Assembly: GCA_028289425.1 (NCBI GenBank)
Contig: JANQPL010000008.1
Span: 94,613-158,612 of the forward strand
Reading direction: 5' to 3'
Source of the DNA: Alphaproteobacteria bacterium
Lineage (GTDB): Bacteria; Pseudomonadota; Alphaproteobacteria; JANQMY01
Length of the DNA: 64,000 nt
In this document: piece after piece, positions 1 to 64,000 of the stretch
Layout: every line of letters starts with the position of its first letter
How positions within the stretch are numbered: the stretch's first letter is position 1
Translations under genes and position numbers: made by a program
Notes under the pieces: generated by a model
Seen by the model: only the letters and a program-made list of their open reading frames with translations
What the model was told of the DNA's origin: nothing
Databases searched by the model: none

Positions 1-560
1 GCGTCGCCCACAGACAGCACTTCATCGATGATCAGGATCTCGGGGTCCAAATTCGCGGCAACCGCAAAAGCGAGCCGCGTAAACATACCGCTGGAATAGC
101 GTTTCACCGGCGTGTCGATAAAGTCGCCGATTTCGGAGAAGTCGATTATTTCGTCGAACTTTCGCGCAATCTCGGCCTGGGACATGCCAAGAATGGCGCC
201 GTTTAGAAAGACGTTCTCACGGCCGGTGAGTTCCGGGTGAAATCCCGTCCCCACTTCCAACAACGATCCGACACGCCCGCGAATGGTGGCGGTCCCGGTG
301 GTGGGTTCCGTGATTCGCGACAAAATCTTCAGCAAAGTGCTTTTGCCGGCGCCGTTGCGGCCGATAATGCCCAACACCTGCCCTTGCTCCAACTCGAACG
401 AAACATCTTTCAGCGCCCACAAATCGCGATTGTGTTCGGTGAGCTTCGTTTCGGGCCGCCACAAAGACAGAAATTTGGAGAACCGCCCGCCGGCGGAGGC
501 GACTTCGCCCAGTTGGTAGTATTTGGACAAACGATCGACGGATATGACGGGATTAGTCAC
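1..560 (-). CDS. Polysaccharide ABC transporter ATP-binding subunit (Wzt/TagH-like), 3' end outside window
   Basis: This is the ATPase of an ABC-2 glycan exporter. It would power transport of a finished O-antigen, capsule or similar polymer across the inner membrane together with the permease just upstream. Reading leftwards from a GTG at 560, 186 residues are visible. The Walker A motif GRNGAGKST lies near residues 67-75, the ABC signature YSSGM near 155-159, and Walker B ILIIDE near 175-180. The long N-terminal stretch before Walker A and the signature type are usual in the Wzt/TagH group. The start lies 8 nt after the permease stop, so the two are co-transcribed. The C-terminus, which in Wzt proteins may carry a glycan-binding domain, is beyond the window, so substrate type cannot be judged. 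Confidence 0.9.
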
Positions 561-568
561 GCGAAGTC

Positions 569-1411
569 CTAAAGATAATCCACAACGTTGCGTTCAAGCC
601 GTTGAAAGACCGTCAGCCCAATGACAAACGCAATAAGGATCACGCAGATGGATGAACCGAAACTCCAGAGGGGCGGCATGGAAACGTCGCCCCCCAACAC
701 CGCCCAGCGAAACCCCTGTATCAGCGGCGCCATAGGATTCATGTAGTAGAAATGAAGAAAGCGTTCGGGCACCAAGGTAACCGGATAGATGACGGGTGAG
801 GCGAAGTACCAAATCTGAATCACCAAGCCCAACCCATGGCGCACATCCCGCCAAAAGGCATCAAGAACGGTCAACGCCAAGCCGAGCGAAAAAGCGAAGA
901 ACCCGATGAGAATGAGGATGCCCACTGCCATGAAGGCATTCGGCGAGGGAAAGATCCCAAAAAACGCCATAACCACCACAAGCAGCCCAATCAGAATCGC
1001 CAAGTCCAGAAACGAACTCAACGAGGCGGACATGGGTGCCAGAATTCTTGGAAAATAAATCTTGCCGATCAACGCCTGCTGATTGGCAAGGCTGGTGCCG
1101 GCGCCTGTCATGGATTGGTTGAAGAACTGCCAGCAGGTGATCGAGCAAAGAATATAGACCGCATAGGGCACGCCTTCCGATGGGAATCGGGCCACATACC
1201 CTAAGAACAGCGCATAGACCGACATCATGGTCAGCGGTTGAAAGATCACCCACAATGCGCCGAGATAAGATTGCTTGTAGCGCGATTTAATCTCGCGCCA
1301 CACCAGCAGGAACATCAGGCTCTTGTATTGCGAGATTTCGCGCAGGTCGGGAAAGGAAAACCCCGTACGCGGATAAATTCGAACTTCGTTCAGGTCTTCT
1401 TGCTGTGACAT
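569..1411 (-). CDS. ABC-2 type polysaccharide export permease (Wzm/TagG-like)
   Basis: This 280-residue integral membrane protein is the channel subunit of the glycan exporter. The N-terminal segment, with [17 protein letters not shown] before the first membrane helix, is the amphipathic region typical of ABC-2 polysaccharide permeases. About six hydrophobic segments follow, with the conserved [13 protein letters not shown] loop near the C-terminus. The length matches the family (about 260-280). It is followed after 8 nt by its ATPase partner. An ops-like element and a hairpin lie 28-66 nt upstream of the start, in the gap after the NusG-like gene, so its expression may depend on that antiterminator (inference). 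Confidence 0.92.
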
Positions 1412-1438
1412 GGTTGGTATTGGGCGGAGCGGCCGTCG

Positions 1439-1477
1439 GCCATGCTACCGCAGTGCGGGTGACTCGCGTATCACCCG
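1439..1477 (-). promoter_or_regulatory. ops-like 13-mer with adjacent hairpin ahead of the ABC exporter genes
   Basis: On the minus strand, positions 1451 to 1439 read GCGGTAGCATGGC. The 8-nt core of the enterobacterial ops/JUMPstart element bound by RfaH is GGCGGTAG, so seven of eight core bases are present here (TGCGGTAG). The same 13 bases occur in the leader of the leftward glycan operon at 16147-16135. Directly upstream is a 7-bp stem (CGGGTGA at 1456-1462 pairing with TCACCCG at 1471-1477, 8-nt loop). The element sits between the NusG-like gene and the permease. Recruitment of the NusG paralogue here is inferred. Confidence 0.5.
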
Positions 1478-1526
1478 TTTGGAAACGAAAACTGATCGGC
1501 CACCGAGACGACGGCGGCCGGGAAAA

Positions 1527-2021
1527 TTAAACGGCCGCTACGATCTCGCGCCGGGACGCAATCGTCGTTACCTGCCGGCCGAGTACGCTCAAAAGCAACC
1601 GCACCCGTTCGCGGGGCAGCATTTCGCGCACCGCCGCCAAACAATCGGAGAATGGACCGGAGATAAAGCGCACCGTGTCGCCGGGATGAAGTTTGGGGTC
1701 CACAAAGGCCGCCCCGGTTTCGTCGACCGAGTCCATCAGCGTATCGACGAATTCGTCCGGCAGAATTTGGGGCTGTACCCCGTCTGAAAGAATGTACTTG
1801 ACCCCATAAGTGCTGTTGATGGGGCTCCATTTTTCGCGGCCCAAATCCAATTCAATAAACAGGTAACCCGGGAACAGCGGTGTCTGTACGGTTTCAACCT
1901 TTCGCGCGTGGCGGCGCGTCCTGCTCATCGCCGGCAACCAAACGCGGTAGTCTTGATTGCGCAGATTTGCCGCTGCCCGCTTTTCTTGGTGAGGGCGCGT
2001 GTGGACCACATGCCAAGTCAT
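1527..2021 (-). CDS. NusG-family specialised antiterminator (RfaH/LoaP-like)
   Basis: This 164-residue NusG paralogue has an N-terminal NGN domain, beginning MTWHVVHTRPHQEKRAAANL and containing the conserved TPLFPGYLFIELD segment, and a C-terminal KOW-like part (LHPGDTVRFISGPFSD). Housekeeping NusG normally sits next to secE and rplK. A copy inside a glycan cluster is of the specialised type (RfaH, LoaP, UpxY) that helps RNA polymerase read through long polysaccharide operons. Its start overlaps the stop of the upstream regulator gene by 4 nt (ATGA), so the two are translationally coupled. Candidate target elements are the 13-mers at 1439-1451 and 16135-16147. Specificity is inference. Confidence 0.88.
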   Translation of the reverse strand: MTWHVVHTRPHQEKRAAANLRNQDYRVWLPAMSRTRRHARKVETVQTPLFPGYLFIELDLGREKWSPINSTYGVKYILSDGVQPQILPDEFVDTLMDSVDETGAAFVDPKLHPGDTVRFISGPFSDCLAAVREMLPRERVRLLLSVLGRQVTTIASRREIVAAV

Positions 2022-2668
2022 TTTGCACCTTGCTTTGGCGCCACATCCGGTGGCGTAAAGTCCAGCGATTCACGGGTGATACGCAGTAAGTCCGGGGCGA
2101 AGACCGACTTTGGGTCAACCGTTTTGCACAGCGCGTCAAATACCTCTTGCGGGGCGCGGGATTCCACAATGATCACGGCCTGGTTCGCCGCCAACCCGTC
2201 AAGGGATCTTACGATCGGAATACCGAACTTTTGGGACACGTTCGTCTCCGGATCGTAAATGCCCATAAGCTCGACGTCGTTTTCGCGCGCCACGATGTGT
2301 GCGATGTCCGTGAGCTCACCACCGCCCGCCAGATAGAATTCTTGCTTGCCGCACGCTTTGGCCCGCTCAAACTGCTCCACATATTCCGACCGCGCCTGGC
2401 GAAAGAAATCCAAAGAAGACTCTAGATATTCCGCCACGAGCCGCGACTTCTCGCGAAATCCTTTCGGGGTGAGGTAGTAGGCGTAGCGCTTGTAGGGCGC
2501 GGCTTTTGCTTTCACAAAACCTTTCGTCATGGCCCGGCGCAGCAAGGCGTTCATCATGCCGGCGGATACAGAGATGCGTTTTGCCAAAGTGGTTTGGGTG
2601 ACCACTTCCCCGTTTTCAACTTCCGAGAGAAAGTCGATCTCGCTTTCCACGCGCACTTTTTCGGCCAT
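2018..2668 (-). CDS. Winged-helix (EPS-associated MarR-type) regulator fused to a Rossmann-like domain
   Basis: This 216-residue protein has two parts. Residues about 8-80 form a winged helix (QTTLAKRISVSAGMMNALLR, then YAYYLTPKGFREKSRL) of the type described as EPS-associated MarR-family regulators, commonly found beside NusG-like genes in exopolysaccharide loci. Residues about 110-190 look like a Rossmann-like fold (FYLAGGGELTDIAHI, then VELMGIYDPE), similar in pattern to the N-terminal domain of PglD-like sugar acetyltransferases. It could bind a nucleotide or nucleotide sugar. It is first gene of the regulator, nusG-like, exporter run. No Shine-Dalgarno is visible before the ATG. A possible promoter lies only 11-40 nt upstream, so the mRNA may be nearly leaderless. 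Confidence 0.82.
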   Translation of the reverse strand: MAEKVRVESEIDFLSEVENGEVVTQTTLAKRISVSAGMMNALLRRAMTKGFVKAKAAPYKRYAYYLTPKGFREKSRLVAEYLESSLDFFRQARSEYVEQFERAKACGKQEFYLAGGGELTDIAHIVARENDVELMGIYDPETNVSQKFGIPIVRSLDGLAANQAVIIVESRAPQEVFDALCKTVDPKSVFAPDLLRITRESLDFTPPDVAPKQGAK

Positions 2669-2678
2669 AACGGCGGCG

Positions 2679-2708
2679 AAAATACATTATTCACACTGTG
2701 AATGTCAA
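2679..2708 (-). promoter_or_regulatory. Possible sigma70-type promoter of the winged-helix regulator gene
   Basis: On the minus strand TTGACA (2708-2703) is followed after 18 nt by TATTTT (2684-2679). The first 15-bp palindrome of the tandem operator (2689-2703) fills the spacer, a position where a bound repressor would block RNA polymerase. This suggests autoregulation. The -10 box matches only four of six consensus bases, so the call is tentative. Confidence 0.35.
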
Positions 2709-2734
2709 GGTATGATATTCAAGCCTTGAATGAC
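2684..2734. promoter_or_regulatory. Tandem palindromic operator, copy A
   Basis: Two perfect 15-bp palindromes (each with one unpaired centre base) lie 28 bp apart centre to centre: ATTCACACTGTGAAT at 2689-2703 and ATTCAAGCCTTGAAT at 2717-2731. They occupy the divergent region between the winged-helix regulator (leftward) and the first glycosyltransferase operon (rightward). A TATGAT hexamer at 2711-2716 between the two sites could be the -10 box of the rightward promoter. The same block, in the same orientation relative to its downstream operon, recurs at 16278-16328. Binding by the adjacent regulator is inference. Confidence 0.65.
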
Positions 2735-2867
2735 ACTATCGGCACGTTGAGAGAACCGAAACGATGGCGCTTGAACCCTGCCGCCGGGAAGGATATTGCC
2801 TTTACGGCCGCAAAAAACCCGCATTTCCGAGCGGTTTCCGGTCAATGGGAAGCAAAAAGGCCCAACC

Positions 2868-4268
2868 TTGAAGGTACTCCAAATCAATTCATCCGCCGGC
2901 GGCGGCGGCGCGGAAAGGATCGCGTTAACGCTTGCTGAAGGCTTGCGCGCGGCGGGGCACGAGGCGCGGTTGATGGTGGGCCGAAACAATTCTGAAGATC
3001 CCACCATCGAGGAATTCTCGCAAAGCTGGGCGGCGCGAGCCGCGTCGCGCGCCATGCTTTCCGTTGCCGATATCGCCCTTGACCCTCTGGCCGGCCGGCT
3101 GCGCGGCGCCCGCTTGGCGGCAACCACATTGCGACAGCACCCACACCCGCGCCGGCTTCTGGAATTCTTCCGTGGACGGGACAATTTTTCCTTTCCCCAA
3201 ACAGCCAGCAGTATCGAACGCTTAGGATTTCAGCCCGATTGCCTGCACTGTCACAATCTTCATGGGCGGTATTTTGATCTGCGCGCCCTTGCTCCGCTCA
3301 GCCGGAAGTATCCAACTTTCCTGACGCTTCATGACGAATGGATGCTTACAGGTCATTGCGCCTACACTCTTGGATGCGAGCGATGGCGCGATGGGTGCGG
3401 CGAGTGTCCAGACTTAAACATTTACCCGGCACTGTTTGTGGACGGAACACGTGAAAATGTTGCGCGCAAAGCACGGATTTACGCCCAATCCCAGCTCTTT
3501 GTCAGCGCCCCCTCCCAATGGCTGATCGATCGCGCCCGCCACTCGGTTCTATCTCACGCAGCCAAGGATTTCCGTGTCATCAACAACGGCGTCGACACGG
3601 ATACGTTCCGTCCTAAGACGAAAGCGGATTGCCGCGGCGAATTTGGTATTGCCCCCGAGGATTTGGTTGTCTGTTTTGCCGCCAATGCCGCCAATCGAAA
3701 CATGTTTAAAGACTACACCACCGTTGTGGAGGCCGGGCGCAAGCTAGGTAGCCTATGTGCGAACCGGTCAATCACCTTGTTGATCCTTGGCGGCGATGCC
3801 GGACACGAGCGGCACGACAACGTCAACATCCTCAATTTGGGCTATGTGTCCGACCAAGATCACATGGCCACAGCTTATGGGGCCGCCGATTTCTATCTGC
3901 ATGCGGCCCATGGTGAAAATTTTCCCACAACCATTTTGGAAGCACTGGCGTGTGGCGTGCCCGTGGTTGCAACGTCCGTCGGTGGCATACCCGAACAGGT
4001 GCAATCCTGTATAGATCAATCGGGAGCCCTGATGACGGATGCCGTCGCAACAGCTAACGGCGCCCTCGTTCCCCCACGCGCCCCGGACGCCATGGCGCGG
4101 GCGGTTGCCGTGTTGAGCCGGGACGAAAAAATCTGCGAACGGCTGCGCACCAATGCCCGGCACCTGGCCGTTGAGCGATTTGATCGCCGCCGTCAAATAC
4201 GCGATACACTAAATTGGTACCGCGACTGCATTCCTAACTGGCAGGACTCTCAACGCCATGTCCTTTAA
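2868..4268 (+). CDS. GT4-family glycosyltransferase
   Basis: A retaining GT-B glycosyltransferase, expected to add one sugar from a nucleotide donor during repeat-unit assembly on the cytoplasmic face. The N-terminus KVLQINSSAGGGGAERIAL is the glycine-rich loop of family GT4. The C-terminal donor site has HGENFPTTILEALACGVPVV with the E-x7-E pattern. A CxxxxCGxCP-like cluster around 3390-3410 (GCERWRDGCGECPDL) is often seen in related enzymes. I chose the TTG at 2868 because it starts exactly at the conserved first beta strand and has AAAAGG 8 nt upstream; a TTG at 2796 is in frame but its purine tract is only 2 nt away. The end overlaps the methyltransferase start by 11 nt. Confidence 0.87.
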   Translation: MKVLQINSSAGGGGAERIALTLAEGLRAAGHEARLMVGRNNSEDPTIEEFSQSWAARAASRAMLSVADIALDPLAGRLRGARLAATTLRQHPHPRRLLEFFRGRDNFSFPQTASSIERLGFQPDCLHCHNLHGRYFDLRALAPLSRKYPTFLTLHDEWMLTGHCAYTLGCERWRDGCGECPDLNIYPALFVDGTRENVARKARIYAQSQLFVSAPSQWLIDRARHSVLSHAAKDFRVINNGVDTDTFRPKTKADCRGEFGIAPEDLVVCFAANAANRNMFKDYTTVVEAGRKLGSLCANRSITLLILGGDAGHERHDNVNILNLGYVSDQDHMATAYGAADFYLHAAHGENFPTTILEALACGVPVVATSVGGIPEQVQSCIDQSGALMTDAVATANGALVPPRAPDAMARAVAVLSRDEKICERLRTNARHLAVERFDRRRQIRDTLNWYRDCIPNWQDSQRHVL

Positions 4269-5190
4269 ACAGGTACACGACCAGCACGTTCAGCATTGGC
4301 ACAATGATGCGGCGGATCCGGATCGGGAAGAGATTCACGAACATTGGTTCCGCCGTGATACGGCGGATGCGTGGCGCCATTTGCGCATGTACGAGCCGGT
4401 CCAATGTTTCGATCACCGCAAGGATTTGAGTTTTCTCACAATCGGCGATGGACGGTTCGGTCTCGATTCCATACGGATCAAACATTTCGGCTTCACGGAT
4501 GTGGTCCCCACCGACATCGGTGACGCGCTTCTCAAAAAGTCCAAGGCAAGAGGGCTGATCGACGATTACCGGATCGAGAACGCGGAAGAGCTGACCCTTG
4601 GCGACGACAGCGTCGACGTGGTGTTTTGCAAGGAAAGCTATCACCACATGCCGCGGGCGCCATTGGCCTTGTACGAAATGATGCGGGTCTGCCGCTTTGC
4701 CACCGTGTTGATCGAACCGCGCGATCCCTCCATGGGGGCCATGGGCGTGCCGTTACGCGCATTGCTGCGGCAGTTGGTTTTCAAGCTCGCCTACAGATAC
4801 GGTTTCAAGAAGGCGATCAAGCCCACTTTGGCCGAGCTGTACGGCGACGGCCCGAAAGCCGCCTATGAAACGTCGGGAAACTATGTGTACTCCATATCCC
4901 CCAGAGAATTGGAGAAAGTCGCCCTGGGCAGCAATTGGCCCTATGTGGCCTTCAAGGGGATCAGCGATCACTACGTTCAAGGGGGCGAACTGGAAGATCA
5001 GAACTCTGACGCCTTCACAGAGATAAAGACGAACATCGAAAACATCGAACACGCCTTCAATGTGGGCGAGAGGCCGACACCCCTTCTCATCGCCGTCCTC
5101 TTCAAGGTGGTTCCCGACGACAAAACCATAAGCCGGTTGGAGGCTGCCGGTTTCTATGTGAAGAAACTTGATCAGAACCCGTATATTTGA
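4258..5190 (+). CDS. Class I SAM-dependent methyltransferase (methyltransferase type 11-like)
   Basis: This 310-residue protein is probably a methyltransferase modifying a glycan sugar. The fold order is recognisable: an AdoMet-binding strand LSFLTIGDGRFGLDSIRI, an acidic end of strand 2 (VVPTDIGDALL), and a strand-4 motif VDVVFCKESYHHMPRAPLALYEM of the methyltransferase-11 type. The glycine motif is weaker than in typical members. The gene overlaps the preceding glycosyltransferase by 11 nt and its end precedes the acyltransferase start by 25 nt, so all three form one operon. Acceptor is unknown. Confidence 0.78.
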   Translation: MSFKQVHDQHVQHWHNDAADPDREEIHEHWFRRDTADAWRHLRMYEPVQCFDHRKDLSFLTIGDGRFGLDSIRIKHFGFTDVVPTDIGDALLKKSKARGLIDDYRIENAEELTLGDDSVDVVFCKESYHHMPRAPLALYEMMRVCRFATVLIEPRDPSMGAMGVPLRALLRQLVFKLAYRYGFKKAIKPTLAELYGDGPKAAYETSGNYVYSISPRELEKVALGSNWPYVAFKGISDHYVQGGELEDQNSDAFTEIKTNIENIEHAFNVGERPTPLLIAVLFKVVPDDKTISRLEAAGFYVKKLDQNPYI

Positions 5191-5215
5191 AACGGAACTG
5201 CAGGGGGGCGGGGAA

Positions 5216-7315
5216 ATGGCGGTGGACAAGATTGCCTACCGTCCTGAAATTGACGGCCTTCGGGCGATTGCCGTTGTTTCGGTGGTGTTCTTTCACGCCC
5301 AATTCTCAATCCTCGATGAACACCCCTTTCGCGGCGGGTTTTTGGGCGTCGATATTTTCTTTGTCATATCGGGCTATCTGATCTCAACGCTCATTTTGAA
5401 GGAGTTGCAAGCCGGCACCTTCAGCTTCGCGCGCTTCTACGAACGGCGGGCGCGGCGCATCCTGCCCGCCCTGTTTGCCACCGTCGGCGTGTGCCTTGCG
5501 GGCGGCTTTCTACTCTTCTCGCCGGCGGACTATGAACGGGGCGCGGGTGCCGCGGTCAGCGCGCTGTTGGGGATATCGAACTTCTATTTCTTAAGCGAAG
5601 TGGATTATTTCGATGCCGACGTTCGGGTCAAACCGCTGCTCCACACCTGGAGCCTGTCCGTTGAGGAACAGTTCTATCTGATCTTCCCGCCGCTGCTTTT
5701 GGCCATCAGGACATTCGCGCCAAAGCGGATGACAGAATCGATCGTCGTTCTGCTTGTCGCATCGCTGCTCTATGCGGAATATGCAAGCACGGCAACACCC
5801 GAAGCGTCCTTTTTTCTGTTGCCCATGCGCGGCTGGGAGTTGTTGGCGGGCGCCCTGCTGGCACAACTTGAACTCAAGGGATACCGCAAACCCCACCCCA
5901 CCCTTGACCGCACAATGCCTTGGCTGGGCCTTGTCCTGATATTCGGCGCCTTCCTTATCTTCGGCAGTGAGACCAAGCATCCCTCTGTGCTTACCGGGAT
6001 CTGCATCGTTGGCACCATGATGGTTATTTGGTTCTGCCGGTCAGGATATGCGGCGCACACCCTATTGAGTCTCAAACCCGTGGTGGGACTTGGGCTGATT
6101 TCCTATTCGCTCTATCTGCTTCACTGGCCCATTATCGTTTTCGCCGAATACTATTTATTCCGGGACCTGACAAATTTAGAACGCGTGATCGCTGTCCTCG
6201 TTTCGGTCGCCGCCGCCATTCTATCGTTCCGCTATATCGAGCAGCCATTCCGCAGAAGGATCGAAAAAGACGGCGTGCGGTTCAGACGCGCCGTCTTAAC
6301 GCCGGCCCTGTCCACTTGGGTGGTTTTGGGGATTGTTTCTCTTGCCGTTTGGATGAATGGCGGGCTCCCGTGGCGCACTGAACGGCCTTTGCAACAAGCG
6401 GAGTCTCTGTTCGACATACCGAAAATTGCGGAGCGGGTTGCCGAACTTGAGCAGGAATGGGCCCATCATCGTTGGGTCACGATCCGGAAGATTGGCAATC
6501 TAGATGAAGCGTCGGTCCTCATATTGGGTGACAGCCATGCGGACCATCTGGTGGGGCTGGCCGAATATCTGAAGCAAGAATATGACGTCAGTACCGTGAT
6601 TTATTCATTGGTGGGATGCCCCCCCGTCTTCGGCACCTACAAGGTGATGGACGTGCCGCTTGGCATCACGAATCCGCGGCCCGCTCAGAACGCCTGCAAA
6701 GACCTGACGGATATTTGGCAGCGTTTTGTTGCCGAACACGCGGACCGATTTGACCATGTCATCCTGGCCTCGCGCTGGGCGTGGATGTTCGAGAGGGGCA
6801 AGTATTTCCGAAAGTCGATCCGCAGCGACGTTTTGGTCGACAAAGAGAACCCCCAATACGATCGGGACTCGTCGCGTCAAACATTCATTTCGGGTCTGAG
6901 GGAAACGGTTAGGTCACTTAGAGGTCTCGGCGTCGAACCGATCGTCTTCGGCCAGGTGGTCAATCACGAACGAAGCTTGTCGGGATGCGACGACATTCCC
7001 CGCTGGTTTAGGCAAGACGTTCGGCTGAGCCGTTGCGAGACCGTTCCGAAAGAAGTGGCGCTTGCCCGCCTGCAATGGACGAACGACACAATCCGGAAAA
7101 TAGCATCGGAGGAAGGGTTTCGGGCCGTGTTACCGACCGATTATTTCTGTGACACGCCCAACGGTTATTGCCGAACGCATTACAAGGGCAGACGCTTAAG
7201 CGACGATGCAGACCATATCAACAGATTTGGCTCAATCTATTTGGCGCATCGCTGGGCGCAATCGGAAGCGTTCCCCTTTGCAACTGCCGCCCGCAAAACA
7301 AAAGCCGCAAAGTGA
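5216..7315 (+). CDS. Acyltransferase-3 family O-acyltransferase with C-terminal SGNH domain (OafA-like)
   Basis: A 699-residue integral membrane protein that probably acylates (often acetylates) a surface glycan. Residues 1-360 form the multi-helix acyltransferase-3 domain, starting YRPEIDGLRAIAVVSVVFFH and containing the conserved WSLSVEEQFY segment and later LLHWP. Residues about 410-690 form a periplasmic SGNH-like domain with SVLILGDSHADHLVGL (Ser nucleophile) and a C-terminal DADHINRFG block (Asp/His). This is the OafA-type fusion. The ATG at 5216 follows a GGGGGGCGGGG tract. It is the last gene of the rightward operon and faces the leftward operon with an 8-nt gap and no obvious strong terminator. 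Confidence 0.9.
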   Translation: MAVDKIAYRPEIDGLRAIAVVSVVFFHAQFSILDEHPFRGGFLGVDIFFVISGYLISTLILKELQAGTFSFARFYERRARRILPALFATVGVCLAGGFLLFSPADYERGAGAAVSALLGISNFYFLSEVDYFDADVRVKPLLHTWSLSVEEQFYLIFPPLLLAIRTFAPKRMTESIVVLLVASLLYAEYASTATPEASFFLLPMRGWELLAGALLAQLELKGYRKPHPTLDRTMPWLGLVLIFGAFLIFGSETKHPSVLTGICIVGTMMVIWFCRSGYAAHTLLSLKPVVGLGLISYSLYLLHWPIIVFAEYYLFRDLTNLERVIAVLVSVAAAILSFRYIEQPFRRRIEKDGVRFRRAVLTPALSTWVVLGIVSLAVWMNGGLPWRTERPLQQAESLFDIPKIAERVAELEQEWAHHRWVTIRKIGNLDEASVLILGDSHADHLVGLAEYLKQEYDVSTVIYSLVGCPPVFGTYKVMDVPLGITNPRPAQNACKDLTDIWQRFVAEHADRFDHVILASRWAWMFERGKYFRKSIRSDVLVDKENPQYDRDSSRQTFISGLRETVRSLRGLGVEPIVFGQVVNHERSLSGCDDIPRWFRQDVRLSRCETVPKEVALARLQWTNDTIRKIASEEGFRAVLPTDYFCDTPNGYCRTHYKGRRLSDDADHINRFGSIYLAHRWAQSEAFPFATAARKTKAAK

Positions 7316-7323
7316 ACGCCCGA

Positions 7324-9153
7324 TCACGCAGCTTGGCGCTCCAGCACGTAATCCCATCCATCCCAATAGACCAGCCGATAGCCGTCCGCATGAAGACGGC
7401 GCAGCATCTGCAGCGTTCGGACGCGATGGATTTGCTCCCGTTGATCCTTACCCGGATGGAATTCCGCCAGCAGGTATTTAGGACGAATGTCGCCGTCAAG
7501 GATCTGGCTGAGGACATCGAATTCCGCTCCTTCAATGTCCATCTTCAGCACTGAGACTTTCTTCAGGCCTTCCCGGGCCATCAGATCCTCAAGCGTCACG
7601 CATTCCGCTTCGAAACCGTCTTCCGTTTGGTGTAAATTGCCGATGGAGTGAGAAACGTGGTCGGGGTTATCCGGCTCGAAAAAACGCAGCCGCTCCACAT
7701 CTTTCCACAATCCCCAGGGCCGAAACGAAATACGGTCCATATCGTCGGCAGACGCTTGATAGAATTCGGTGGCCGAGCCATTGATGGCCGCAGCGTTTCC
7801 GCCGGCAATGGCATCCTTGGTTTCATCGAAATGGCGAACGGCGCGCGGTGTCGGATCCAGCAAGAGAACTTTGCAACCGAAACGCTTTGAAATCTCGATG
7901 TCGAATGAAATGTCCTCGCCCGCCCCTGCGGACACCACCACATCGTTGGGCCCAAGCCCTGTTTCCGGAACGCACCAGCCGCCATAATCCGTCCCCAACC
8001 GTACCAAAGGCACGGACGGCGATGCCGTCAATTGTTCGTGGGCGGCATTAAGCGCATTTTTCGGTAATCGGGCCGGATCGCCAAAGGCCTCCACGAACTG
8101 TTCGGTTCCCACTTCGAACACGCGTCTTAAGAGCTTTCTTGGGTGCTGGCCCCAATAGAGAAGCCGCTCCAAAGTGCCGGGCTTCGACGTTCGCGACACC
8201 GACGACGGCTGTGCACCCATCAAGCCGCGGTCACGGGATGGGTCCATCACCTGCATAAACGCACCGAAAATCTCGGGATCGACAACGGTGGACGTTGGGA
8301 ACCGCCACGGGCGGGCCTCTCGCCCTTCCAATTCGTTTTTGAGGTCATCCCGGGGACCACAATTGGCGCCGGAACCGTCCAACCCGATATTGTCCACCAA
8401 GGACACGGTCGGACACACACACACTGCGTGATGCTTGAAGTGGGTGTAGACCCATCGGCACGCCCAAACGTCTTTTTCGCCGGCCATATATTGGCGCAGT
8501 GTGACCAAACTGTCGCCGCCGACCCAGTAACTGAAGGCATTGGTGAGCGTGGGGGAGCCATTGAACTCATTGAAATCGGTCATGCCGAAATCGGCCTTCG
8601 CCCACCGGTCTTTCCATGTGGCCCATCCCCAACATTGCATACGCGGAATGGCATACACGTCGAATTCATACCGCTCCGGAATTGGCATCACATCTGCCGG
8701 GTGCGAATAGGCGCTGATCGAAAAGACACTGGCATGATTCTCGAAGTGGTCAAGCGCCGCATTGAAATAGCCGAGCGTCGAGGGATGGGTCACCAGATCA
8801 TCCTCGATTACGATGACGCGACCGTACCGGTTTACGATCTTAGTCACCCCGTCGATGATCGAGGCGGCAAGACCTTTGTTGATTTTGCTTTCTTCCACTT
8901 GAACGGATTTGAAGCCGGTCGCGCGTCGAACCAGCGCGCGCACCTGCGCAACGCCGCTTTCATCCGATTCGTCTTTTGGACCATCGCTGAAAATGAATAG
9001 GTCGGTTTGGCCCGCAAGCCCATTCTCGCGCAGCGCCTCCAGCGTGCTTTGCGCATGGTCCACACGATTGTAAACAAACAACGCAATAGGAGCCGGACCG
9101 GCTCCCGAACGCGTATCACCCTGTGCCAAGTTCTGGCTGCTCACCTGGGTCAC
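7324..9153 (-). CDS. Fusion of GT2-like glycosyltransferase and FkbM methyltransferase
   Basis: A 609-residue two-domain protein. Residues about 20-250 form a GT-A glycosyltransferase domain (APIALFVYNRVDHAQSTLEA at the N-terminus, IVIEDDLVTHPSTLGYFN as acidic metal-binding motif, then MQCWGWATWKDRW). Residues about 390-600 form an FkbM-type AdoMet methyltransferase, with VVVSAGAGEDISFDIE and the family hallmark VLKMDIEGAEFDVL. Such a protein could transfer a sugar and O-methylate it, or methylate the product to cap the chain. The start is GTG, without a clear Shine-Dalgarno, 8 nt after the asnB-like stop. It is the last gene of the leftward operon. Confidence 0.85.
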   Translation of the reverse strand: MTQVSSQNLAQGDTRSGAGPAPIALFVYNRVDHAQSTLEALRENGLAGQTDLFIFSDGPKDESDESGVAQVRALVRRATGFKSVQVEESKINKGLAASIIDGVTKIVNRYGRVIVIEDDLVTHPSTLGYFNAALDHFENHASVFSISAYSHPADVMPIPERYEFDVYAIPRMQCWGWATWKDRWAKADFGMTDFNEFNGSPTLTNAFSYWVGGDSLVTLRQYMAGEKDVWACRWVYTHFKHHAVCVCPTVSLVDNIGLDGSGANCGPRDDLKNELEGREARPWRFPTSTVVDPEIFGAFMQVMDPSRDRGLMGAQPSSVSRTSKPGTLERLLYWGQHPRKLLRRVFEVGTEQFVEAFGDPARLPKNALNAAHEQLTASPSVPLVRLGTDYGGWCVPETGLGPNDVVVSAGAGEDISFDIEISKRFGCKVLLLDPTPRAVRHFDETKDAIAGGNAAAINGSATEFYQASADDMDRISFRPWGLWKDVERLRFFEPDNPDHVSHSIGNLHQTEDGFEAECVTLEDLMAREGLKKVSVLKMDIEGAEFDVLSQILDGDIRPKYLLAEFHPGKDQREQIHRVRTLQMLRRLHADGYRLVYWDGWDYVLERQAA

Positions 9154-9161
9154 CTACTTGA

Positions 9162-11030
9162 TCACTGCGGTCTCGCAGACCCCATATCGCAATTTACGCC
9201 GCGAAGCCATGTTTCAAGAATAATGGCCATGCGGCTAACGGTTGCTTCAGCAGACACACGGATCTCGGGTGCCGCAAGCCTGCGGGCCATTTGCGGAGAC
9301 ATGATGCCCCTGCCCACCAACAGACCGTCCTTTAACAGATGCCCGAATTTCTCGCGAAGCGATCTTTGCCATCGGTCCACCGGCGGTTCAAAACCGCGTT
9401 TGGGACGGTCCAATATGTCGTCCCCAAGTATATCGCGCACACTTTCTTTCACCCAGTGTTTCATGGGCAAATGATCATCCCGCCGGGCTTTACGCAAACC
9501 AATTATGGTTTCCACAAATTTGTGGTCCACGAAGGGCAGGCGCATCTCAACCGAATGGGCCATGCTCAAGCGGTCTCCTTGGGCGATGCCGTTTTCCTTC
9601 AAGTAAAAATCCACAATCAGCCGGGTTATTTCCAGATCTGGGCGCTCATTATACGAACCATATTCAGATGCGGCCGATATCTCTTGCCATCCGGCCCGTT
9701 GAACAAAGTCAGGCGTGAACAGGTCTTCGGCATGCTCGATCACCCATGCCGTATAGGGCTGCATCTCAAACAACGTCAGTTCGCTGGGCAGGGGTTGCAA
9801 ACGTTCGCGTGCGTAACGGGCAAAGGCCGACAAACGAGTCCGGATGGAGCTGCCGGCGAACGGGTCGCGCGCCGGCCGGCGGCCTTCGTTCCAGGCAACC
9901 GCATCCCGCACCCAAGGATAACCCCAGCACAGTTCATCGACGCCGTGGCCCTGTAGCATTACTTTGAGGCCCTGTTTTTTGGCGGCCTGCATGATGGCAA
10001 AGTAGTTGTACCCCGACAAGTCGCCGATCGGGTCGTCGCGGCCGGTGACCACGTCCTCGAAACTGTCGATCATCTGGGCATCGCTCAGCTCCACATCGTG
10101 AAATTTGATCCCTAAACGGTCGGCCAATTGCCGGGCAAAGGGCCGCTCATCCACATGGGCGGCGTCAGGATAGCCGATCGAGATGGCGTGAACGGGCTTG
10201 TCCGTATGCGCCTTCATGAGACAGGCCAGGATCGATGAATCGATACCGCCGCTGAGGCTGACGCCCAAGGGCACGTCCGAAATGAGCGACGTTTGAACCG
10301 CTTCCTCCAAGGCCGTGCGGATGGTCGATTTTGGATCGGCATCAAGGGGCGGTGCTGCCCAAGCGGTCCAGTAGATACGTTCCTGTACGGACCAACCGTC
10401 CACATCCAACACCAATGTCGATCCAGGGGCCAGTTTTTTGACCCCCAGGAATGGCGTGAAGGGTTCCGGCACATACTGGTAACGGAAAAAACGCGCGATC
10501 TGCCGGTCATCCAAATCCGACCTGATCAAACCGCTTGCAAGCAGGGCCCGCAATTCCGATGCAAACACGAAACCGTCATCGGTCATAGCGTAGTAAAGCG
10601 GTTTTTCGCCCATGCGGTCGCGGCCAAGCAGCAGCTTATTCCGCGGCCGGTCCCACAGGGCAAAGGCGAACATACCGCGGAGGCGCTCCACACATTTTTC
10701 CTGATGACGCGCATACAAAGGCAGAATGACTTCGCAATCCGAGCGGGACGTGAACGGATAGCCGTCGCGGGCCAAACCGTCGCGCAACGTTTCAAAATTG
10801 TAGATTTCGCCATTGGCGATTAGGCAGTGGTCGCGGGTGGGGTCAAAGAAAGGCTGCTGCCCGCCGTCAAGGTCGATAATGCTGAGGCGCGTATGTGCCA
10901 GGGCCACGCGCGCATCCACCTGTTGGCCTTGGGAATCCGGACCGCGATGGTGTAACGCCGCCTGCATGGCCGCGAGCGCCGACATTGACGGCGTTCCGTT
11001 GCGTACAACCATGCCCGCAATGCCGCACAT
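9162..11030 (-). CDS. asnB: Asparagine synthase (glutamine-hydrolysing) family amidotransferase
   Basis: A 622-residue AsnB-family protein. It begins MCGIAGMV, with Cys2 the nucleophile of the Ntn glutaminase domain; residues 73-76 (NGEIYNFE) bind glutamine. The synthetase domain has the PP-loop SLSGGIDSS at about 259-265. Family members make asparagine. In surface-polysaccharide clusters, paralogues are thought to amidate uronic acids or similar carboxylates, which fits this position better, though the sequence alone does not prove it. It lies 2 nt downstream of a GT4 gene and upstream of the GT2-FkbM fusion in the leftward operon. Confidence 0.9.
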   Translation of the reverse strand: MCGIAGMVVRNGTPSMSALAAMQAALHHRGPDSQGQQVDARVALAHTRLSIIDLDGGQQPFFDPTRDHCLIANGEIYNFETLRDGLARDGYPFTSRSDCEVILPLYARHQEKCVERLRGMFAFALWDRPRNKLLLGRDRMGEKPLYYAMTDDGFVFASELRALLASGLIRSDLDDRQIARFFRYQYVPEPFTPFLGVKKLAPGSTLVLDVDGWSVQERIYWTAWAAPPLDADPKSTIRTALEEAVQTSLISDVPLGVSLSGGIDSSILACLMKAHTDKPVHAISIGYPDAAHVDERPFARQLADRLGIKFHDVELSDAQMIDSFEDVVTGRDDPIGDLSGYNYFAIMQAAKKQGLKVMLQGHGVDELCWGYPWVRDAVAWNEGRRPARDPFAGSSIRTRLSAFARYARERLQPLPSELTLFEMQPYTAWVIEHAEDLFTPDFVQRAGWQEISAASEYGSYNERPDLEITRLIVDFYLKENGIAQGDRLSMAHSVEMRLPFVDHKFVETIIGLRKARRDDHLPMKHWVKESVRDILGDDILDRPKRGFEPPVDRWQRSLREKFGHLLKDGLLVGRGIMSPQMARRLAAPEIRVSAEATVSRMAIILETWLRGVNCDMGSARPQ

Positions 11031-11032
11031 GA

Positions 11033-12352
11033 TTAGGGGTGCGCCTCCACTGCTGGAACGGCCGGCAGCGTGTGGGAGTCTTTGTCCGACAAGATGTCCC
11101 GGTAAAACCGTATGTACTGCGGCACCACCTTGTGGGGCGAGAATTTTTCAAGCGCGCTCTGCCGGATCTTTGCCCGCAATTCCGCACCCGCGGCAGAGAC
11201 CGCCCAGCCAATCCCTCTCGCCAGATCCGCCGCCTCATAGGGTTTGGCCAAATAACCGGTTTCCTGATGGTCGAGCATGTCCGGCACGCCGCCCACATTG
11301 AATGCAGCACAAGGCACACCGCAACACATGGCCTCTTTGATCACATTGGGCAGATTGTCCATCTCGCACGGCAGCACCAGCGCATCGGCGGCATTGTAGG
11401 CCGCGACGACACGGTTTTCGTCGTGAGTCGTACCCAAATATCGGACCTCAAACCCCGCGATCCGGTCGGGGTGAGGACCGTCCGCCCCAAGAACAACAAG
11501 CGAAGTCTTTATGGGATCCAGATGCTTATTCAAATGGCTTAAGGCGCTTTGCAAATGATGAAATCCTTTGCGCCGGTCGCTGGTCGCCTGGACGGCGCCG
11601 AACATTATGAGCGATTTATCCGGCGGCAAATCGAAGGTTGCCCGCGCTTTTTGTGTATTACCTGGTTTGTAAAGCGCAGTATCGAGCGGGTTCAAAATGT
11701 GCCGTATGGGGTACTTGCCGAACAGCCTGCTACGCCGCGCACAATCGGCCATCCAGGCACTGGGAGCGACAATGCCCATAGAAAGGTCTCGCCAGGCATG
11801 TTTTTTGTAGGCCCAGAGGCGCCGATCCACATCCAATCCCCATTGATGGGGCGGCCGGTTCGAAGGTTCATAACCTTCCACAAAACGTTCCGGGTCGCCG
11901 GGCTTCAAATAATGTTCCGTTGCCGAAAAGGCCCACATGTCCGGCAGCTTCCACACGACCGGTTTGTTGAGTTTGGGAAGCTCGCGAACGGAAATTGTAT
12001 CCGCGGCAATCCAATGCATCTGGATAATGTCCGCGTCCATCCGATTGAGCACATCAGCGGTGCCCATGGGCACGACGTTATAACTGCGAATGGAGTCGTT
12101 TTCCGACTGCTGCAACATCCCCACAAACTGCCCCATTCGAAGGGCGAGCATGCGGCGCAATGGTTTGCGCGGCAGTTCAATTACCTGCGGATCATCGGTG
12201 GTCTTTTCAACAACCACCAGGCGTGAGTCCAATCCTTGAGAGAGCATCGCCTGATGCGACCGGCGCGCGCCGATGGTGGCCCCGCCACCACCGTCGGAAT
12301 AGCAGAGATGAAGAACACGCAACGGCCTGTCCGCTGGCACATCAAGGGTCAA
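11033..12352 (-). CDS. GT4-family glycosyltransferase
   Basis: A 439-residue GT-B glycosyltransferase. The N-terminus LRVLHLCYSDGGGGATIGAR is the acceptor-domain loop. The C-terminal domain carries PCEMDNLPNVIKEAMCCGVP, with the E-x7-E-like donor-binding pattern, followed by FNVGGVPDML. It begins at a TTG whose TTGA overlaps the stop of the epimerase gene by 4 nt, a typical coupled start, and ends 2 nt before the AsnB-like gene. It should add one residue of the glycan repeat; donor and linkage cannot be read from sequence. Confidence 0.86.
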   Translation of the reverse strand: MTLDVPADRPLRVLHLCYSDGGGGATIGARRSHQAMLSQGLDSRLVVVEKTTDDPQVIELPRKPLRRMLALRMGQFVGMLQQSENDSIRSYNVVPMGTADVLNRMDADIIQMHWIAADTISVRELPKLNKPVVWKLPDMWAFSATEHYLKPGDPERFVEGYEPSNRPPHQWGLDVDRRLWAYKKHAWRDLSMGIVAPSAWMADCARRSRLFGKYPIRHILNPLDTALYKPGNTQKARATFDLPPDKSLIMFGAVQATSDRRKGFHHLQSALSHLNKHLDPIKTSLVVLGADGPHPDRIAGFEVRYLGTTHDENRVVAAYNAADALVLPCEMDNLPNVIKEAMCCGVPCAAFNVGGVPDMLDHQETGYLAKPYEAADLARGIGWAVSAAGAELRAKIRQSALEKFSPHKVVPQYIRFYRDILSDKDSHTLPAVPAVEAHP

Positions 12353-13272
12353 ACCGGCCCGACCTTCTCAAACCAATCCCACGTATGGCGAATTCCGTCG
12401 TTCAAAGTTGTACACGGATCATATCCGATATCGGCGCGGGCTTTGGAAATGTCGCAATGGGTATGCAAAATCTCACCCGCGCGGGCCGGTTCGAAATTGA
12501 CGTCAAATGAGGCATCGGTGGCGGACCGAATTTTATCGATCAGATCATTAATCGACGTGGGCACGCCAAACCCAAGCTGATAGACCCCGGACACCTCTGC
12601 CTTGATGGCCTGAACGATGCCGTCGGTAAGATCCTCCACGAAAAGGTAATCGCGGGTCTGTGTCCCGTCGCCAAAGACGGTGACGGCACCCTGTTCGCGA
12701 ATGGCTTTGATAAATGCGGCCACAACGGAACTCTTGCGTCGCGAGTTGGGCCCGTAAATGTTGGAGAAACGCAGACTTGCAGCCGCAAGCCCATAGGATT
12801 GGGCGTAGGCCCAGCAATACCCTTCCGCGCTGAGCTTCGACGCCCCATAGGGGGCTGCCGGCTTCGCTGCAATCTCTTCGTTGATGGGGGGCGGCACCTC
12901 TCCCAGAATTGCGCCGCCGGTCGAGGCATTGACAAAGCTGGGCACGCTTTCACGCCGCATGGCCTCGAGCAGGTTGAACGTGCCCATGACGTTCGTTTCG
13001 AAATTTAGGGCCGGATCTTCGATCGAGTCGATGACGCGGGTGTGGGCCGCCAGGTGCACGATCGCATCACATTGGCGGACGAACCCGCCCACAGCGTCTG
13101 CATCGCGCACGTCTCCTTCGATCACCTCGACGCCGTCACCGGGCGCAAGTCCACCACTGATGTTGGAGAGGTTATCCAATATACGGATATTGGCGCCAAA
13201 CGCCTCCTGCAGTTTCGGCACAAGGCTCGTGCCGATAAATCCAAGCCCCCCAGTGACGCCGATACGATTCAC
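12349..13272 (-). CDS. NAD-dependent sugar epimerase/dehydratase (GalE-like extended SDR)
   Basis: A 307-residue extended short-chain dehydrogenase acting on a nucleotide sugar. The N-terminal NAD motif is TGGLGFIG (residues 8-15). The catalytic serine region is VNASTGG, and the active-site pair lies in PYGASKLSAEGY (Y-x-x-x-K). A GVPTSINDL block near the C-terminus matches nucleotide-sugar epimerases. It could supply a UDP- or dTDP-linked epimer for the flanking glycosyltransferases. The start is GTG with TAGGGG 4-5 nt upstream. It lies 7 nt after the fused GT2 gene and overlaps the next gene by 4 nt. Confidence 0.87.
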   Translation of the reverse strand: MNRIGVTGGLGFIGTSLVPKLQEAFGANIRILDNLSNISGGLAPGDGVEVIEGDVRDADAVGGFVRQCDAIVHLAAHTRVIDSIEDPALNFETNVMGTFNLLEAMRRESVPSFVNASTGGAILGEVPPPINEEIAAKPAAPYGASKLSAEGYCWAYAQSYGLAAASLRFSNIYGPNSRRKSSVVAAFIKAIREQGAVTVFGDGTQTRDYLFVEDLTDGIVQAIKAEVSGVYQLGFGVPTSINDLIDKIRSATDASFDVNFEPARAGEILHTHCDISKARADIGYDPCTTLNDGIRHTWDWFEKVGPV

Positions 13273-13279
13273 CGTACCC

Positions 13280-14785
13280 CTACCATGGTTTGTGTTTTGG
13301 CTCTGCGCCGGATTTGGGCAATGGCCGGGCGCCGAAATTCTGAAACGGTTTCAAATTGAGCCCTTTATAGAGCGGCGCCCATTGGCGCACATTGCGCCAA
13401 ACCGCCGCCAAAGTGTTGGGCACGGCCATCAGTTTGTGGTGTCGCCACATATAGCGCCACGTCACCGGCACATTATCGATCGATTTGACCGAGAACATGT
13501 GGTCCCACACATCCGCCCACGTCTGAGCTTGCTGGCGAAAATCGAAATGGGCGCCGGTGGTCTGCGTATTTTCGATCACTTCGATGCAGGTGGCCGCCGT
13601 AATGAAAAAACGGAACCCTTCGCGCTTGGCCCGCAGACAGAAATCCGAATCCCCGAAATAATGGGGGAAGGCCGCCGCATCGTAATTGCCGACCCGCTGC
13701 AGCATCTCCACGGGAAACAACGAACAACGCCCAAACAGCACGTCTACTTCCCGCGTTCGGTCCGCCTTAGAGAGGGCTGCGAACTGCCGGTCAAAATTGT
13801 TCAGAATGTAAGCGGTGCCATTGCCCCATCCGCTGGACACGGCCTGATCTTCCAACAAGGCGATGCAGGACATGCCGGCGCGGTTGCGATCGACAGACTC
13901 CCGCACCAGCGCTTCCACCGTGTCGAAATTAAGCAACGCGTCATTGTTGACCAGCAAAAAGAAGTCGCCCGGTTTAAAGCGCGGCTTCAATGCATCGAGC
14001 GCTTTGGCAATTGCGCCTGTCCACCACAGTCCGCCATCACCCTTGATGATTTCCACATCCGGGAACTCGGCCGCAAGAAGTTGGGGGGTGTCGTCCGTGC
14101 TGCCGTCGTCGATCACGGTCATGGTCATCTTGTCCCTAAACGTCTGGTTTTTGAGATGGGACAAGCATTGCCGCGTCATGTGGCTGCGATTGTGAACCGG
14201 GACAATCACGTGGACCGTAGAGGAGAGAGCTTCAAGCGATTGGGCCACGCTACCGGAGGCAAGCGAAAGGAATTGTGTGGGGCGTTCAAGTCCGGCTTTC
14301 AGAAACTGCGTCCACGCTTGCAGGACCTCCTTGTGATCGGGGCTCGCCCCGCTGACCACGACCATGCCGCCGGGTTTTACATGCGCCAACGATTCCGTTG
14401 ACGGCACCGAATTCGTTCCGTCGACGAACAAAAAGTCTGCGGGCCGCTCCGCTTCGCCGCCAACGATCTGACCTGCCAAGCCGCCCGCCGTCAGGATCTC
14501 GTTGACTTGTTTGGTTTCGCCGTCATCCTCTGCGATGCCCGCTGCACTTAAGTTCAACTGGATGATCTTTTGCGTGCCCGCCGCCGCAAAAGCCAGCATC
14601 AACACGGACCGGTCCAATCCCCTACTTTTTACGGCGATGACGGCGTCGTCGGGCAATTGCCGCACCGCGTTGAACAGCCACCGCTCTTCGATTGAACGCA
14701 AACGCGGCGACAATCCTTGGGCACGGGCCAAGGCGTCGTCGAACGAATGTGCACCGCTAATCTTCTGCTTGGGGTTTAACGTCAC
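13280..14785 (-). CDS. GT2 glycosyltransferase with an N-terminal Rossmann/methyltransferase-like domain
   Basis: A 501-residue protein. Residues about 190-440 form an inverting GT-A domain: VHVIVPVHNRSHMTRQCLSH at the start, TVIDDGSTDDT as the nucleotide-binding motif, and LLVNNDALLNFDT as the metal-binding region, close to rhamnosyltransferase-type GT2 enzymes. Residues about 30-180 resemble a class I methyltransferase fold of the methyltransf_24 type (AVIAVKSRGLDRSVLMLAFA, then ADFLFVDGT and VKPGGMVVVSG), but its glycine-rich AdoMet loop looks degenerate. It begins at a GTG, 46 nt after the SqdB-like gene, without a strong ribosome-binding site. Confidence 0.8.
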   Translation of the reverse strand: MTLNPKQKISGAHSFDDALARAQGLSPRLRSIEERWLFNAVRQLPDDAVIAVKSRGLDRSVLMLAFAAAGTQKIIQLNLSAAGIAEDDGETKQVNEILTAGGLAGQIVGGEAERPADFLFVDGTNSVPSTESLAHVKPGGMVVVSGASPDHKEVLQAWTQFLKAGLERPTQFLSLASGSVAQSLEALSSTVHVIVPVHNRSHMTRQCLSHLKNQTFRDKMTMTVIDDGSTDDTPQLLAAEFPDVEIIKGDGGLWWTGAIAKALDALKPRFKPGDFFLLVNNDALLNFDTVEALVRESVDRNRAGMSCIALLEDQAVSSGWGNGTAYILNNFDRQFAALSKADRTREVDVLFGRCSLFPVEMLQRVGNYDAAAFPHYFGDSDFCLRAKREGFRFFITAATCIEVIENTQTTGAHFDFRQQAQTWADVWDHMFSVKSIDNVPVTWRYMWRHHKLMAVPNTLAAVWRNVRQWAPLYKGLNLKPFQNFGARPLPKSGAEPKHKPW

Positions 14786-14831
14786 CAGGCCGTCAATCCA
14801 TTGTCCGACACCAGCAGGTCTTCAAACCGCT

Positions 14832-16001
14832 CTAGGCGCGTTTGCTCCATACAGACACGCAAGGGATTTTGGTCCGATCGCACCGGTCGGCATACTTCTT
14901 CGCAATTTCGCTCACTTCTTTCATGAGCCCACCTTCCAGCGTGATGGGCTCTAGACCCAATCCGATGAGCTTTGCATTCTCGACATGCAGTTCGTTTTCA
15001 TCCGCCTCGTTGCGGGGATTGTCGAGATGCTCGATGTCGGCGCCGGTCATGCGCGCGATCATGTTGGCCAGATCGTTGATGCGATGGGTTTCGGTCATTT
15101 GATTCATGACCTGCACACGCTCCCCCCGCTGTGGCGGATTCTCGATCGCCAATTGGATGCAGCGCACCGTGTCGCGAATGTGGATAAACGCGCGGGTCTG
15201 ACCGCCTTTGCCGTGCACCGTCAGCGGATAACCGATCGCCGCCTGCATAAGAAACCGGTTCAGCACCGTGCCATAATCGCCGTCATAGTCGAAACGGTTG
15301 ATCAGCCGCTCATCTTTTTCAGTTTCCGGCGTTTGCGTGCCCCACACAATGCCTTGGTGTAAATCGGTAATCTTGAGCTGATCGTTCTTGTTGTAATAGG
15401 CGAACAAGAGCTGATCTTGCGTTTTGGTCATGTGGTAAATGCTGCCGGGATTGGGCGGATAAAGAATCTCCTGCTTGATTTCCTGGCCTTCCGGGCTGCG
15501 CACCGACACTTCCAAATAGCCTTCGGGAATTTTCATGCCCGCCGTGCCGTAACCGTAAACCCCCATGGTTCCCAAATGAACGATGTGGGTGTTGAGTTCC
15601 GCCTCTACCACTGCGGCCAGAAGATTATTGGTCGCATTGAGATTGTTCGACACTGTATATCGTTTGTGCCAAGACGATTTCATGGAATAAGGTGCTGCGC
15701 GCTGTTCCGCGAAATGTACGACCGCATCTGGACGGAAGTCGCTGAGCAAAGTGAGCAGCCGATGATAATGTTCGGCCACATCGAAGCGGATGAACTCCAC
15801 CTCCTTGCCAGACACATCTTGCCATGCTTCCAGGCGCACGCCCATGGGCTGTATCGGTGTCAGAGAATAGGCTTCCAACTCGTTGTCGATGTTCCGGCGG
15901 GACAGATTGTCGACGATCTTGACGTCGTAGCCCAAATTGGACAGGTGAAGCGCCGTCGGCCAACCGCAGAATCCGTCGCCGCCCAGTATCAAGACTTTCA
16001 T
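14832..16001 (-). CDS. UDP-sulfoquinovose synthase-like nucleotide-sugar enzyme (SqdB/Sqd1/Agl3 family)
   Basis: A 389-residue extended SDR close to UDP-sulfoquinovose synthases, which convert UDP-glucose and sulfite to UDP-sulfoquinovose. The family-specific N-terminus [20 protein letters not shown] and the following [20 protein letters not shown] match well. Other marks are [14 protein letters not shown] and the catalytic [11 protein letters not shown] (Y-x-x-x-K). It is the first gene of the leftward glycan operon, so the sulfonated sugar may enter a polysaccharide rather than sulfolipid (inference); no sqdD/sqdX-like partner is seen. The ATG at 16001 is preferred over GTG at 16007 because GAGGATAGG is well spaced from it. 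A leader of about 280 nt with regulatory elements precedes it. Confidence 0.85.
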
Positions 16002-16134
16002 GTGCACCTATCCTCGCTTTGTCCGAAAGAGACGGAAACCTCAGAGGGTCGGCTCAGTCGCCTGGCGCCCAATATGCAAACGCCCCCATATGAGGGCAAG
16101 AGGTCAAAATGGCGTTCGGCCGTTAGCCGTTTTA

Positions 16135-16147
16135 GCCATGCTACCGC
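16135..16147 (-). promoter_or_regulatory. ops-like 13-mer in the leader of the leftward glycan operon
   Basis: The minus strand reads GCGGTAGCATGGC, identical to the element at 1439-1451. With the preceding G it contains the complete enterobacterial ops core GGCGGTAG. It lies about 134 nt upstream of the SqdB-like start, inside the predicted leader. TAGC and GCTA around the ATG can pair as a tiny hairpin. Together with the NusG paralogue encoded in the same locus, this is a good candidate antiterminator-recruitment site. No direct proof can come from sequence. Confidence 0.55.
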
Positions 16148-16277
16148 CCTTTGCGCCGCCACAACAGTGAAACGCATCGAAGAAATATCGGCGCAAAAAG
16201 CGCAAAGACGGCGGATGGCCGATAAGCCCGAACCCTTCCGCACTTCTCGCCTACCACCCGTTAAACAAAGGCAAATT

Positions 16278-16328
16278 GATCGTCAAGCCTTGAATTTCGT
16301 AATGTGAACTTCACGCTATGAATAATGT
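16278..16328 (-). promoter_or_regulatory. Tandem palindromic operator, copy B
   Basis: Read on the minus strand this block aligns with the one at 2684-2734. By hand count 35 of the first 46 positions are identical, including the first ten bases ACATTATTCA. The two sites are imperfect palindromes centred at 16316 (ATTCATAGCGTGAAG) and 16288 (ATTCAAGGCTTGACG), again 28 bp apart. The order toward the downstream gene is the same as in copy A. The gap also carries an 11-nt palindrome GTGAACTTCAC (16304-16314). It lies upstream of the SqdB-like gene and just past the fcl terminator. Confidence 0.6.
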
Positions 16329-16343
16329 TTTACGGGGCGGAAA

Positions 16344-16366
16344 TTAGCCTTCATTGAAAGGGCTAA
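16344..16366 (-). terminator. Possible terminator of the gmd-fcl operon
   Basis: On the minus strand TTAGCC (16366-16361) pairs with GGCTAA (16349-16344) across an 11-nt loop, followed by only three T. The stem overlaps the fcl stop codon. The U tract is short, so termination may be partial. Confidence 0.35.
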
Positions 16367-17322
16367 GGGGATGCCGGCACATGCCGGTCCACATACCACC
16401 GGTAGGTCGCTTCGAGGCCATCTACCAGACTTGTCGAGGGACGCCAGCCCAAATCGGACAATCTTTGGACATCCAGCAGTTTTTGCGGTGTGCCGTCCGG
16501 CTTTGAACGGTCGAATTGAAGGCGGCCTTCGAACCCCACCACCGAGGCAATGGTCTGGGCGATTTCCTCGATCGTCAGATCTTGACCCGTGCCCACATTA
16601 ACGTGGCCCTCGCCCGAATAGACTTTTGCCAAATGCACCAGCGCATCGGCGCAATCATCCACATACATCAGTTCGCGACGCGGCTTGCCCGATCCCCACA
16701 CTTCCACGCTATCGGCGCCGGATGCCTTCGCCTCGTGCATCTTGGCCATCAGCGCCGGCACCACATGCGATGCCTGCAGATCGAAATTGTCTTCGGTCCC
16801 ATACAGATTGGTAGGCATGGCCGAGATGTAGTCGCACCCATATTGGCGCCGATAGGCTTGGCATAATTTGATGCCGGCAATCTTGGCCACTGCGTACCAT
16901 TGATTCGTCTCTTCAAGCGGCCCCGTCAAAAGCGAATCTTCCGCCATGGGCTGGGGCGCAAGACGGGGATAGATGCAGGACGATCCCAAGAAGATCAGCT
17001 TCTCCACACCGCTGCGGTACGACGCCTCAACGACGTTCGATTCGATCATCAGATTGTCGTACAAAAACTCCGCCGGCCGCGTGTCGTTCGCCATAATGCC
17101 GCCCACAGTGGCCGCTGCCACGAAGACGGCCTGCGGCCGCTTCGACGTCACCCACTGGGCGACGGCCGCCTGATCCCGCAGGTCAAGTTCGGCGCGCGAT
17201 GCGGTCAGCAGCTCGCTGTCTTCTTGCCGCAAGCGCCGGCACAAGGCCGCCCCAACCATGCCGCCATGGCCCGCAACCCAAATCCGTTTCCCCCTTAACG
17301 AATAGGCCGGTGTATCAGTCAT
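16363..17322 (-). CDS. fcl: GDP-L-fucose synthase
   Basis: This 319-residue extended SDR converts GDP-4-keto-6-deoxymannose to GDP-L-fucose (epimerase and NADPH reductase). Visible marks are the dinucleotide motif VAGHGGMVG, the catalytic serine in [10 protein letters not shown], the pair in [11 protein letters not shown] (Y-x-x-x-K), and MPTNLYG followed by the [10 protein letters not shown] motif, all standard for Fcl/WcaG. The length matches the family (about 310-320). It overlaps the gmd gene by 8 nt, and the two make a complete GDP-mannose to GDP-fucose branch feeding the glycan locus. Slightly lower certainty is due only to close relatives with other products. Confidence 0.93.
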
Positions 17323-18388
17323 TATGCTGATTATTCTGGTTATGGGTGCCGACCAGCCTTACGTCTTCGTCGACCATCTCGCGCACCAGGTCGGCAAATT
17401 GTGTGGTGTGGCGCCACCCAAGCTTTTCGCGCGCTTTTGTGGGATCCCCTAACAGCACATCCACTTCCGTGGGCCGGAAATAGCGCGGATCCACCCGAAC
17501 CAAGACGTGCCCGGATTTTTTGTCGATCCCCACCTCGTCGACGCCGTCGCCCTGCCATTCCAACTCCCGATCGACACACTCAAACGCAAGCCGCACGAAT
17601 TCTCTCACCGTGTGCGTTTCGCCCGTTGCCAGCACGTAATCATCTGCTTGGTCTTGCTGCAGAATGCGCCACATGCCTTCAACATAATCGCGCGCGTGGC
17701 CCCAATCCCGCTGCGCATCCAGATTGCCCAGATACAGCGTGTCTTGCACGCCAGCGTGAATTGCCGCCACGGCGCGTGTAATCTTTCGGGTAACGAACGT
17801 CTCGCCCCGCGTGGGGCCTTCATGATTGAACAAGATGCCGTTCGATGCATGAAAGCCGTAGGCTTCGCGATAATTCACGGTGATCCAATAAGCATAAAGC
17901 TTCGCGGCCGCGTAAGGACTGCGCGGATAGAATGGCGTGGTTTCCCGTTGGGGCGTTTCTTGGACAAGTCCGTACAATTCCGATGTGCTTGCTTGATAAA
18001 ACTTTGAGGTCTTACCCAGATCAAGAATGCGAATCGCTTCCAGCAGGCGCAAAGTGCCCAGACCGTCCGCGTTCGCTGTATATTCCGGCGTTTCGAAACT
18101 GACTTGCACATGACTTTGGGCCGCCAGATTGTAGATTTCGTCCGGCCGCGTTTCTTGAACGATTCGAATGAGGTTTGTTGCATCCGTAAGATCGCCATGA
18201 TGCATGAAGAACCTTGCGCTGGACTCATGCGGATCCACATAAAGATGATCGACCCGACCCGTATTAAACGACGACGAACGCCGCTTAATGCCGTGAACCA
18301 CATAGCCCTTGGACAGGAGGAGTTCGGCAAGATAAGCGCCATCCTGTCCTGTTACGCCCGTAATCAGAGCGACCTTACCCGTTGTCAA
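17315..18388 (-). CDS. gmd: GDP-mannose 4,6-dehydratase
   Basis: This 357-residue enzyme makes GDP-4-keto-6-deoxy-D-mannose from GDP-mannose, the first step toward GDP-L-fucose. It shows [20 protein letters not shown], the [15 protein letters not shown]-binding segment, STSELYG, and the catalytic [12 protein letters not shown] (Y-x-x-x-K); [16 protein letters not shown] is nearly diagnostic. The TTG start at 18388 fits the family N-terminus and has GAGGTGG 5-6 nt upstream. It is first in the gmd-fcl operon and divergent from a GT2 gene. Confidence 0.95.
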
Positions 18389-18409
18389 AGATCCACCTCA
18401 ATCGTCCGG

Positions 18410-18424
18410 CCTGAAGCCTTGAAT
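18410..18424. promoter_or_regulatory. Single operator-like half of the tandem motif ahead of gmd
   Basis: CCTGAAGCCTTGAAT matches the second site of operator copy B (CGTCAAGCCTTGAAT on the same strand) at 13 of 15 positions. It lies 22-36 nt upstream of the gmd start in the divergent region. No partner site is present 28 bp away, so it may be chance or a weaker site. Confidence 0.25.
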
Positions 18425-18609
18425 GGCGCCGAAATTAGCGGCATTGGACGCCGAAGAGCAACCCCACCCCGAAAATCGCAGGCAGGCCGTCTTGTCTTGC
18501 CGACCAGACACAAGCCCGCCGGCCCCGCAAGGACGGGCGGCACCTCACCCCATCCCGTTTCCCGCCCTTCCTGTTCTGACGTATGATCCGGCAACGGAAC
18601 AGGACCCCC

Positions 18610-19521
18610 ATGACACCCACCCTCAGCATCATCACGCCGTGTTTCAACCGCGTCGACTTTATTGAAACCGCGGTTGAAAGCGTCCTTGACCAATGGCGCG
18701 AGGGGATGGAGCACATCATTATGGATGGTGGTTCGACCGACGGGACACTCGACCTGCTTCAGCGTTACGACCATCTGACCGTCATCAGCGAGCCCGACGA
18801 GAACCTTTACGATGCGGTGAACAAAGGCATAGCCCGCGCCAAAGGCGATGTGGTCGGGTGGCTCAACAGTGACGACCGCTACCTGCCGGATGCGTTCTCA
18901 ACGATTCTCGATGCTTTCGATGCAAACGAAAACGTCGAAATGGTGTGCGGTGGCGCGTCACTGGTCACGCTGGGGGCGGAGGACAACGCACAGCAGTCGG
19001 ATCTCTTCAATGCGCCCGCGAACAAAAGCCTGGAATTTAACGACCTGCTTTTCGATGTGCCGATCATCAATGCGCGGTTTTTTCGGAGATCCTTGTTTGA
19101 ACGGGTGGGACCGTTCGACTTGCGCTACATGCCCGCCTCGGACCGGGAGTTCCTCATACGATGCGCTATTGCCGGCACCCGAAGCGCATCGGTGGACGCG
19201 GTTCTGCATGAATATGTCCTGCATTCGGGGTCGGCCACCATCAAATCCGGGACGGCCCATTGGCAAAGCATGGCCGACGTGCATCTGGCCTTTGCCGAAG
19301 CCCATATGAAGAATGAAGAAACGCCGGATCCTTTGTGGCGGGAGATGCGCAGCTTTCATGCAAAAAACGCGTTGATCGGCGCTGTGGGGGAACTCGCCCA
19401 AGGGCACGTCAGAAACGGCCTGAAATTCATCCACCGGGGCTGGTCTCAAAATGCCTTTTGGCCGTTTCTGGCGGCCTATCACTCGATCGACTGGGTTCAA
19501 CGCCGGGCACAACCGGACTGA
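18610..19521 (+). CDS. GT2-family glycosyltransferase
   Basis: A 303-residue inverting glycosyltransferase of the GT-A fold. It starts MTPTLSIITPCFNRVDFIET; the motif HIIMDGGSTDGTLDLL and the following GWLNSDDRYLPDAF (DD metal site) are typical of GT2 enzymes related to WcaA/colanic-acid-type transferases. I chose the ATG at 18610 because the preceding AGGA is well placed and the conserved first strand begins at once; an in-frame ATG 27 nt upstream lacks this. It is transcribed away from gmd and is the right-hand end of the glycan locus. Confidence 0.86.
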   Translation: MTPTLSIITPCFNRVDFIETAVESVLDQWREGMEHIIMDGGSTDGTLDLLQRYDHLTVISEPDENLYDAVNKGIARAKGDVVGWLNSDDRYLPDAFSTILDAFDANENVEMVCGGASLVTLGAEDNAQQSDLFNAPANKSLEFNDLLFDVPIINARFFRRSLFERVGPFDLRYMPASDREFLIRCAIAGTRSASVDAVLHEYVLHSGSATIKSGTAHWQSMADVHLAFAEAHMKNEETPDPLWREMRSFHAKNALIGAVGELAQGHVRNGLKFIHRGWSQNAFWPFLAAYHSIDWVQRRAQPD

Positions 19522-19601
19522 GCCCTATTACCCCGATGGAATTGCGTCTCCCTGCTTTTCGTGACAAATTGTCAGCAATAAAGCGACATCAATAAGTAAT
19601 T

Positions 19602-19637
19602 CACGGATGCTGCTGAAAAATCACACGCAGCACCGTG
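19602..19637. promoter_or_regulatory. Hairpin/dyad in the leader of the P450 gene
   Basis: CACGG (19602-19606) and GCTGC (19609-19613) pair with GCAGC (19627-19631) and CCGTG (19633-19637) around a 13-nt loop. The structure ends 19 nt before the P450 start. It could be an operator or an mRNA hairpin; it lacks a U tract, so it is not a convincing terminator for the GT2 gene. Confidence 0.35.
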
Positions 19638-19656
19638 ATTGGACCGGAGGAATGAC

Positions 19657-20913
19657 ATGTCAGAAGCGATCGACCTTAGTCGGACCCCTGAAACAGACGC
19701 CTACGATATTCCACTGGAAGATATGGATGTGAGCCAGCCGGAATTGTTCCGGGACAATGCCTTCTGGCCGTATTTCGAGCGCCTGCGCAAAGAAGAGCCC
19801 ATTCACTTCTGCAAGGATGGCCGGTTTGGCCCCTATTGGTCGGTCACCAAATATAACGACATCATGGCGGTCGATACCAACCACCAGGTCTATTCATCCG
19901 AGTCCGGATTGGGCGGCATCACCATTCGCGATCAGCAGGAAGATTTCAAGCTGCCCATGTTCATCGCCATGGATCCGCCGAAGCATGACGACCAGCGCAA
20001 GGTGGTCAGCCCCATTGTGGCACCGGACAATCTGGCGAAACTCGAGGGCACCATTCGCGAACGCGTCTGCCGCATTCTCGATGGCCTGCCGCGCAACGAA
20101 CCCTTCGATTGGGTGGACAATGTTTCCATCGAACTGACCACCCAGATGCTCGCAACCCTGTTCGATTTTCCGTGGGAAGAACGTCGGAAGCTCACCTATT
20201 GGTCGGACGTGGCCACCGCCGATGAAAACGCCGGCATCATCAGCTCTTTGGATGAACGCAAAGAAATCCTGATGGAATGCGGCGAATACTTCACCAATCT
20301 GTGGAACGAGCGGGTCAACCAAAAGGAACCGGGCAACGATCTGATTTCCATGATGGCCCATTCGCCGGTCACCCGAAACATGGAGCCCATGGAGTATTTG
20401 GGCAATCTTGTTCTGCTTATCGTCGGCGGCAACGACACGACGCGGAATTCCATTTCCGGCGGGCTTTTGGCATTGAACGAAAACCCGTCCGAATATCAGA
20501 AACTGTACGACGACCCGTCGGTCATTCCCAACATGGTGTCCGAAATCATTCGCTGGCAGACGCCGCTTGCCCATATGCGCCGAACCGCCCTGGAAGATAC
20601 GCCGCTTGGCGACAAGATGATCAAGAAAGGCGATAAGGTGGTCATGTGGTACGTCTCCGGCAACCGGGACGAGGACGTGATCGACCGGGCCAATGAATTC
20701 ATCATCGACCGCCCCAATGCCCGCCGACATCTGTCCTTCGGCTTTGGCATTCACCGCTGCGTGGGGAACCGCCTTGCGGAAATGCAGTTGCGGATCGTGT
20801 GGGAAGAAGCCATTAAGCGATTCCCGAAGATTGAGGTGGTGGAAGAGCCGGAACGCGTGCTATCCAGCTTTGTCAAAGGATATTCGCGGATGATGGTGAA
20901 GATCCCCGGCTAG
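19657..20913 (+). CDS. Cytochrome P450, CYP153-like (alkane/fatty-acid terminal hydroxylase family)
   Basis: A 418-residue soluble bacterial P450. The I-helix oxygen-activation motif is LLIVGGNDTTRNSISGG, the ExxR helix lies in SEIIRWQTPLAHMRRTA, and the heme-binding loop is FGFGIHRCVGNRLAEMQL with the axial Cys at about residue 368. The I-helix and heme-loop wording is that of CYP153 enzymes, which hydroxylate terminal carbons of medium-chain alkanes, acids and related molecules. The ATG at 19657 has GGAGGA 5 nt upstream; an in-frame TTG at 19639 is less likely. No ferredoxin or reductase gene lies nearby, so electrons must come from elsewhere. A thiolase-like gene follows after 36 nt. Confidence 0.9.
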   Translation: MSEAIDLSRTPETDAYDIPLEDMDVSQPELFRDNAFWPYFERLRKEEPIHFCKDGRFGPYWSVTKYNDIMAVDTNHQVYSSESGLGGITIRDQQEDFKLPMFIAMDPPKHDDQRKVVSPIVAPDNLAKLEGTIRERVCRILDGLPRNEPFDWVDNVSIELTTQMLATLFDFPWEERRKLTYWSDVATADENAGIISSLDERKEILMECGEYFTNLWNERVNQKEPGNDLISMMAHSPVTRNMEPMEYLGNLVLLIVGGNDTTRNSISGGLLALNENPSEYQKLYDDPSVIPNMVSEIIRWQTPLAHMRRTALEDTPLGDKMIKKGDKVVMWYVSGNRDEDVIDRANEFIIDRPNARRHLSFGFGIHRCVGNRLAEMQLRIVWEEAIKRFPKIEVVEEPERVLSSFVKGYSRMMVKIPG

Positions 20914-20949
20914 AAAAACGCGACAAACTAAGAATTCGAGAGAACTGTG

Positions 20950-22482
20950 ATGGCGCAAGTATCAGAGCGCACGCCCGTGCTTGTGGGCGTGGGTCAGACA
21001 ATCAAACATTGGGACGGCAAAGACGTGGGGGACGCCCCCTCGCCACTTTCTTTGGCCGCTGACGCCAGCCGAAATGCCATCGCCGATGCGGGCGCCAATG
21101 GAGACATGGCCGGGCTGATCGATGTGGTGGCGTTTGTGCGTCTAAACCAAGAATCTTATGCCCAGGCGCCCGCCCCGTTCGGCAAGGTCGACAATATGCC
21201 CCGCGCGCTGGCCCGCGACATCGGCGCCGATCCAAGACGGGCGATTTACACCCCATCGGGCGGGCAGACACCCCAATCCCTGGTGAACGAATTCTCCGAA
21301 GCGATCTTCGACGGGGAAGCGGAGCTGGTGTTGCTGACGGGGTCGGAAGCAATCCGTGCCATGAAAACCGCCTTGCGCGGTTCCTTGAAACTGGATTGGT
21401 CCGGCGAGATTGGCGGCGACTTTGAAGATCGCGGGTTCGGCACACGTATGCTGAACGAATATGAAATCGCCAACGGCATGGTGCAGCCGGCGCGGGCCTA
21501 TGCCTTGTTTGAAAACGCTTGGCGCCACAAGAAAGGTCATACGCGCGATCAGCACCGCGCGCTGATCGGCGACTTGTTTGCCCCGTTTACGGAGATTGCG
21601 GCGAATAATCCGTATGCGCAGTTTCCCGAAGCGCGCACGCCGGAATATTTGGCAACGCCGTCGGATGAAAATTTTCCGATGGCCGATCCCTATTTGAAAT
21701 GGCATGTGGCGCAGGATGCGGTCAATCAAGGGGCCGCTCTCATTCTGACCTCGGTCGGTAAAGCCAAAGAACTCGGCATTCCCCAAGACAAATGGGTTTA
21801 CCTTCACGGTTATTCGGAGGCGAAAGATCGCATCGTCACAGAACGCCGCGATTTCACGGTTTCGAATGCCATGAAAGCCACAACGCGCGAAGCCATCGAC
21901 ACATCAAACATCTCGGTGGATGACATCGACCATTTCGAGATCTATAGCTGCTTCCCCTGTGCCGTCTTGTTTGCCTGTGAGGCGCTCGGCATTGATTGGC
22001 GCGGCAAGCAGCTCACTCAAACCGGCGGCCTGCCCTTCTTTGGCGGACCGGGCAACAATTACAGCATGCACGGTATTGCCGCGATGGTGGAAAGACTGCG
22101 GGCCAATCCCGGCGCGAAGGGTCTGGTGCTCGCCAATGGCGGCTTCCTAACAAAGGAAGCGGTTGGTGTTTACTCCACCGAACCGCAGCCCGGATGGACG
22201 CCGATCCGCCGCAAAGCCGCGCAGGCGGAAGTGGATGCCATCGAACCCTTCCGCGTGTTCGATACCCCAACCAGCGGCACGGTGGAAAGTTTCGTCGGCC
22301 TTTACAAAAAGAAGGAAGCCTATTCCGGCCTCATCACCGGCCTGTCGAACGGCGCCCGTTTCATGGCGCGCGTCTCGCCGGATGATCCCCAGTCCCTCCA
22401 GGAACTGGTGGCCGGCGACCCCATCGGTCGCCAGGTGGTGGTTGAGAAATCCGAGCGCGGGAACCTTTTTCGGCTGGGTTAA
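20950..22482 (+). CDS. Thiolase-like acetyl-CoA acetyltransferase family protein (SCP-x-like)
   Basis: This 510-residue protein belongs to the divergent thiolase group often named acetyl-CoA acetyltransferase. It starts RTPVLVGVGQTIKHW after a short lead. Further marks are GGQTPQSLVNEFSEAI, ELVLLTGSEA, the cysteine-containing FEIYSCFPCAVLFACEALGI, and GGLPFFGGPGNNYSMHGIAA. It probably catalyses thiolytic cleavage or condensation of an acyl-CoA. Its position 36 nt after the CYP153 gene suggests that oxidised chains are passed on to beta-oxidation. The ATG at 20950 directly follows an in-frame GTG, and either could be used. Confidence 0.82.
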   Translation: MAQVSERTPVLVGVGQTIKHWDGKDVGDAPSPLSLAADASRNAIADAGANGDMAGLIDVVAFVRLNQESYAQAPAPFGKVDNMPRALARDIGADPRRAIYTPSGGQTPQSLVNEFSEAIFDGEAELVLLTGSEAIRAMKTALRGSLKLDWSGEIGGDFEDRGFGTRMLNEYEIANGMVQPARAYALFENAWRHKKGHTRDQHRALIGDLFAPFTEIAANNPYAQFPEARTPEYLATPSDENFPMADPYLKWHVAQDAVNQGAALILTSVGKAKELGIPQDKWVYLHGYSEAKDRIVTERRDFTVSNAMKATTREAIDTSNISVDDIDHFEIYSCFPCAVLFACEALGIDWRGKQLTQTGGLPFFGGPGNNYSMHGIAAMVERLRANPGAKGLVLANGGFLTKEAVGVYSTEPQPGWTPIRRKAAQAEVDAIEPFRVFDTPTSGTVESFVGLYKKKEAYSGLITGLSNGARFMARVSPDDPQSLQELVAGDPIGRQVVVEKSERGNLFRLG

Positions 22483-22671
22483 GGCCGTCACGCCCAGTTG
22501 CGGCCGCGGCCACATCCGTATTCGGTGTGGCGGCGATCACACTTTCCCGCAAACTCTTAGTCCCACTCTCCGCATCGCCCGACGGATGTAGTCACCGTCA
22601 CATCGGAAACGACGGCCCGGCCCTATCTTTGACTCCTCACGTCGGGTGAGACAGGTTCGGGGAGGGACAAG

Positions 22672-22890
22672 ATGTCTACCTACAACACCTACATGCAGGA
22701 CATGGTCGACATGGCGGTCCGCAGCCAACACAGCCGGCCGCGGCGCACGGAAAGCGATCTGGAGATCCTGCTTGGAATGACCGGGACGCGCAGGCGCGCA
22801 ACAGAATCCCGCAGCGCCCAGCGGTGGCGCGATGTGGGCCTGCTGGCTGTGGTGATCAGTGTTTGGACCCCTTTTCTGACGGTATTGTAA
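22672..22890 (+). CDS. Small hypothetical protein with C-terminal hydrophobic segment
   Basis: A 72-residue protein that I do not recognise. Support comes from a good Shine-Dalgarno (GGGGAGGGACAAG before the ATG), a basic central part (GTRRRATESRSAQRWRD) and a C-terminal hydrophobic stretch VGLLAVVISVWTPFLTVL that could be a membrane anchor. The architecture resembles small basic-plus-TM proteins of proteobacteria. It stands alone between the thiolase gene and a REP-like element. No function is proposed. Confidence 0.55.
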   Translation: MSTYNTYMQDMVDMAVRSQHSRPRRTESDLEILLGMTGTRRRATESRSAQRWRDVGLLAVVISVWTPFLTVL

Positions 22891-23062
22891 GATGCGCAGA
22901 CGCTCCATTCGCCTGCCCCTCGTGGCAGTGACCCGGTTTCGCACAGCGACCGCTTCGACTGCCGAGATCAAACAAATCAAAAAAAGATCAAAGAAGACAT
23001 CCCAACGCTGACCGGCGGCGTTGGGGCAGCCCAGCAATGAGCCGAGGTTACGGCCGCATGGG

Positions 23063-23151
23063 GAATAAAGGGGACACAATACTTAATTCTGGAGCGTGTC
23101 GAACCGCACCCAGAACACTGCCTGGAATTAAGTTTTGTGTCCCCTTTATTC
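23063..23151. repeat. REP/MITE-like palindromic element, copy 1
   Basis: An inverted repeat of 27 nt with one mismatch (left arm 23063-23089, right arm 23125-23151) surrounds a 35-nt non-palindromic core. The arms contain AAAGGGGACACAATACTTAA. The same arms, perfect, occur at 38416-38503 with a different core. Such elements are known to be mobilised by Y1-type (REP-associated tyrosine) transposases; none is encoded here. Confidence 0.8.
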
Positions 23152-23169
23152 TCCAGCCAGGAAGCGATC

Positions 23170-23388
23170 CTAAGGCCGCATGAATTCTTGGTCTTCGTCG
23201 GTCACCACATTGCTGATCATATATTCCAGCTCGCTTTTCACGTCTTCGGGCGCGCGTTCTTTCAGGAATATCTCGATCGCCAGCGACATCATTGCCCGCG
23301 CGACCGTATCGTGGGGGACGCTGTTCTCGTCCGCCGCTTTCAAAGCCGCTTCCACGTGTTCCCGCACAAGCCCCGTGGCTCCAACCAT
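23170..23388 (-). CDS. Small conserved-looking hypothetical protein
   Basis: A 72-residue soluble, mostly helical, acidic protein (MVGATGLVREHVEAALKAAD to SNVVTDEDQEFMRP). The ATG at 23388 has ACGGAGG 6 nt upstream, which makes it far better than an in-frame GTG at 23415. No domain is recognised. It lies between the REP-like element and the composite palindromic element and has no obvious operon partner. Coding character and the strong ribosome-binding site support a real gene. Confidence 0.6.
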   Translation of the reverse strand: MVGATGLVREHVEAALKAADENSVPHDTVARAMMSLAIEIFLKERAPEDVKSELEYMISNVVTDEDQEFMRP

Positions 23389-23464
23389 ATCAGCCTCCGT
23401 TTTTGTTGCCGGCACTAAGACCGACCTTACAGGATCCGGCCATGACCTATGTCAATGGCCCGCC

Positions 23465-23776
23465 TAGAGCGTTTCATTGTCATATTGAATCGTTCTGATG
23501 GCGCGATTTTTTTGTCAGGACAAGGAGGGCGCCGATGAGCGTAGTGGGGCTACGGTCGAGGCGCCCGACACTGTCCTGGCAAAAAGGCGCCCGTCCCTGC
23601 GGGTTGTCCAGCGGTGAGCGTCCGCATCGTTGTGGTCCTCACCCGACCCGTCCTCCGCAGCAGCGGCGCTGCCGCTGCGGAGGGTGGATGCCCCACATCG
23701 CGTTTCGGACCACGCCTTGCGGAGGCACTCACCGCTGGACAACAGAACTGTTTCAATATGACAATGAAGCGCTCTA
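23465..23776. repeat. Composite palindromic element with terminal inverted repeats (MITE-like)
   Basis: Terminal arms of 25 nt (23465-23489 and 23752-23776) match at 24 positions; they include TTCATTGTCATATTGAA. Inside is a perfect 16-nt inverted pair GTTGTCCAGCGGTGAG / CTCACCGCTGGACAAC (23603-23618 and 23728-23743), plus a GC-rich hairpin around 23652-23683 and a GGCGCC-flanked one near 23528-23590. No gene-like reading frame inside is convincing. The right end supplies the stop codon (23774-23776) of the sodium-channel gene, so the element abuts or truncates that gene. Confidence 0.7.
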
Positions 23777-24583
23777 AGGCCGCTGTTCCACAAGGCCTTT
23801 CAATTGGGCGATTTCCGCCCGCATGGCCTTAATTTCCGACATTAACGCCTCCCGCTCGCTGTGGGCCGCTTGCTCCTTCAGGTTAGCCGATTCCTGATCC
23901 TCAAACGCATGCATGGCCTGCATGGAATCCACAATCAACGCAATGAACAGATTGAGAACGGCGAAACTGGTGACGATGATGAAGGGCACGAAGAATATCC
24001 AAGACCAGGGATGCACATCCATCACGGGGCGGACAATTCCCATGGACCAGCTTTCAAGGGTCATGATCTGGAACAAAGTGTACATAGAGGACGGCACGCT
24101 GCCGAACCAGGCGGGGAACGTGGCGGCAAACAATTTCGTCGCCATGACCGCGGCGATGTAGAACACCAGCAGCAACACGGCCACGATCGCCCCCATGCCG
24201 GGCACGGCCCCCAAAAGCGCACCGACCACCGCGCGCATTTGCGGCACCACCGACAAAAGACGCAGGGCGCGCAAGATTCGCATGGTGCGCAACACCGAAA
24301 ACGCCCCGGCCGACGGAATCAAAGCGATCCCTACAATGACGAAATCGAACACATTCCAGCCGCTGCGGAAAAAGCGCAGCCTGTAAGCAAATAGCTTCAG
24401 GCCGATCTCCACTACAAAGATCGATAGCGCGATCCGATCCAATATCAGCAAAAAGCCGCCGAAATTCTCCATCGCCAGCGGCCAGGTTTCCAATCCAAGC
24501 GTAATGGCGTTGATGATCACAACGACCATGACGAATTGGGTAAATCTCTCTTGTTCAACAAGGCGAAGCGCGGCTGATCTCAT
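23774..24583 (-). CDS. Voltage-gated sodium channel (NaChBac family)
   Basis: A 269-residue single-repeat, six-helix channel that would assemble as a homotetramer. S1 begins FVMVVVIINAITLGLE. S4 carries arginines at every third position (R99, R102, R105, R108 in SVLRTMRILRALRLL). The pore has TLESWSM at residues 175-181, the filter of bacterial sodium channels, and S6 is FIIVTSFAVLNLFIALIVDS. A coiled-coil-like tail follows (EREALMSEIKAMRAEIAQLK), as in NaChBac. The ATG at 24583 fits known N-termini; the frame stays open further upstream but that part is not channel-like. The stop codon lies in a mobile-element-like inverted repeat, so the last residues may be non-original. Divergent from a hydrolase gene. 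Confidence 0.93.
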   Translation of the reverse strand: MRSAALRLVEQERFTQFVMVVVIINAITLGLETWPLAMENFGGFLLILDRIALSIFVVEIGLKLFAYRLRFFRSGWNVFDFVIVGIALIPSAGAFSVLRTMRILRALRLLSVVPQMRAVVGALLGAVPGMGAIVAVLLLVFYIAAVMATKLFAATFPAWFGSVPSSMYTLFQIMTLESWSMGIVRPVMDVHPWSWIFFVPFIIVTSFAVLNLFIALIVDSMQAMHAFEDQESANLKEQAAHSEREALMSEIKAMRAEIAQLKGLVEQRP

Positions 24584-24692
24584 CTCATTGGTCCGGTTGG
24601 GGATTACGCAAGGGAACCCTGAGGCGGGCGCACAAGATGTAAACATGACGCGCGGAAAGTAAAGGCGTATGGTGGTTTTCACCCGGAGCCCA

Positions 24693-25802
24693 ATGCGAGA
24701 TGCCATGACCAACCAGCCCAATTCGGAATTGCTCGACACCATCTCCCGGATTCTGCCACCCCTGCTGAACACATTGGAAGCGTTGGGGTTCGTCGCCCGC
24801 CATCTGCATCCACCGCAATTGGAACAGGTGTTGGCGAAAGTAGCGGAAGTGGACACGGATTTGCGCGACCGGCTGACAGGGTTTCAAGAAGCGGAGTGGC
24901 CCGAGGGGCTTCGTCCGTTCAAGGAGCGCGTGGAAAAATCGGCCGAAGCGGCCTGCCAGGCCTTTGACGGCTTGCGTGACGGGCTGGGCGACCCGAACGG
25001 CGTTATGATGGCTTACCGCGCCTTGCGCCGTTACACCCGTGCCGTTGAAGTGTTGTATCCCGTCGCCGCCACTTTGCCGCCGGTCAGTCAGTTTTATGTG
25101 GAACACGACCGCCAGGGCGATGAAGAGTTGCTCAGGCGGCTGGACGAGGCCGATGCGGGCCGCGACAATGTAGGTGTTCTGCATGCGGATAATGAGCGCG
25201 ACCAACGGGGCGGCTGCTCGATTTATGTGCCCGAATATTATGACGAGGCGCAAAACTATCCGCTGATCATGGCTTTGCATGGGGGCTCGGGCCACGGCCG
25301 CGGCTTTCTGTGGACCTGGCTGACGGTTGCGCGCACCCGCGGCGCCATATTGGTGAGCCCCACGTCCCGCGGCGATACGTGGTCGCTCATGGGGCCTGAT
25401 ATCGACAGCGAGAATCTCGATCACATTCTGGGGCAGGTCCAAGAGCGCTGGAACATCGACAAACGCAAACTACTGCTGACGGGCATGAGCGATGGCGGCA
25501 CGTTTTCTTATGTGAGCGGCCTGCGGAAACAATCGCCGTTCACTCATTTGGCGCCCATCTCCGCGGCGTTTCATCCCATGTTGCTCACCATGATGGATGC
25601 GGACCGCATCAAGGGGCTACCGATCTATGTATGTCATGGGGCGTGGGATTGGATGTTCCCCATCGACATTGCCCGCACCGCAAATGAAGCCTTGCGCGCG
25701 GCAGGGGCCGCCGTGATCTACAGCGAAGTGGCGGATCTGTCCCACACCTATCCGCGGGAAGAGAACGGCAAGATCATGGATTGGTTCATGACCAGCGATT
25801 AG
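24693..25802 (+). CDS. Alpha/beta hydrolase, phospholipase/carboxylesterase-like
   Basis: A 369-residue esterase-like protein. An N-terminal helical region of about 160 residues precedes an alpha/beta-hydrolase core with SIYVPEYYDEAQNYPLIMAL, oxyanion loop LHGGSGHGRG, nucleophile elbow LLTGMSDGGTFS (G-x-S-x-G), acid in HGAWDWMFPID and histidine in DLSHTYP. This matches the phospholipase/carboxylesterase group. The ATG at 24693 has GGAG 4 nt upstream; ATG 24705 is an alternative. A second hydrolase follows after 43 nt in the same direction, so the two are probably co-transcribed. Substrate is unknown. Confidence 0.82.
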   Translation: MRDAMTNQPNSELLDTISRILPPLLNTLEALGFVARHLHPPQLEQVLAKVAEVDTDLRDRLTGFQEAEWPEGLRPFKERVEKSAEAACQAFDGLRDGLGDPNGVMMAYRALRRYTRAVEVLYPVAATLPPVSQFYVEHDRQGDEELLRRLDEADAGRDNVGVLHADNERDQRGGCSIYVPEYYDEAQNYPLIMALHGGSGHGRGFLWTWLTVARTRGAILVSPTSRGDTWSLMGPDIDSENLDHILGQVQERWNIDKRKLLLTGMSDGGTFSYVSGLRKQSPFTHLAPISAAFHPMLLTMMDADRIKGLPIYVCHGAWDWMFPIDIARTANEALRAAGAAVIYSEVADLSHTYPREENGKIMDWFMTSD

Positions 25803-25845
25803 ATCTGTCTACGGATCAACTGGTCCAACGAAAGGAGGGCCCGGC

Positions 25846-26601
25846 ATGGCCGAACGACACGCTTTCTTTTCCGAAGCCCGCGCGGCCAAAGAGTTTTGGG
25901 AACTGTCCATCGATCCCGTGTTTCGCGGGCGGGGCGTGCCACAGGGCGACGGCCGCTCGGTGATCGTCATACCCGGCCTGTTCGGAAACGATGTTTATCT
26001 CACCCGGCTGCGTCTGTGGCTGCGGCGCATCGGCTATCGGGCCCATGGGGCGGGCATGCTGATCAACGCGGGCTGCCCCCAACGTCTGTTGGAAGAAGTG
26101 GCGCGGTCTGTCGACAGATCATTGAAGGACGATGACGGCCCCGTGGCCATTATCGGCCATAGCCGCGGCGGCATGTTGGGCAAAGCCGTGGCCACCCGGC
26201 TGGGCGATCGGTGCCGTTGCTTCATCGCGCTGGGCTCACCGGTGGGGGGCATCTTGCGCGGCGGCCGAGACAGCCTCACTCGAATGGCACAAGACGATGC
26301 GGACGAACCGACGAACGTGGCGTCCACCTCGGTGGTCAATGCGGGGCGCAGCGCGCTGCGCTTTTTCGACCCCGACTGCGACACACCTCATTGCGGCTGC
26401 GCCTATATCGATGAATTGTTCGCGCCCTTCGCCCCGTCGACGCAGACCGTCGCCATTTACAGCACCGAAGATACCGTGGTGGCGCCGGAGGCGTGCCCCA
26501 TTGACGGGGCCAAAAACATCGCCGTCACCGGCAGCCATTCGGGCCTTGCATGGAACAAACAGGTCTATCCCCATTTGGCCAAGGCGTTGGCAAGCCACTA
26601 A
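25846..26601 (+). CDS. Alpha/beta hydrolase (lipase/PGAP1-like)
   Basis: A 251-residue hydrolase. The core begins SVIVIPGLFGNDVYLTRLRL; the nucleophile elbow is AIIGHSRGGMLGK (G-x-S-x-G) and a C-terminal histidine is in VTGSHSGLAWN. The VIPGLFGN opening and GHSRGG elbow resemble lipases and PGAP1-like esterases. The cysteine-rich stretch DCDTPHCGCAYIDEL in the middle is unusual for a cytoplasmic enzyme. No signal peptide is visible. AAAGGAGGG precedes the ATG. It forms a pair with the hydrolase upstream and converges on a cell-wall hydrolase gene. Confidence 0.8.
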   Translation: MAERHAFFSEARAAKEFWELSIDPVFRGRGVPQGDGRSVIVIPGLFGNDVYLTRLRLWLRRIGYRAHGAGMLINAGCPQRLLEEVARSVDRSLKDDDGPVAIIGHSRGGMLGKAVATRLGDRCRCFIALGSPVGGILRGGRDSLTRMAQDDADEPTNVASTSVVNAGRSALRFFDPDCDTPHCGCAYIDELFAPFAPSTQTVAIYSTEDTVVAPEACPIDGAKNIAVTGSHSGLAWNKQVYPHLAKALASH

Positions 26602-26622
26602 TTCAGAGTTACGAATCGCCGG

Positions 26623-27252
26623 TTAAACACGCATTCCCAAAACGTTCGCACGCGAAATCGGCACTCCGATCAAAAACAGGTGGTTGCCGACGCGAATGCT
26701 ATGCGATGCATCGTCCGCCCAAACGGGAGATGCAATGTCGGGGTTGTAAAAATGAAATGTGTTAGCCGGTAAGAAGGGTGAGTGACAACCGCGGGCAACA
26801 TGCTGCGCAATATCATACGCGGCGGTCCACATGGGATCTGACGTCGCGTCTTCAACAAGCGCCATAAGGTGATCACGTTGTCCCGAGTCCTCGTTCCATG
26901 CGGAGTATTGCCGCGGGGCCAACACAATATCGCGAATGCGCGCACCATCTCCGACAAAATGCAAACGATTCATGACAGTTTGTGCAACGGCCTCCATGCC
27001 CATGTCACCTTCGTAGCGGGCTTCGCCAACAAGTGTGGCTGCAAGCAAACGCAAATCAAATTCTTCGACCGCCGCCACATTCGAGTCGCAATTCAGCGGC
27101 ACGATGACCGCAGGTTTATGCGTTTGTTGTTCTGACAAGTTTTGCGGCGGCGCCACCGTCACATGAATGTTGAGGGCGCCACCTTGCACAAGTTGGGCAA
27201 AAAAGATGAATGCAGCCGTTGTGACAGCTGGTATTGCAACATGCTTTAGCAT
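26623..27252 (-). CDS. SleB-like cell-wall hydrolase
   Basis: A 209-residue secreted or membrane-anchored protein. The N-terminus MLKHVAIPAVTTAAFIFFAQ is a signal peptide or anchor. The C-terminal domain (LLAATLVGEARYEGDMGMEA, VMNRL, ARGCHSPF, FYNPD) is the hydrolase_2/SleB catalytic domain known from spore-cortex and other peptidoglycan hydrolases; the glutamate in GEARYEG is the expected catalytic residue. The ATG at 27252 has GGAG 7 nt upstream and is preferred over a TTG/GTG 108 nt upstream. It stands alone. Confidence 0.85.
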   Translation of the reverse strand: MLKHVAIPAVTTAAFIFFAQLVQGGALNIHVTVAPPQNLSEQQTHKPAVIVPLNCDSNVAAVEEFDLRLLAATLVGEARYEGDMGMEAVAQTVMNRLHFVGDGARIRDIVLAPRQYSAWNEDSGQRDHLMALVEDATSDPMWTAAYDIAQHVARGCHSPFLPANTFHFYNPDIASPVWADDASHSIRVGNHLFLIGVPISRANVLGMRV

Positions 27253-27558
27253 TGGTTCGCTCCATACGCGATCTGCAATTACCCAATTCGCCAAAAACCA
27301 AATCGTTCCGTGGACAAGTGTGGAAAAGCAACGCAACACCACTTGCGTTTCGACGCGCACAGGCGCAATCCTTCTGGAACGGCTTATGAATCAGACAATT
27401 GGTGCCTTTCGCAGATACATTCCTAATACGGAGGATCGTATCGCGATAAGAAAAGGAGCGGTGAGACAAGGCCCGCCGTAGCTTGGAAAAGCGGGGCCCA
27501 TAATGTGCACTAGTTTGTCCAAAGATTTCGCATTGGTAGGGAAGTAAAGGGTGAGATC
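27253..27558. other. Divergent intergenic region
   Basis: This 306-bp region separates the leftward SleB-like gene from a rightward pair of unrecognised genes and must hold both promoters. A 31-codon frame starting ATG at 27389 has only a weak ribosome-binding site, so I do not call it. I see no clear dyad or repeat. Confidence 0.4.
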
Positions 27559-28476
27559 ATGCCGTATGAATTTACATTAGGGAATGAACCGACAGTTTAC
27601 ACCACAAAGGACGTTTCCGAATTGGCGAACCACTACGTACCAACGGACGACCAATGGAACACGATTGTCGCCACCTATCAGGAGCTGTTGCTGGTCGGAG
27701 AGATTTCCTCACCGGCATCCCTGATCAGCCAGATCGAAGCATTCGTGGGAAGCAATAGAAACCGTCGAACCATCAAACGGCACATACAGTCAATGCTTGG
27801 CGTGAATTTCGAGATACGCCAGCATGCGCCAAATGCGCGGACAAAATCGATCCTTTATCTGTTCGCAATCGCAAAGATAACGAACCCCATTCAGCGTGAA
27901 CCCCTTGTGCCTTTCGAGGCATTACATGATCCCTGCGGCTTTGCGCGCCTCATGTCGGGACAGATGGTGCATCGCCATCACAGCGATCATCCACCAAAGC
28001 CTGGCACTTATTATTTGCGCGGCAACACATTGAGCGAACCGTCAGAAAGCTCTTCACACGAATTTGCGGTCGGCAGGGTGGCCATGCGCATCGAAATCCT
28101 GCATGAGCTTTTTCTTGACCGATTTCCGAAAGTTCGAGGAGAGATCGACGTTTCGCTCTTCGAACTTTTTCGGCAAGGAGAGTATCGCGAGTGCCAACGC
28201 AAGTGCCACTCCATATTTACGGGCATTGTGGATACGTCTGTGGTGCCGGCTAAGATCCGTTTTGAAGCATTTGGGTTGACTCAAATCCACGAACTGGCGT
28301 TCGAACGGGCGCCGGCGCTTTATCAAAACCTCACCCGGATCCACGGCAAACTCTGCTTGAAGACGTTCGAGCACGACCTGCCGGTCGATGTGCTGCGGTT
28401 TCATGTTTCGGGCGGCCTGGCCGGTGCTGAATTCGGCGATGATGAAGATCTGACACGACGCAATCTCGGATTCTAG
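27559..28476 (+). CDS. Hypothetical protein, unrecognised
   Basis: A 305-residue soluble protein that I cannot assign. The N-terminal 120 residues are helical and include RNRRTIKRHIQSMLGVNFEI, which has the look of a DNA-binding or coiled segment. The middle is histidine-rich (GQMVHRHHSDHPPKPG). The C-terminal half has EYRECQRKCHSIFTG and mixed strands. A purine-rich GGGTGAGATC precedes the ATG. Codon use is less GC-rich than neighbouring metabolic genes. The next gene follows after 78 nt on the same strand and is also lineage-restricted in appearance, suggesting a two-gene accessory unit (inference). Confidence 0.65.
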   Translation: MPYEFTLGNEPTVYTTKDVSELANHYVPTDDQWNTIVATYQELLLVGEISSPASLISQIEAFVGSNRNRRTIKRHIQSMLGVNFEIRQHAPNARTKSILYLFAIAKITNPIQREPLVPFEALHDPCGFARLMSGQMVHRHHSDHPPKPGTYYLRGNTLSEPSESSSHEFAVGRVAMRIEILHELFLDRFPKVRGEIDVSLFELFRQGEYRECQRKCHSIFTGIVDTSVVPAKIRFEAFGLTQIHELAFERAPALYQNLTRIHGKLCLKTFEHDLPVDVLRFHVSGGLAGAEFGDDEDLTRRNLGF

Positions 28477-28554
28477 AAAGCGGAACAATGAACACTTTTC
28501 ACAAGAAAGTTCGAAGGCGACGAGTCGCCGATACATGGCTGCGGGGGTAATGGA

Positions 28555-29403
28555 ATGTCGAACTTGGTACCGACACTTGAATCAAAAGACGCGTTGAGCA
28601 TTTTGAGACGGACTTACCATCAGCATGGTTGGCTCTTACTGATTCCGGCATGTGGAGCAGTGATCGGCTTCTTCACTTGGAGTATGTCCAGTGGATTTGC
28701 ACAAAGTACGTTTTGGACCGGCGATAGCCTCGATATTTATCTGGAAGTGACCATCTATTATTTCCGGATAGCTGCCGCTGTCTTGTACATATCGGCATTC
28801 TTTTTTTTCTTTCAGCGGATTGCGCCATCGATGGGGTCCGGTTCCATCGCGTCATATTCCGGCGTCCTTGCCAATTCTTGGTTTGACGACGGCGGTGATG
28901 AACTCAATAACAAAGGACTCGTGTCGCAAATGGTGACTCCCGAAATGTCGAACACAACGCGCGTCCAGGATTTGACCCGGGAGTATTTCGATCTGGTACG
29001 GAGAGGTAGCGTGACCGATTTTCGCGACTTTGTAAGGAACCACGCGTTCGACCTGAACACCCAACACAAACACACGGGCAATACCGCTTTGATTCAGGCG
29101 CTTTACGAAGGGCGCGATGACTTCATCGACTATCTGATTGCCGACAACTCGGTCAATCCGCACATCACAAACAAGCGGGGCGATCGCACCATCACCCTTG
29201 CCGTGCGTCTCGATCTTTTCAGAAACGACGATCACCGCACGACGACCCGTAAGATCGTGCGCGCCTGCGCACTTTATAAAGCACGGCATTCGGGAAAAAA
29301 TGTGGTGAAGTACGACTTCATAGACCAGAAACGGGTTAATGAAACAGCATCCTCGGCGGCCGATGACTTTGACCGGAGTAACGGCACAACAGACGTCGTC
29401 TAA
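28555..29403 (+). CDS. Membrane protein with ankyrin-like repeats
   Basis: A 282-residue protein with two hydrophobic helices in the N-terminal third (WLLLIPACGAVIGFFTWSM and YYFRIAAAVLYISAFFFFF) and a cytoplasmic C-terminal part with ankyrin-like repeats (HTGNTALIQALYEGRDDFID, YLIADNSVNPHITNKRGDRT). Ankyrin repeats normally mediate protein contacts. GGGGGTAATGGA precedes the ATG. It probably pairs with the unrecognised gene 78 nt upstream. Function unknown. Confidence 0.65.
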   Translation: MSNLVPTLESKDALSILRRTYHQHGWLLLIPACGAVIGFFTWSMSSGFAQSTFWTGDSLDIYLEVTIYYFRIAAAVLYISAFFFFFQRIAPSMGSGSIASYSGVLANSWFDDGGDELNNKGLVSQMVTPEMSNTTRVQDLTREYFDLVRRGSVTDFRDFVRNHAFDLNTQHKHTGNTALIQALYEGRDDFIDYLIADNSVNPHITNKRGDRTITLAVRLDLFRNDDHRTTTRKIVRACALYKARHSGKNVVKYDFIDQKRVNETASSAADDFDRSNGTTDVV

Positions 29404-29477
29404 CCCAGCATTGACCACCATCCCCTTGGGGCGGCGCTTTTCAGGTTTACGTTGCCCCGAACACCGAAAACCCCCAT

Positions 29478-30359
29478 TCAGTTCCCCTTCTTGCCGAAAT
29501 GCTCCGTAAGGTGATCGATGAACACGCGCACTTTAAGGGGCAGGAATTCGCGGTGGGGATAAAGCGCGCGAATGGCAAGGGTTTGAGGCGGCTTGCCAAA
29601 TTTTATCGGCACCAGGGCACCGTCCCGCACATCGTCGGCCACGAAAAAGTCCGGCAGAAAGATCAAACCCGCACCCTCAAGCGCCAGCGTGCGCAACAAA
29701 TCTCCGTCGGCGCAGCGCACGATCCAATCGGGCACAAATGTGCTGTCGCCGACCTCCCATTCTTTGATTTGGGTGCCTTGCGCCGAAACGAGACAGCGGT
29801 GTTGCGTTAGGTCTTTTTCGGTTTTGGGGCGGCCATTCGCCTCGAGATAAGACGGGCTTGCAAAGAACCCGTGCCGGGTTTCGTCTATCTTCCGCCCGAT
29901 AAGTTGGCTCTGCCCCTCGCCGCCCACGCGGATCGCCACATCGATGCCTTCCTCCACCAAATCCACATAACGGTCCGCAAACTGAAGATCTAGCCGCAAA
30001 TCGGGATAGGCCGCCATGAAAGGCGGCAGCAATGGCGCAATGGCAATGCGCCCGTAAGCCAAAGGCGCGCTGACGCGCAACAAACCTTGGGGCTTCGCCG
30101 ATTGGGCCGCCAGCACTTCTTCCGTTGTGGCGACCTGCTCTAGAACGGCCCGGGCATGCTCCAGATAGAGCCGGCCCGCCTCCGTCAGGCTGTTGCGGCG
30201 CGTGGTGCGGTTGAGAAGCCGCGTGCCTAAATGCTCTTCCAGCGAGGAAATTTGCTTGCTCACCACAGGTTTGGACAGGTTGAGCTTGCGCCCCGCCGCA
30301 GCAAAACCGCCCTCGTCTTCCACCGCCACAAAGGTGCGCATCGCTCGCAAAATGTCCAT
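29478..30359 (-). CDS. LysR-family transcriptional regulator
   Basis: A 293-residue LTTR. The N-terminal winged HTH is MRTFVAVEDEGGFAAAGRKL NLSKPVVSKQISSLEEHLGT (about residues 7-50), followed by RLLNRTTRRNSLTEAGRLYL; the C-terminal two-lobed effector domain begins LLRVSAPLAYGRIAI. The subgroup with RLLNRTTRR...LTEAG and a compact effector domain is often designated by similarity to CrgA/DsdC-like regulators. The ATG at 30359 fits the family N-terminus better than the TTG at 30374. It is divergent from an enoyl-CoA hydratase gene 135 nt away, which is its likely target. Confidence 0.9.
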   Translation of the reverse strand: MDILRAMRTFVAVEDEGGFAAAGRKLNLSKPVVSKQISSLEEHLGTRLLNRTTRRNSLTEAGRLYLEHARAVLEQVATTEEVLAAQSAKPQGLLRVSAPLAYGRIAIAPLLPPFMAAYPDLRLDLQFADRYVDLVEEGIDVAIRVGGEGQSQLIGRKIDETRHGFFASPSYLEANGRPKTEKDLTQHRCLVSAQGTQIKEWEVGDSTFVPDWIVRCADGDLLRTLALEGAGLIFLPDFFVADDVRDGALVPIKFGKPPQTLAIRALYPHREFLPLKVRVFIDHLTEHFGKKGN

Positions 30360-30493
30360 CAGTTTGTTTCCCAAAGCCGAACAATTTCCCTCTTGTTATG
30401 ACAATTGTTGCAATTCGGGCAAGCCCAAAGAACGCGGATTACGAAAAGACCGCAGTGCAATAGAATTGCCGCGACAGAATCATGGGGGCACTT

Positions 30494-31276
30494 ATGACCG
30501 ATCCTATTGTGTTGACGATGGATGATGGGGTGGCAACGCTCACCATCAATCGCCCTGAAAAAAAGAATGCCATGACGTTCGCCATGCTGGGCGAATTCAT
30601 CGAAACCGTCGGTGAGGTCGGCAGGAACCAGAACATCCGTGTTCTGATTATTACCGGCACGGAAGGGGCGTTTTGCGCCGGCACCGATTTGGCCGACTTA
30701 TCCACCATTCCAGGTGAGAAACGGGGCTTGCGCGGCAGCGCGGAGGAACGCGACCGCTGGTGGCCCATCGTGGAATGCCCCGTACCGGTCATCGCGGCCA
30801 TTGATGGCCCGGCGGTAGGGATGGGCGCGGAGTTCGCCACCCAATGCGACATTCGCTTGGCAAGTCCGCGTGCCCGATTTGCCTGGAACTTTGCTCAGCG
30901 CGGCCTGGTGCCGGACACGGGCGCAGGCTCGTGGCTGTTGCCGCGCCTTATCGGCCATTCAAATGCGTTGCGCTTGCTTTACACGGCGAGTTTTCTGTCC
31001 GCGGACGAAGCGCGCGATCTTGGCTTTGTTCATCAGATCGTCGATTCCGACAATGTATTGCCGGCGGCGGAAGACCTTGCCCGGTCCATGATGGCAAGCT
31101 CACCCTTCTCGCTCAAGCGCATCAAATCACTGGTGTATGAAGGCATGGGCGCCGATGTGGGCGATCACATGAAACGCCATACGAAAGCCATGGCAGAATG
31201 TTTCAAAAGCAATGACCACAAGGAAGGCGTTGCGTCTTTCCTGGAGCGGCGCCCGGCGCTATTCACGGGCACATAA
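30494..31276 (+). CDS. Enoyl-CoA hydratase/isomerase family protein (crotonase)
   Basis: A 260-residue crotonase. It starts MTDPIVLTMDDGVATLTINR; the oxyanion-hole segments are ITGTEGAFCAGTDLADLS and IDGPAVGMGAEFATQCDIRL. The usual second catalytic glutamate region (FAWNFAQRGLVPDTGAGSWL) is present, but whether it is a hydratase or an isomerase cannot be told. The ATG at 30494 has GGGGG 6 nt upstream and is preferred over ATG 30482. It is divergent from the LysR regulator and convergent with the phosphodiesterase gene (6-nt gap). Confidence 0.88.
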   Translation: MTDPIVLTMDDGVATLTINRPEKKNAMTFAMLGEFIETVGEVGRNQNIRVLIITGTEGAFCAGTDLADLSTIPGEKRGLRGSAEERDRWWPIVECPVPVIAAIDGPAVGMGAEFATQCDIRLASPRARFAWNFAQRGLVPDTGAGSWLLPRLIGHSNALRLLYTASFLSADEARDLGFVHQIVDSDNVLPAAEDLARSMMASSPFSLKRIKSLVYEGMGADVGDHMKRHTKAMAECFKSNDHKEGVASFLERRPALFTGT

Positions 31277-31282
31277 CGGGGC

Positions 31283-32440
31283 CTAGTGAAAGAACCGCCT
31301 GAAGAAACCGGGCGTTTCATTCGCCGATGCTTCTTGATTGGGTGCGTCCCGAGCCTCAACCGCCAGATCCGGAAAGTCCGTAAACAGACCATCAACGCCA
31401 AGGGCCATAAAAATTGCAAGCTCCGCGTTGGAGAGTGACGCCTCGTTATCGCCGGGGGACCAAAGAATGCCGGGCGTCAAGCCAAGTTCCGTCAATGTAG
31501 GCGCCGCATTGGCCTGAGAGACCCGCTTGATCGCCGCGTTCGGCGCGTCCGCCCGAAACGTCCACGGGTGCACAAACAGACCGAGCTGTCGCGCAAGACG
31601 AAGGAAATCCGAAACCTGTCCGTCCGGTCCCACGATCAGTTTCTTCGGGGGGCCGACCCCGTCGGCATATTGAGCGATTTCCTTGAGCGGGATGTCCGGC
31701 CCGTTTGTGCCGCGTTTCGCCCGCACCAGCTGCACCAATTGTGCATTGGTCTTACCCTTGAGACGCTTCAGGATGCCGGCCTCGAAAGATTGAATGAACA
31801 CCGGGCCTGCGGAAAAATCACGCAAGGCCTGTATCAACGGTTGCTCAAAATCGAGACCCGCCGACGCAAAATAGCTTGGGTGTTTGGTTTCTGGGTAGAC
31901 ACCGATGGGGCGTTTTGCAGCCGCCGCCATGCGCGTGACCAAACCCAGCACCTCGTCGAATGTGGGGACAGGATGGACGTCGTCTTGCGCTTTTGATCGG
32001 CCGGGAAAGGATTGCCGCGCCCGAAGCATTTTGATTTCCGCGAGCGTGAAATCTTCCACCCACCAATCGACCCGCCCGCGGCCGTTCGGGTCCGGGTCCT
32101 TCCGTTTTCGATCCGCGAACACAGCGACCGCCGCCACATTGGTGGTGGTGGACAGGTACCGATCGTGACGTGCTACAAGGACGCCATCCTTTGTCAGCAC
32201 CAAATCCGGTTCCACAATGTCTGCGCCTTGGCAGATGGCCAGTTCATACGCCGCCAAAGTGTGCTCCGGCAGATAGCCGCTCGCTCCCCGATGGGCGATG
32301 ACAAGGGGGACCGCGCCACTCAGCGTGCGCCACGCTGCCGAGGTCGGGGCCTCTCCGGCGCGGCAGGCCATCAAGGCAAATGCAACCGTCCCGATCAACA
32401 GGGACCGGTAGATCATCTTTTGGCAGAGCCGTCTTTTCAT
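31283..32440 (-). CDS. Glycerophosphodiester phosphodiesterase, lipoprotein (GlpQ-like)
   Basis: A 385-residue secreted phosphodiesterase that hydrolyses glycerophosphodiesters to glycerol-3-phosphate and an alcohol. The N-terminus MKRRLCQKMIYRSLLIGTVA leads to the lipobox LMAC, so it is a lipoprotein. The catalytic domain starts VIAHRGASGYLPEHTLAAYE (HRG with catalytic His) and DIVEPDLVLTKDGVLVARHD (E/D metal ligands and second His); it ends with GVDGLFTDFPDLA. Starting at 32440 gives a proper signal peptide, though the ribosome-binding site is weak and the frame stays open upstream to 32515. It is a single gene. Confidence 0.9.
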   Translation of the reverse strand: MKRRLCQKMIYRSLLIGTVAFALMACRAGEAPTSAAWRTLSGAVPLVIAHRGASGYLPEHTLAAYELAICQGADIVEPDLVLTKDGVLVARHDRYLSTTTNVAAVAVFADRKRKDPDPNGRGRVDWWVEDFTLAEIKMLRARQSFPGRSKAQDDVHPVPTFDEVLGLVTRMAAAAKRPIGVYPETKHPSYFASAGLDFEQPLIQALRDFSAGPVFIQSFEAGILKRLKGKTNAQLVQLVRAKRGTNGPDIPLKEIAQYADGVGPPKKLIVGPDGQVSDFLRLARQLGLFVHPWTFRADAPNAAIKRVSQANAAPTLTELGLTPGILWSPGDNEASLSNAELAIFMALGVDGLFTDFPDLAVEARDAPNQEASANETPGFFRRFFH

Positions 32441-32691
32441 CGCATTTGGCAATCGAGAATCCGGGTGAATGGCGTGTTTGATAGCTGGGAATCGCCGAAC
32501 GCGTAAAGTGAACATTCCTCGTCGGCGAACATGCCCATACCGTCGCGTCGTGCCTGCGGCGGCCTCGGTCCGGCCAACATTTAGTTTCCGGCGGAATCGC
32601 TGTAAAATGCTGGGGTATGGGCGATGTTGATTCGCAACATGACGGACATGCCACGGAGACGTCAGGCGTCTTCCTGGCTGAGGGGGAAAGA

Positions 32692-34542
32692 TTGACGGGA
32701 CTGCGACACGGTAGACGGCCGCCTCGATACTGGATGACGGATTGGCGGGCAGGCCTCCTGGCGGTCATGCTAACATTGTGCATCGTGCCGCCGGGCTGGG
32801 CAAACCACATCCTGCACAGCACCACCATGTGTGCCAAGGAAGGTTTTCCCGACACCCATACCATCGATGTGATCTACACGCGGCCCGACCAATCCGCCCC
32901 GTGCCGTGTGTATCACACCAAAGCCGGCACGCGGCAGCAGGTGGGCAGCGGCAACAACAGGCCGCCCGGCGCGAAAAGCTGTGAGTCGATCGAAAAGAAC
33001 ATCGCCGACAATTTGCGCCGCGGCGGTCATCAGTGCACGACAGAAATCGCTCCTGTCGGCACACCGCCCGATCACACGGTCTATTCCGGGCGCGGCCGCA
33101 CGGCCGCGGACCAAGGACGTTACGCGATCCGCATCGATACATTCAGGACGGAGGACGACGCCCAGATATTTGCGGCGGGCATCAAACGACTTCTCCCATT
33201 TGCGCAACTACAGATACGCAAAGTCGCTTACAGCAGCCTGCCCTTCGCCGTCGATCTTGGGGCGGAACGGTCCGAGGAAGACGCCCGTGCACTCGCCGAG
33301 AAAGTGGGAGCTGTCGCACAAACCAATGGCGCGGTGATCGACCTCTTCCCCCAACAGGAAGAAGATGGCGAGCCTGTAGAGGCCGACTGGCAACGTTATG
33401 CGGTGGCGTCCTGCTTCCGCCAGGGGCACGATACCCGGCGCAGCATGGCCAAATGTTCAGGCCTGTTGTTGGACGCACGCCAATTGTCTTCCTGCCTAAA
33501 TGGCGGCTTGTGCCGGCCGCCCCAACTGGCCGCGTCAGTGTCCGCGAACCCGGACGCCGTGTTCGTATCGATCCCGTCCCGCGCATTTATCGAACAACGG
33601 TGGAACGGTGATGAGATCGCCGCTTGCTTCTCGGACAGCACCCAAAGCGACGACGAAGCCCCCTTGTCGTGCGGCCTTAACCGGATGCTGACGGCGGATC
33701 AGCGAAAGATGCTGAACTGCGGTGTCGGCGCAAATTCGCAAGTAAAGGCGCTCGCTTGCATGGCCGGCCCCCGATTGGGACCCAGCGAGCGCAAAATGCT
33801 GGAGTGCCTGGAAGCTCATGACGGCGCCACCCCCATCTCGAGCTGCGTTGTCAGCGATTACGCCTCACAAGATACGCGGGCCGTCGCGGCCTGCTTTGAC
33901 CAGCGTGGAACGGAAGAATTTGCTTCCTGCATCGCGGCCAATGTGAGCGCCGTGACCGAGCAGCGGGTGACAAACTGCGTCGAACGCATGAGCGGTGATG
34001 CGGTCGCGGCGGGCCTCTGCGCCGCGGACATCTACTTAACAGCGCGTCAGAGACGGGCGATTGAGTGTTGGTCCCGCACGCACACCGTTGCCGGTTTTGG
34101 CACCTGCGCCCTAAGCGATGATCTGGGTCTTTCGGCCGCCGATCAAATGATCGCCACCTGCGCGGCAACAACCGAGGGCGAGCCTGAGCGTTTTACCGTC
34201 TGCGCCGGCGGCAGCATGACGCTCCGTGCACTGAAGGGCTGCGCGGCAAATGGAGGGGAAGAGGGAACCGCCTGCCTGGGCGATGGTTCGGCGATCGCCC
34301 GGTTCATCCGGCACGTCCCATCCGGAAACGCTGAGGCGCTTGGCGCCGATAGCAAAATCGTTCAGCAGCGTTTAGCGGTGCTGGGGGATGGCGACGGCGA
34401 AGCGACAGGTGCCATCGACCGGCCGGAGGGTTCGGCGGTGAGTTTAGATGAAGAAGAAGCGCTGGATCCGGACATCGCCGCCGACACGATGAATGCCATC
34501 GAGAGCACCACAGAGTCAGACGTGGACGTCCCGGAGCTTTGA
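32692..34542 (+). CDS. Secreted cysteine-repeat protein with SPOR-like domain
   Basis: An unrecognised 616-residue exported protein. A signal peptide (WRAGLLAVMLTLCIVPPGWA) is followed by a short Cys-containing region. A SPOR-like segment spans about residues 143-225 (GRYAIRIDTFRTEDDAQIFA then LPFAVDLGAERSEEDARALA). Residues about 250-550 hold a series of helical repeats with paired cysteines, for example RKMLNCGVGANSQVKALACM, RKMLECLEAHDGATPISSCV and AVAACFDQRGTEEFASCIAA, roughly 30 residues per unit. The C-terminus is acidic. SPOR domains bind denuded peptidoglycan, so a cell-envelope role is plausible. The TTG at 32692 follows AGGGGGAAAG at ideal distance; ATG 32617 is an alternative. Confidence 0.72.
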   Translation: MTGLRHGRRPPRYWMTDWRAGLLAVMLTLCIVPPGWANHILHSTTMCAKEGFPDTHTIDVIYTRPDQSAPCRVYHTKAGTRQQVGSGNNRPPGAKSCESIEKNIADNLRRGGHQCTTEIAPVGTPPDHTVYSGRGRTAADQGRYAIRIDTFRTEDDAQIFAAGIKRLLPFAQLQIRKVAYSSLPFAVDLGAERSEEDARALAEKVGAVAQTNGAVIDLFPQQEEDGEPVEADWQRYAVASCFRQGHDTRRSMAKCSGLLLDARQLSSCLNGGLCRPPQLAASVSANPDAVFVSIPSRAFIEQRWNGDEIAACFSDSTQSDDEAPLSCGLNRMLTADQRKMLNCGVGANSQVKALACMAGPRLGPSERKMLECLEAHDGATPISSCVVSDYASQDTRAVAACFDQRGTEEFASCIAANVSAVTEQRVTNCVERMSGDAVAAGLCAADIYLTARQRRAIECWSRTHTVAGFGTCALSDDLGLSAADQMIATCAATTEGEPERFTVCAGGSMTLRALKGCAANGGEEGTACLGDGSAIARFIRHVPSGNAEALGADSKIVQQRLAVLGDGDGEATGAIDRPEGSAVSLDEEEALDPDIAADTMNAIESTTESDVDVPEL

Positions 34543-34761
34543 CATTGGCGAACGAATGCAACGCAGGAGACTCTGAAGCGGGCTTTGGCGTCCACGGTTC
34601 CCCCATTAAGAATGACCTGATCCCGACCGAAAGAGACCAACAATCTATACTTGCAATCGGTTTTTGAAGTTTGAACCGTTATACCTCAAGAACGTTCGAA
34701 ATACGCGCAAATAGTAACACCAGAGGTTGAAAATGGCGCGTATCGATCCCACATTTACCAC

Positions 34762-35187
34762 ATGACCCGGCTTGTCGAAATCGCCACTTTCTACGATCCG
34801 GAGGAAGCCCTTTGCGCGCAAGGGGCTGTCCGCGCGGGCGGCTGCTTTTCCTTTCTTCAGAATCAATATCATCTCGGCACGGCGCCCTCCTTGCGCGTGG
34901 CATTGGGCGGCTACCGGCTTTTTGTGCTGGAGGACGACGAGGAGCGCGCATTGCTTTCATTGGGAAAATCCCTGAACGACGGCAGCGCGGCAGCGCCAGA
35001 AACGCCACAAGAGGCAACCGCTCCCGCAGACCAAATCCGTGTCCGCAAGAATTGGTTGTGGCTACCGGTGGCGCTGACAGCAAGTGTGCCCTTTGTACCG
35101 ACGTACAAGAATTCCGGGTCCCTGTTGTTCCAACTGATCGTGTCTATTCCCTTCTACCTGATAATTGCATTTGCGTTGATGCAGTAG
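34762..35187 (+). CDS. DUF2007-type small membrane protein
   Basis: A 141-residue protein. Residues 1-60 match the pattern of DUF2007 (putative prokaryotic signal-transducing protein): VEIATFYDPEEALCAQGAVR, then HLGTAPSLRVALGGYRLFVLEDDEERAL, a compact PII-like fold. The C-terminal third has one or two hydrophobic helices (WLWLPVALTASVPFVPT and LLFQLIVSIPFYLIIAFAL). The ATG is preceded by TTACCACA without a strong Shine-Dalgarno. Precise role unknown. Confidence 0.75.
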   Translation: MTRLVEIATFYDPEEALCAQGAVRAGGCFSFLQNQYHLGTAPSLRVALGGYRLFVLEDDEERALLSLGKSLNDGSAAAPETPQEATAPADQIRVRKNWLWLPVALTASVPFVPTYKNSGSLLFQLIVSIPFYLIIAFALMQ

Positions 35188-35232
35188 ATCCCCCTAACCT
35201 CCGATCGGCGACATAAGCGGGAGGGTTCGCAA

Positions 35233-36024
35233 ATGGACCTCGAAAACAAAACGGCGCTCATTGTTGGCGGTGGTCAGACACCCGGCGAAACCATCGGCAA
35301 TGGACGCGCCACAGCGATTCTGTTTGCGCGGGAAGGCGCCACGGTCTTTGTGGGCGACAAGGATCTTGCCTCGGCGCGGGAAACGGTCGCTATGATTGAG
35401 GCGGAAGGGTTCCTCGCCCACGCTTTAGCGCTGGATGTGCGCAACGAAGACGCTATTGCCGGCTTCGTTAAAACCGCCATGGACGAAACCGGCAAGGTGG
35501 ACATTCTGCACAACAATGTGGGGATCAGCATTGCCGGCGGCGACGCACGCATCGAGGATATAACACCCGATGCCTTCGACCTGCTGGTAGAAATCAATCT
35601 GCGCGGCATGGTGCTGGCCACCAAACACGTGCTGCCCCATATGCGCGCGGCGGAAAGCGGTGTTGTTCTGAACGTGTCGTCCCTTGCGGCCTGGAAGCCC
35701 TATCCGCTGGTGGGCTACAAAACCACCAAAGCCGCCGTCATTGCTCTCACCGAACAAACCGCGGCGATGAACGCCCGTTATGGCATCCGCGCCAACGTAA
35801 TCCTCCCTGGGCTGATGAATACGCCCATGGCCGTTGAAGCCCGCGTATCTCAAGGAACGCCCCGCGACCAAGTGGTGGCGGAGCGCGACAAGCAGGTGCC
35901 CCTGGGCCGCAAGATGGGCAGCGCTTGGGATGTGGCCCATGCCGCCCTGTTCCTGGCATCGGACAAGGCCGGCTACATCACCGGCGCCGCATTGCCCGTG
36001 GATGGCGGGTTGAGCGTGGTCTAG
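35233..36024 (+). CDS. Short-chain dehydrogenase/reductase (classical SDR)
   Basis: A 263-residue NAD(P)-dependent oxidoreductase. The cofactor motif is an extended GGGQTPGETIGNGRA, longer than the usual TGxxxGIG. The NNVG strand, the catalytic serine in VVLNVSSLAAW, and the pair in VGYKTTKAAVIALTEQ (Y-x-x-x-K) are present, as is the C-terminal GYITGAALPVDGG. Substrate is unknown. A strong GGGAGGG precedes the ATG. It begins a rightward run that includes two MaoC-like genes and an esterase, which suggests a small catabolic cluster. The last 4 nt overlap a convergent small gene. Confidence 0.9.
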   Translation: MDLENKTALIVGGGQTPGETIGNGRATAILFAREGATVFVGDKDLASARETVAMIEAEGFLAHALALDVRNEDAIAGFVKTAMDETGKVDILHNNVGISIAGGDARIEDITPDAFDLLVEINLRGMVLATKHVLPHMRAAESGVVLNVSSLAAWKPYPLVGYKTTKAAVIALTEQTAAMNARYGIRANVILPGLMNTPMAVEARVSQGTPRDQVVAERDKQVPLGRKMGSAWDVAHAALFLASDKAGYITGAALPVDGGLSVV

Positions 36025-36242
36025 CGCCAATAATTGTTCGCCTGGGCGATGGTCTGAAAGTTGACCGCAACCACTTGCGAAGCCAGGGTGAGGCTGTCCG
36101 CATTGTTCACATAGTCCAACCGCAGCTTCTCGCGCACATGCTCATCCGGCTGGGTGAGCTTGACCGCCATTCTCGAAAGCTTGATCGCAAGGTCGTAGCC
36201 TTCCTGGGGGCCTTTGGTGATTAGTGTCTCGAGCCACGTCAT
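36021..36242 (-). CDS. Small hypothetical protein
   Basis: A 73-residue helical protein (MTWLETLITKGPQEGYDLAI to VVAVNFQTIAQANNYWR) that I do not recognise. An excellent Shine-Dalgarno (GGAAGGAG 6 nt before the ATG) supports it. The upstream DNA is AT-rich (TATATATTTTTTACATC around 36270-36295) and contains the dyad AAGAT...ATCTT, so it probably holds the promoter. It overlaps the end of the SDR gene convergently by 4 nt. Confidence 0.65.
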   Translation of the reverse strand: MTWLETLITKGPQEGYDLAIKLSRMAVKLTQPDEHVREKLRLDYVNNADSLTLASQVVAVNFQTIAQANNYWR

Positions 36243-36403
36243 GTCAGTCTCCTTCCTGAAACCCGAACAAAAGATATATATTTTTTACATCTTATATTTC
36301 AAGGGGCCCGGCCAAGATCGATAGAGCCGGCCGTGCTAGGGTGGCCCGAGGAGCTACCAGTACCCCGGCACCCCATTCCAAGGCATTTTCAACGCAGACG
36401 CCC

Positions 36404-36859
36404 ATGACACAAAAAGCACCCCCCGACGAAAGAGAAATCGCCGCCCTGGTGGGCCACAAATTCCCTGGCGGCCACTACACCGTCGAGCATTGGGAGAATT
36501 TCCTGTTGACCGAATGCACCGGCGCCGATCTGCTGCCGGACGGCCAGGTGCACCCGGTGGTGCTGTTCCACATGCCGATCCTGGGCGCGGGCACCACCAT
36601 TGCCGAGATGTTCGCCCTGGGCCAGGCAGACTCCGATTTTTCCATCGGCATCGAGAGCTATGATTGGCGCATGTTCAAACCCTTGAAGGAAGATGTGCGC
36701 TACCGAATCGAGGCGCACATCACGGAAGCCGACCGGCGGGCCCACGACGACGGCCGCGTTTACGACCGTATCCAATTCCAGTTCGACATAGCCGACCCCG
36801 CCGGCGATGCGGTCGCGCAAACCATCATCACCTGGCACTACAATCGGTCCGTGTCATGA
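36404..36859 (+). CDS. MaoC-like hot-dog protein (FAS1-DH-type, N-terminal partner)
   Basis: A 151-residue single hot-dog-fold protein resembling the N-terminal, non-catalytic half of MaoC-type dehydratases: HKFPGGHYTVEHWENFLLTE, then HPVVLFHMPILGAGTTIAEM and GIESYDWRMFKPLKEDVRYR. It lacks the D-x-N-P-x-H motif, which is in the next gene. The two genes overlap by 4 nt (ATGA), so they are likely translated together and form a heteromeric hydratase. The ATG at 36404 has only a weak ribosome-binding site. Confidence 0.75.
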   Translation: MTQKAPPDEREIAALVGHKFPGGHYTVEHWENFLLTECTGADLLPDGQVHPVVLFHMPILGAGTTIAEMFALGQADSDFSIGIESYDWRMFKPLKEDVRYRIEAHITEADRRAHDDGRVYDRIQFQFDIADPAGDAVAQTIITWHYNRSVS

Positions 36860-37281
36860 CGACCTCGCCCGGACCATTTATCCCCGATTGGGAAATGAAA
36901 AGCGTGTCCGCCGCCCGCATGCGCACCATGGCGGCTATTTTGCGTGACCCCAATCCGGTCCATTGGGACCACCGGACCGTCGCTCGGTGGGGCTTCGGCG
37001 AGCGCACCATCAATCAGGGGCCGCTGGGCTTGAGCTATATGATCAACATGCTGCACGCTTGGGCTGGGCCCACCTCCATCCGCCGCATTGTCATGCGCTT
37101 TCCCAAACCGGTGCTGGACGGCGACCGGATCACGGCGAAAGGCTGGATCACCGCCATCCGCGAGGAGAATGGCGAGACATTGGCCGAGTGTGACATTTGG
37201 CTCGAACGCAACGGCCATTCCACCGACCGGCCGTTGGAAGGCGAAGCGACGGTGGTGTTGCCGGATACCACAGATCGCTAG
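36856..37281 (+). CDS. MaoC-family dehydratase (catalytic hot-dog subunit)
   Basis: A 141-residue hot-dog protein with the hydratase-2 active-site motif: ILRDPNPVHWDHRTVARWGF contains D-x-N-P-x-H, whose Asp and His are the catalytic pair in R-specific enoyl-CoA hydratases. NQGPLGLSYMINML follows. It would hydrate an enoyl-CoA together with the preceding subunit. The ATG overlaps the previous stop by 4 nt. The next gene, an esterase, follows after 61 nt. Confidence 0.82.
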   Translation: MTTSPGPFIPDWEMKSVSAARMRTMAAILRDPNPVHWDHRTVARWGFGERTINQGPLGLSYMINMLHAWAGPTSIRRIVMRFPKPVLDGDRITAKGWITAIREENGETLAECDIWLERNGHSTDRPLEGEATVVLPDTTDR

Positions 37282-37342
37282 TTGCGTTTCGCCTCCACAA
37301 ACGTAGAGTCGACAATCAAAACAAAAATCAGGAGGCGACACC

Positions 37343-38407
37343 GTGAACGACGCAAACCTGCCCGGCCGGCTGGGCAATCCGCAAGCAACTTTGCTAACCG
37401 ACCGCCGGGCCGACCCGCGCATTGTCCAGGCGTTCGAAGCGGTGGGCGGCTTTGCGCCGGGCGTTGAGCCTGTGGGGCCCGATGCGTCCTATGAAGAGAC
37501 CTTGGCCTATTGCAACGCCTTCGAAGCGGCGGCGGCTGCCGGCAATGACGCCCTGCGCGCCATGCTGCCGGACTGGCCCACGGTCACCACGACCACCGAG
37601 ACCATCGACGGCGTAGACGGCAATTCCATCAAGCTGTTCATCCACAAGCCCCGCGACCAGCAGGGGCCCTTGCCGTGCGTCTACCACACCCATGGGGGCG
37701 GCATGGTGATTATGAGCGCGGAAGACCCCAATTTCGTACGTCTACGGAACGATATCGCGGCTCAGGGAATTGTTGTGGTGGGCGTTGAATTCCGCAATGG
37801 CGGCGGCAAATTGGGGCCACATCCGTTTCCCGCCGGTCTAAATGACTGCGCAAGCGGTCTTCAATGGGTGCATGCGCACAAACGTGATCTGGGCATTAGC
37901 AAGATCGTCATCTCGGGCGAGTCAGGCGGGGGCAATTTGTGTATCGCGACCACATTGAAAGCCAAGCAGGACGGCTTTCTCGATCATGTGGCGGGCGTTT
38001 ACGCCATGTGCCCCTACATCTCCGGCACCTATGCGGACCCCCCGGCGGTGTTGCGGTCATTGACGGAGAACAATGGCTACATGCTGGAGACGACGGGGAT
38101 GTCGGCGCTGGCGCGGGTCTATGACCCCAGCGGTGAGAACGCGACGAACCCGCTGGCTTGGCCGTTGCATGCCACCAAAGCAGACTTGGAAGGCCTGCCG
38201 CCCCATGTGATCTCCGTCAACGAGCTGGACCCGTTGCGCGACGAAGGCTTGGAGTTTTACCGCAAGCTGCTGGCCGCAAGCGTGCCCGCCATGGCGCGCA
38301 CCTCCAACGGCACCCCGCATGCGGGCGATCAATTGTTCCCGGATGTAACGCCGGAAGTGTATGCGGATCTGATCGGCTCGATTGCCGGCTTCGCCAAGCG
38401 GGTTTAG
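37343..38407 (+). CDS. Alpha/beta hydrolase of the hormone-sensitive-lipase family
   Basis: A 354-residue esterase. It has the HSL oxyanion motif in VYHTHGGGMVIMSAEDPNF, nucleophile elbow VISGESGGGNLCIA (G-x-S-x-G), acid in VNELDPLRDEG and histidine in TPHAGDQLFP. This is the HSL/GDXG family pattern, though the usual HGGG reads HTHGGGM. Start is GTG with GGAGG 7 nt upstream, a clear choice. It ends the rightward run with the SDR and MaoC-like genes; a REP-like palindrome follows 8 nt after the stop. Confidence 0.88.
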   Translation: MNDANLPGRLGNPQATLLTDRRADPRIVQAFEAVGGFAPGVEPVGPDASYEETLAYCNAFEAAAAAGNDALRAMLPDWPTVTTTTETIDGVDGNSIKLFIHKPRDQQGPLPCVYHTHGGGMVIMSAEDPNFVRLRNDIAAQGIVVVGVEFRNGGGKLGPHPFPAGLNDCASGLQWVHAHKRDLGISKIVISGESGGGNLCIATTLKAKQDGFLDHVAGVYAMCPYISGTYADPPAVLRSLTENNGYMLETTGMSALARVYDPSGENATNPLAWPLHATKADLEGLPPHVISVNELDPLRDEGLEFYRKLLAASVPAMARTSNGTPHAGDQLFPDVTPEVYADLIGSIAGFAKRV

Positions 38408-38415
38408 GATTGGCG

Positions 38416-38503
38416 AAATAAAGGGGACACAATACTTAATTCGATGGCTCGCATGTCAATCAGGCAATGTCATTATGAATTAAGTATTGTGTCCCCTTTA
38501 TTT
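38416..38503. repeat. REP/MITE-like palindromic element, copy 2
   Basis: Perfect 27-nt inverted repeats (38416-38442 and 38477-38503) flank a 34-nt core. The arms match those of copy 1 at 23063-23151, apart from the one mismatched base there, while the core differs. It lies between convergent genes (esterase and phosphatase) and can also fold as a transcriptional hairpin. Confidence 0.85.
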
Positions 38504-38510
38504 CCATCGA

Positions 38511-39245
38511 TCACTCAAGGCAGGCGGATTTCAGCGCCTCACGCTTGCCATCGTCGAGGCCCACATAGTCCGCAAGGTAAGCATCCACGCCGCCGAAACG
38601 CGCATCGATGGTTTTGAAGGCTTCCGCCAAATACTCTTCGCGCGCGGAAAAAATGGCTTTCAAGGCATCCCGATCGAGATCGCCCGTGTCGCGCCCGCTC
38701 CAATCCCAATATTTGTTGGTGAGCAGATAGTCTTCGAACACGGTGTCGCGCGGCACGCCCAGGGCCGACAGCAACAGGGCCGCCGCCGTGCCGGCGCGGT
38801 CCTTGCCCGCCGTGCAATGCACCACCAACCGGTCGCCGGCGATCAAGCGCTCAAACATACCCAAATAGGCATGGGCATAGCGCAGGGGGTATTCGCTGTA
38901 ATTTGTCAGCAGGTAGTTTTCGGCGTGCGCCACCGCGTCTTGTGCCACTTGAAAGGAGTCGACAAAGGATTGTCCCGGCCGTCGGTCGAGCCCCAATTCC
39001 AGCACGTCGATCTCCGGATGGGTTTTGTATTGCGACAACTCCGTTTGGCGCTCCTCGCCATAACGCAAATCGCACACAACCGTGACGCCCAAGCCCGCGA
39101 CAATGTCCACATCTTCTTTGGTCAGATTGGCCGGGGTGTCGGAGCGGAACATGGTGCGCCATTTGGTGACCGCCCCGTCGGCGGCTGCGTATCCGCCCAG
39201 GTCGCGAAAGTTGGAAGCGCCCTCAAGGCGAATGTGCCGTTCCAT
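38511..39245 (-). CDS. Tyrosine-protein phosphatase (Y_phosphatase3 family)
   Basis: A 244-residue phosphatase. The N-terminus RHIRLEGASNFRDLGGYAAA is the family opening (NFRDLGGY), TMFRSDTPANLT follows, and the P-loop is VVHCTAGKDRAGTAAALLL, i.e. H-C-x5-R with catalytic Cys and Arg. Such enzymes act on phosphotyrosine or phosphoinositides. ATG 39245 is used; an in-frame GTG at 39263 is also possible and neither has a strong ribosome-binding site. It converges on the esterase with the REP-like element in between. Confidence 0.9.
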   Translation of the reverse strand: MERHIRLEGASNFRDLGGYAAADGAVTKWRTMFRSDTPANLTKEDVDIVAGLGVTVVCDLRYGEERQTELSQYKTHPEIDVLELGLDRRPGQSFVDSFQVAQDAVAHAENYLLTNYSEYPLRYAHAYLGMFERLIAGDRLVVHCTAGKDRAGTAAALLLSALGVPRDTVFEDYLLTNKYWDWSGRDTGDLDRDALKAIFSAREEYLAEAFKTIDARFGGVDAYLADYVGLDDGKREALKSACLE

Positions 39246-39506
39246 GGTTTGTGGAAACCCCACTGTCGAACTGTGAATGTCGGGACGGTTTGTACTCCCG
39301 ACGGCGCTTCACGTAAACTCAAACGCGACACGCGGCATTTGCGCCAGATCAATAAACCAAACCGGGTGACGTGTATGCTGTTCCCCGGTGTTACGAGACA
39401 TTTAGGTGCGCAGTATTAGACCGCCGTGTGCTGGACTTTGCTCTTTTGATTGTGGGCGCGGTGTCCGCCCGGCAGGCGTCGAAGATGGCAAGCAGAGGAG
39501 GCGAAA

Positions 39507-40775
39507 ATGACCATCAGATCTGCATTGTTCAAGTTTATCGCTCAAAGAATGCCCAGGATGAGGGGGTTCACGAAACGCTTTTACTTTGGCCATCCCTTTC
39601 TGGATGCCTGGTTTGCATGGTTTCCGCTTAATCAAATTCAGTATGACGGTGCCGCGGTCGGCGAAATCTACAATGCCGCGTCAAGGATTGATGAAAGCAA
39701 AAGTGCGGCCAGTTGGATTACCGAGTGGTCGGCGGAAGGTGCGCGGGTAAAGAACACGGCAGAGACATTGCTCTCCGGCAACCATGCCTTTAGCGCGGCA
39801 AATGCCTTTCTCCGGGCGTACACCTATTTTCGCACGGCGCATCTTGCAACCGACCCGGCGAATTACGATTCCGAGATGAGGGAGACATACAACAACCTTT
39901 CCTATTGCTATCAGCGGTTTCGGGAGCTGTCGGGCCTGCCGATTGAGGAGGTTCATGTCCCGTTGAAAAAAGACGGGCAGGCAACCAATCAAGAAATGCA
40001 CGGGTATTTCTTGAAAGCAAAAAACGCCGATCCGCCAAATCCCACGCGAACGATTATTTGGTTATGTGGCGCCGAAACGATTGCGGAAGATGTCTATTGG
40101 TGGTGTGGGGCTGAAGGGATGGCCCGAGGATACAATGTTTTTGTGGTCGACAATCCGGGCGATACCGCCACGCGCATTTACAATGAGGATATGCTCAATG
40201 AAGGCGCGGGCGATGACACGCTGCGGTCTCAATTGGATTATCTGTTTGGCCGCCCCGATGTGGATACGGACAATATATTTGTCTACGGAATAAGTATGGG
40301 CGGATACAGGGCAGGCCGGCTTGGGCAGATTGACAACCGGGTGAAGGCGATCGTTGCGAACGCGCCCATGCTTAATGCTTCCAAAGTCCTCAACGATGTA
40401 AGGGATGTTTACAAGGCCCCCAAAGACGCACAAGGCTGGGGGCGAAGGATGTGTTGGCAGTATGGAGTCGATTATCGCAAAAACCTGAAAGACGCCATGC
40501 AAGAGCTGGTGGATGAGGTGTGGGGACAGTTCGTTGTTGAGCCGGAAAAGATTCAAGTGCCCTTCTTAGTCATGGCCGGGGAAAACGAACTGGGCGGCGA
40601 AGGCATTCGCCAGGCCCATGAGTTTTATGACCGGCTGGGCAGCCCAATTAAGGAAAAGAGAATCGTCACCGAAGAGGAATGCGGCGAAGCGCATTGTCAG
40701 TTGAACAATTTTCCCCTGGCCCGGCAGATCATGTTTGATTGGATTGAAGATATCGAAAGGCGGGAGGTGGCATAG
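39507..40775 (+). CDS. Alpha/beta hydrolase (FrsA/dipeptidyl-aminopeptidase-like)
   Basis: A 422-residue hydrolase with a helical N-terminal half (TIRSALFKFIAQRMPRMRGF, then a TPR-like stretch with NAFLRAYTYFRTAHLA) and a C-terminal hydrolase core: RTIIWLCGAETIAEDVYWWC, nucleophile elbow FVYGISMGGYRAGR (G-x-S-x-G), and VMAGENELGGEG. This arrangement is like the FrsA/DUF1100 group. Start at ATG 39507 is clear from the preceding GAGGAGG. Single gene; substrate unknown. Confidence 0.82.
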   Translation: MTIRSALFKFIAQRMPRMRGFTKRFYFGHPFLDAWFAWFPLNQIQYDGAAVGEIYNAASRIDESKSAASWITEWSAEGARVKNTAETLLSGNHAFSAANAFLRAYTYFRTAHLATDPANYDSEMRETYNNLSYCYQRFRELSGLPIEEVHVPLKKDGQATNQEMHGYFLKAKNADPPNPTRTIIWLCGAETIAEDVYWWCGAEGMARGYNVFVVDNPGDTATRIYNEDMLNEGAGDDTLRSQLDYLFGRPDVDTDNIFVYGISMGGYRAGRLGQIDNRVKAIVANAPMLNASKVLNDVRDVYKAPKDAQGWGRRMCWQYGVDYRKNLKDAMQELVDEVWGQFVVEPEKIQVPFLVMAGENELGGEGIRQAHEFYDRLGSPIKEKRIVTEEECGEAHCQLNNFPLARQIMFDWIEDIERREVA

Positions 40776-41094
40776 GGAGTTTCGGACCTTGGCCGGGAGG
40801 AGTCAGTAACCCCGTCCGAACCATTCACTTAATCATGAACATCGGGTCCGGATAACATATCGAGACCCGCTGGGACCGACGATTGAACACAACGCACACG
40901 GATATTTCAATTAAATGATCGGAGTCCCGTGTCGCAAATCATCCCTTATAGACTTTTTCACCCTTGTCGTTGACCTCGTACGTCCGACCATCGCTATCAT
41001 GACTAACTACCGAACGATGCTTGTAACTCGGTCCGCACTTTCACATCCGCAGAAGAATGTTTGAGTCGGGATGAACAGTGTGTCTGACTGATGA
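40776..41094. other. Intergenic region between convergent genes
   Basis: A 319-bp gap without a convincing gene. On the minus strand 40939-41040 is open for 33 codons and has coding-like composition but no start codon, possibly a gene remnant. I see no strong terminator hairpin here. Confidence 0.4.
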
Positions 41095-44000
41095 TCACCT
41101 TCCTTCACAAAGACCTTGATATCGCACACAATCCGCCTGCAGAAAGATAGGTTTTCCCTCCGTATCTAGAAGGTTGCCTTCGCGGAGGCGTTCTTCTGCG
41201 AGGATGAGGTTCTCGCCACCACGATGGGACCAAACATCCCAAATTCTCACGTCACCGGCTGCCGTAAGGATTCGGTTTCCGTCCGCAGAGAATTGAAGGT
41301 GCGTACGGCTCTGCGGGTGTGCATTACCCTTGACCGTCTGCATCAGTACACCGGTTTGCAGATCCCAAACTGTTGCCAAATGTTCCGATGAGCCGGCAGC
41401 AATCCATCGACCGTAAGGAGAGAATGCAGCATCTGAAACTCGCGACGGATGACCCAAAAGGATGCGAACGAGGGCACCGGTCTCTGCGTCCCATAGCAGC
41501 GGCTTACTGTCGGTGTCGGTGAATCCCCCGAAAACATTTGGACCGCGTACTGTCATTATGTAAAGCCCATCCGGTGAAAAGCGCGCTAGGCCCATGTTAT
41601 GCCCGTCCTTCTTAAGCTCGCGGATGAGTTTTCCGGAAGCGCTGTCCCAAATCCTAGCAGATACCATTTCAGCGGTAACGATACGCGTCCCATCTGGCGA
41701 GAATTGTGCATCCCAAACAAATCTAAGTAGTTGTCCCTTCAGTCCAGTTATTATGTTGCCCGTCGGAACGTCTCGAATTTCCGCTCGATATTCTATACGA
41801 TCTAAATTGTCTCCCCCGTATAATCCATAGGATACGAAAAACCTGTCACCTTGCGGCGCAAAAATTGTTTCATAGACAAATGCCAGATCATCGATCGAAT
41901 GCAACAAGGCACCGGATTCTGCGTCCCAAACGCTTACGGCCTCATGTAGCGAGTCTTCACCCCTAACGCGAGAATTCGTCAAAATAAAAGACCCATCGGG
42001 CGAAAACTCCGCGTTTCGGACGTCTCCACCTTGGCGTTCCAGCACCTCTAACAGTTCGCCATTTTCTGCGTTCCAAATCTTCGCGGGCGCATCTTCAGAT
42101 ACGGTCACGACACGTTTGCCATTTGGCGAGAACTTTGCGTGTCGGACGAGGGCTGTCTCGCCCTGTAAGGAAGACAGCAAATCGCCGGTGTTGGAATCCC
42201 AGATACGCGGAGGGTCCTGGCTTTGCTCGTTGATTGCGGGAACAGTCAGCAGCCGGCTACCATCCTGCGACAGCTCAGCGTGAAGAACAGCGCCTTCAAA
42301 CTTGCGTAGAAGTGGGCCCTGATCTGGCTCCCACATTCTAACGGTATCTCTGCCCATTGTGATAATTCGACTGTCACCTGGCAAAAAGGAGGCGGCATAG
42401 ACCAATCCATCATGTCTGTGAAATTCATGCAGGAGACTCTGTGTTTCAGAATCCCAGATTTCGATGCGTTTGCGCTCCGAACGCGGTACCCCATAATCGG
42501 ACGCAATAACGACTATACGCGCGCCATCGTGCGAAAACTCGGCAGAATCGAAATCTGACTCATCATCTCGTCTTTTAATCGTGTGGAAAAGAACTCCCGT
42601 ATACCCGTCCCGAACTCTCAAAGCGGATGGATGCACCGTCATCAACCGGGTGGCATCAGGAGAAAAAGCAACATCGATGATTTGTTCATCGTATTCAATG
42701 GTTTGAACTCGGGTTCCAGTCTTCGCGTTCCAGATCCACAACTGTTTGTCATAATAGGCAACGACACTTGTCCCATCGGGCGAAAACAGTGATTCAACGA
42801 TCACGTTTTGTGGGCCCTGTAGCGTGTGGACAAGCTCACCAGAATCCACATCCCAGACTTTTGGAAAGAAGTCTGTTTCCTCAGTGGCGCTCTCTTCTTC
42901 AGCGTAGTCAATATACGTGACTATGCGCGTACTGTTTGGCGACAGGACCCCCTCAATGTCTAGACCATTTCCAGTTACAATTTCGCCCAGCTCTAGGATG
43001 AGGGAACCATCTCCCAGATCCCAGACACACACGGTTTGATTTCCATATTCGGTAAGTATGCGGTTTCCATCTGTGGAGAATTCCGCGCGGCTTACATCCG
43101 AATTGGGACCTTTTAACGTGTGGATAAGGGACCCAGTTTCTACATCCCAAACGCGCGTAGTAGTATCCGATGCGGTAAACATCAATTGGCCATCCGCTGA
43201 AAAATCAAGATCTCTAATGTTGTCCTCGTGCCCCGTGAGCTCGTGCATGAGAGCACCGGTTGCCAGTTCGAATATCCGAACGATCCGATCACCAGACTCG
43301 GTAGCATACCAACGTGCGCTGGCAACGTGTGCGCCATTCGCGGAGATTACCGAACGTGGTCCGTCTTCGAGTCGAAACCGGTACCGCTCGGTGTTGTAAA
43401 TTAACGACTGTATCAACAGGCTTTGGCTCTGAATGGATTCTGGATCAGTCGGCAACTCGTCTCGCTCTTTTGCTTCCGATGGAAATCCTGAAAGAACAAT
43501 CTGCATTGCCAATGCGTAGTCGCCTTTTCGATAGGCATCGCCAGCCCATTCCCGATGCCTCGACAATCGCCGCAGTTCGGACAACAGGAAGGGCACAGGA
43601 CGCATAAGGCCAGCGATATGTTCGTTGTCTTCTGCAATTGAACCGATGTATTGGCCCCAATTCGAAGGCGTGCGGGTAAAGATGCGTTTGTCGCCCAGAT
43701 AATGCAGGCCCACCACGTAATCGCCTGTCATAGAAAGAATGGGTGCGCCGGAGCTTCCCGGCAGGGTGTCGCACACATGCTCAAACGTTCGCACACGGTC
43801 GGGATCGGCATATTCCGAGGCCCGGCAGTCATAGGCGGTCAACACCAGCGGATAGTCGAGCGGATGGTGCACCATGTACAATCGATGGTTTGGCTCAAGC
43901 TTACGGATGGGCGATAGATAGAGGCGTTCGGGCCGCAAATCTTCTTGAATTTCGTCCAGGTCGCCGAAATCCACATGCAGCAGCGCGTAGTCGAGCTTGT

Positions 44001-44592
44001 CGTCGACACCTTCTGTATACGCACCATTCCTCCATTCCGCAGGAAAAACGTACAAATTCTCCCGCGCATCATTTTCGTCGCGATAGCCAAGGACAAATTC
44101 TACTTTGTGAACGCTGTTCAGTTGTGCATCCGAGTTCGGCCGGAAACAATGTTGTGCCGTAAGCAAAGTGGTGGGTGCGTAATTGGGATCGGAAATGACG
44201 GAAGCAGTGCAGCGCGTCACCGGACCGTTATTGTCATTCCATTGGATCTGCAGCGATCCGACGGATTTGGCGGCGCGTGTCCAGCCGAAGGTTACGTCAT
44301 AGGTTTCCAACGGCTCGAACGATTGTTGGTTTTCTTCATATTTGCGGACAAAGAGGCTGGAGCCCGAGGATTGGTTCTGCCCCACCTTGCCGGCGCCGAG
44401 AGTCTCGGCGTCATAAGTCACGTTAGGTTCGGGCAGCAGCACATCCGCCAGCGGTTTCAGAAAGGGCAGCTCGCCCACATAGCTCAGTGTGCGCGGGTCG
44501 TTGATGGCCACATTGTAGAGCGTGATGCCCATCACGCTGCCGACCACCACCACACTCAGCAAATAGAAAAACCGCCCCACCGCGCCAATCAT
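41095..44592 (-). CDS. Membrane-anchored trypsin-like serine protease with double WD40 propeller
   Basis: A 1165-residue protein. Residues 8-28 form one transmembrane anchor. Residues about 105-325 are a chymotrypsin-fold protease: His148 in TLLTAQHCF, Asp201 in KLDYALLHVD and Ser281 in LPGSSGAPILS form a full catalytic triad; Cys128 and Cys149 sit where trypsin has its His-loop disulfide. Residues about 430-1120 hold 15-16 WD40-type repeats (for example TRVWDVETG, ARIWDSASG, ATVWDLQTG), enough for two seven- or eight-blade propellers. The anchor implies the protease and propellers are periplasmic. WD40 domains bind proteins, so substrate recognition or a scaffold role is plausible. No neighbour suggests a pathway. 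No frameshift was seen. Confidence 0.9.
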   Translation of the reverse strand: MIGAVGRFFYLLSVVVVGSVMGITLYNVAINDPRTLSYVGELPFLKPLADVLLPEPNVTYDAETLGAGKVGQNQSSGSSLFVRKYEENQQSFEPLETYDVTFGWTRAAKSVGSLQIQWNDNNGPVTRCTASVISDPNYAPTTLLTAQHCFRPNSDAQLNSVHKVEFVLGYRDENDARENLYVFPAEWRNGAYTEGVDDKLDYALLHVDFGDLDEIQEDLRPERLYLSPIRKLEPNHRLYMVHHPLDYPLVLTAYDCRASEYADPDRVRTFEHVCDTLPGSSGAPILSMTGDYVVGLHYLGDKRIFTRTPSNWGQYIGSIAEDNEHIAGLMRPVPFLLSELRRLSRHREWAGDAYRKGDYALAMQIVLSGFPSEAKERDELPTDPESIQSQSLLIQSLIYNTERYRFRLEDGPRSVISANGAHVASARWYATESGDRIVRIFELATGALMHELTGHEDNIRDLDFSADGQLMFTASDTTTRVWDVETGSLIHTLKGPNSDVSRAEFSTDGNRILTEYGNQTVCVWDLGDGSLILELGEIVTGNGLDIEGVLSPNSTRIVTYIDYAEEESATEETDFFPKVWDVDSGELVHTLQGPQNVIVESLFSPDGTSVVAYYDKQLWIWNAKTGTRVQTIEYDEQIIDVAFSPDATRLMTVHPSALRVRDGYTGVLFHTIKRRDDESDFDSAEFSHDGARIVVIASDYGVPRSERKRIEIWDSETQSLLHEFHRHDGLVYAASFLPGDSRIITMGRDTVRMWEPDQGPLLRKFEGAVLHAELSQDGSRLLTVPAINEQSQDPPRIWDSNTGDLLSSLQGETALVRHAKFSPNGKRVVTVSEDAPAKIWNAENGELLEVLERQGGDVRNAEFSPDGSFILTNSRVRGEDSLHEAVSVWDAESGALLHSIDDLAFVYETIFAPQGDRFFVSYGLYGGDNLDRIEYRAEIRDVPTGNIITGLKGQLLRFVWDAQFSPDGTRIVTAEMVSARIWDSASGKLIRELKKDGHNMGLARFSPDGLYIMTVRGPNVFGGFTDTDSKPLLWDAETGALVRILLGHPSRVSDAAFSPYGRWIAAGSSEHLATVWDLQTGVLMQTVKGNAHPQSRTHLQFSADGNRILTAAGDVRIWDVWSHRGGENLILAEERLREGNLLDTEGKPIFLQADCVRYQGLCEGR

Positions 44593-44673
44593 GTGTGTCC
44601 CCCTTTGACGCCTAGGGGGAGTGTATCAGGCAAACCGTGTAGGGTTCAAATTGGAGCGCTTCGCCACATCGTC

Positions 44674-44709
44674 ATTGCGAAGGCGCCGGGTTCCGGTGCC
44701 TGAAGCAAT
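44674..44709. repeat. Short dispersed-type palindrome
   Basis: ATTGC (44674-44678) and GGCGCC pair imperfectly with GGTGCC and GCAAT (44705-44709). It resembles the widespread proteobacterial repeat that reads TCATTGCGA...GAAGCAAT. It directly precedes another palindromic element. Confidence 0.5.
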
Positions 44710-44789
44710 GTAGGGCGCAATAGGCCGAGCCGTATTGCGCCAACTTCCACCGCTATGGTGGATTACGCTTCGCTAATCCACCCTACATT
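44707..44789. repeat. Palindromic element with two internal hairpins
   Basis: The ends AATGTAGGG (44707-44715) and CCCTACATT (44781-44789) are exact inverted repeats. Inside are two hairpins, GGCGCAATA/TATTGCGCC (44714-44741) and GGTGGATTA/TAATCCACC (44757-44782). The second is a motif commonly seen as a dispersed repeat in proteobacterial intergenic DNA. Confidence 0.65.
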
Positions 44790-44916
44790 GCCTGCCTGCG
44801 CGAGGCCAAAGCTTCGCCCTGCGGGCCATAGCCCTTCGGGCGACGGGTCGTTCGGCAAAGGCAGGCCGCGCCCGCTAACGCGGGCGCGCGATGACACTGC
44901 GGACAAAGCCGATGTG

Positions 44917-44925
44917 TGCTATACT
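44917..44925 (+). promoter_or_regulatory. Extended -10 promoter of the small-RNA candidate
   Basis: TGCTATACT has the TGn extension and a TATACT box (five of six consensus bases). The best-spaced -35 is weak, which is usual for extended -10 promoters. Transcription would start near 44932. Confidence 0.4.
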
Positions 44926-44931
44926 TTTACC

Positions 44932-45024
44932 CGCGAGGGGAGGTGCTGAATGGAGCGCCTCTGATGGCAACGTACGAGATCTGTTTCAAAATGACCCAAG
45001 GGCCCGGATGGGCCCTTTTGTTTT
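44932..45024 (+). ncRNA. Candidate small RNA, about 93 nt
   Basis: Between an extended -10 box and a strong intrinsic terminator there is a compact transcript with two hairpins. The first is an 8-bp stem (GAGGTGCT at 44940-44947 with AGCGCCTC at 44954-44961, one G-U pair, 6-nt loop). The second is the terminator at 44998-45017. The linker TTTCAAAATGACC is unpaired. A 201-codon frame crosses the region but runs through the terminator and downstream palindromes and does not look coding. I do not recognise the RNA family; a short leader with lost gene is the alternative. Confidence 0.45.
44998..45023 (+). terminator. Intrinsic terminator
   Basis: AAGGGCCC, loop GGAT, then GGGCCCTT followed by TTGTTTT: an 8-bp, mostly GC stem with a T-rich tail on the plus strand. 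Confidence 0.8.
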
Positions 45025-45055
45025 GGGTGGGTGATGGGGGACCTCACACCCAAAT

Positions 45056-45208
45056 TTGGATGAACCCCATGCACCCATCTTTGTTGGGTGCATCGCCGGC
45101 CCGCTCCCCCTCCCAACCACCCGGATACGTTACCCTGGCGGGTGGTTGGGAGGGGGAGCGGGATGGCCAGGTGTTCAAACATTGGATGAACCCCATGCAC
45201 CCATCTTT
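45056..45208. repeat. 27-bp direct repeats flanking a 23-bp-stem hairpin
   Basis: A 27-bp sequence starting TTGGATGAACCCCATGCACC occurs at 45056-45082 and again, identical, at 45182-45208. Between them lies a perfect 23-bp inverted repeat (45100-45122 with 45140-45162, 17-nt loop) made of C-rich and G-rich arms. A further 8-bp stem, ATGCACCC/GGGTGCAT, overlaps the first repeat (45069-45093). The direct repeats may be duplications from insertion of the palindromic unit. Confidence 0.7.
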
Positions 45209-45240
45209 TGAGGCAGGCGCATCCACATTCCCTGATCGTC

Positions 45241-45262
45241 ACCCCAGACTTGATCTGGGGTC
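45241..45262. repeat. Short palindrome of alphaproteobacterial type
   Basis: ACCCCAGA, loop, TCTGGGGT inside GTCACCCCAGACTTGATCTG. Closely similar units (TCA-CCCC-GACTTGATC-GGGG-TCC) are frequent dispersed repeats in alphaproteobacteria. Confidence 0.55.
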
Positions 45263-45346
45263 CATAGCCCCTGTGCCATCGGTTGAAAAACGTCCGAAAA
45301 CTGCAGGCACTGGCGCCGACTACCCCACATCTGCTTGTGTGTATAG

Positions 45347-45380
45347 ATCCCGGTCTTCCAGCGTGGCTGGAAACCGGGAT
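45347..45380. repeat. Long-stem palindrome
   Basis: ATCCCGGT (45347-45354) and TTCCAGC (45356-45362) pair with GCTGGAA (45366-45372) and ACCGGGAT (45373-45380) around a 3-nt loop, with one bulged base. It is followed by GACAG, as in the common ATCCCGG...CCGGGATGACA dispersed repeats. Confidence 0.6.
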
Positions 45381-45427
45381 GACAGTTGTGGGTTGGAGCC
45401 GCGCGGCGCACCCAACTGTTCCTATTT

Positions 45428-45465
45428 CGAGAACAATCTATTTCCGATTATCCAAATTGTTCTCG
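45428..45465. promoter_or_regulatory. Dyad operator candidate upstream of doxX-gst
   Basis: CGAGAACAAT (45428-45437) and ATTGTTCTCG (45456-45465) are exact 10-bp inverted repeats, 18 nt apart, 53-90 nt upstream of the DoxX start. The 28-bp centre spacing places both half-sites on one helix face after roughly 2.7 turns. No regulator gene is adjacent, so the binding protein is unknown. Confidence 0.5.
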
Positions 45466-45517
45466 CTATGCGGGGCCGCCATATTCCGGGTGTTCGCACT
45501 TCAATGGAGCCCCCGCA

Positions 45518-45976
45518 ATGACAGACCGTACTCTCATCCTTCCGGTGTTCGAGCCGCTCTATGCGGTTTCAAGCCAATACACCGACACCGCTTTGCGCAT
45601 TGCCGCCGGCGCCTTCCTGGTGCCCCATGGCGCGCAGAAATTGTTCGGCTGGTTCGGCGGCTTTGGCCCGGCCGCCACAGGACAGTTCTTCGAACAGCAA
45701 CTTGGCATTTCAAACGGCTATGCCATGGCCGTTGCTGCCGGCTCGGTCGAGTTCTTCGGCGGGCTGATGCTGGCCCTTGGTTTGCTCACCCGTCCCGCGG
45801 CCGCGGCCGTGTCGGTCCTGCTGGCGGTGGCCCTGACAGTCCATCTGGGCAACGGGTTTTTCTGGACCAACGGCGGTTATGAATTCCCCCTTCTCTGGTT
45901 GATCCTGACACTTACCTTTGTTGTGAAAGGCGGCGGCGCCTATTCGCTCGACCGCGCGCTTGGAAAGGAGTTTTAA
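45518..45976 (+). CDS. DoxX-family membrane protein
   Basis: A 152-residue membrane protein of the DoxX family, with four hydrophobic segments. Typical marks are TALRIAAGAFLVPHGAQKLFGW in helix 1, SVEFFGGLMLALGLLTRPAA, VALTVHL and YEFPLLWLILTLTFVVKGGG. In other bacteria DoxX proteins are linked to oxidative or thiol stress and quinone-linked electron flow. The ATG at 45518 has GGAG 8 nt upstream. The stop lies 1 nt before the GST start, so they are co-transcribed, consistent with a quinone/thiol-stress unit. Confidence 0.88.
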   Translation: MTDRTLILPVFEPLYAVSSQYTDTALRIAAGAFLVPHGAQKLFGWFGGFGPAATGQFFEQQLGISNGYAMAVAAGSVEFFGGLMLALGLLTRPAAAAVSVLLAVALTVHLGNGFFWTNGGYEFPLLWLILTLTFVVKGGGAYSLDRALGKEF

Positions 45977-45977
45977 A

Positions 45978-46940
45978 ATGGGTTTGCTCGTAGACGGCCA
46001 ATGGCAAGACGACTGGTACGACACCAAAAAGACCAAGGGCGAATTCGTGCGCGCCGACGCCAAGTTCCGCAATTGGATCACTATGGACGGGTCGCCCGGC
46101 ACTGGCGGCTACAAGGCGGAAGCCGACCGCTATCATCTTTATGTGTCGCTTGCGTGTCCCTGGGCGCACCGCACGGTGATCTTCCGTAGACTGAAAGGTT
46201 TGGAGGACATTGTGGGCCTCACCATCGTGCATCCGCATATGCTGGAGAATGGCTGGGAGATCCGCGATGGCGCCGGCAACAGCATCGATCCGCTGAACGG
46301 GCACCAATACCTGCACCAGGTCTACACCTCGGTGGTGCCGGACATGACCGGCCGGGTCACGGTACCGGTGCTGTGGGACAAGCAGACGAACACGATCGTC
46401 AGCAATGAATCGTCCGAAATCATCCGCATGTTCAATTCGGCCTTCAACGAGCTGACGGGCAATACGGACGACTATTATCCGGCGGATCTGCGCGAGGAGA
46501 TCGATGCCCTGAATGAGCGGATCTATCACACCGTCAATAACGGAGTTTACCGGGCGGGCTTCGCCACACGGCAGGACGCTTATGAACAGGCTTTCGGAGA
46601 ACTGTTCGACACGCTGGACATGCTGGACGAGCGCCTGTCACGCGGCCGCTATTTGTTCGGCGACCGGCTGACGGAAGCGGATTGGCGCCTGTTCACCACG
46701 CTGATCCGGTTCGATGCCGTCTATCACGGGCACTTCAAGACCAACAAAAAGCGCATCGAGGACTATGCGCATCTGTCCGCCTATCTGCGGGATTTGTACC
46801 AGCACCCTGGCGTTAAGGAGACGGTCGATTTCCGGCACATCAAGGAGCACTATTATGTCAGTCAACGGACGATCAATCCGACCCAGATCGTGCCAGCCGG
46901 CCCCGACATCGACTACGACCGGCCTCATGGGCGGGCGTGA
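45978..46940 (+). CDS. Omega-class glutathione S-transferase / glutathionyl-hydroquinone reductase
   Basis: A 320-residue GST of the Xi/YqjG type that reduces glutathionyl-hydroquinones. The N-terminal thioredoxin fold has the catalytic cysteine motif in YHLYVSLACPWAHRTVIFRR (C-P-W-A-H-R), TVPVLWDKQTNTIVSNESSE binds glutathione, and the C-terminal helical domain contains YLFGDRLTEADWRLFTTLIR. The length and WAHRT motif fit the family. AAAGGAG precedes the ATG. It directly follows DoxX. A role in detoxifying quinones is inferred from family and context. Confidence 0.92.
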   Translation: MGLLVDGQWQDDWYDTKKTKGEFVRADAKFRNWITMDGSPGTGGYKAEADRYHLYVSLACPWAHRTVIFRRLKGLEDIVGLTIVHPHMLENGWEIRDGAGNSIDPLNGHQYLHQVYTSVVPDMTGRVTVPVLWDKQTNTIVSNESSEIIRMFNSAFNELTGNTDDYYPADLREEIDALNERIYHTVNNGVYRAGFATRQDAYEQAFGELFDTLDMLDERLSRGRYLFGDRLTEADWRLFTTLIRFDAVYHGHFKTNKKRIEDYAHLSAYLRDLYQHPGVKETVDFRHIKEHYYVSQRTINPTQIVPAGPDIDYDRPHGRA

Positions 46941-46970
46941 ACGGAACGGAATGATAGGGCTATGAAAGCG

Positions 46971-47402
46971 CTAGCGATTACTCGACAAGGTCGCAAACAA
47001 ATAGCCGCCCAGGCCGCCCGCGACGGCTTGCCCCGACATGCCCCAAAAGCCGCGGGCGCCGGCAATCGGCGTGATGTTCCAGAACATCATGCTCATGGCG
47101 GTGAGCGCCACCACAATGGCAACGGCCCCGGCCAGCACATAACCCGTGGTGCGCAGTCCCGGCACAAAATGGATGATGCCGGCGGCCACGGAAAACGCGA
47201 TCAAGAAACCGATGGCCACGACGGCCCCATAGGTGGGCGCAAGCCCCGTCAGGTCGAAGAGTGTTGTGGACAGGCGGTCCGCCAATGGAATGGGATAGCC
47301 CACGCCTTCCAGCGCGGCCAACACAAACTGCGTATGGGAAAAGCACCCCAGCACCACCGTAACGACCACGGCCACCGCGAAAGCGATCAACAAGCGAACC
47401 AC
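46971..47402 (-). CDS. Small polytopic membrane protein, unrecognised
   Basis: A 143-residue protein with four hydrophobic helices (LLIAFAVAVVVTVVLGCFSH, YGAVVAIGFLIAFSVAAGII, TTGYVLAGAVAIVVALTAMS, and a glycine-rich last one GGLGGYLFATL). I do not assign a family. The GTG at 47402 follows GGGGGT at 6 nt and begins at the first helix, so it is preferred over an upstream TTG at 47447. It converges on the GST gene with a 30-nt gap. Confidence 0.65.
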   Translation of the reverse strand: MVRLLIAFAVAVVVTVVLGCFSHTQFVLAALEGVGYPIPLADRLSTTLFDLTGLAPTYGAVVAIGFLIAFSVAAGIIHFVPGLRTTGYVLAGAVAIVVALTAMSMMFWNITPIAGARGFWGMSGQAVAGGLGGYLFATLSSNR

Positions 47403-47524
47403 GAATTTACCCCCAATATGGCACCCGAATTGGGCGCTTCTTCCCAATATTTGTGTGTGTCTGGCAAGCCACGCTACACTATAGCATGTGAAGTTGGCGG
47501 GGATCGAAAATTAAAGAGGGCCCA

Positions 47525-48655
47525 GTGACCGTGGTGACAGCAGCAATCGCATATCTTCGAAATGTAGCAATTGGCTTTGCCGCCGTGGGGCTGGCTTGGA
47601 CCCTACCGGCGGCCGCGAACGCCGTGACCGTGGATACGGTGGTGGGCGGGCTCGACCATCCTTGGGGCATCGCGTTTCTGCCCAATGGCGACATGCTGGT
47701 GACGGAACGGGTGGGCCGCTTGCGGGTCATCCGCAACGGGGCCCTGGTGGAAGCTCCCATTACCGGCGTGCCGGAGGTTTATGGAGTCAATCAGGGGGGC
47801 CTGTCGGGCATTGCCCTTGACCCGGATTTTGCCACCAACAACACGATTTACCTGTCCTACGCCCATGGCACCACGCGGGCCAACACCACGCGCCTTGCCA
47901 AGGCCACCTATGACGGTGCCGCGCTCAGCGACGTGGAAGTGATTTTCGAATCCAATCCCACGCGGCGCACGTCCGCCCATTATGGCGGGCGCATGGCGTT
48001 TCTGCCCGACGGCAGCTTGCTGCTCACCTTGGGCGACGGTTTCGATTATCGCGAACAAGCCCAAGTGTTGAGCAATCATCTGGGCAAGATCGTCCGCCTC
48101 AACACCGATGGCAGCTCGCCGGCAGGCAACCCCTTCATCGACGATGAAGACGCCATGCCGGAAATCTTCTCTTACGGCCACCGCAATGTGCAGGGCATTG
48201 TCTATGACGCCCGGAACGACCGGATCTATGCTCACGAGCATGGGCCGGCGGGCGGCGACGAGCTGAACCTGATCGAACCGGGCCTGAACTACGGCTGGCC
48301 GGTGGCAACCTACGGTCTCGATTATTCCGGCGCGCGCATTTCGCCGTATACGGAAATGGAAGGAACGGAACAGCCGCTTACCTATTGGGTGCCATCGATT
48401 GCGCCGTCTGGCCTGACCATCTATTACGGCGACAAATTTCCCGACTGGCAAGGCGACTTGTTCGTGGCAGCCCTGGTGCCGGGGGATGTGCGCCGGCTTG
48501 ACATGGTGGACGGCAACGTGGCGTCCGAAGAAACGCTGTTTGCGGATTTAGGCGAGCGCATCCGTCACGTGGCCGTGGGACCGGATGGTTATCTCTACCT
48601 GCTCACCGACAATCCGGAAGGGCGCGTTTTGAAAGTATCGCCGGCGACCAATTGA
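47525..48655 (+). CDS. PQQ-dependent sugar dehydrogenase-like protein (soluble GDH-B/Asd type)
   Basis: A 376-residue secreted beta-propeller oxidoreductase. A signal peptide (RNVAIGFAAVGLAWTLPAAANA) is followed by GLDHPWGIAFLPNGDMLVTE, the hallmark of the glucose/sorbosone dehydrogenase family. LTLGDGFDYREQAQVLSNHLGKIVRLN, EIFSYGHRNVQG and HEHGPAGGDELNLIEPGLNY form the PQQ/Ca site region in members. It would oxidise aldose sugars in the periplasm and pass electrons to a quinone or cytochrome. Start is GTG with GAGGG. Upstream is a divergent membrane gene. Confidence 0.9.
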   Translation: MTVVTAAIAYLRNVAIGFAAVGLAWTLPAAANAVTVDTVVGGLDHPWGIAFLPNGDMLVTERVGRLRVIRNGALVEAPITGVPEVYGVNQGGLSGIALDPDFATNNTIYLSYAHGTTRANTTRLAKATYDGAALSDVEVIFESNPTRRTSAHYGGRMAFLPDGSLLLTLGDGFDYREQAQVLSNHLGKIVRLNTDGSSPAGNPFIDDEDAMPEIFSYGHRNVQGIVYDARNDRIYAHEHGPAGGDELNLIEPGLNYGWPVATYGLDYSGARISPYTEMEGTEQPLTYWVPSIAPSGLTIYYGDKFPDWQGDLFVAALVPGDVRRLDMVDGNVASEETLFADLGERIRHVAVGPDGYLYLLTDNPEGRVLKVSPATN

Positions 48656-48863
48656 ACCAAGGGTTGGGTTCGCCGAGGCAAGGCGCACGCCCTTTCACCC
48701 AATTGTGAGTAGGCTTTATTCGCCGCCGCGTCGTAACATGACACATTAAACCGCAAGCGCCGCCCGCCGCCCCCAGTTTTTCGGCGGGCGCGCCGGCCCT
48801 GGTTGCCGGCCGCGCACATTGCGGCCCGCAGGGGGCCTTTCAGGTTTGACTGTGGAGAATGTC

Positions 48864-49403
48864 ATGTCACATACGCGTAAATCATCCGTACACAAACGGC
48901 TGAAAGCAACCGGCTTGTTCCTGATTGCAGGTCTGGCGCTTGCCGCCTGCACCAGCGCCACGCCCTATCAACCCGCCAACAAGCGCGGCGAAGGCTTTTC
49001 GGAATTCCAGCTTGAAGCCAACAAATACCGCATCGTTTTCTCGGGCAACACGTCCACGCCGATTACCACCGTGGAAAACTATCTGCTCTATCGGTCGGCG
49101 GAACTGACCCTTGAAAAAGGCCACAACTATTTCATTGTGTCCGACGAAAACGTGAACACCATGCGCCTGTTCCGCACCAGCGGCACAAGCTTTGGCGGCG
49201 GACGGTTCGGCTTCCATCGCGGCTTCGGCACCGGCATTGCGTCGACCACCGCCACCACCCGCGAACGTCAGGAATTCACGGTGTCGGCCATCATCACCAC
49301 CCACAAAGGCGCAAAGCCCGACAGCGTGGCCGAAGCGTTCGATGCGCAACAAGTGATTGCGGGTCTTGGACCGACGATCGTCCGCCCCGAGACGAAGGGC
49401 TAG
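48864..49403 (+). CDS. CC0125/CC1285-family lipoprotein
   Basis: A 179-residue lipoprotein. The signal RLKATGLFLIAGLALAAC ends in lipobox LAAC; the mature part starts TSATPYQPANKRGEGFSEFQ and continues RIVFSGNTSTPITTVENYLL, matching the alphaproteobacterial family described from Caulobacter. The last part is glycine/phenylalanine-rich (FGGGRFGFHRGFGTG). GGAGA precedes the ATG by 6 nt. Function unknown. Convergent with the cupin gene (4-nt gap). Confidence 0.82.
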   Translation: MSHTRKSSVHKRLKATGLFLIAGLALAACTSATPYQPANKRGEGFSEFQLEANKYRIVFSGNTSTPITTVENYLLYRSAELTLEKGHNYFIVSDENVNTMRLFRTSGTSFGGGRFGFHRGFGTGIASTTATTRERQEFTVSAIITTHKGAKPDSVAEAFDAQQVIAGLGPTIVRPETKG

Positions 49404-49407
49404 CGTT

Positions 49408-49860
49408 CTAGGAGTTTTCCAAGAACGCGCGGACCGTTGGGTTTGCGGTCAGCTGTGCGAGGTCGTCCACAGTGGGCAATTGCGGACGATCCCGCGCGGC
49501 ATTGACCATACATAAGAACCCCAGCGGTTCGCCCTTGGTGGCTTTGAATTGGTGCCACGTCATGGGATCGATGGTCACCAGATCGTGCGGCGCAACCTCG
49601 CGCACCTCGTCGCCCACCAGACAATGGCCATGACCGCGGAGGATCATCACCGCGTGGACGTGCTCGTGGCGTTCGAGTGTGGAATGACCGCCCGCCGCCA
49701 TTTCGAAATAGCGCAACTCGCATTCCAGATTTTGATCTTGGAACAGTACTTGCCGCGTGATGTCCTTAAAGGGCGCCGACCCTTCCTCCTTATAGGCCAG
49801 CAGGTCGACGCCTTCCCAGGTGAAGTTCGATTGCGCGGATCTGAATGGTGGTCGTGACAT
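49408..49860 (-). CDS. Cupin-domain protein
   Basis: A 150-residue single-domain cupin. The metal-binding motif is LERHEHVHAVMILRGHGHCL (H-x-H with a following His) and the second motif is EVAPHDLVTIDPMTWHQF. The gene starts 4 nt after the RuBisCO-like gene stop, so they are in one operon. In Rhodospirillum rubrum a cupin acts after a RuBisCO-like protein in methylthioadenosine metabolism; that is an analogy of context only, as this cupin and this RLP differ in type. Confidence 0.85.
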   Translation of the reverse strand: MSRPPFRSAQSNFTWEGVDLLAYKEEGSAPFKDITRQVLFQDQNLECELRYFEMAAGGHSTLERHEHVHAVMILRGHGHCLVGDEVREVAPHDLVTIDPMTWHQFKATKGEPLGFLCMVNAARDRPQLPTVDDLAQLTANPTVRAFLENS

Positions 49861-49864
49861 CGCT

Positions 49865-50965
49865 TTAACCGTACGCGAACTTTGCGACCTCTTCGGTAAA
49901 CAAGGCCGTTTGCTCGGTGAGCTTATCGCCTGCCGTCAGCAATCCGCCACCGATGAGCAGCATCACGTCGGGCCCATAGAAGTCGAGCATTTCCGGCACC
50001 CGGTCGACGGTCATGCCACCCGCCGGGATCGGCACACAGGGCGCAACGCCGAAATCGTCCGACAGCGCCGCCCGCGCCAACTGTTGACACGTGTCCGGCG
50101 AATAACCGAACCGGCCGCCGTGATTGGGGAAGATGGCGGCGTCCGCTCCCATGAGCCGAAAAATCTTGCCCAACAAGAGCGGCGGCAGAATGCGCGACGC
50201 GCCGGCCATGGCCGGATGCGCCATAAACGCAATGTCCGGATTCTCGCGCGACAGCTGCCGGAAGGTAGAAAGACCATTCACCATGGGCGCGACCAGCACC
50301 GTATCGATCCCGTAGGCGCGTGCTTGCTCCACTTGATGGCGCAGCTGATCCAGATGCCCCGACAGGCTGGGTACATATTTGGTCTTCCCACCCGACTGGG
50401 CATTGGCCGTGGCGATGGCGTCACCACACGCGCTCAAGCGGTCCGCGAACGGACTATAGGATTGATCCGCAAGCCCATGATCGTCTTTGATGAAATCAAG
50501 GCCGCCCATGGCCATTTGATGGGCGATCTTACCGAGCCCTTTTGGCGGCAGCCCTTGTGGTTTCAGGGCCGAACAGGTCATGCCACGCCCGTCCGCACCG
50601 CAACGGTCGCGCCAGCCTTGCAGCCCCTGGTTCGGACCGCCAAATATCGAGATGACGTCTTCGGGAAACTCCACGTCCGCCAACACCACATCCGGATGGA
50701 TCGAGGTATTGCCGAACAGCATGTTCATCAATTGGCCGGGATCGACCCCGACCGTATCGGCGGCAAGGTCGATGGCGACCCTGAAGCCGCCGGCCTCACG
50801 CTCGGAAATCTCTGCCACCTGCCCAACAATGTCGGACAGCACGCGCGCATCCGTAATGGCGGAAACGGGCATTTCCACGCTTTGCTCCACAGCGATCGTG
50901 TGCGCCCGCGCTTCAATGTCGCCTGCCGCGCTCTCGATGTGGTAAATCGCCCTAATTCTTGACAT
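49865..50965 (-). CDS. RuBisCO-like protein (form IV RLP)
   Basis: A 366-residue form IV RuBisCO homologue, not a carboxylase. The lysine of loop 1 of the barrel is kept (MTCSALKPQGLPPKG, K135), and the carbamylated-lysine region reads GGLDFIKDDHGLADQSY with K160, D161, D162 but His163 where RuBisCO has the metal-binding Glu. AHPAMAG and IFPNHGGRFGY follow. The N-terminal domain is short. RLPs catalyse enolisation, isomerisation or decarboxylation in methionine salvage, apiose and related pathways. The cupin gene follows. An alternative activity cannot be read from sequence; the subgroup needs a tree. Confidence 0.88.
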   Translation of the reverse strand: MSRIRAIYHIESAAGDIEARAHTIAVEQSVEMPVSAITDARVLSDIVGQVAEISEREAGGFRVAIDLAADTVGVDPGQLMNMLFGNTSIHPDVVLADVEFPEDVISIFGGPNQGLQGWRDRCGADGRGMTCSALKPQGLPPKGLGKIAHQMAMGGLDFIKDDHGLADQSYSPFADRLSACGDAIATANAQSGGKTKYVPSLSGHLDQLRHQVEQARAYGIDTVLVAPMVNGLSTFRQLSRENPDIAFMAHPAMAGASRILPPLLLGKIFRLMGADAAIFPNHGGRFGYSPDTCQQLARAALSDDFGVAPCVPIPAGGMTVDRVPEMLDFYGPDVMLLIGGGLLTAGDKLTEQTALFTEEVAKFAYG

Positions 50966-51037
50966 AAATGCCGCTTTTTCGATGTCGATGAGCCCCCATA
51001 TTCATCATTGTATCTGAAAGGTCAAACCTACCTCCCC

Positions 51038-51832
51038 ATGCCGATCACTGAGTTTTTAGGGCTTCAGGCCACCCACAACCCTCATCGCTGGATTTTGCCG
51101 GTGGAACAACGCCTTTGCACGCCTGGCGATTTTTTATTCGGCGGGGCCGCCCTCGCCGCCGGCATTGAGGCTATGGAGCAAACCACGGGCCGACAGACCA
51201 TCTGGGCAACCGCTCAATACCTTTCGTTTGCGCGCCGGCCCGCCACCATCGATATCGACGTGGAAGTGCCCGTTTCCGGCAATTCGGTGTCGCAAGCCCG
51301 GGCCATTGCCCACGTACATGACAAAGAGATCATCGCCGTCAATGCCGCGTTGGGGGGCCGGCCCAGCGACCAGGGCGGCATTTGGGCCGAATGCCCTGAC
51401 GCCCCTGCCCCTGAAACCTGTCCTGTTGTCACCATTCCGGCGGAACATCAGGCCAACATCCATCACAATGTGGAAAAACGCCTGGTGCGGGGCAAGTTCG
51501 GCTTTTTTGATTTTGGCGAACCCTCCGATGACGGACGGTTGATTTTCTGGTGCAAGTTTCCGGGCATGGAAATGTCCGCCGCCACCCTAGCCATTATCGC
51601 CGACTTCATGCCGTCGGGCGTTGGGAATGTGCTGCAACGCCGGGCCGGCGGTAACAGCTTGGACAACACCATCCGCATCGTTGCCGTTGAACCGTCCGAA
51701 TGGGTGCTGTGCGACGTTCACATTCATGCTATTGCGCGCGGTTTCGGCCATGGCCGAATCCATTTGTGGAGCCAGAGCAAGAAATTGCTGGCCACGGCCA
51801 ACCAATCCGTCATTGTGCGAATCCACGAATAG
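51038..51832 (+). CDS. Thioesterase-like double hot-dog protein
   Basis: A 264-residue protein of the acyl-CoA thioesterase type, with two hot-dog repeats (FLGLQATHNPHRWILPVEQR, then GGAALAAGIEAM, ATAQYLSFARRPATIDIDVE; second half MEMSAATLAIIADFMPSGVG, DNTIRIVAVEPSEWVLCDVH). Such proteins hydrolyse acyl-CoA, or in some cases act on other thioesters. The ATG at 51038 starts at the conserved part, though its ribosome-binding site is poor; a TTG 30 nt earlier is in frame. It is divergent from the RLP gene and 124 nt before the malic enzyme. Confidence 0.78.
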   Translation: MPITEFLGLQATHNPHRWILPVEQRLCTPGDFLFGGAALAAGIEAMEQTTGRQTIWATAQYLSFARRPATIDIDVEVPVSGNSVSQARAIAHVHDKEIIAVNAALGGRPSDQGGIWAECPDAPAPETCPVVTIPAEHQANIHHNVEKRLVRGKFGFFDFGEPSDDGRLIFWCKFPGMEMSAATLAIIADFMPSGVGNVLQRRAGGNSLDNTIRIVAVEPSEWVLCDVHIHAIARGFGHGRIHLWSQSKKLLATANQSVIVRIHE

Positions 51833-51956
51833 GGCCGGCACCCCCGCGAAGCCTCCAAAAGTCACGTTGCGGTGACGGCTTTGAAAAACCGCTGGCCGCA
51901 ACGCCGCGACACCCATAGAGTTTTGCAACGCGGAAGTTCACCTGAGGCGACACTCT

Positions 51957-53564
51957 ATGACCGGCGGACAAGACATCCTCAAAGACAGCGCACGCAATAA
52001 ATCCACCGCATTTTCGCGACAGGAACGGGAGAAATATGGGCTCCGCGGCTTGCTCCCCTATGCGGTCGCCGATCTTGAGACGCAAAAGATGCGTGCGCTG
52101 GAAAACATGCGCCGCAAGGCCTATGACATCGAGAAATACATCTTTCTCAACGCGTTGCTCGAGCGCAACCAGGTCCTCTTCTACCGTACACTGATCGATA
52201 ATATCGAAGAGCTGATGCCGCTGATCTACACGCCGACGGTAGGTCAGGCGTGCAAGGAATTCGCTCAGATCTTCCGGCGGGCCCAAGGCTTCTACATCAC
52301 GCCGGAGGACCGGGGCGAGATCCATAAGATTTTGGGCAATTGGCACGAAGACGATATCCGCATGATTGTGGTCACCGATGGCGAACGCATTTTGGGTCTG
52401 GGAGACTTGGGCGCCAGCGGCATGGGCATCCCGATCGGAAAGCTCAGTCTGTACGTAGCTGCGGCTGGCATCCATCCGAAACATTGCCTGCCCGTCATGC
52501 TCGATGTGGGCACAAACAATCAGGAAATACGTAGTGATCCGCTTTATTTGGGGTACCCCCAACCGCGGATCACCGGCGATGCTTACGACGACTTGGTAGA
52601 AGAGTTTGTAGCAGCCGTGCAGCAGCGCTATCCCCGTGCGCTTATTCAGTTCGAGGATTTTTTGACCCCCAACGCTTACAAGCTGCTCAACCGGTACCGC
52701 GACCGGGTTTTGTGCTTCAACGATGACATCCAAGGAACCGCGGCGGTCGCGCTTTCGGGTGTCTATGCGTCGACCCGTATTTCGGGGCTCAATTTCAAAG
52801 ACTTGAAAATCATGTTTCTCGGCGCCGGGTCGGCAGCAACTGGCATTGCCGATCTGATGACATCGGCATTCGAGGCGGAAGGGCTGCCGAATGAGGACGC
52901 GCGGCGGCGGCTTTGGTTTGTCGACATCAACGGCCTCGTGGTCGACGGCCGGACCGACCTTCTGCCCCACAATCTGCCCTACGCCCACAAAGAGAATCAG
53001 CTCAACTTCGTTGACGCCATCAACCACATCAAGCCGCATATTCTGATTGGCGCGACCGGTGCGCCGGGGACGTTCACGGAAGAAGCGATACGGTCGATGG
53101 CCGCAAATCATGCCCGCCCCGCCATCTTCGCCCTTTCAAATCCCACGTCACGCGCGGAGTGTACGGCGGAGCAGGCGTACGAATGGTCGGATGGGCGCGC
53201 CATTTTTGTGAGCGGCAGCCCCTTCGACCCCGTCACCTACAAAGGCACCCAATTGCGGCCCGGCCAAGGCAACAACGCCTACATCTTTCCCGGGATCGGG
53301 TTGGGGGCACTTGCTTGCGGCGCCACGCGCGTGACCGACAAGATGTTTCTGTCCGCAGCGCGGTCCCTGGCCGCACAAGTTGAACAAGTTCAAATTGATC
53401 AGGGCACGCTTTATCCGCCATTGACTCAGTTGCAAGACGTTTCCAGGGGAATTGCCCAAGCGGTTGCAGAAACGGCAATTTACGATGGTGTCGCGTCGAT
53501 GGCGAGCAAGAAGGACGTCGAAACATACCTGAACAACAACTGGTATGACGCGACCTATACATAG
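51957..53564 (+). CDS. NAD-dependent malic enzyme (oxaloacetate-decarboxylating)
   Basis: A 535-residue malic enzyme that decarboxylates L-malate to pyruvate with NAD(P). Family marks are the N-terminal GLRGLLPYAVADLETQKMRA, YTPTVGQACKEFAQIFRRAQ, ILGLGDLGASGMGIPIGKLS, metal site FEDFLTPNA, FNDDIQGTAAVALSG, NAD loop KIMFLGAGSAATGIADLM, and IFALSNPTSRAECTAEQAYE. The length is that of the eukaryote-like/MaeA class rather than the MaeB fusion class. GAGG lies about 10 nt before the ATG. It may supply pyruvate or reducing equivalents; no neighbour is linked. Confidence 0.95.
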   Translation: MTGGQDILKDSARNKSTAFSRQEREKYGLRGLLPYAVADLETQKMRALENMRRKAYDIEKYIFLNALLERNQVLFYRTLIDNIEELMPLIYTPTVGQACKEFAQIFRRAQGFYITPEDRGEIHKILGNWHEDDIRMIVVTDGERILGLGDLGASGMGIPIGKLSLYVAAAGIHPKHCLPVMLDVGTNNQEIRSDPLYLGYPQPRITGDAYDDLVEEFVAAVQQRYPRALIQFEDFLTPNAYKLLNRYRDRVLCFNDDIQGTAAVALSGVYASTRISGLNFKDLKIMFLGAGSAATGIADLMTSAFEAEGLPNEDARRRLWFVDINGLVVDGRTDLLPHNLPYAHKENQLNFVDAINHIKPHILIGATGAPGTFTEEAIRSMAANHARPAIFALSNPTSRAECTAEQAYEWSDGRAIFVSGSPFDPVTYKGTQLRPGQGNNAYIFPGIGLGALACGATRVTDKMFLSAARSLAAQVEQVQIDQGTLYPPLTQLQDVSRGIAQAVAETAIYDGVASMASKKDVETYLNNNWYDATYT

Positions 53565-53770
53565 CCCTATTGCCGGCAAACTTTGGCCGCAATGGCCGCT
53601 CTAAATCATTGGACACGACGTCGATTGGTAACATGCGGGCAAATTCAGACTCGCCTGCCTGCGCCAAATGATTAAGATGTTTGGCATAAGCTGATGGGGG
53701 TCAGCCGAGAACAAACTTTTGCGGTGTTGTCGTTATGTGGTGTTTGCGTACGGAGTTTTGTGTCATTTCC

Positions 53771-54439
53771 ATGACAGCAAGAGCTGCTGTCGCCAGCGCT
53801 CTGCTTTTCTCGACGGCCTGCGCGGCGCCTGAACCGCCATTCGCGGATCGCTTGGTCGATGCTGCGATTGAGCGCACAACCCACAAAGTGAAGTATGACG
53901 GCGCCTATGTGGAAATCGCCTACCCCAATGGCGACGTCCCCGATCATATCGGCGTCTGCACCGATGTGGTGATCCGCAGCTACCGCATGTTAGGTATTGA
54001 TCTGCAACAGCTCGTGCACGAGGACATGCAAATCGCCTTTGCGGAATATCCCAATCTGGAAATGTGGGGCCTCAGCGCACCCGACACCAATATCGACCAT
54101 CGGCGCGTGTTGAATTTGCGCGTATTCTTTGAACGCCATGGGACAAGCCTGCCGATTTCTGACAACCCGGCCGACTACAAGCCAGGCGATTTGGTCACCT
54201 GGGATTTGGCGGAAGACGGGGACGGCACAAAGCGCCCACATATCGGCATTGTCGCCAATGAAATGTCGATGGACGGCAAGCGCCCCAAGATCATTCACAA
54301 TATCGGTTGGGGGCCGGACATGAACGACATGCTGTTTTGGTTCCAGATCACCGGGCATTATCGGTACACCGGACCGGCGCCAGACACGAATGTTCGTGTT
54401 GCGGCAAAGACCGCGCCCGACGATCACGATTTCGACTAA
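53771..54439 (+). CDS. DUF1287 family exported protein (NlpC/P60-like cysteine peptidase fold)
   Basis: A 222-residue exported protein. The signal (MTARAAVASALLFSTACAAP) may be a lipoprotein signal with Cys in STAC. The mature part DRLVDAAIERTTHKVKYDGA, then IGVCTDVVIRSYRMLGIDLQ and KRPHIGIVANEMSM fits DUF1287, related to NlpC/P60 cysteine peptidases; the Cys in GVCTDVV and His in RPHIGIV are the expected catalytic pair. The ATG at 53771 is preferred over an upstream start at 53735 because it begins the signal peptide. Convergent with the NUDIX gene. Confidence 0.85.
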   Translation: MTARAAVASALLFSTACAAPEPPFADRLVDAAIERTTHKVKYDGAYVEIAYPNGDVPDHIGVCTDVVIRSYRMLGIDLQQLVHEDMQIAFAEYPNLEMWGLSAPDTNIDHRRVLNLRVFFERHGTSLPISDNPADYKPGDLVTWDLAEDGDGTKRPHIGIVANEMSMDGKRPKIIHNIGWGPDMNDMLFWFQITGHYRYTGPAPDTNVRVAAKTAPDDHDFD

Positions 54440-54460
54440 GGAGGAGCGCGGCGGCTCCTT
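54438..54460. terminator. Bidirectional hairpin between convergent genes
   Basis: AAGGAG (54438-54443) pairs with CTCCTT (54455-54460) around an 11-nt GC-rich loop that can extend the stem. It straddles both stop codons. T-runs are short on each side. Confidence 0.45.
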
Positions 54461-55098
54461 TACATGTAACGGATTTTTGGGCGGCCGCCGTGATAGCCGA
54501 AAAATGGCGTGGGCGTTTGAGCCGCTTGATCGCGTTCCAGCCGGCGTTTGGCTTCCGTCAGCATAAACTCCGTGACATCGATGATCGGCAATTTGAGCGC
54601 TTCGTCGATGGGGTGCCAATCCAAATCCGACAGCTCGCCATTGCTGCGCAATGCACCGCGAATGTTTTCTCCATTCACGATAAAGAACCGGGCGTGAAAC
54701 CGGATCGGGCTTTCCGACGGTGTGATCGCCCGGCCCAAAAAATACATGCCGGCTTGATCCGGTAAGAAGGGCAGCGGACCGTCTTGCGCATCAGGTCCGA
54801 GGAACAACCCGGTCTCTTCGTAGGTTTCGCGCAGCGCCGTGGTCGCTAACGTCTGCCCCATGGTGCGGTTTGCCGCGCCGTGGGTTTTAAGCTGCTGCTG
54901 GGCTTGCTTGGGCAGGGGCCGACTGATGGCAATTCTGCGGTCGGAGGCATCCACTCGGCCACCGGGAAAGACAAAGGCATCCGGAATAAAGGCTGCTTTT
55001 TGCGGGCGGCGCCCCATCAAAATCTCGAACGTCGATCCAGCCGGACGATAGATGACCAAGCTGGCGGCATTGCGCGGGTGAACAGGAGTGGAAGGCAT
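54460..55098 (-). CDS. NUDIX hydrolase (CoA pyrophosphatase/NUDT19-like)
   Basis: A 212-residue NUDIX protein. The box is GG(x)... split by an insert: FVFPGGRVDASDRRIA, then TLATTALRETYEETGLFLG with the core R-E-x-x-E-E-T-G. The N-terminus SLVIYRPAGSTFEILMGRRP is typical of the NUDT19-like group that cleaves acyl-CoA or related pyrophosphates. It lies 14 nt upstream of the gltD stop... that is, it is transcribed in the same direction as gltD and starts 14 nt after gltD ends, so it may be co-transcribed with glutamate synthase. Substrate unknown. Confidence 0.85.
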   Translation of the reverse strand: MPSTPVHPRNAASLVIYRPAGSTFEILMGRRPQKAAFIPDAFVFPGGRVDASDRRIAISRPLPKQAQQQLKTHGAANRTMGQTLATTALRETYEETGLFLGPDAQDGPLPFLPDQAGMYFLGRAITPSESPIRFHARFFIVNGENIRGALRSNGELSDLDWHPIDEALKLPIIDVTEFMLTEAKRRLERDQAAQTPTPFFGYHGGRPKIRYM

Positions 55099-55112
55099 GA
55101 GATTTCGTGACG

Positions 55113-56555
55113 CTAACGCGGCAGCCGCGTAGATCCCGTCAAAAACTCATCAACGGCCCGCGCACATTGACGCCCTTCGCGGATCGCCCAAACCACAAGC
55201 GACTGCCCACGCCGCATATCGCCGGCAACGAATACTTTGTCCACGGATGTTTTGTAGTCTTCCGTATTCGCCTTCACATTGCCGCGATCATCCAAATCGA
55301 CGGCCAAGTCCTTCACCATGCCGTCATGTTCCGGATGAATGAAGCCCATGGCGAGCAGCACCAAATCTGCTGGTATCTCAAATTCAGATCCCGGCACTTC
55401 CTTCATCTTCATACGGCCGTCTGTGTCTTTGGCCCAGTCGACGCGGACCAGTTCCAAGGCCGTGACCTTTCCGTCTTTGCCTTTGACCGATTTCGTATTC
55501 ACCGCCCAATCGCGGTCGCACCCTTCCAAATGCGAACTGGAGGTACGCAGCTTCAGCGGCCAATCCGGCCAAGTGAGGCCTTTGTCCTCTCGCTCCGGCG
55601 GTTGGGGCAAGATTTCAAGTTGGGTGATCGATTTGGCGCCATGACGGTTTGAGGTGCCGATACAGTCGGACCCCGTGTCGCCGCCGCCAATGACCACCAC
55701 ATGTTTGCCACCCGCCAAAATGTGCTCATTATCAGTGATTTGTTCGTCCGCGACGCGCCGGTTTTGTTGCGTCAAGAACTTCATGGCGAAATGAACTCCA
55801 TCCAGGTCCGATCCTGGTACGCCCAGCGGCCGCGGCACTTCCGCGCCGCCGGTTAGAACAACAGCATCGAATTCTTCGTAGAGTTTCTTGGCGTCCACAT
55901 TCACGCCCACATGGGAGTTGGGCCGGAACTCGACACCCTCGGCCTGCATTTGGGCCATGCGGCTGTCGATCAGGTGCTTCTCCATCTTAAAATCGGGAAT
56001 GCCATAGCGCAGCAGGCCGCCGATGCGGGCATTCTTCTCAAACACCACAATCTGATGACCGGCACGCGCCAGTTGCTGCGCGCAGGCAAGTCCCGCCGGA
56101 CCGGAGCCGACGACGGCGACGCGGTTACCGGTTTTGTGCGGCGCGATTTGAGGCACCACCCAGCCCTCTTCCCAAGCCCGGTCGATGATGGCGCATTCGA
56201 TGGTTTTGATGGTCACGGGCCGGTCCGTAATGTTGAGCGTGCACGCTTCCTCGCACGGCGCGGGGCAGATGCGGCCCGTGAATTCCGGAAAGTTATTGGT
56301 GGAATGCAGCACGTCGATCGCACTGCGCCAATCGCCTTGATACACAAGGTCATTCCAATCCGGGATGATGTTGTTGACCGGGCACCCGGTATGGCAATAG
56401 GGAATGCCGCAATCCATGCAGCGCGCGCCCTGCTTGCGTACATCATCTTCCGTGAGCGGAACGACGAACTCGTTGTAATTCTTGACCCGTTCAGCAGCGG
56501 GAGCGTAGACCCGATCTTGCCGATCGATCTCCTTGAATCCGGTCGGTTTTCCCAT
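55113..56555 (-). CDS. gltD: Glutamate synthase [NADPH], small subunit
   Basis: A 480-residue flavoprotein that oxidises NADPH and passes electrons via Fe-S clusters to GltB. The N-terminal ferredoxin-like part has [20 protein letters not shown] and [15 protein letters not shown] cysteine clusters; the FAD motif is [20 protein letters not shown] and the NADPH motif [20 protein letters not shown]. The C-terminal [20 protein letters not shown] closes the FAD site. It follows gltB by 5 nt. Typical length and order for GltD. Confidence 0.97.
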
Positions 56556-56560
56556 TAATT

Positions 56561-61147
<4,587 letters not shown>

Positions 61148-61641
61148 CCGATCTTTTTGATCCCGCTTTCCCACAGTCGCCAAAACCCTATCTTTTTGCC
61201 TCTCCTACGCGGCGCTTTGTTCACTCAAACCGCCGCCCCCGGTCAAGCCTGGACGCAACGCGCTCGCTGGACCTCCCGGACGATCTCGTAACCTATTGAA
61301 AATGCTTACGCATTCTCTGCTTTTCGTTTTTCCGGTTGCCGTCGAGACCGGTGAGCGGGCCACGGCCAGTATGCCTTTGCGCATACCTGTATCCCACAAG
61401 CACGTATTGCGCGCTTGCCGGCCCTATGCTCCATTCTGTGTCGGGAAAAACGCATCCCGAAGGGGCCTTATATCACAAAACCAGCGGCGATACCGCTTCC
61501 GAATACCCCTTTTTGACGGCCAAATCGGGCCACTTTGCCCAAAAAAAACGTCAGTAATACAGACCTAATCTAGTGATATTTGGGTCGAAGGCAAGGGGAA
61601 AGGCCAATGGGCCGCAGTTTGCCCCGCCGCGAGAGGGAGAC
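61148..61641. other. Divergent promoter region between gltB and the EamA transporter gene
   Basis: A gene-free stretch of about 490 bp. It contains the dyad GTATGC(N6)GCATAC at 61369-61386, a short palindrome ATGCTTACGCAT at 61302-61313, and an A/T-rich part at 61535-61580 (AAAAAAAACGTCAGTAATAC) that could hold the transporter promoter. No good reading frame is seen. Confidence 0.45.
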
Positions 61642-62547
61642 ATGCCGCCACCAAGCCAAAGCGCCACCGCAGCCCCTTCATCGGAAAAGGCCGGCAACAC
61701 GCTGCTGGGCATCGCACTGGCGGGGACCGCTTTTGCCATTCTTTCGGCGGTGGATGCCATGGTGAAGACCCTGTCCGGCGAGTATGCGGTGTTTCAGCTG
61801 ACGGCCATGCGCGGCTTGCTCGCCTGTGGTCTGATGTTGGGCATTCTGTATTGGCGGCAAGAACAAGCCGGCCTGAACTCGCCCCATCTTCGGCTTCATC
61901 TGCTGAGGGGGCTTTTGAGTTTCGTTGCCGCCTCGTCTTTCTTTTACGCCCTGTCACAGATGCCGATTGCGGACCTTTACGTGATCGCCTTCACGGCCCC
62001 GTTCATGGTGGCGGCCTTGTCCTGGCCATTGTTGCGCGAGAGGGTCGCGTCCGGCACCTGGTGGGCAATCGGCCTGGGTTTTATCGGTGTGCTGATCGCA
62101 TTCCGGCCAAGCGGCGTGACCTTCGGAACCGCTGCCATGGTGGGTTTCGTTGCCACGTTCGCCTATGCCATTTCAAACATTGTTATGCGAAAGGTGGGAC
62201 CAACGGAAAATCCGATCGTCACGACCATCTACGGCATGGGCGGCGGCGGTCTTCTGTCTCTTCTGGCGGCGATGCCGTTCTGGGTCACCCCAACCATCGG
62301 CGACGCACTGATCATGTTGGCCATCGGTGTGTTGGCGGGCATCGGGGCGCTTGCCCTATCCGCAAGTTTCCGTTTCGCGCCGGCAGCGGTCATCTCGCCC
62401 ATCGACTATTCGTCGATTCTATGGGGCGGGTTTTACGGTTACTTGCTCTTTGGCGATGTGCCCGGCGCGCCCACCCTGATCGGCGCGGCGGTGATTGTTA
62501 CCGCCGGACTGTGGTTGGTCCGGCAGCAACATAGAGGCAGCAGCTAG
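61642..62547 (+). CDS. EamA/DMT-family transporter
   Basis: A 301-residue membrane protein with ten predicted helices in two EamA repeats, beginning LLGIALAGTAFAILSAVDAM and LLRGLLSFVAASSFFYALSQ in the first and VGFVATFAYAISNIVMRKVG and FRFAPAAVISPIDYSSILWG in the second. DMT proteins export or import small metabolites. The start ATG at 61642 has GAGGGAGAC immediately upstream; an in-frame ATG at 61573 would add a non-membrane lead. The stop overlaps a convergent VOC-domain gene by 4 nt. Confidence 0.9.
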   Translation: MPPPSQSATAAPSSEKAGNTLLGIALAGTAFAILSAVDAMVKTLSGEYAVFQLTAMRGLLACGLMLGILYWRQEQAGLNSPHLRLHLLRGLLSFVAASSFFYALSQMPIADLYVIAFTAPFMVAALSWPLLRERVASGTWWAIGLGFIGVLIAFRPSGVTFGTAAMVGFVATFAYAISNIVMRKVGPTENPIVTTIYGMGGGGLLSLLAAMPFWVTPTIGDALIMLAIGVLAGIGALALSASFRFAPAAVISPIDYSSILWGGFYGYLLFGDVPGAPTLIGAAVIVTAGLWLVRQQHRGSS

Positions 62548-63068
62548 CCGGTGAACTGTCGGATCGGGTCGGTTTTGCCGTCCCATTCCGCATGGGTCTG
62601 TTCCAGCACGCCGAAAAAGGCGCGCACACCCGGATTGTCTTCATAGACTTCCACATAACCGCCGAGATCTTTGCGGGCATCCATATAGGCAACCCGGCCC
62701 GTGGCCACCAATTCGGTGATGGACGGATAGCCCGCTTCTTCGAACCGTTTCTTTTCGGCCGGGAAATCTTCCACCAGGATCGCCCAGTGATGAAACCCTT
62801 CTTCGCCGGGCGCATAGGCATGCCGGTAGACGGACGGCGTATCGTCATTCTGCTGAATAAGTTGCACATGCGCGGGGCCCACCTGGCCGAACGCGTAGGT
62901 GACGTCCACCACCGCCGGCTTGCCCATATAGGTGGTCGAGTCGATCTGGACGTTTTCCATCAGATAGAAAGGTCCGGCCCCAAACATCTCCGTCCATTTG
63001 GCACAGGCCTTTTGCACATCGTTGACCACATAAGCGTATTGCTGAATGGGGTGTTTTAGAAAACTCAT
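62544..63068 (-). CDS. VOC (glyoxalase/dioxygenase-fold) family protein
   Basis: A 174-residue VOC protein. Two beta-alpha-beta-beta-beta modules are visible: PIQQYAYVVNDVQKACAKWT and HVQLIQQNDDTPSVY, then GFHHWAILVEDFPAEKKRFE and YMDARKDLGGYVEVYEDNPG. Metal ligands H/E typical of the fold are present (FHHWAI, YVEVYE). It resembles glyoxalase-like members beside fatty-acid or steroid genes, but the reaction is unknown. ATG 63068 has GGAGG 6 nt upstream. Confidence 0.82.
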   Translation of the reverse strand: MSFLKHPIQQYAYVVNDVQKACAKWTEMFGAGPFYLMENVQIDSTTYMGKPAVVDVTYAFGQVGPAHVQLIQQNDDTPSVYRHAYAPGEEGFHHWAILVEDFPAEKKRFEEAGYPSITELVATGRVAYMDARKDLGGYVEVYEDNPGVRAFFGVLEQTHAEWDGKTDPIRQFTG

Positions 63069-63089
63069 CACGTCCTCCCGTTTGGTTTT

Positions 63090-63674
63090 TCAGTCTTCAA
63101 TTCGTTTGCCAAGGACCGCCTTCACGGCCGGCCATTCGTCCTTCAAAATCGAAAAGTACGTGCTATCCCGATAGGTGCCGTCCGGCAGCAGCATATGGTG
63201 CCGCAATATGCCTTCTTCGGCGGCGCCTAGTTTTCTGAGTGCCGCCCGCGACCGGGCATTGCGCGCATCTGTCTTAAATTCGACCCGTTCGGCATCGCAA
63301 GCGTAAGCGTGTTCCAGCAGTAGGCTTTTGCACGCCGGATTTACTTTTGTTCCGTGAACGGATGGGTGATACCAGGTGCCGCCGATTTCGACACGATTAT
63401 CCCGTGGCGCGATGTTGAGATAGCAACTCATACCGACGACACGCGATTCATCCGCCGCTTTCAGCGTTATTGTGTGGGGAATCCAGCGTCCGGCCTCAAG
63501 CTCTCCCAAGAGCCAGCCGAAATAGCGTTCGAAATCACCGCCCGCGCCACCAAACGGCATGTAGGTCCAGATGTCCGCATCATCGGCCGCTTGGAGTAAT
63601 CCGGAAAGATGCCCATTCTCAATCGGCTCCATGCGCACCACGGCGTTTTCGAGAACTTTTGGGACTAGCTCCAT
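63090..63674 (-). CDS. GNAT acetyltransferase (RimJ/RimL-like)
   Basis: A 194-residue N-acetyltransferase of the RimL type: VLENAVVRMEPIENGHLSGL, TITLKAADESRVVGMSCYLN, GGTWYHPSVHGTKVNPACKS (acetyl-CoA binding), and VEFKTDARNARSRAALRKLG. These proteins acetylate small amines or N-termini. Start ATG at 63674 overlaps the preceding stop as TGATG, so it is coupled with the DksA/TraR-like gene. It ends 21 nt before the VOC start. Confidence 0.86.
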   Translation of the reverse strand: MELVPKVLENAVVRMEPIENGHLSGLLQAADDADIWTYMPFGGAGGDFERYFGWLLGELEAGRWIPHTITLKAADESRVVGMSCYLNIAPRDNRVEIGGTWYHPSVHGTKVNPACKSLLLEHAYACDAERVEFKTDARNARSRAALRKLGAAEEGILRHHMLLPDGTYRDSTYFSILKDEWPAVKAVLGKRIED

Positions 63675-64000
63675 CAGCCGCTTTCCCTCGCGCTCGCACA
63701 GGCGGTACACACCGAAGCAGCGGGATCCAATTCAAGGCGCTTCAGCACAATCTCGTCGCCGCAGGAGACGCAATAGCCATATTCCTCTTCCTCGATCCGT
63801 TTGAGCGCCGCCGCAATCTGTTTCAGGCGCAGCGTACGCCGACGTTCCTCCGCAAGCGCCATGCTCTGCTGCTGCAGGGCATCCATGCGCGACAGCCGGC
63901 CTACGCTTTGTTGGTCCAGCTCCACAGGCGCCCGTTCGTCCGCGCTTGCGGACTGAAGCGCTAAAAGTTCATCCCGCTCTGTTAGAAGCAACTTCTCAAA
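63674..64000 (-). CDS. TraR/DksA-type zinc-finger protein, 5' end outside window
   Basis: The visible part begins FEKLLLTERDELLALQSASA and runs through the DksA coiled coil (LALAEERRRTLRLKQIAAAL) to the C4 zinc finger EEYGYCVSCGDEIVLKRLELDPAASVCTAC, with cysteines C-x2-C and C-x2-C. Such proteins bind the RNA-polymerase secondary channel. The frame remains open to the right edge, and FEKLL fits family N-termini, so the true start lies just beyond 64000. The last codons overlap the GNAT start. Confidence 0.85.
   Translation of the reverse strand, partial: FEKLLLTERDELLALQSASADERAPVELDQQSVGRLSRMDALQQQSMALAEERRRTLRLKQIAAALKRIEEEEYGYCVSCGDEIVLKRLELDPAASVCTACASARESG

Follow-up and report, generated by a model that had tools for sequence, protein, structure and literature searches.

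The window, that is, the whole analysed stretch of 64,000 nt, carries on its minus strand (41095-44592) a complete and intact coding sequence with an ATG start, the open reading frame confirming the chain length of 1165 residues given in an earlier note on this DNA. Direct reading of the sequence reveals a Shine-Dalgarno-like AAAGGGGG upstream of the ATG (44606-44599, minus strand); a convincing promoter or terminator was not found for the gene. The gene is real, intact and duplicated, and its product represents an unusual combination of known parts, namely a tethered glutamyl endopeptidase-type protease and two WD40 propellers (all features described below lie on the minus strand). Neighbouring genes encode alpha/beta hydrolases, a GST, a glucose/sorbosone dehydrogenase, a RuBisCO-like protein, malic enzyme and glutamate synthase. 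Among these metabolic genes, the protease-WD40 gene appears to stand alone, with neighbours giving no hint of its role and no defence genes seen among them. PADLOC gave no convincing defence match but only a weak match to a repeat model via the WD40 part, and no match for the paralogue described below. The protease part has a GC3 of 0.63 and the WD40 part one of 0.50, compared to a mean of 0.68 (SD 0.05) for 30 ORFs of the window. The low GC3 of the WD40 part is suggestive of horizontal transfer, although the composition of the repeats could explain it as well.

Several other features of the region were observed. The frame at 49865-50965 (minus strand) is RuBisCO large-chain-like (E 2e-22) and probably encodes a RuBisCO-like protein. 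In the intergenic DNA upstream of the protease-WD40 gene, a 77-bp element (44790-44867) is found at seven other genome sites with 87-96% identity and resembles a dispersed repeat of palindromic or REP/MITE type; further pieces of 31-45 bp also recur. In addition, two exact 27-nt copies 126 nt apart (45056-45208) flank a 29-nt inverted repeat (45095-45123/45139-45167) in apparently non-coding DNA.

Protease domain and S1 pocket

The protease domain (about residues 106-325; 43618..44277) is assigned as V8-like from a Pfam Trypsin_2 match (residues 137-296, E 4e-10, above cut-off) and a profile match to the glutamyl endopeptidase 1p3c. The complete His-Asp-Ser triad, on whose conservation the earlier note had made its reading depend, is present with His148 (44149..44151) in the motif TAQHC, Asp201 (43990..43992) in LDYAL and Ser281 (43750..43752) in DTLPGSSGAP, and the three residues are invariant in all eight aligned proteases, each bearing a Trypsin_2 match in Pfam and six coming from other genomes. 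Invariant in these eight sequences are also Cys128, Cys149, Cys256, Cys274, the H-CDT-G-SG block, Thr276 and His297. The preceding N-terminal extension (residues 29-105; 44278..44508) contains an FEP-Y motif common to most of the protease subfamily.

Among solved chains, the best match for a profile of the eight-member subfamily is the Bacillus intermedius glutamyl endopeptidase 1p3c (E 1e-15), followed by many Glu-specific and V8-type enzymes, whereas an HtrA chain is absent from the best 60 matches. With the V8-type glutamyl endopeptidases of MEROPS S1B (1p3c and Staphylococcus V8, 1qy6), the domain shares the chymotrypsin fold, the triad, the DTxxGxSG motif with Thr190, and His213. In contrast to these small, soluble and secreted enzymes, however, it is membrane-tethered and bears two cysteine pairs and two propellers. 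V8-type enzymes usually need a free processed N-terminus, whereas the N-terminus of the present protein is tethered. The residues equivalent to those of the glutamyl endopeptidase S1 pocket were assigned by alignment and the 1p3c profile match: Thr276 (43765..43767) corresponds to position 190 when counted back from the nucleophile, and His297 (43702..43704) aligns with His213 of 1p3c. His213 and Ser/Thr190 have been described as mandatory in glutamyl endopeptidases (PMC5508998). This signature is not automatic, as a more distant protease in the same genome (L097:1553-2773) possesses Thr190 but not His213. Cleavage after Glu or Asp is thus strongly predicted, but it has to be read as a prediction because Gln-specific enzymes share His213, which does not itself recognize the charge (PMC5508998). 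Hence, the trypsin-like fold assigned in the earlier note holds, while trypsin-like specificity probably does not, as the S1 pocket has the residues of a glutamyl endopeptidase. The fold itself is assigned from the profile matches, since a single-sequence model of the full-length chain was unusable (pLDDT 35).

These results bear on the previous proposal of a periplasmic quality-control protease, which would play a DegS/HtrA-like role with the propellers holding misfolded substrates. A membrane anchor followed by a periplasmic serine protease is the layout of DegS, the present protein resembles DegS/HtrA in combining an anchor with a periplasmic protease of chymotrypsin fold, and propellers can bind peptides. 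However, the nearest solved relatives are glutamyl endopeptidases and not HtrA, the S1 pocket and the subfamily are different, and residues 1-404 match only Trypsin families in Pfam, with no PDZ, NTPase, TIR or caspase domain, the remainder of the chain being WD40. Moreover, the distribution is unlike that of a housekeeping factor, because the one same-genus genome searched gave no match and the fusion was found only in its own genome among those sampled; in this genome, its nearest counterparts are associated with WD40/caspase proteins. The quality-control role is therefore abandoned here as unlikely.

Membrane anchor, propellers and linker

In line with the single N-terminal anchor claimed before, one hydrophobic segment at about residues 8-28 (44509..44571), kept in position in the paralogue, reaches a Kyte-Doolittle window value of up to 2.04, while nothing else in the chain exceeds 1.2. 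It lacks an A-x-A cleavage motif and is read as an uncleaved signal anchor with N-in, C-out orientation, the flanking charge bias being slight. This orientation is supported by the lone N-terminal segment, by Cys128/Cys149, which correspond in position to the classical 42-58 disulfide of chymotrypsin, and by the exported appearance of the relatives. The latter start with apparently cleavable export signals (by eye), and the related protease at the C12 locus starts with MRRRQFL, resembling a twin-arginine signal (by eye). Six cysteines in plausible pairs, 128/149, 256/274 and 1155/1162, are all conserved in the paralogue, where they are the only ones; the last pair lies in the C-terminal tail, which together with the stop codon occupies 41095..41217. 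These conserved cysteines and the exported-looking homologues agree with the earlier placement of both protease and propellers outside the cytoplasm, and such an envelope location is strongly indicated, as the class relatives look exported. Six exported-looking, Alphaproteobacteria-type proteases of the subfamily (L042, L043, L044, L050, L051, and L053) share the protease domain, the N-terminal EP motif and the four cysteines with the present protein, but differ in their apparently cleavable signals and in that WD40 is replaced by TPR, a beta-helix or another partner, or no partner is present.

The C-terminal part shows a Pfam WD40 match with E 7e-46, and WD40-type matches span about residues 420-1120. 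With a profile built from eight of the protein's own WD40 units combined with sequence reading, 16 units were located at about 427-1120, so that the WD40 propellers of the earlier note stand but its count of about 15 repeats does not. A model of residues 405-1165, whose alignment took in WD40 sequences from loci L004, L005, L099, and L101-L104, is a WD40 beta-propeller throughout (mean pLDDT 72, pTM 0.54), in agreement with the double propeller proposed. The first propeller (about residues 415-725; 42418..43350) comprises 7 units according to repeat count and model, the modelled part preceding the second propeller showing 27 strands or about seven blades. For the second (about residues 726-1125; 41218..42417), the repeat count gives 9 units, whereas in the model the region of about 726-1122 aligns with single WD40 propellers, eight-bladed ones included. 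Its best structural match is ODA16 (5mzh; Z 31.7, rmsd 4.2, 339 aligned), and it also aligns with TBL1XR1 (4lg9; Z 28.4, rmsd 3.6, 303 aligned) and Tako8 (6y7n; Z 27.1, rmsd 3.0, 278 aligned). From repeat count and model together, the first propeller would have about 7 blades and the second 8 or 9. In a Foldseek search with the propeller model, the highly repetitive propeller 2ymu was the top match and Apaf-1 (3sfz) among the leaders, both likewise having two tandem WD40 propellers. This is shared fold only; in contrast to Apaf-1-type proteins, neither a caspase-recruitment nor an NTPase domain is present in this chain.

The protease and the propellers are connected by a helical linker (about residues 326-414; 43351..43617) for which BLASTP found nothing, while a single hhalign comparison indicated a weak likeness to the linkers of TIR-TM-WD40 proteins (probability 52%, E 1.5e-4). 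Proteins of the latter type, with TIR recognized by eye, are found both in the class and in collections of viral contigs. As in the TIR-TM-WD40 and WD40-caspase proteins of bacterial conflict or signalling, WD40 propellers are joined to an effector, often together with a membrane segment; here, however, the effector is a serine protease that is predicted to lie on the outer side of the membrane together with the propellers. The chain also differs from STAND, TIR and caspase WD40 conflict proteins in lacking an NTPase, TIR or caspase domain.

Related loci, distribution and proposed role

The same genome holds a full-length paralogue on contig C7 (1174 aa, GTG start) with the same whole layout, so that this layout is not due to chance. 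The paralogue keeps the catalytic triad, and its protease is 45% identical, compared to 33% identity for the linker, 31% for the tail and 27% for the propellers. Pfam matches to WD40 are far weaker in the paralogue. Local alignment scores for propellers, linker and tail are higher than those of all shuffles. Faster divergence of the propellers than of the protease is expected for a recognition part, but could also result from weak constraint. A further association is encoded on contig C12 (L097 1553-7488). There, a WD40-caspase gene (Peptidase_C14, E 1e-5, above cut-off) lies 1 nt in front of a gene for a V8-like protease, which an hhalign match to the subfamily profile (E 7e-17) places in the same subfamily. 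Hence, the two fusions and this gene pair amount to three protease-WD40 links in one genome. A third trypsin-fold gene at the C12 locus is divergent from the pair, and the locus might possibly encode a protease cascade. When the other genomes in a class sample of 240 were searched with the related protease of this locus, no match at E ≤ 1e-12 was obtained.

For assessing the distribution, a two-member profile was searched against 385 class genomes and 398 phylum genomes, and an eight-member profile against the same 385-genome class set and 216 genomes of another phylum. In about 740 sampled phylum genomes, the protease-WD40 fusion was found in its own genome only, and the eight-member profile did not find it in the 216 genomes of the other phylum. 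As the samples were drawn and incomplete and only some long frames were read, this rarity is a statement on the sample. WD40 is absent from the long V8-like frames read in other class genomes and in the second phylum (centre G744), which by eye carry amidase-like, endonuclease-like, Ig/dockerin-like or other parts. No protease relatives were found in viral contigs, a genome-contig scan matched WD40 proteins only, and among plasmid records there were three weak matches to the protease, one of them annotated as SEL1-repeat protein. In the literature searched, a glutamyl endopeptidase combined with WD40 was not described, but this is no proof that none has been reported elsewhere. Within the class, relatives are joined to TPR with a peptidoglycan-binding-like end, to beta-helix, to other partners or to none. 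This variety would suit a secreted nutritional or processing protease with propellers merely anchoring it to the cell surface or matrix. However, equipping a bulk protease with a membrane tether and two such large propellers would be costly, and the paralogue keeps the same plan, making such a function improbable.

We favour, with moderate confidence, an inner-membrane-anchored periplasmic endopeptidase of the V8/glutamyl endopeptidase type that is aimed or gated by its C-terminal double WD40 propeller. The domain make-up, the active-site and pocket residues and the paralogue are established at the level of sequence. Joining an anchored protease to two binding modules suggests that the enzyme probably brings its own platform for picking a target or trigger. 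The propellers would bind an envelope partner, which may be a substrate, part of an invader or a complex, and would thereby recruit substrates, or another copy of the protein, to the tethered enzyme for cleavage after acidic residues. Propeller gating and a role in envelope signalling or conflict and not in housekeeping are inferred. Coupling of protease and propellers in the whole-architecture paralogue and in the C12 gene pair argues for this explanation, whereas the lack of functional neighbours and of a convincing defence-model match, the tethered N-terminus, and the unusable model for the protease fold speak against it. If the propellers gate the protease, the protein would be a receptor-like protease of the bacterial envelope, compactly built as one chain; protease-based sensing in this compartment is known mainly from HtrA/DegS. 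It would then also carry the WD40-effector plan, known with TIR, caspase and STAND modules in the cytoplasm, over to the periplasm. With its predicted Glu/Asp cleavage and with three loci in a single genome, the proposal is directly testable.

A more specific function as envelope receptor in conflict or defence, with the propellers sensing a component of an invader or rival and the protease activating or destroying its target, is plausible but without support from gene context. The C12 gene pair, in which a WD40-caspase gene immediately precedes that of a related protease, and the similar linker of the TIR-TM-WD40 proteins from the class and viral contigs are consistent with this function. In addition, trypsin-like and caspase-like proteases are common effectors of conflict systems (PMC7159879, PMC8195603), and an S8 peptidase with C-terminal WD40 repeats has been reported beside one of these (PMC10907252). 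In contrast, defence neighbours and a convincing PADLOC match are lacking, the likeness of the linker is weak, and most described systems are cytoplasmic while this protease is outside, so that we consider the conflict receptor somewhat unlikely. Going further, glutamyl endopeptidases that are fused to WD40 propeller proteins, or whose genes follow those of such proteins directly, might form a small set of envelope receptor-proteases in this genome, sensing an extracytoplasmic invader or rival and thereby starting a proteolytic response outside the cytoplasm, at one locus with a caspase-like enzyme. This is quite unlikely, but if true would represent a periplasmic counterpart of the cytoplasmic WD40/STAND/caspase systems.

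Other WD40 genes were observed as well. On contigs filed as viral, a STAND-WD40-like gene (L099 1670-5398) and a TIR-TM-WD40-like gene (L103 3035-4714) were recognized by eye. Both genus genomes encode a conserved anchored WD40 protein beside a carboxyltransferase gene (L007 5661-8138 and L061 3-2384); no caspase was seen in this protein, which is laid out like the C12 WD40-caspase protein.
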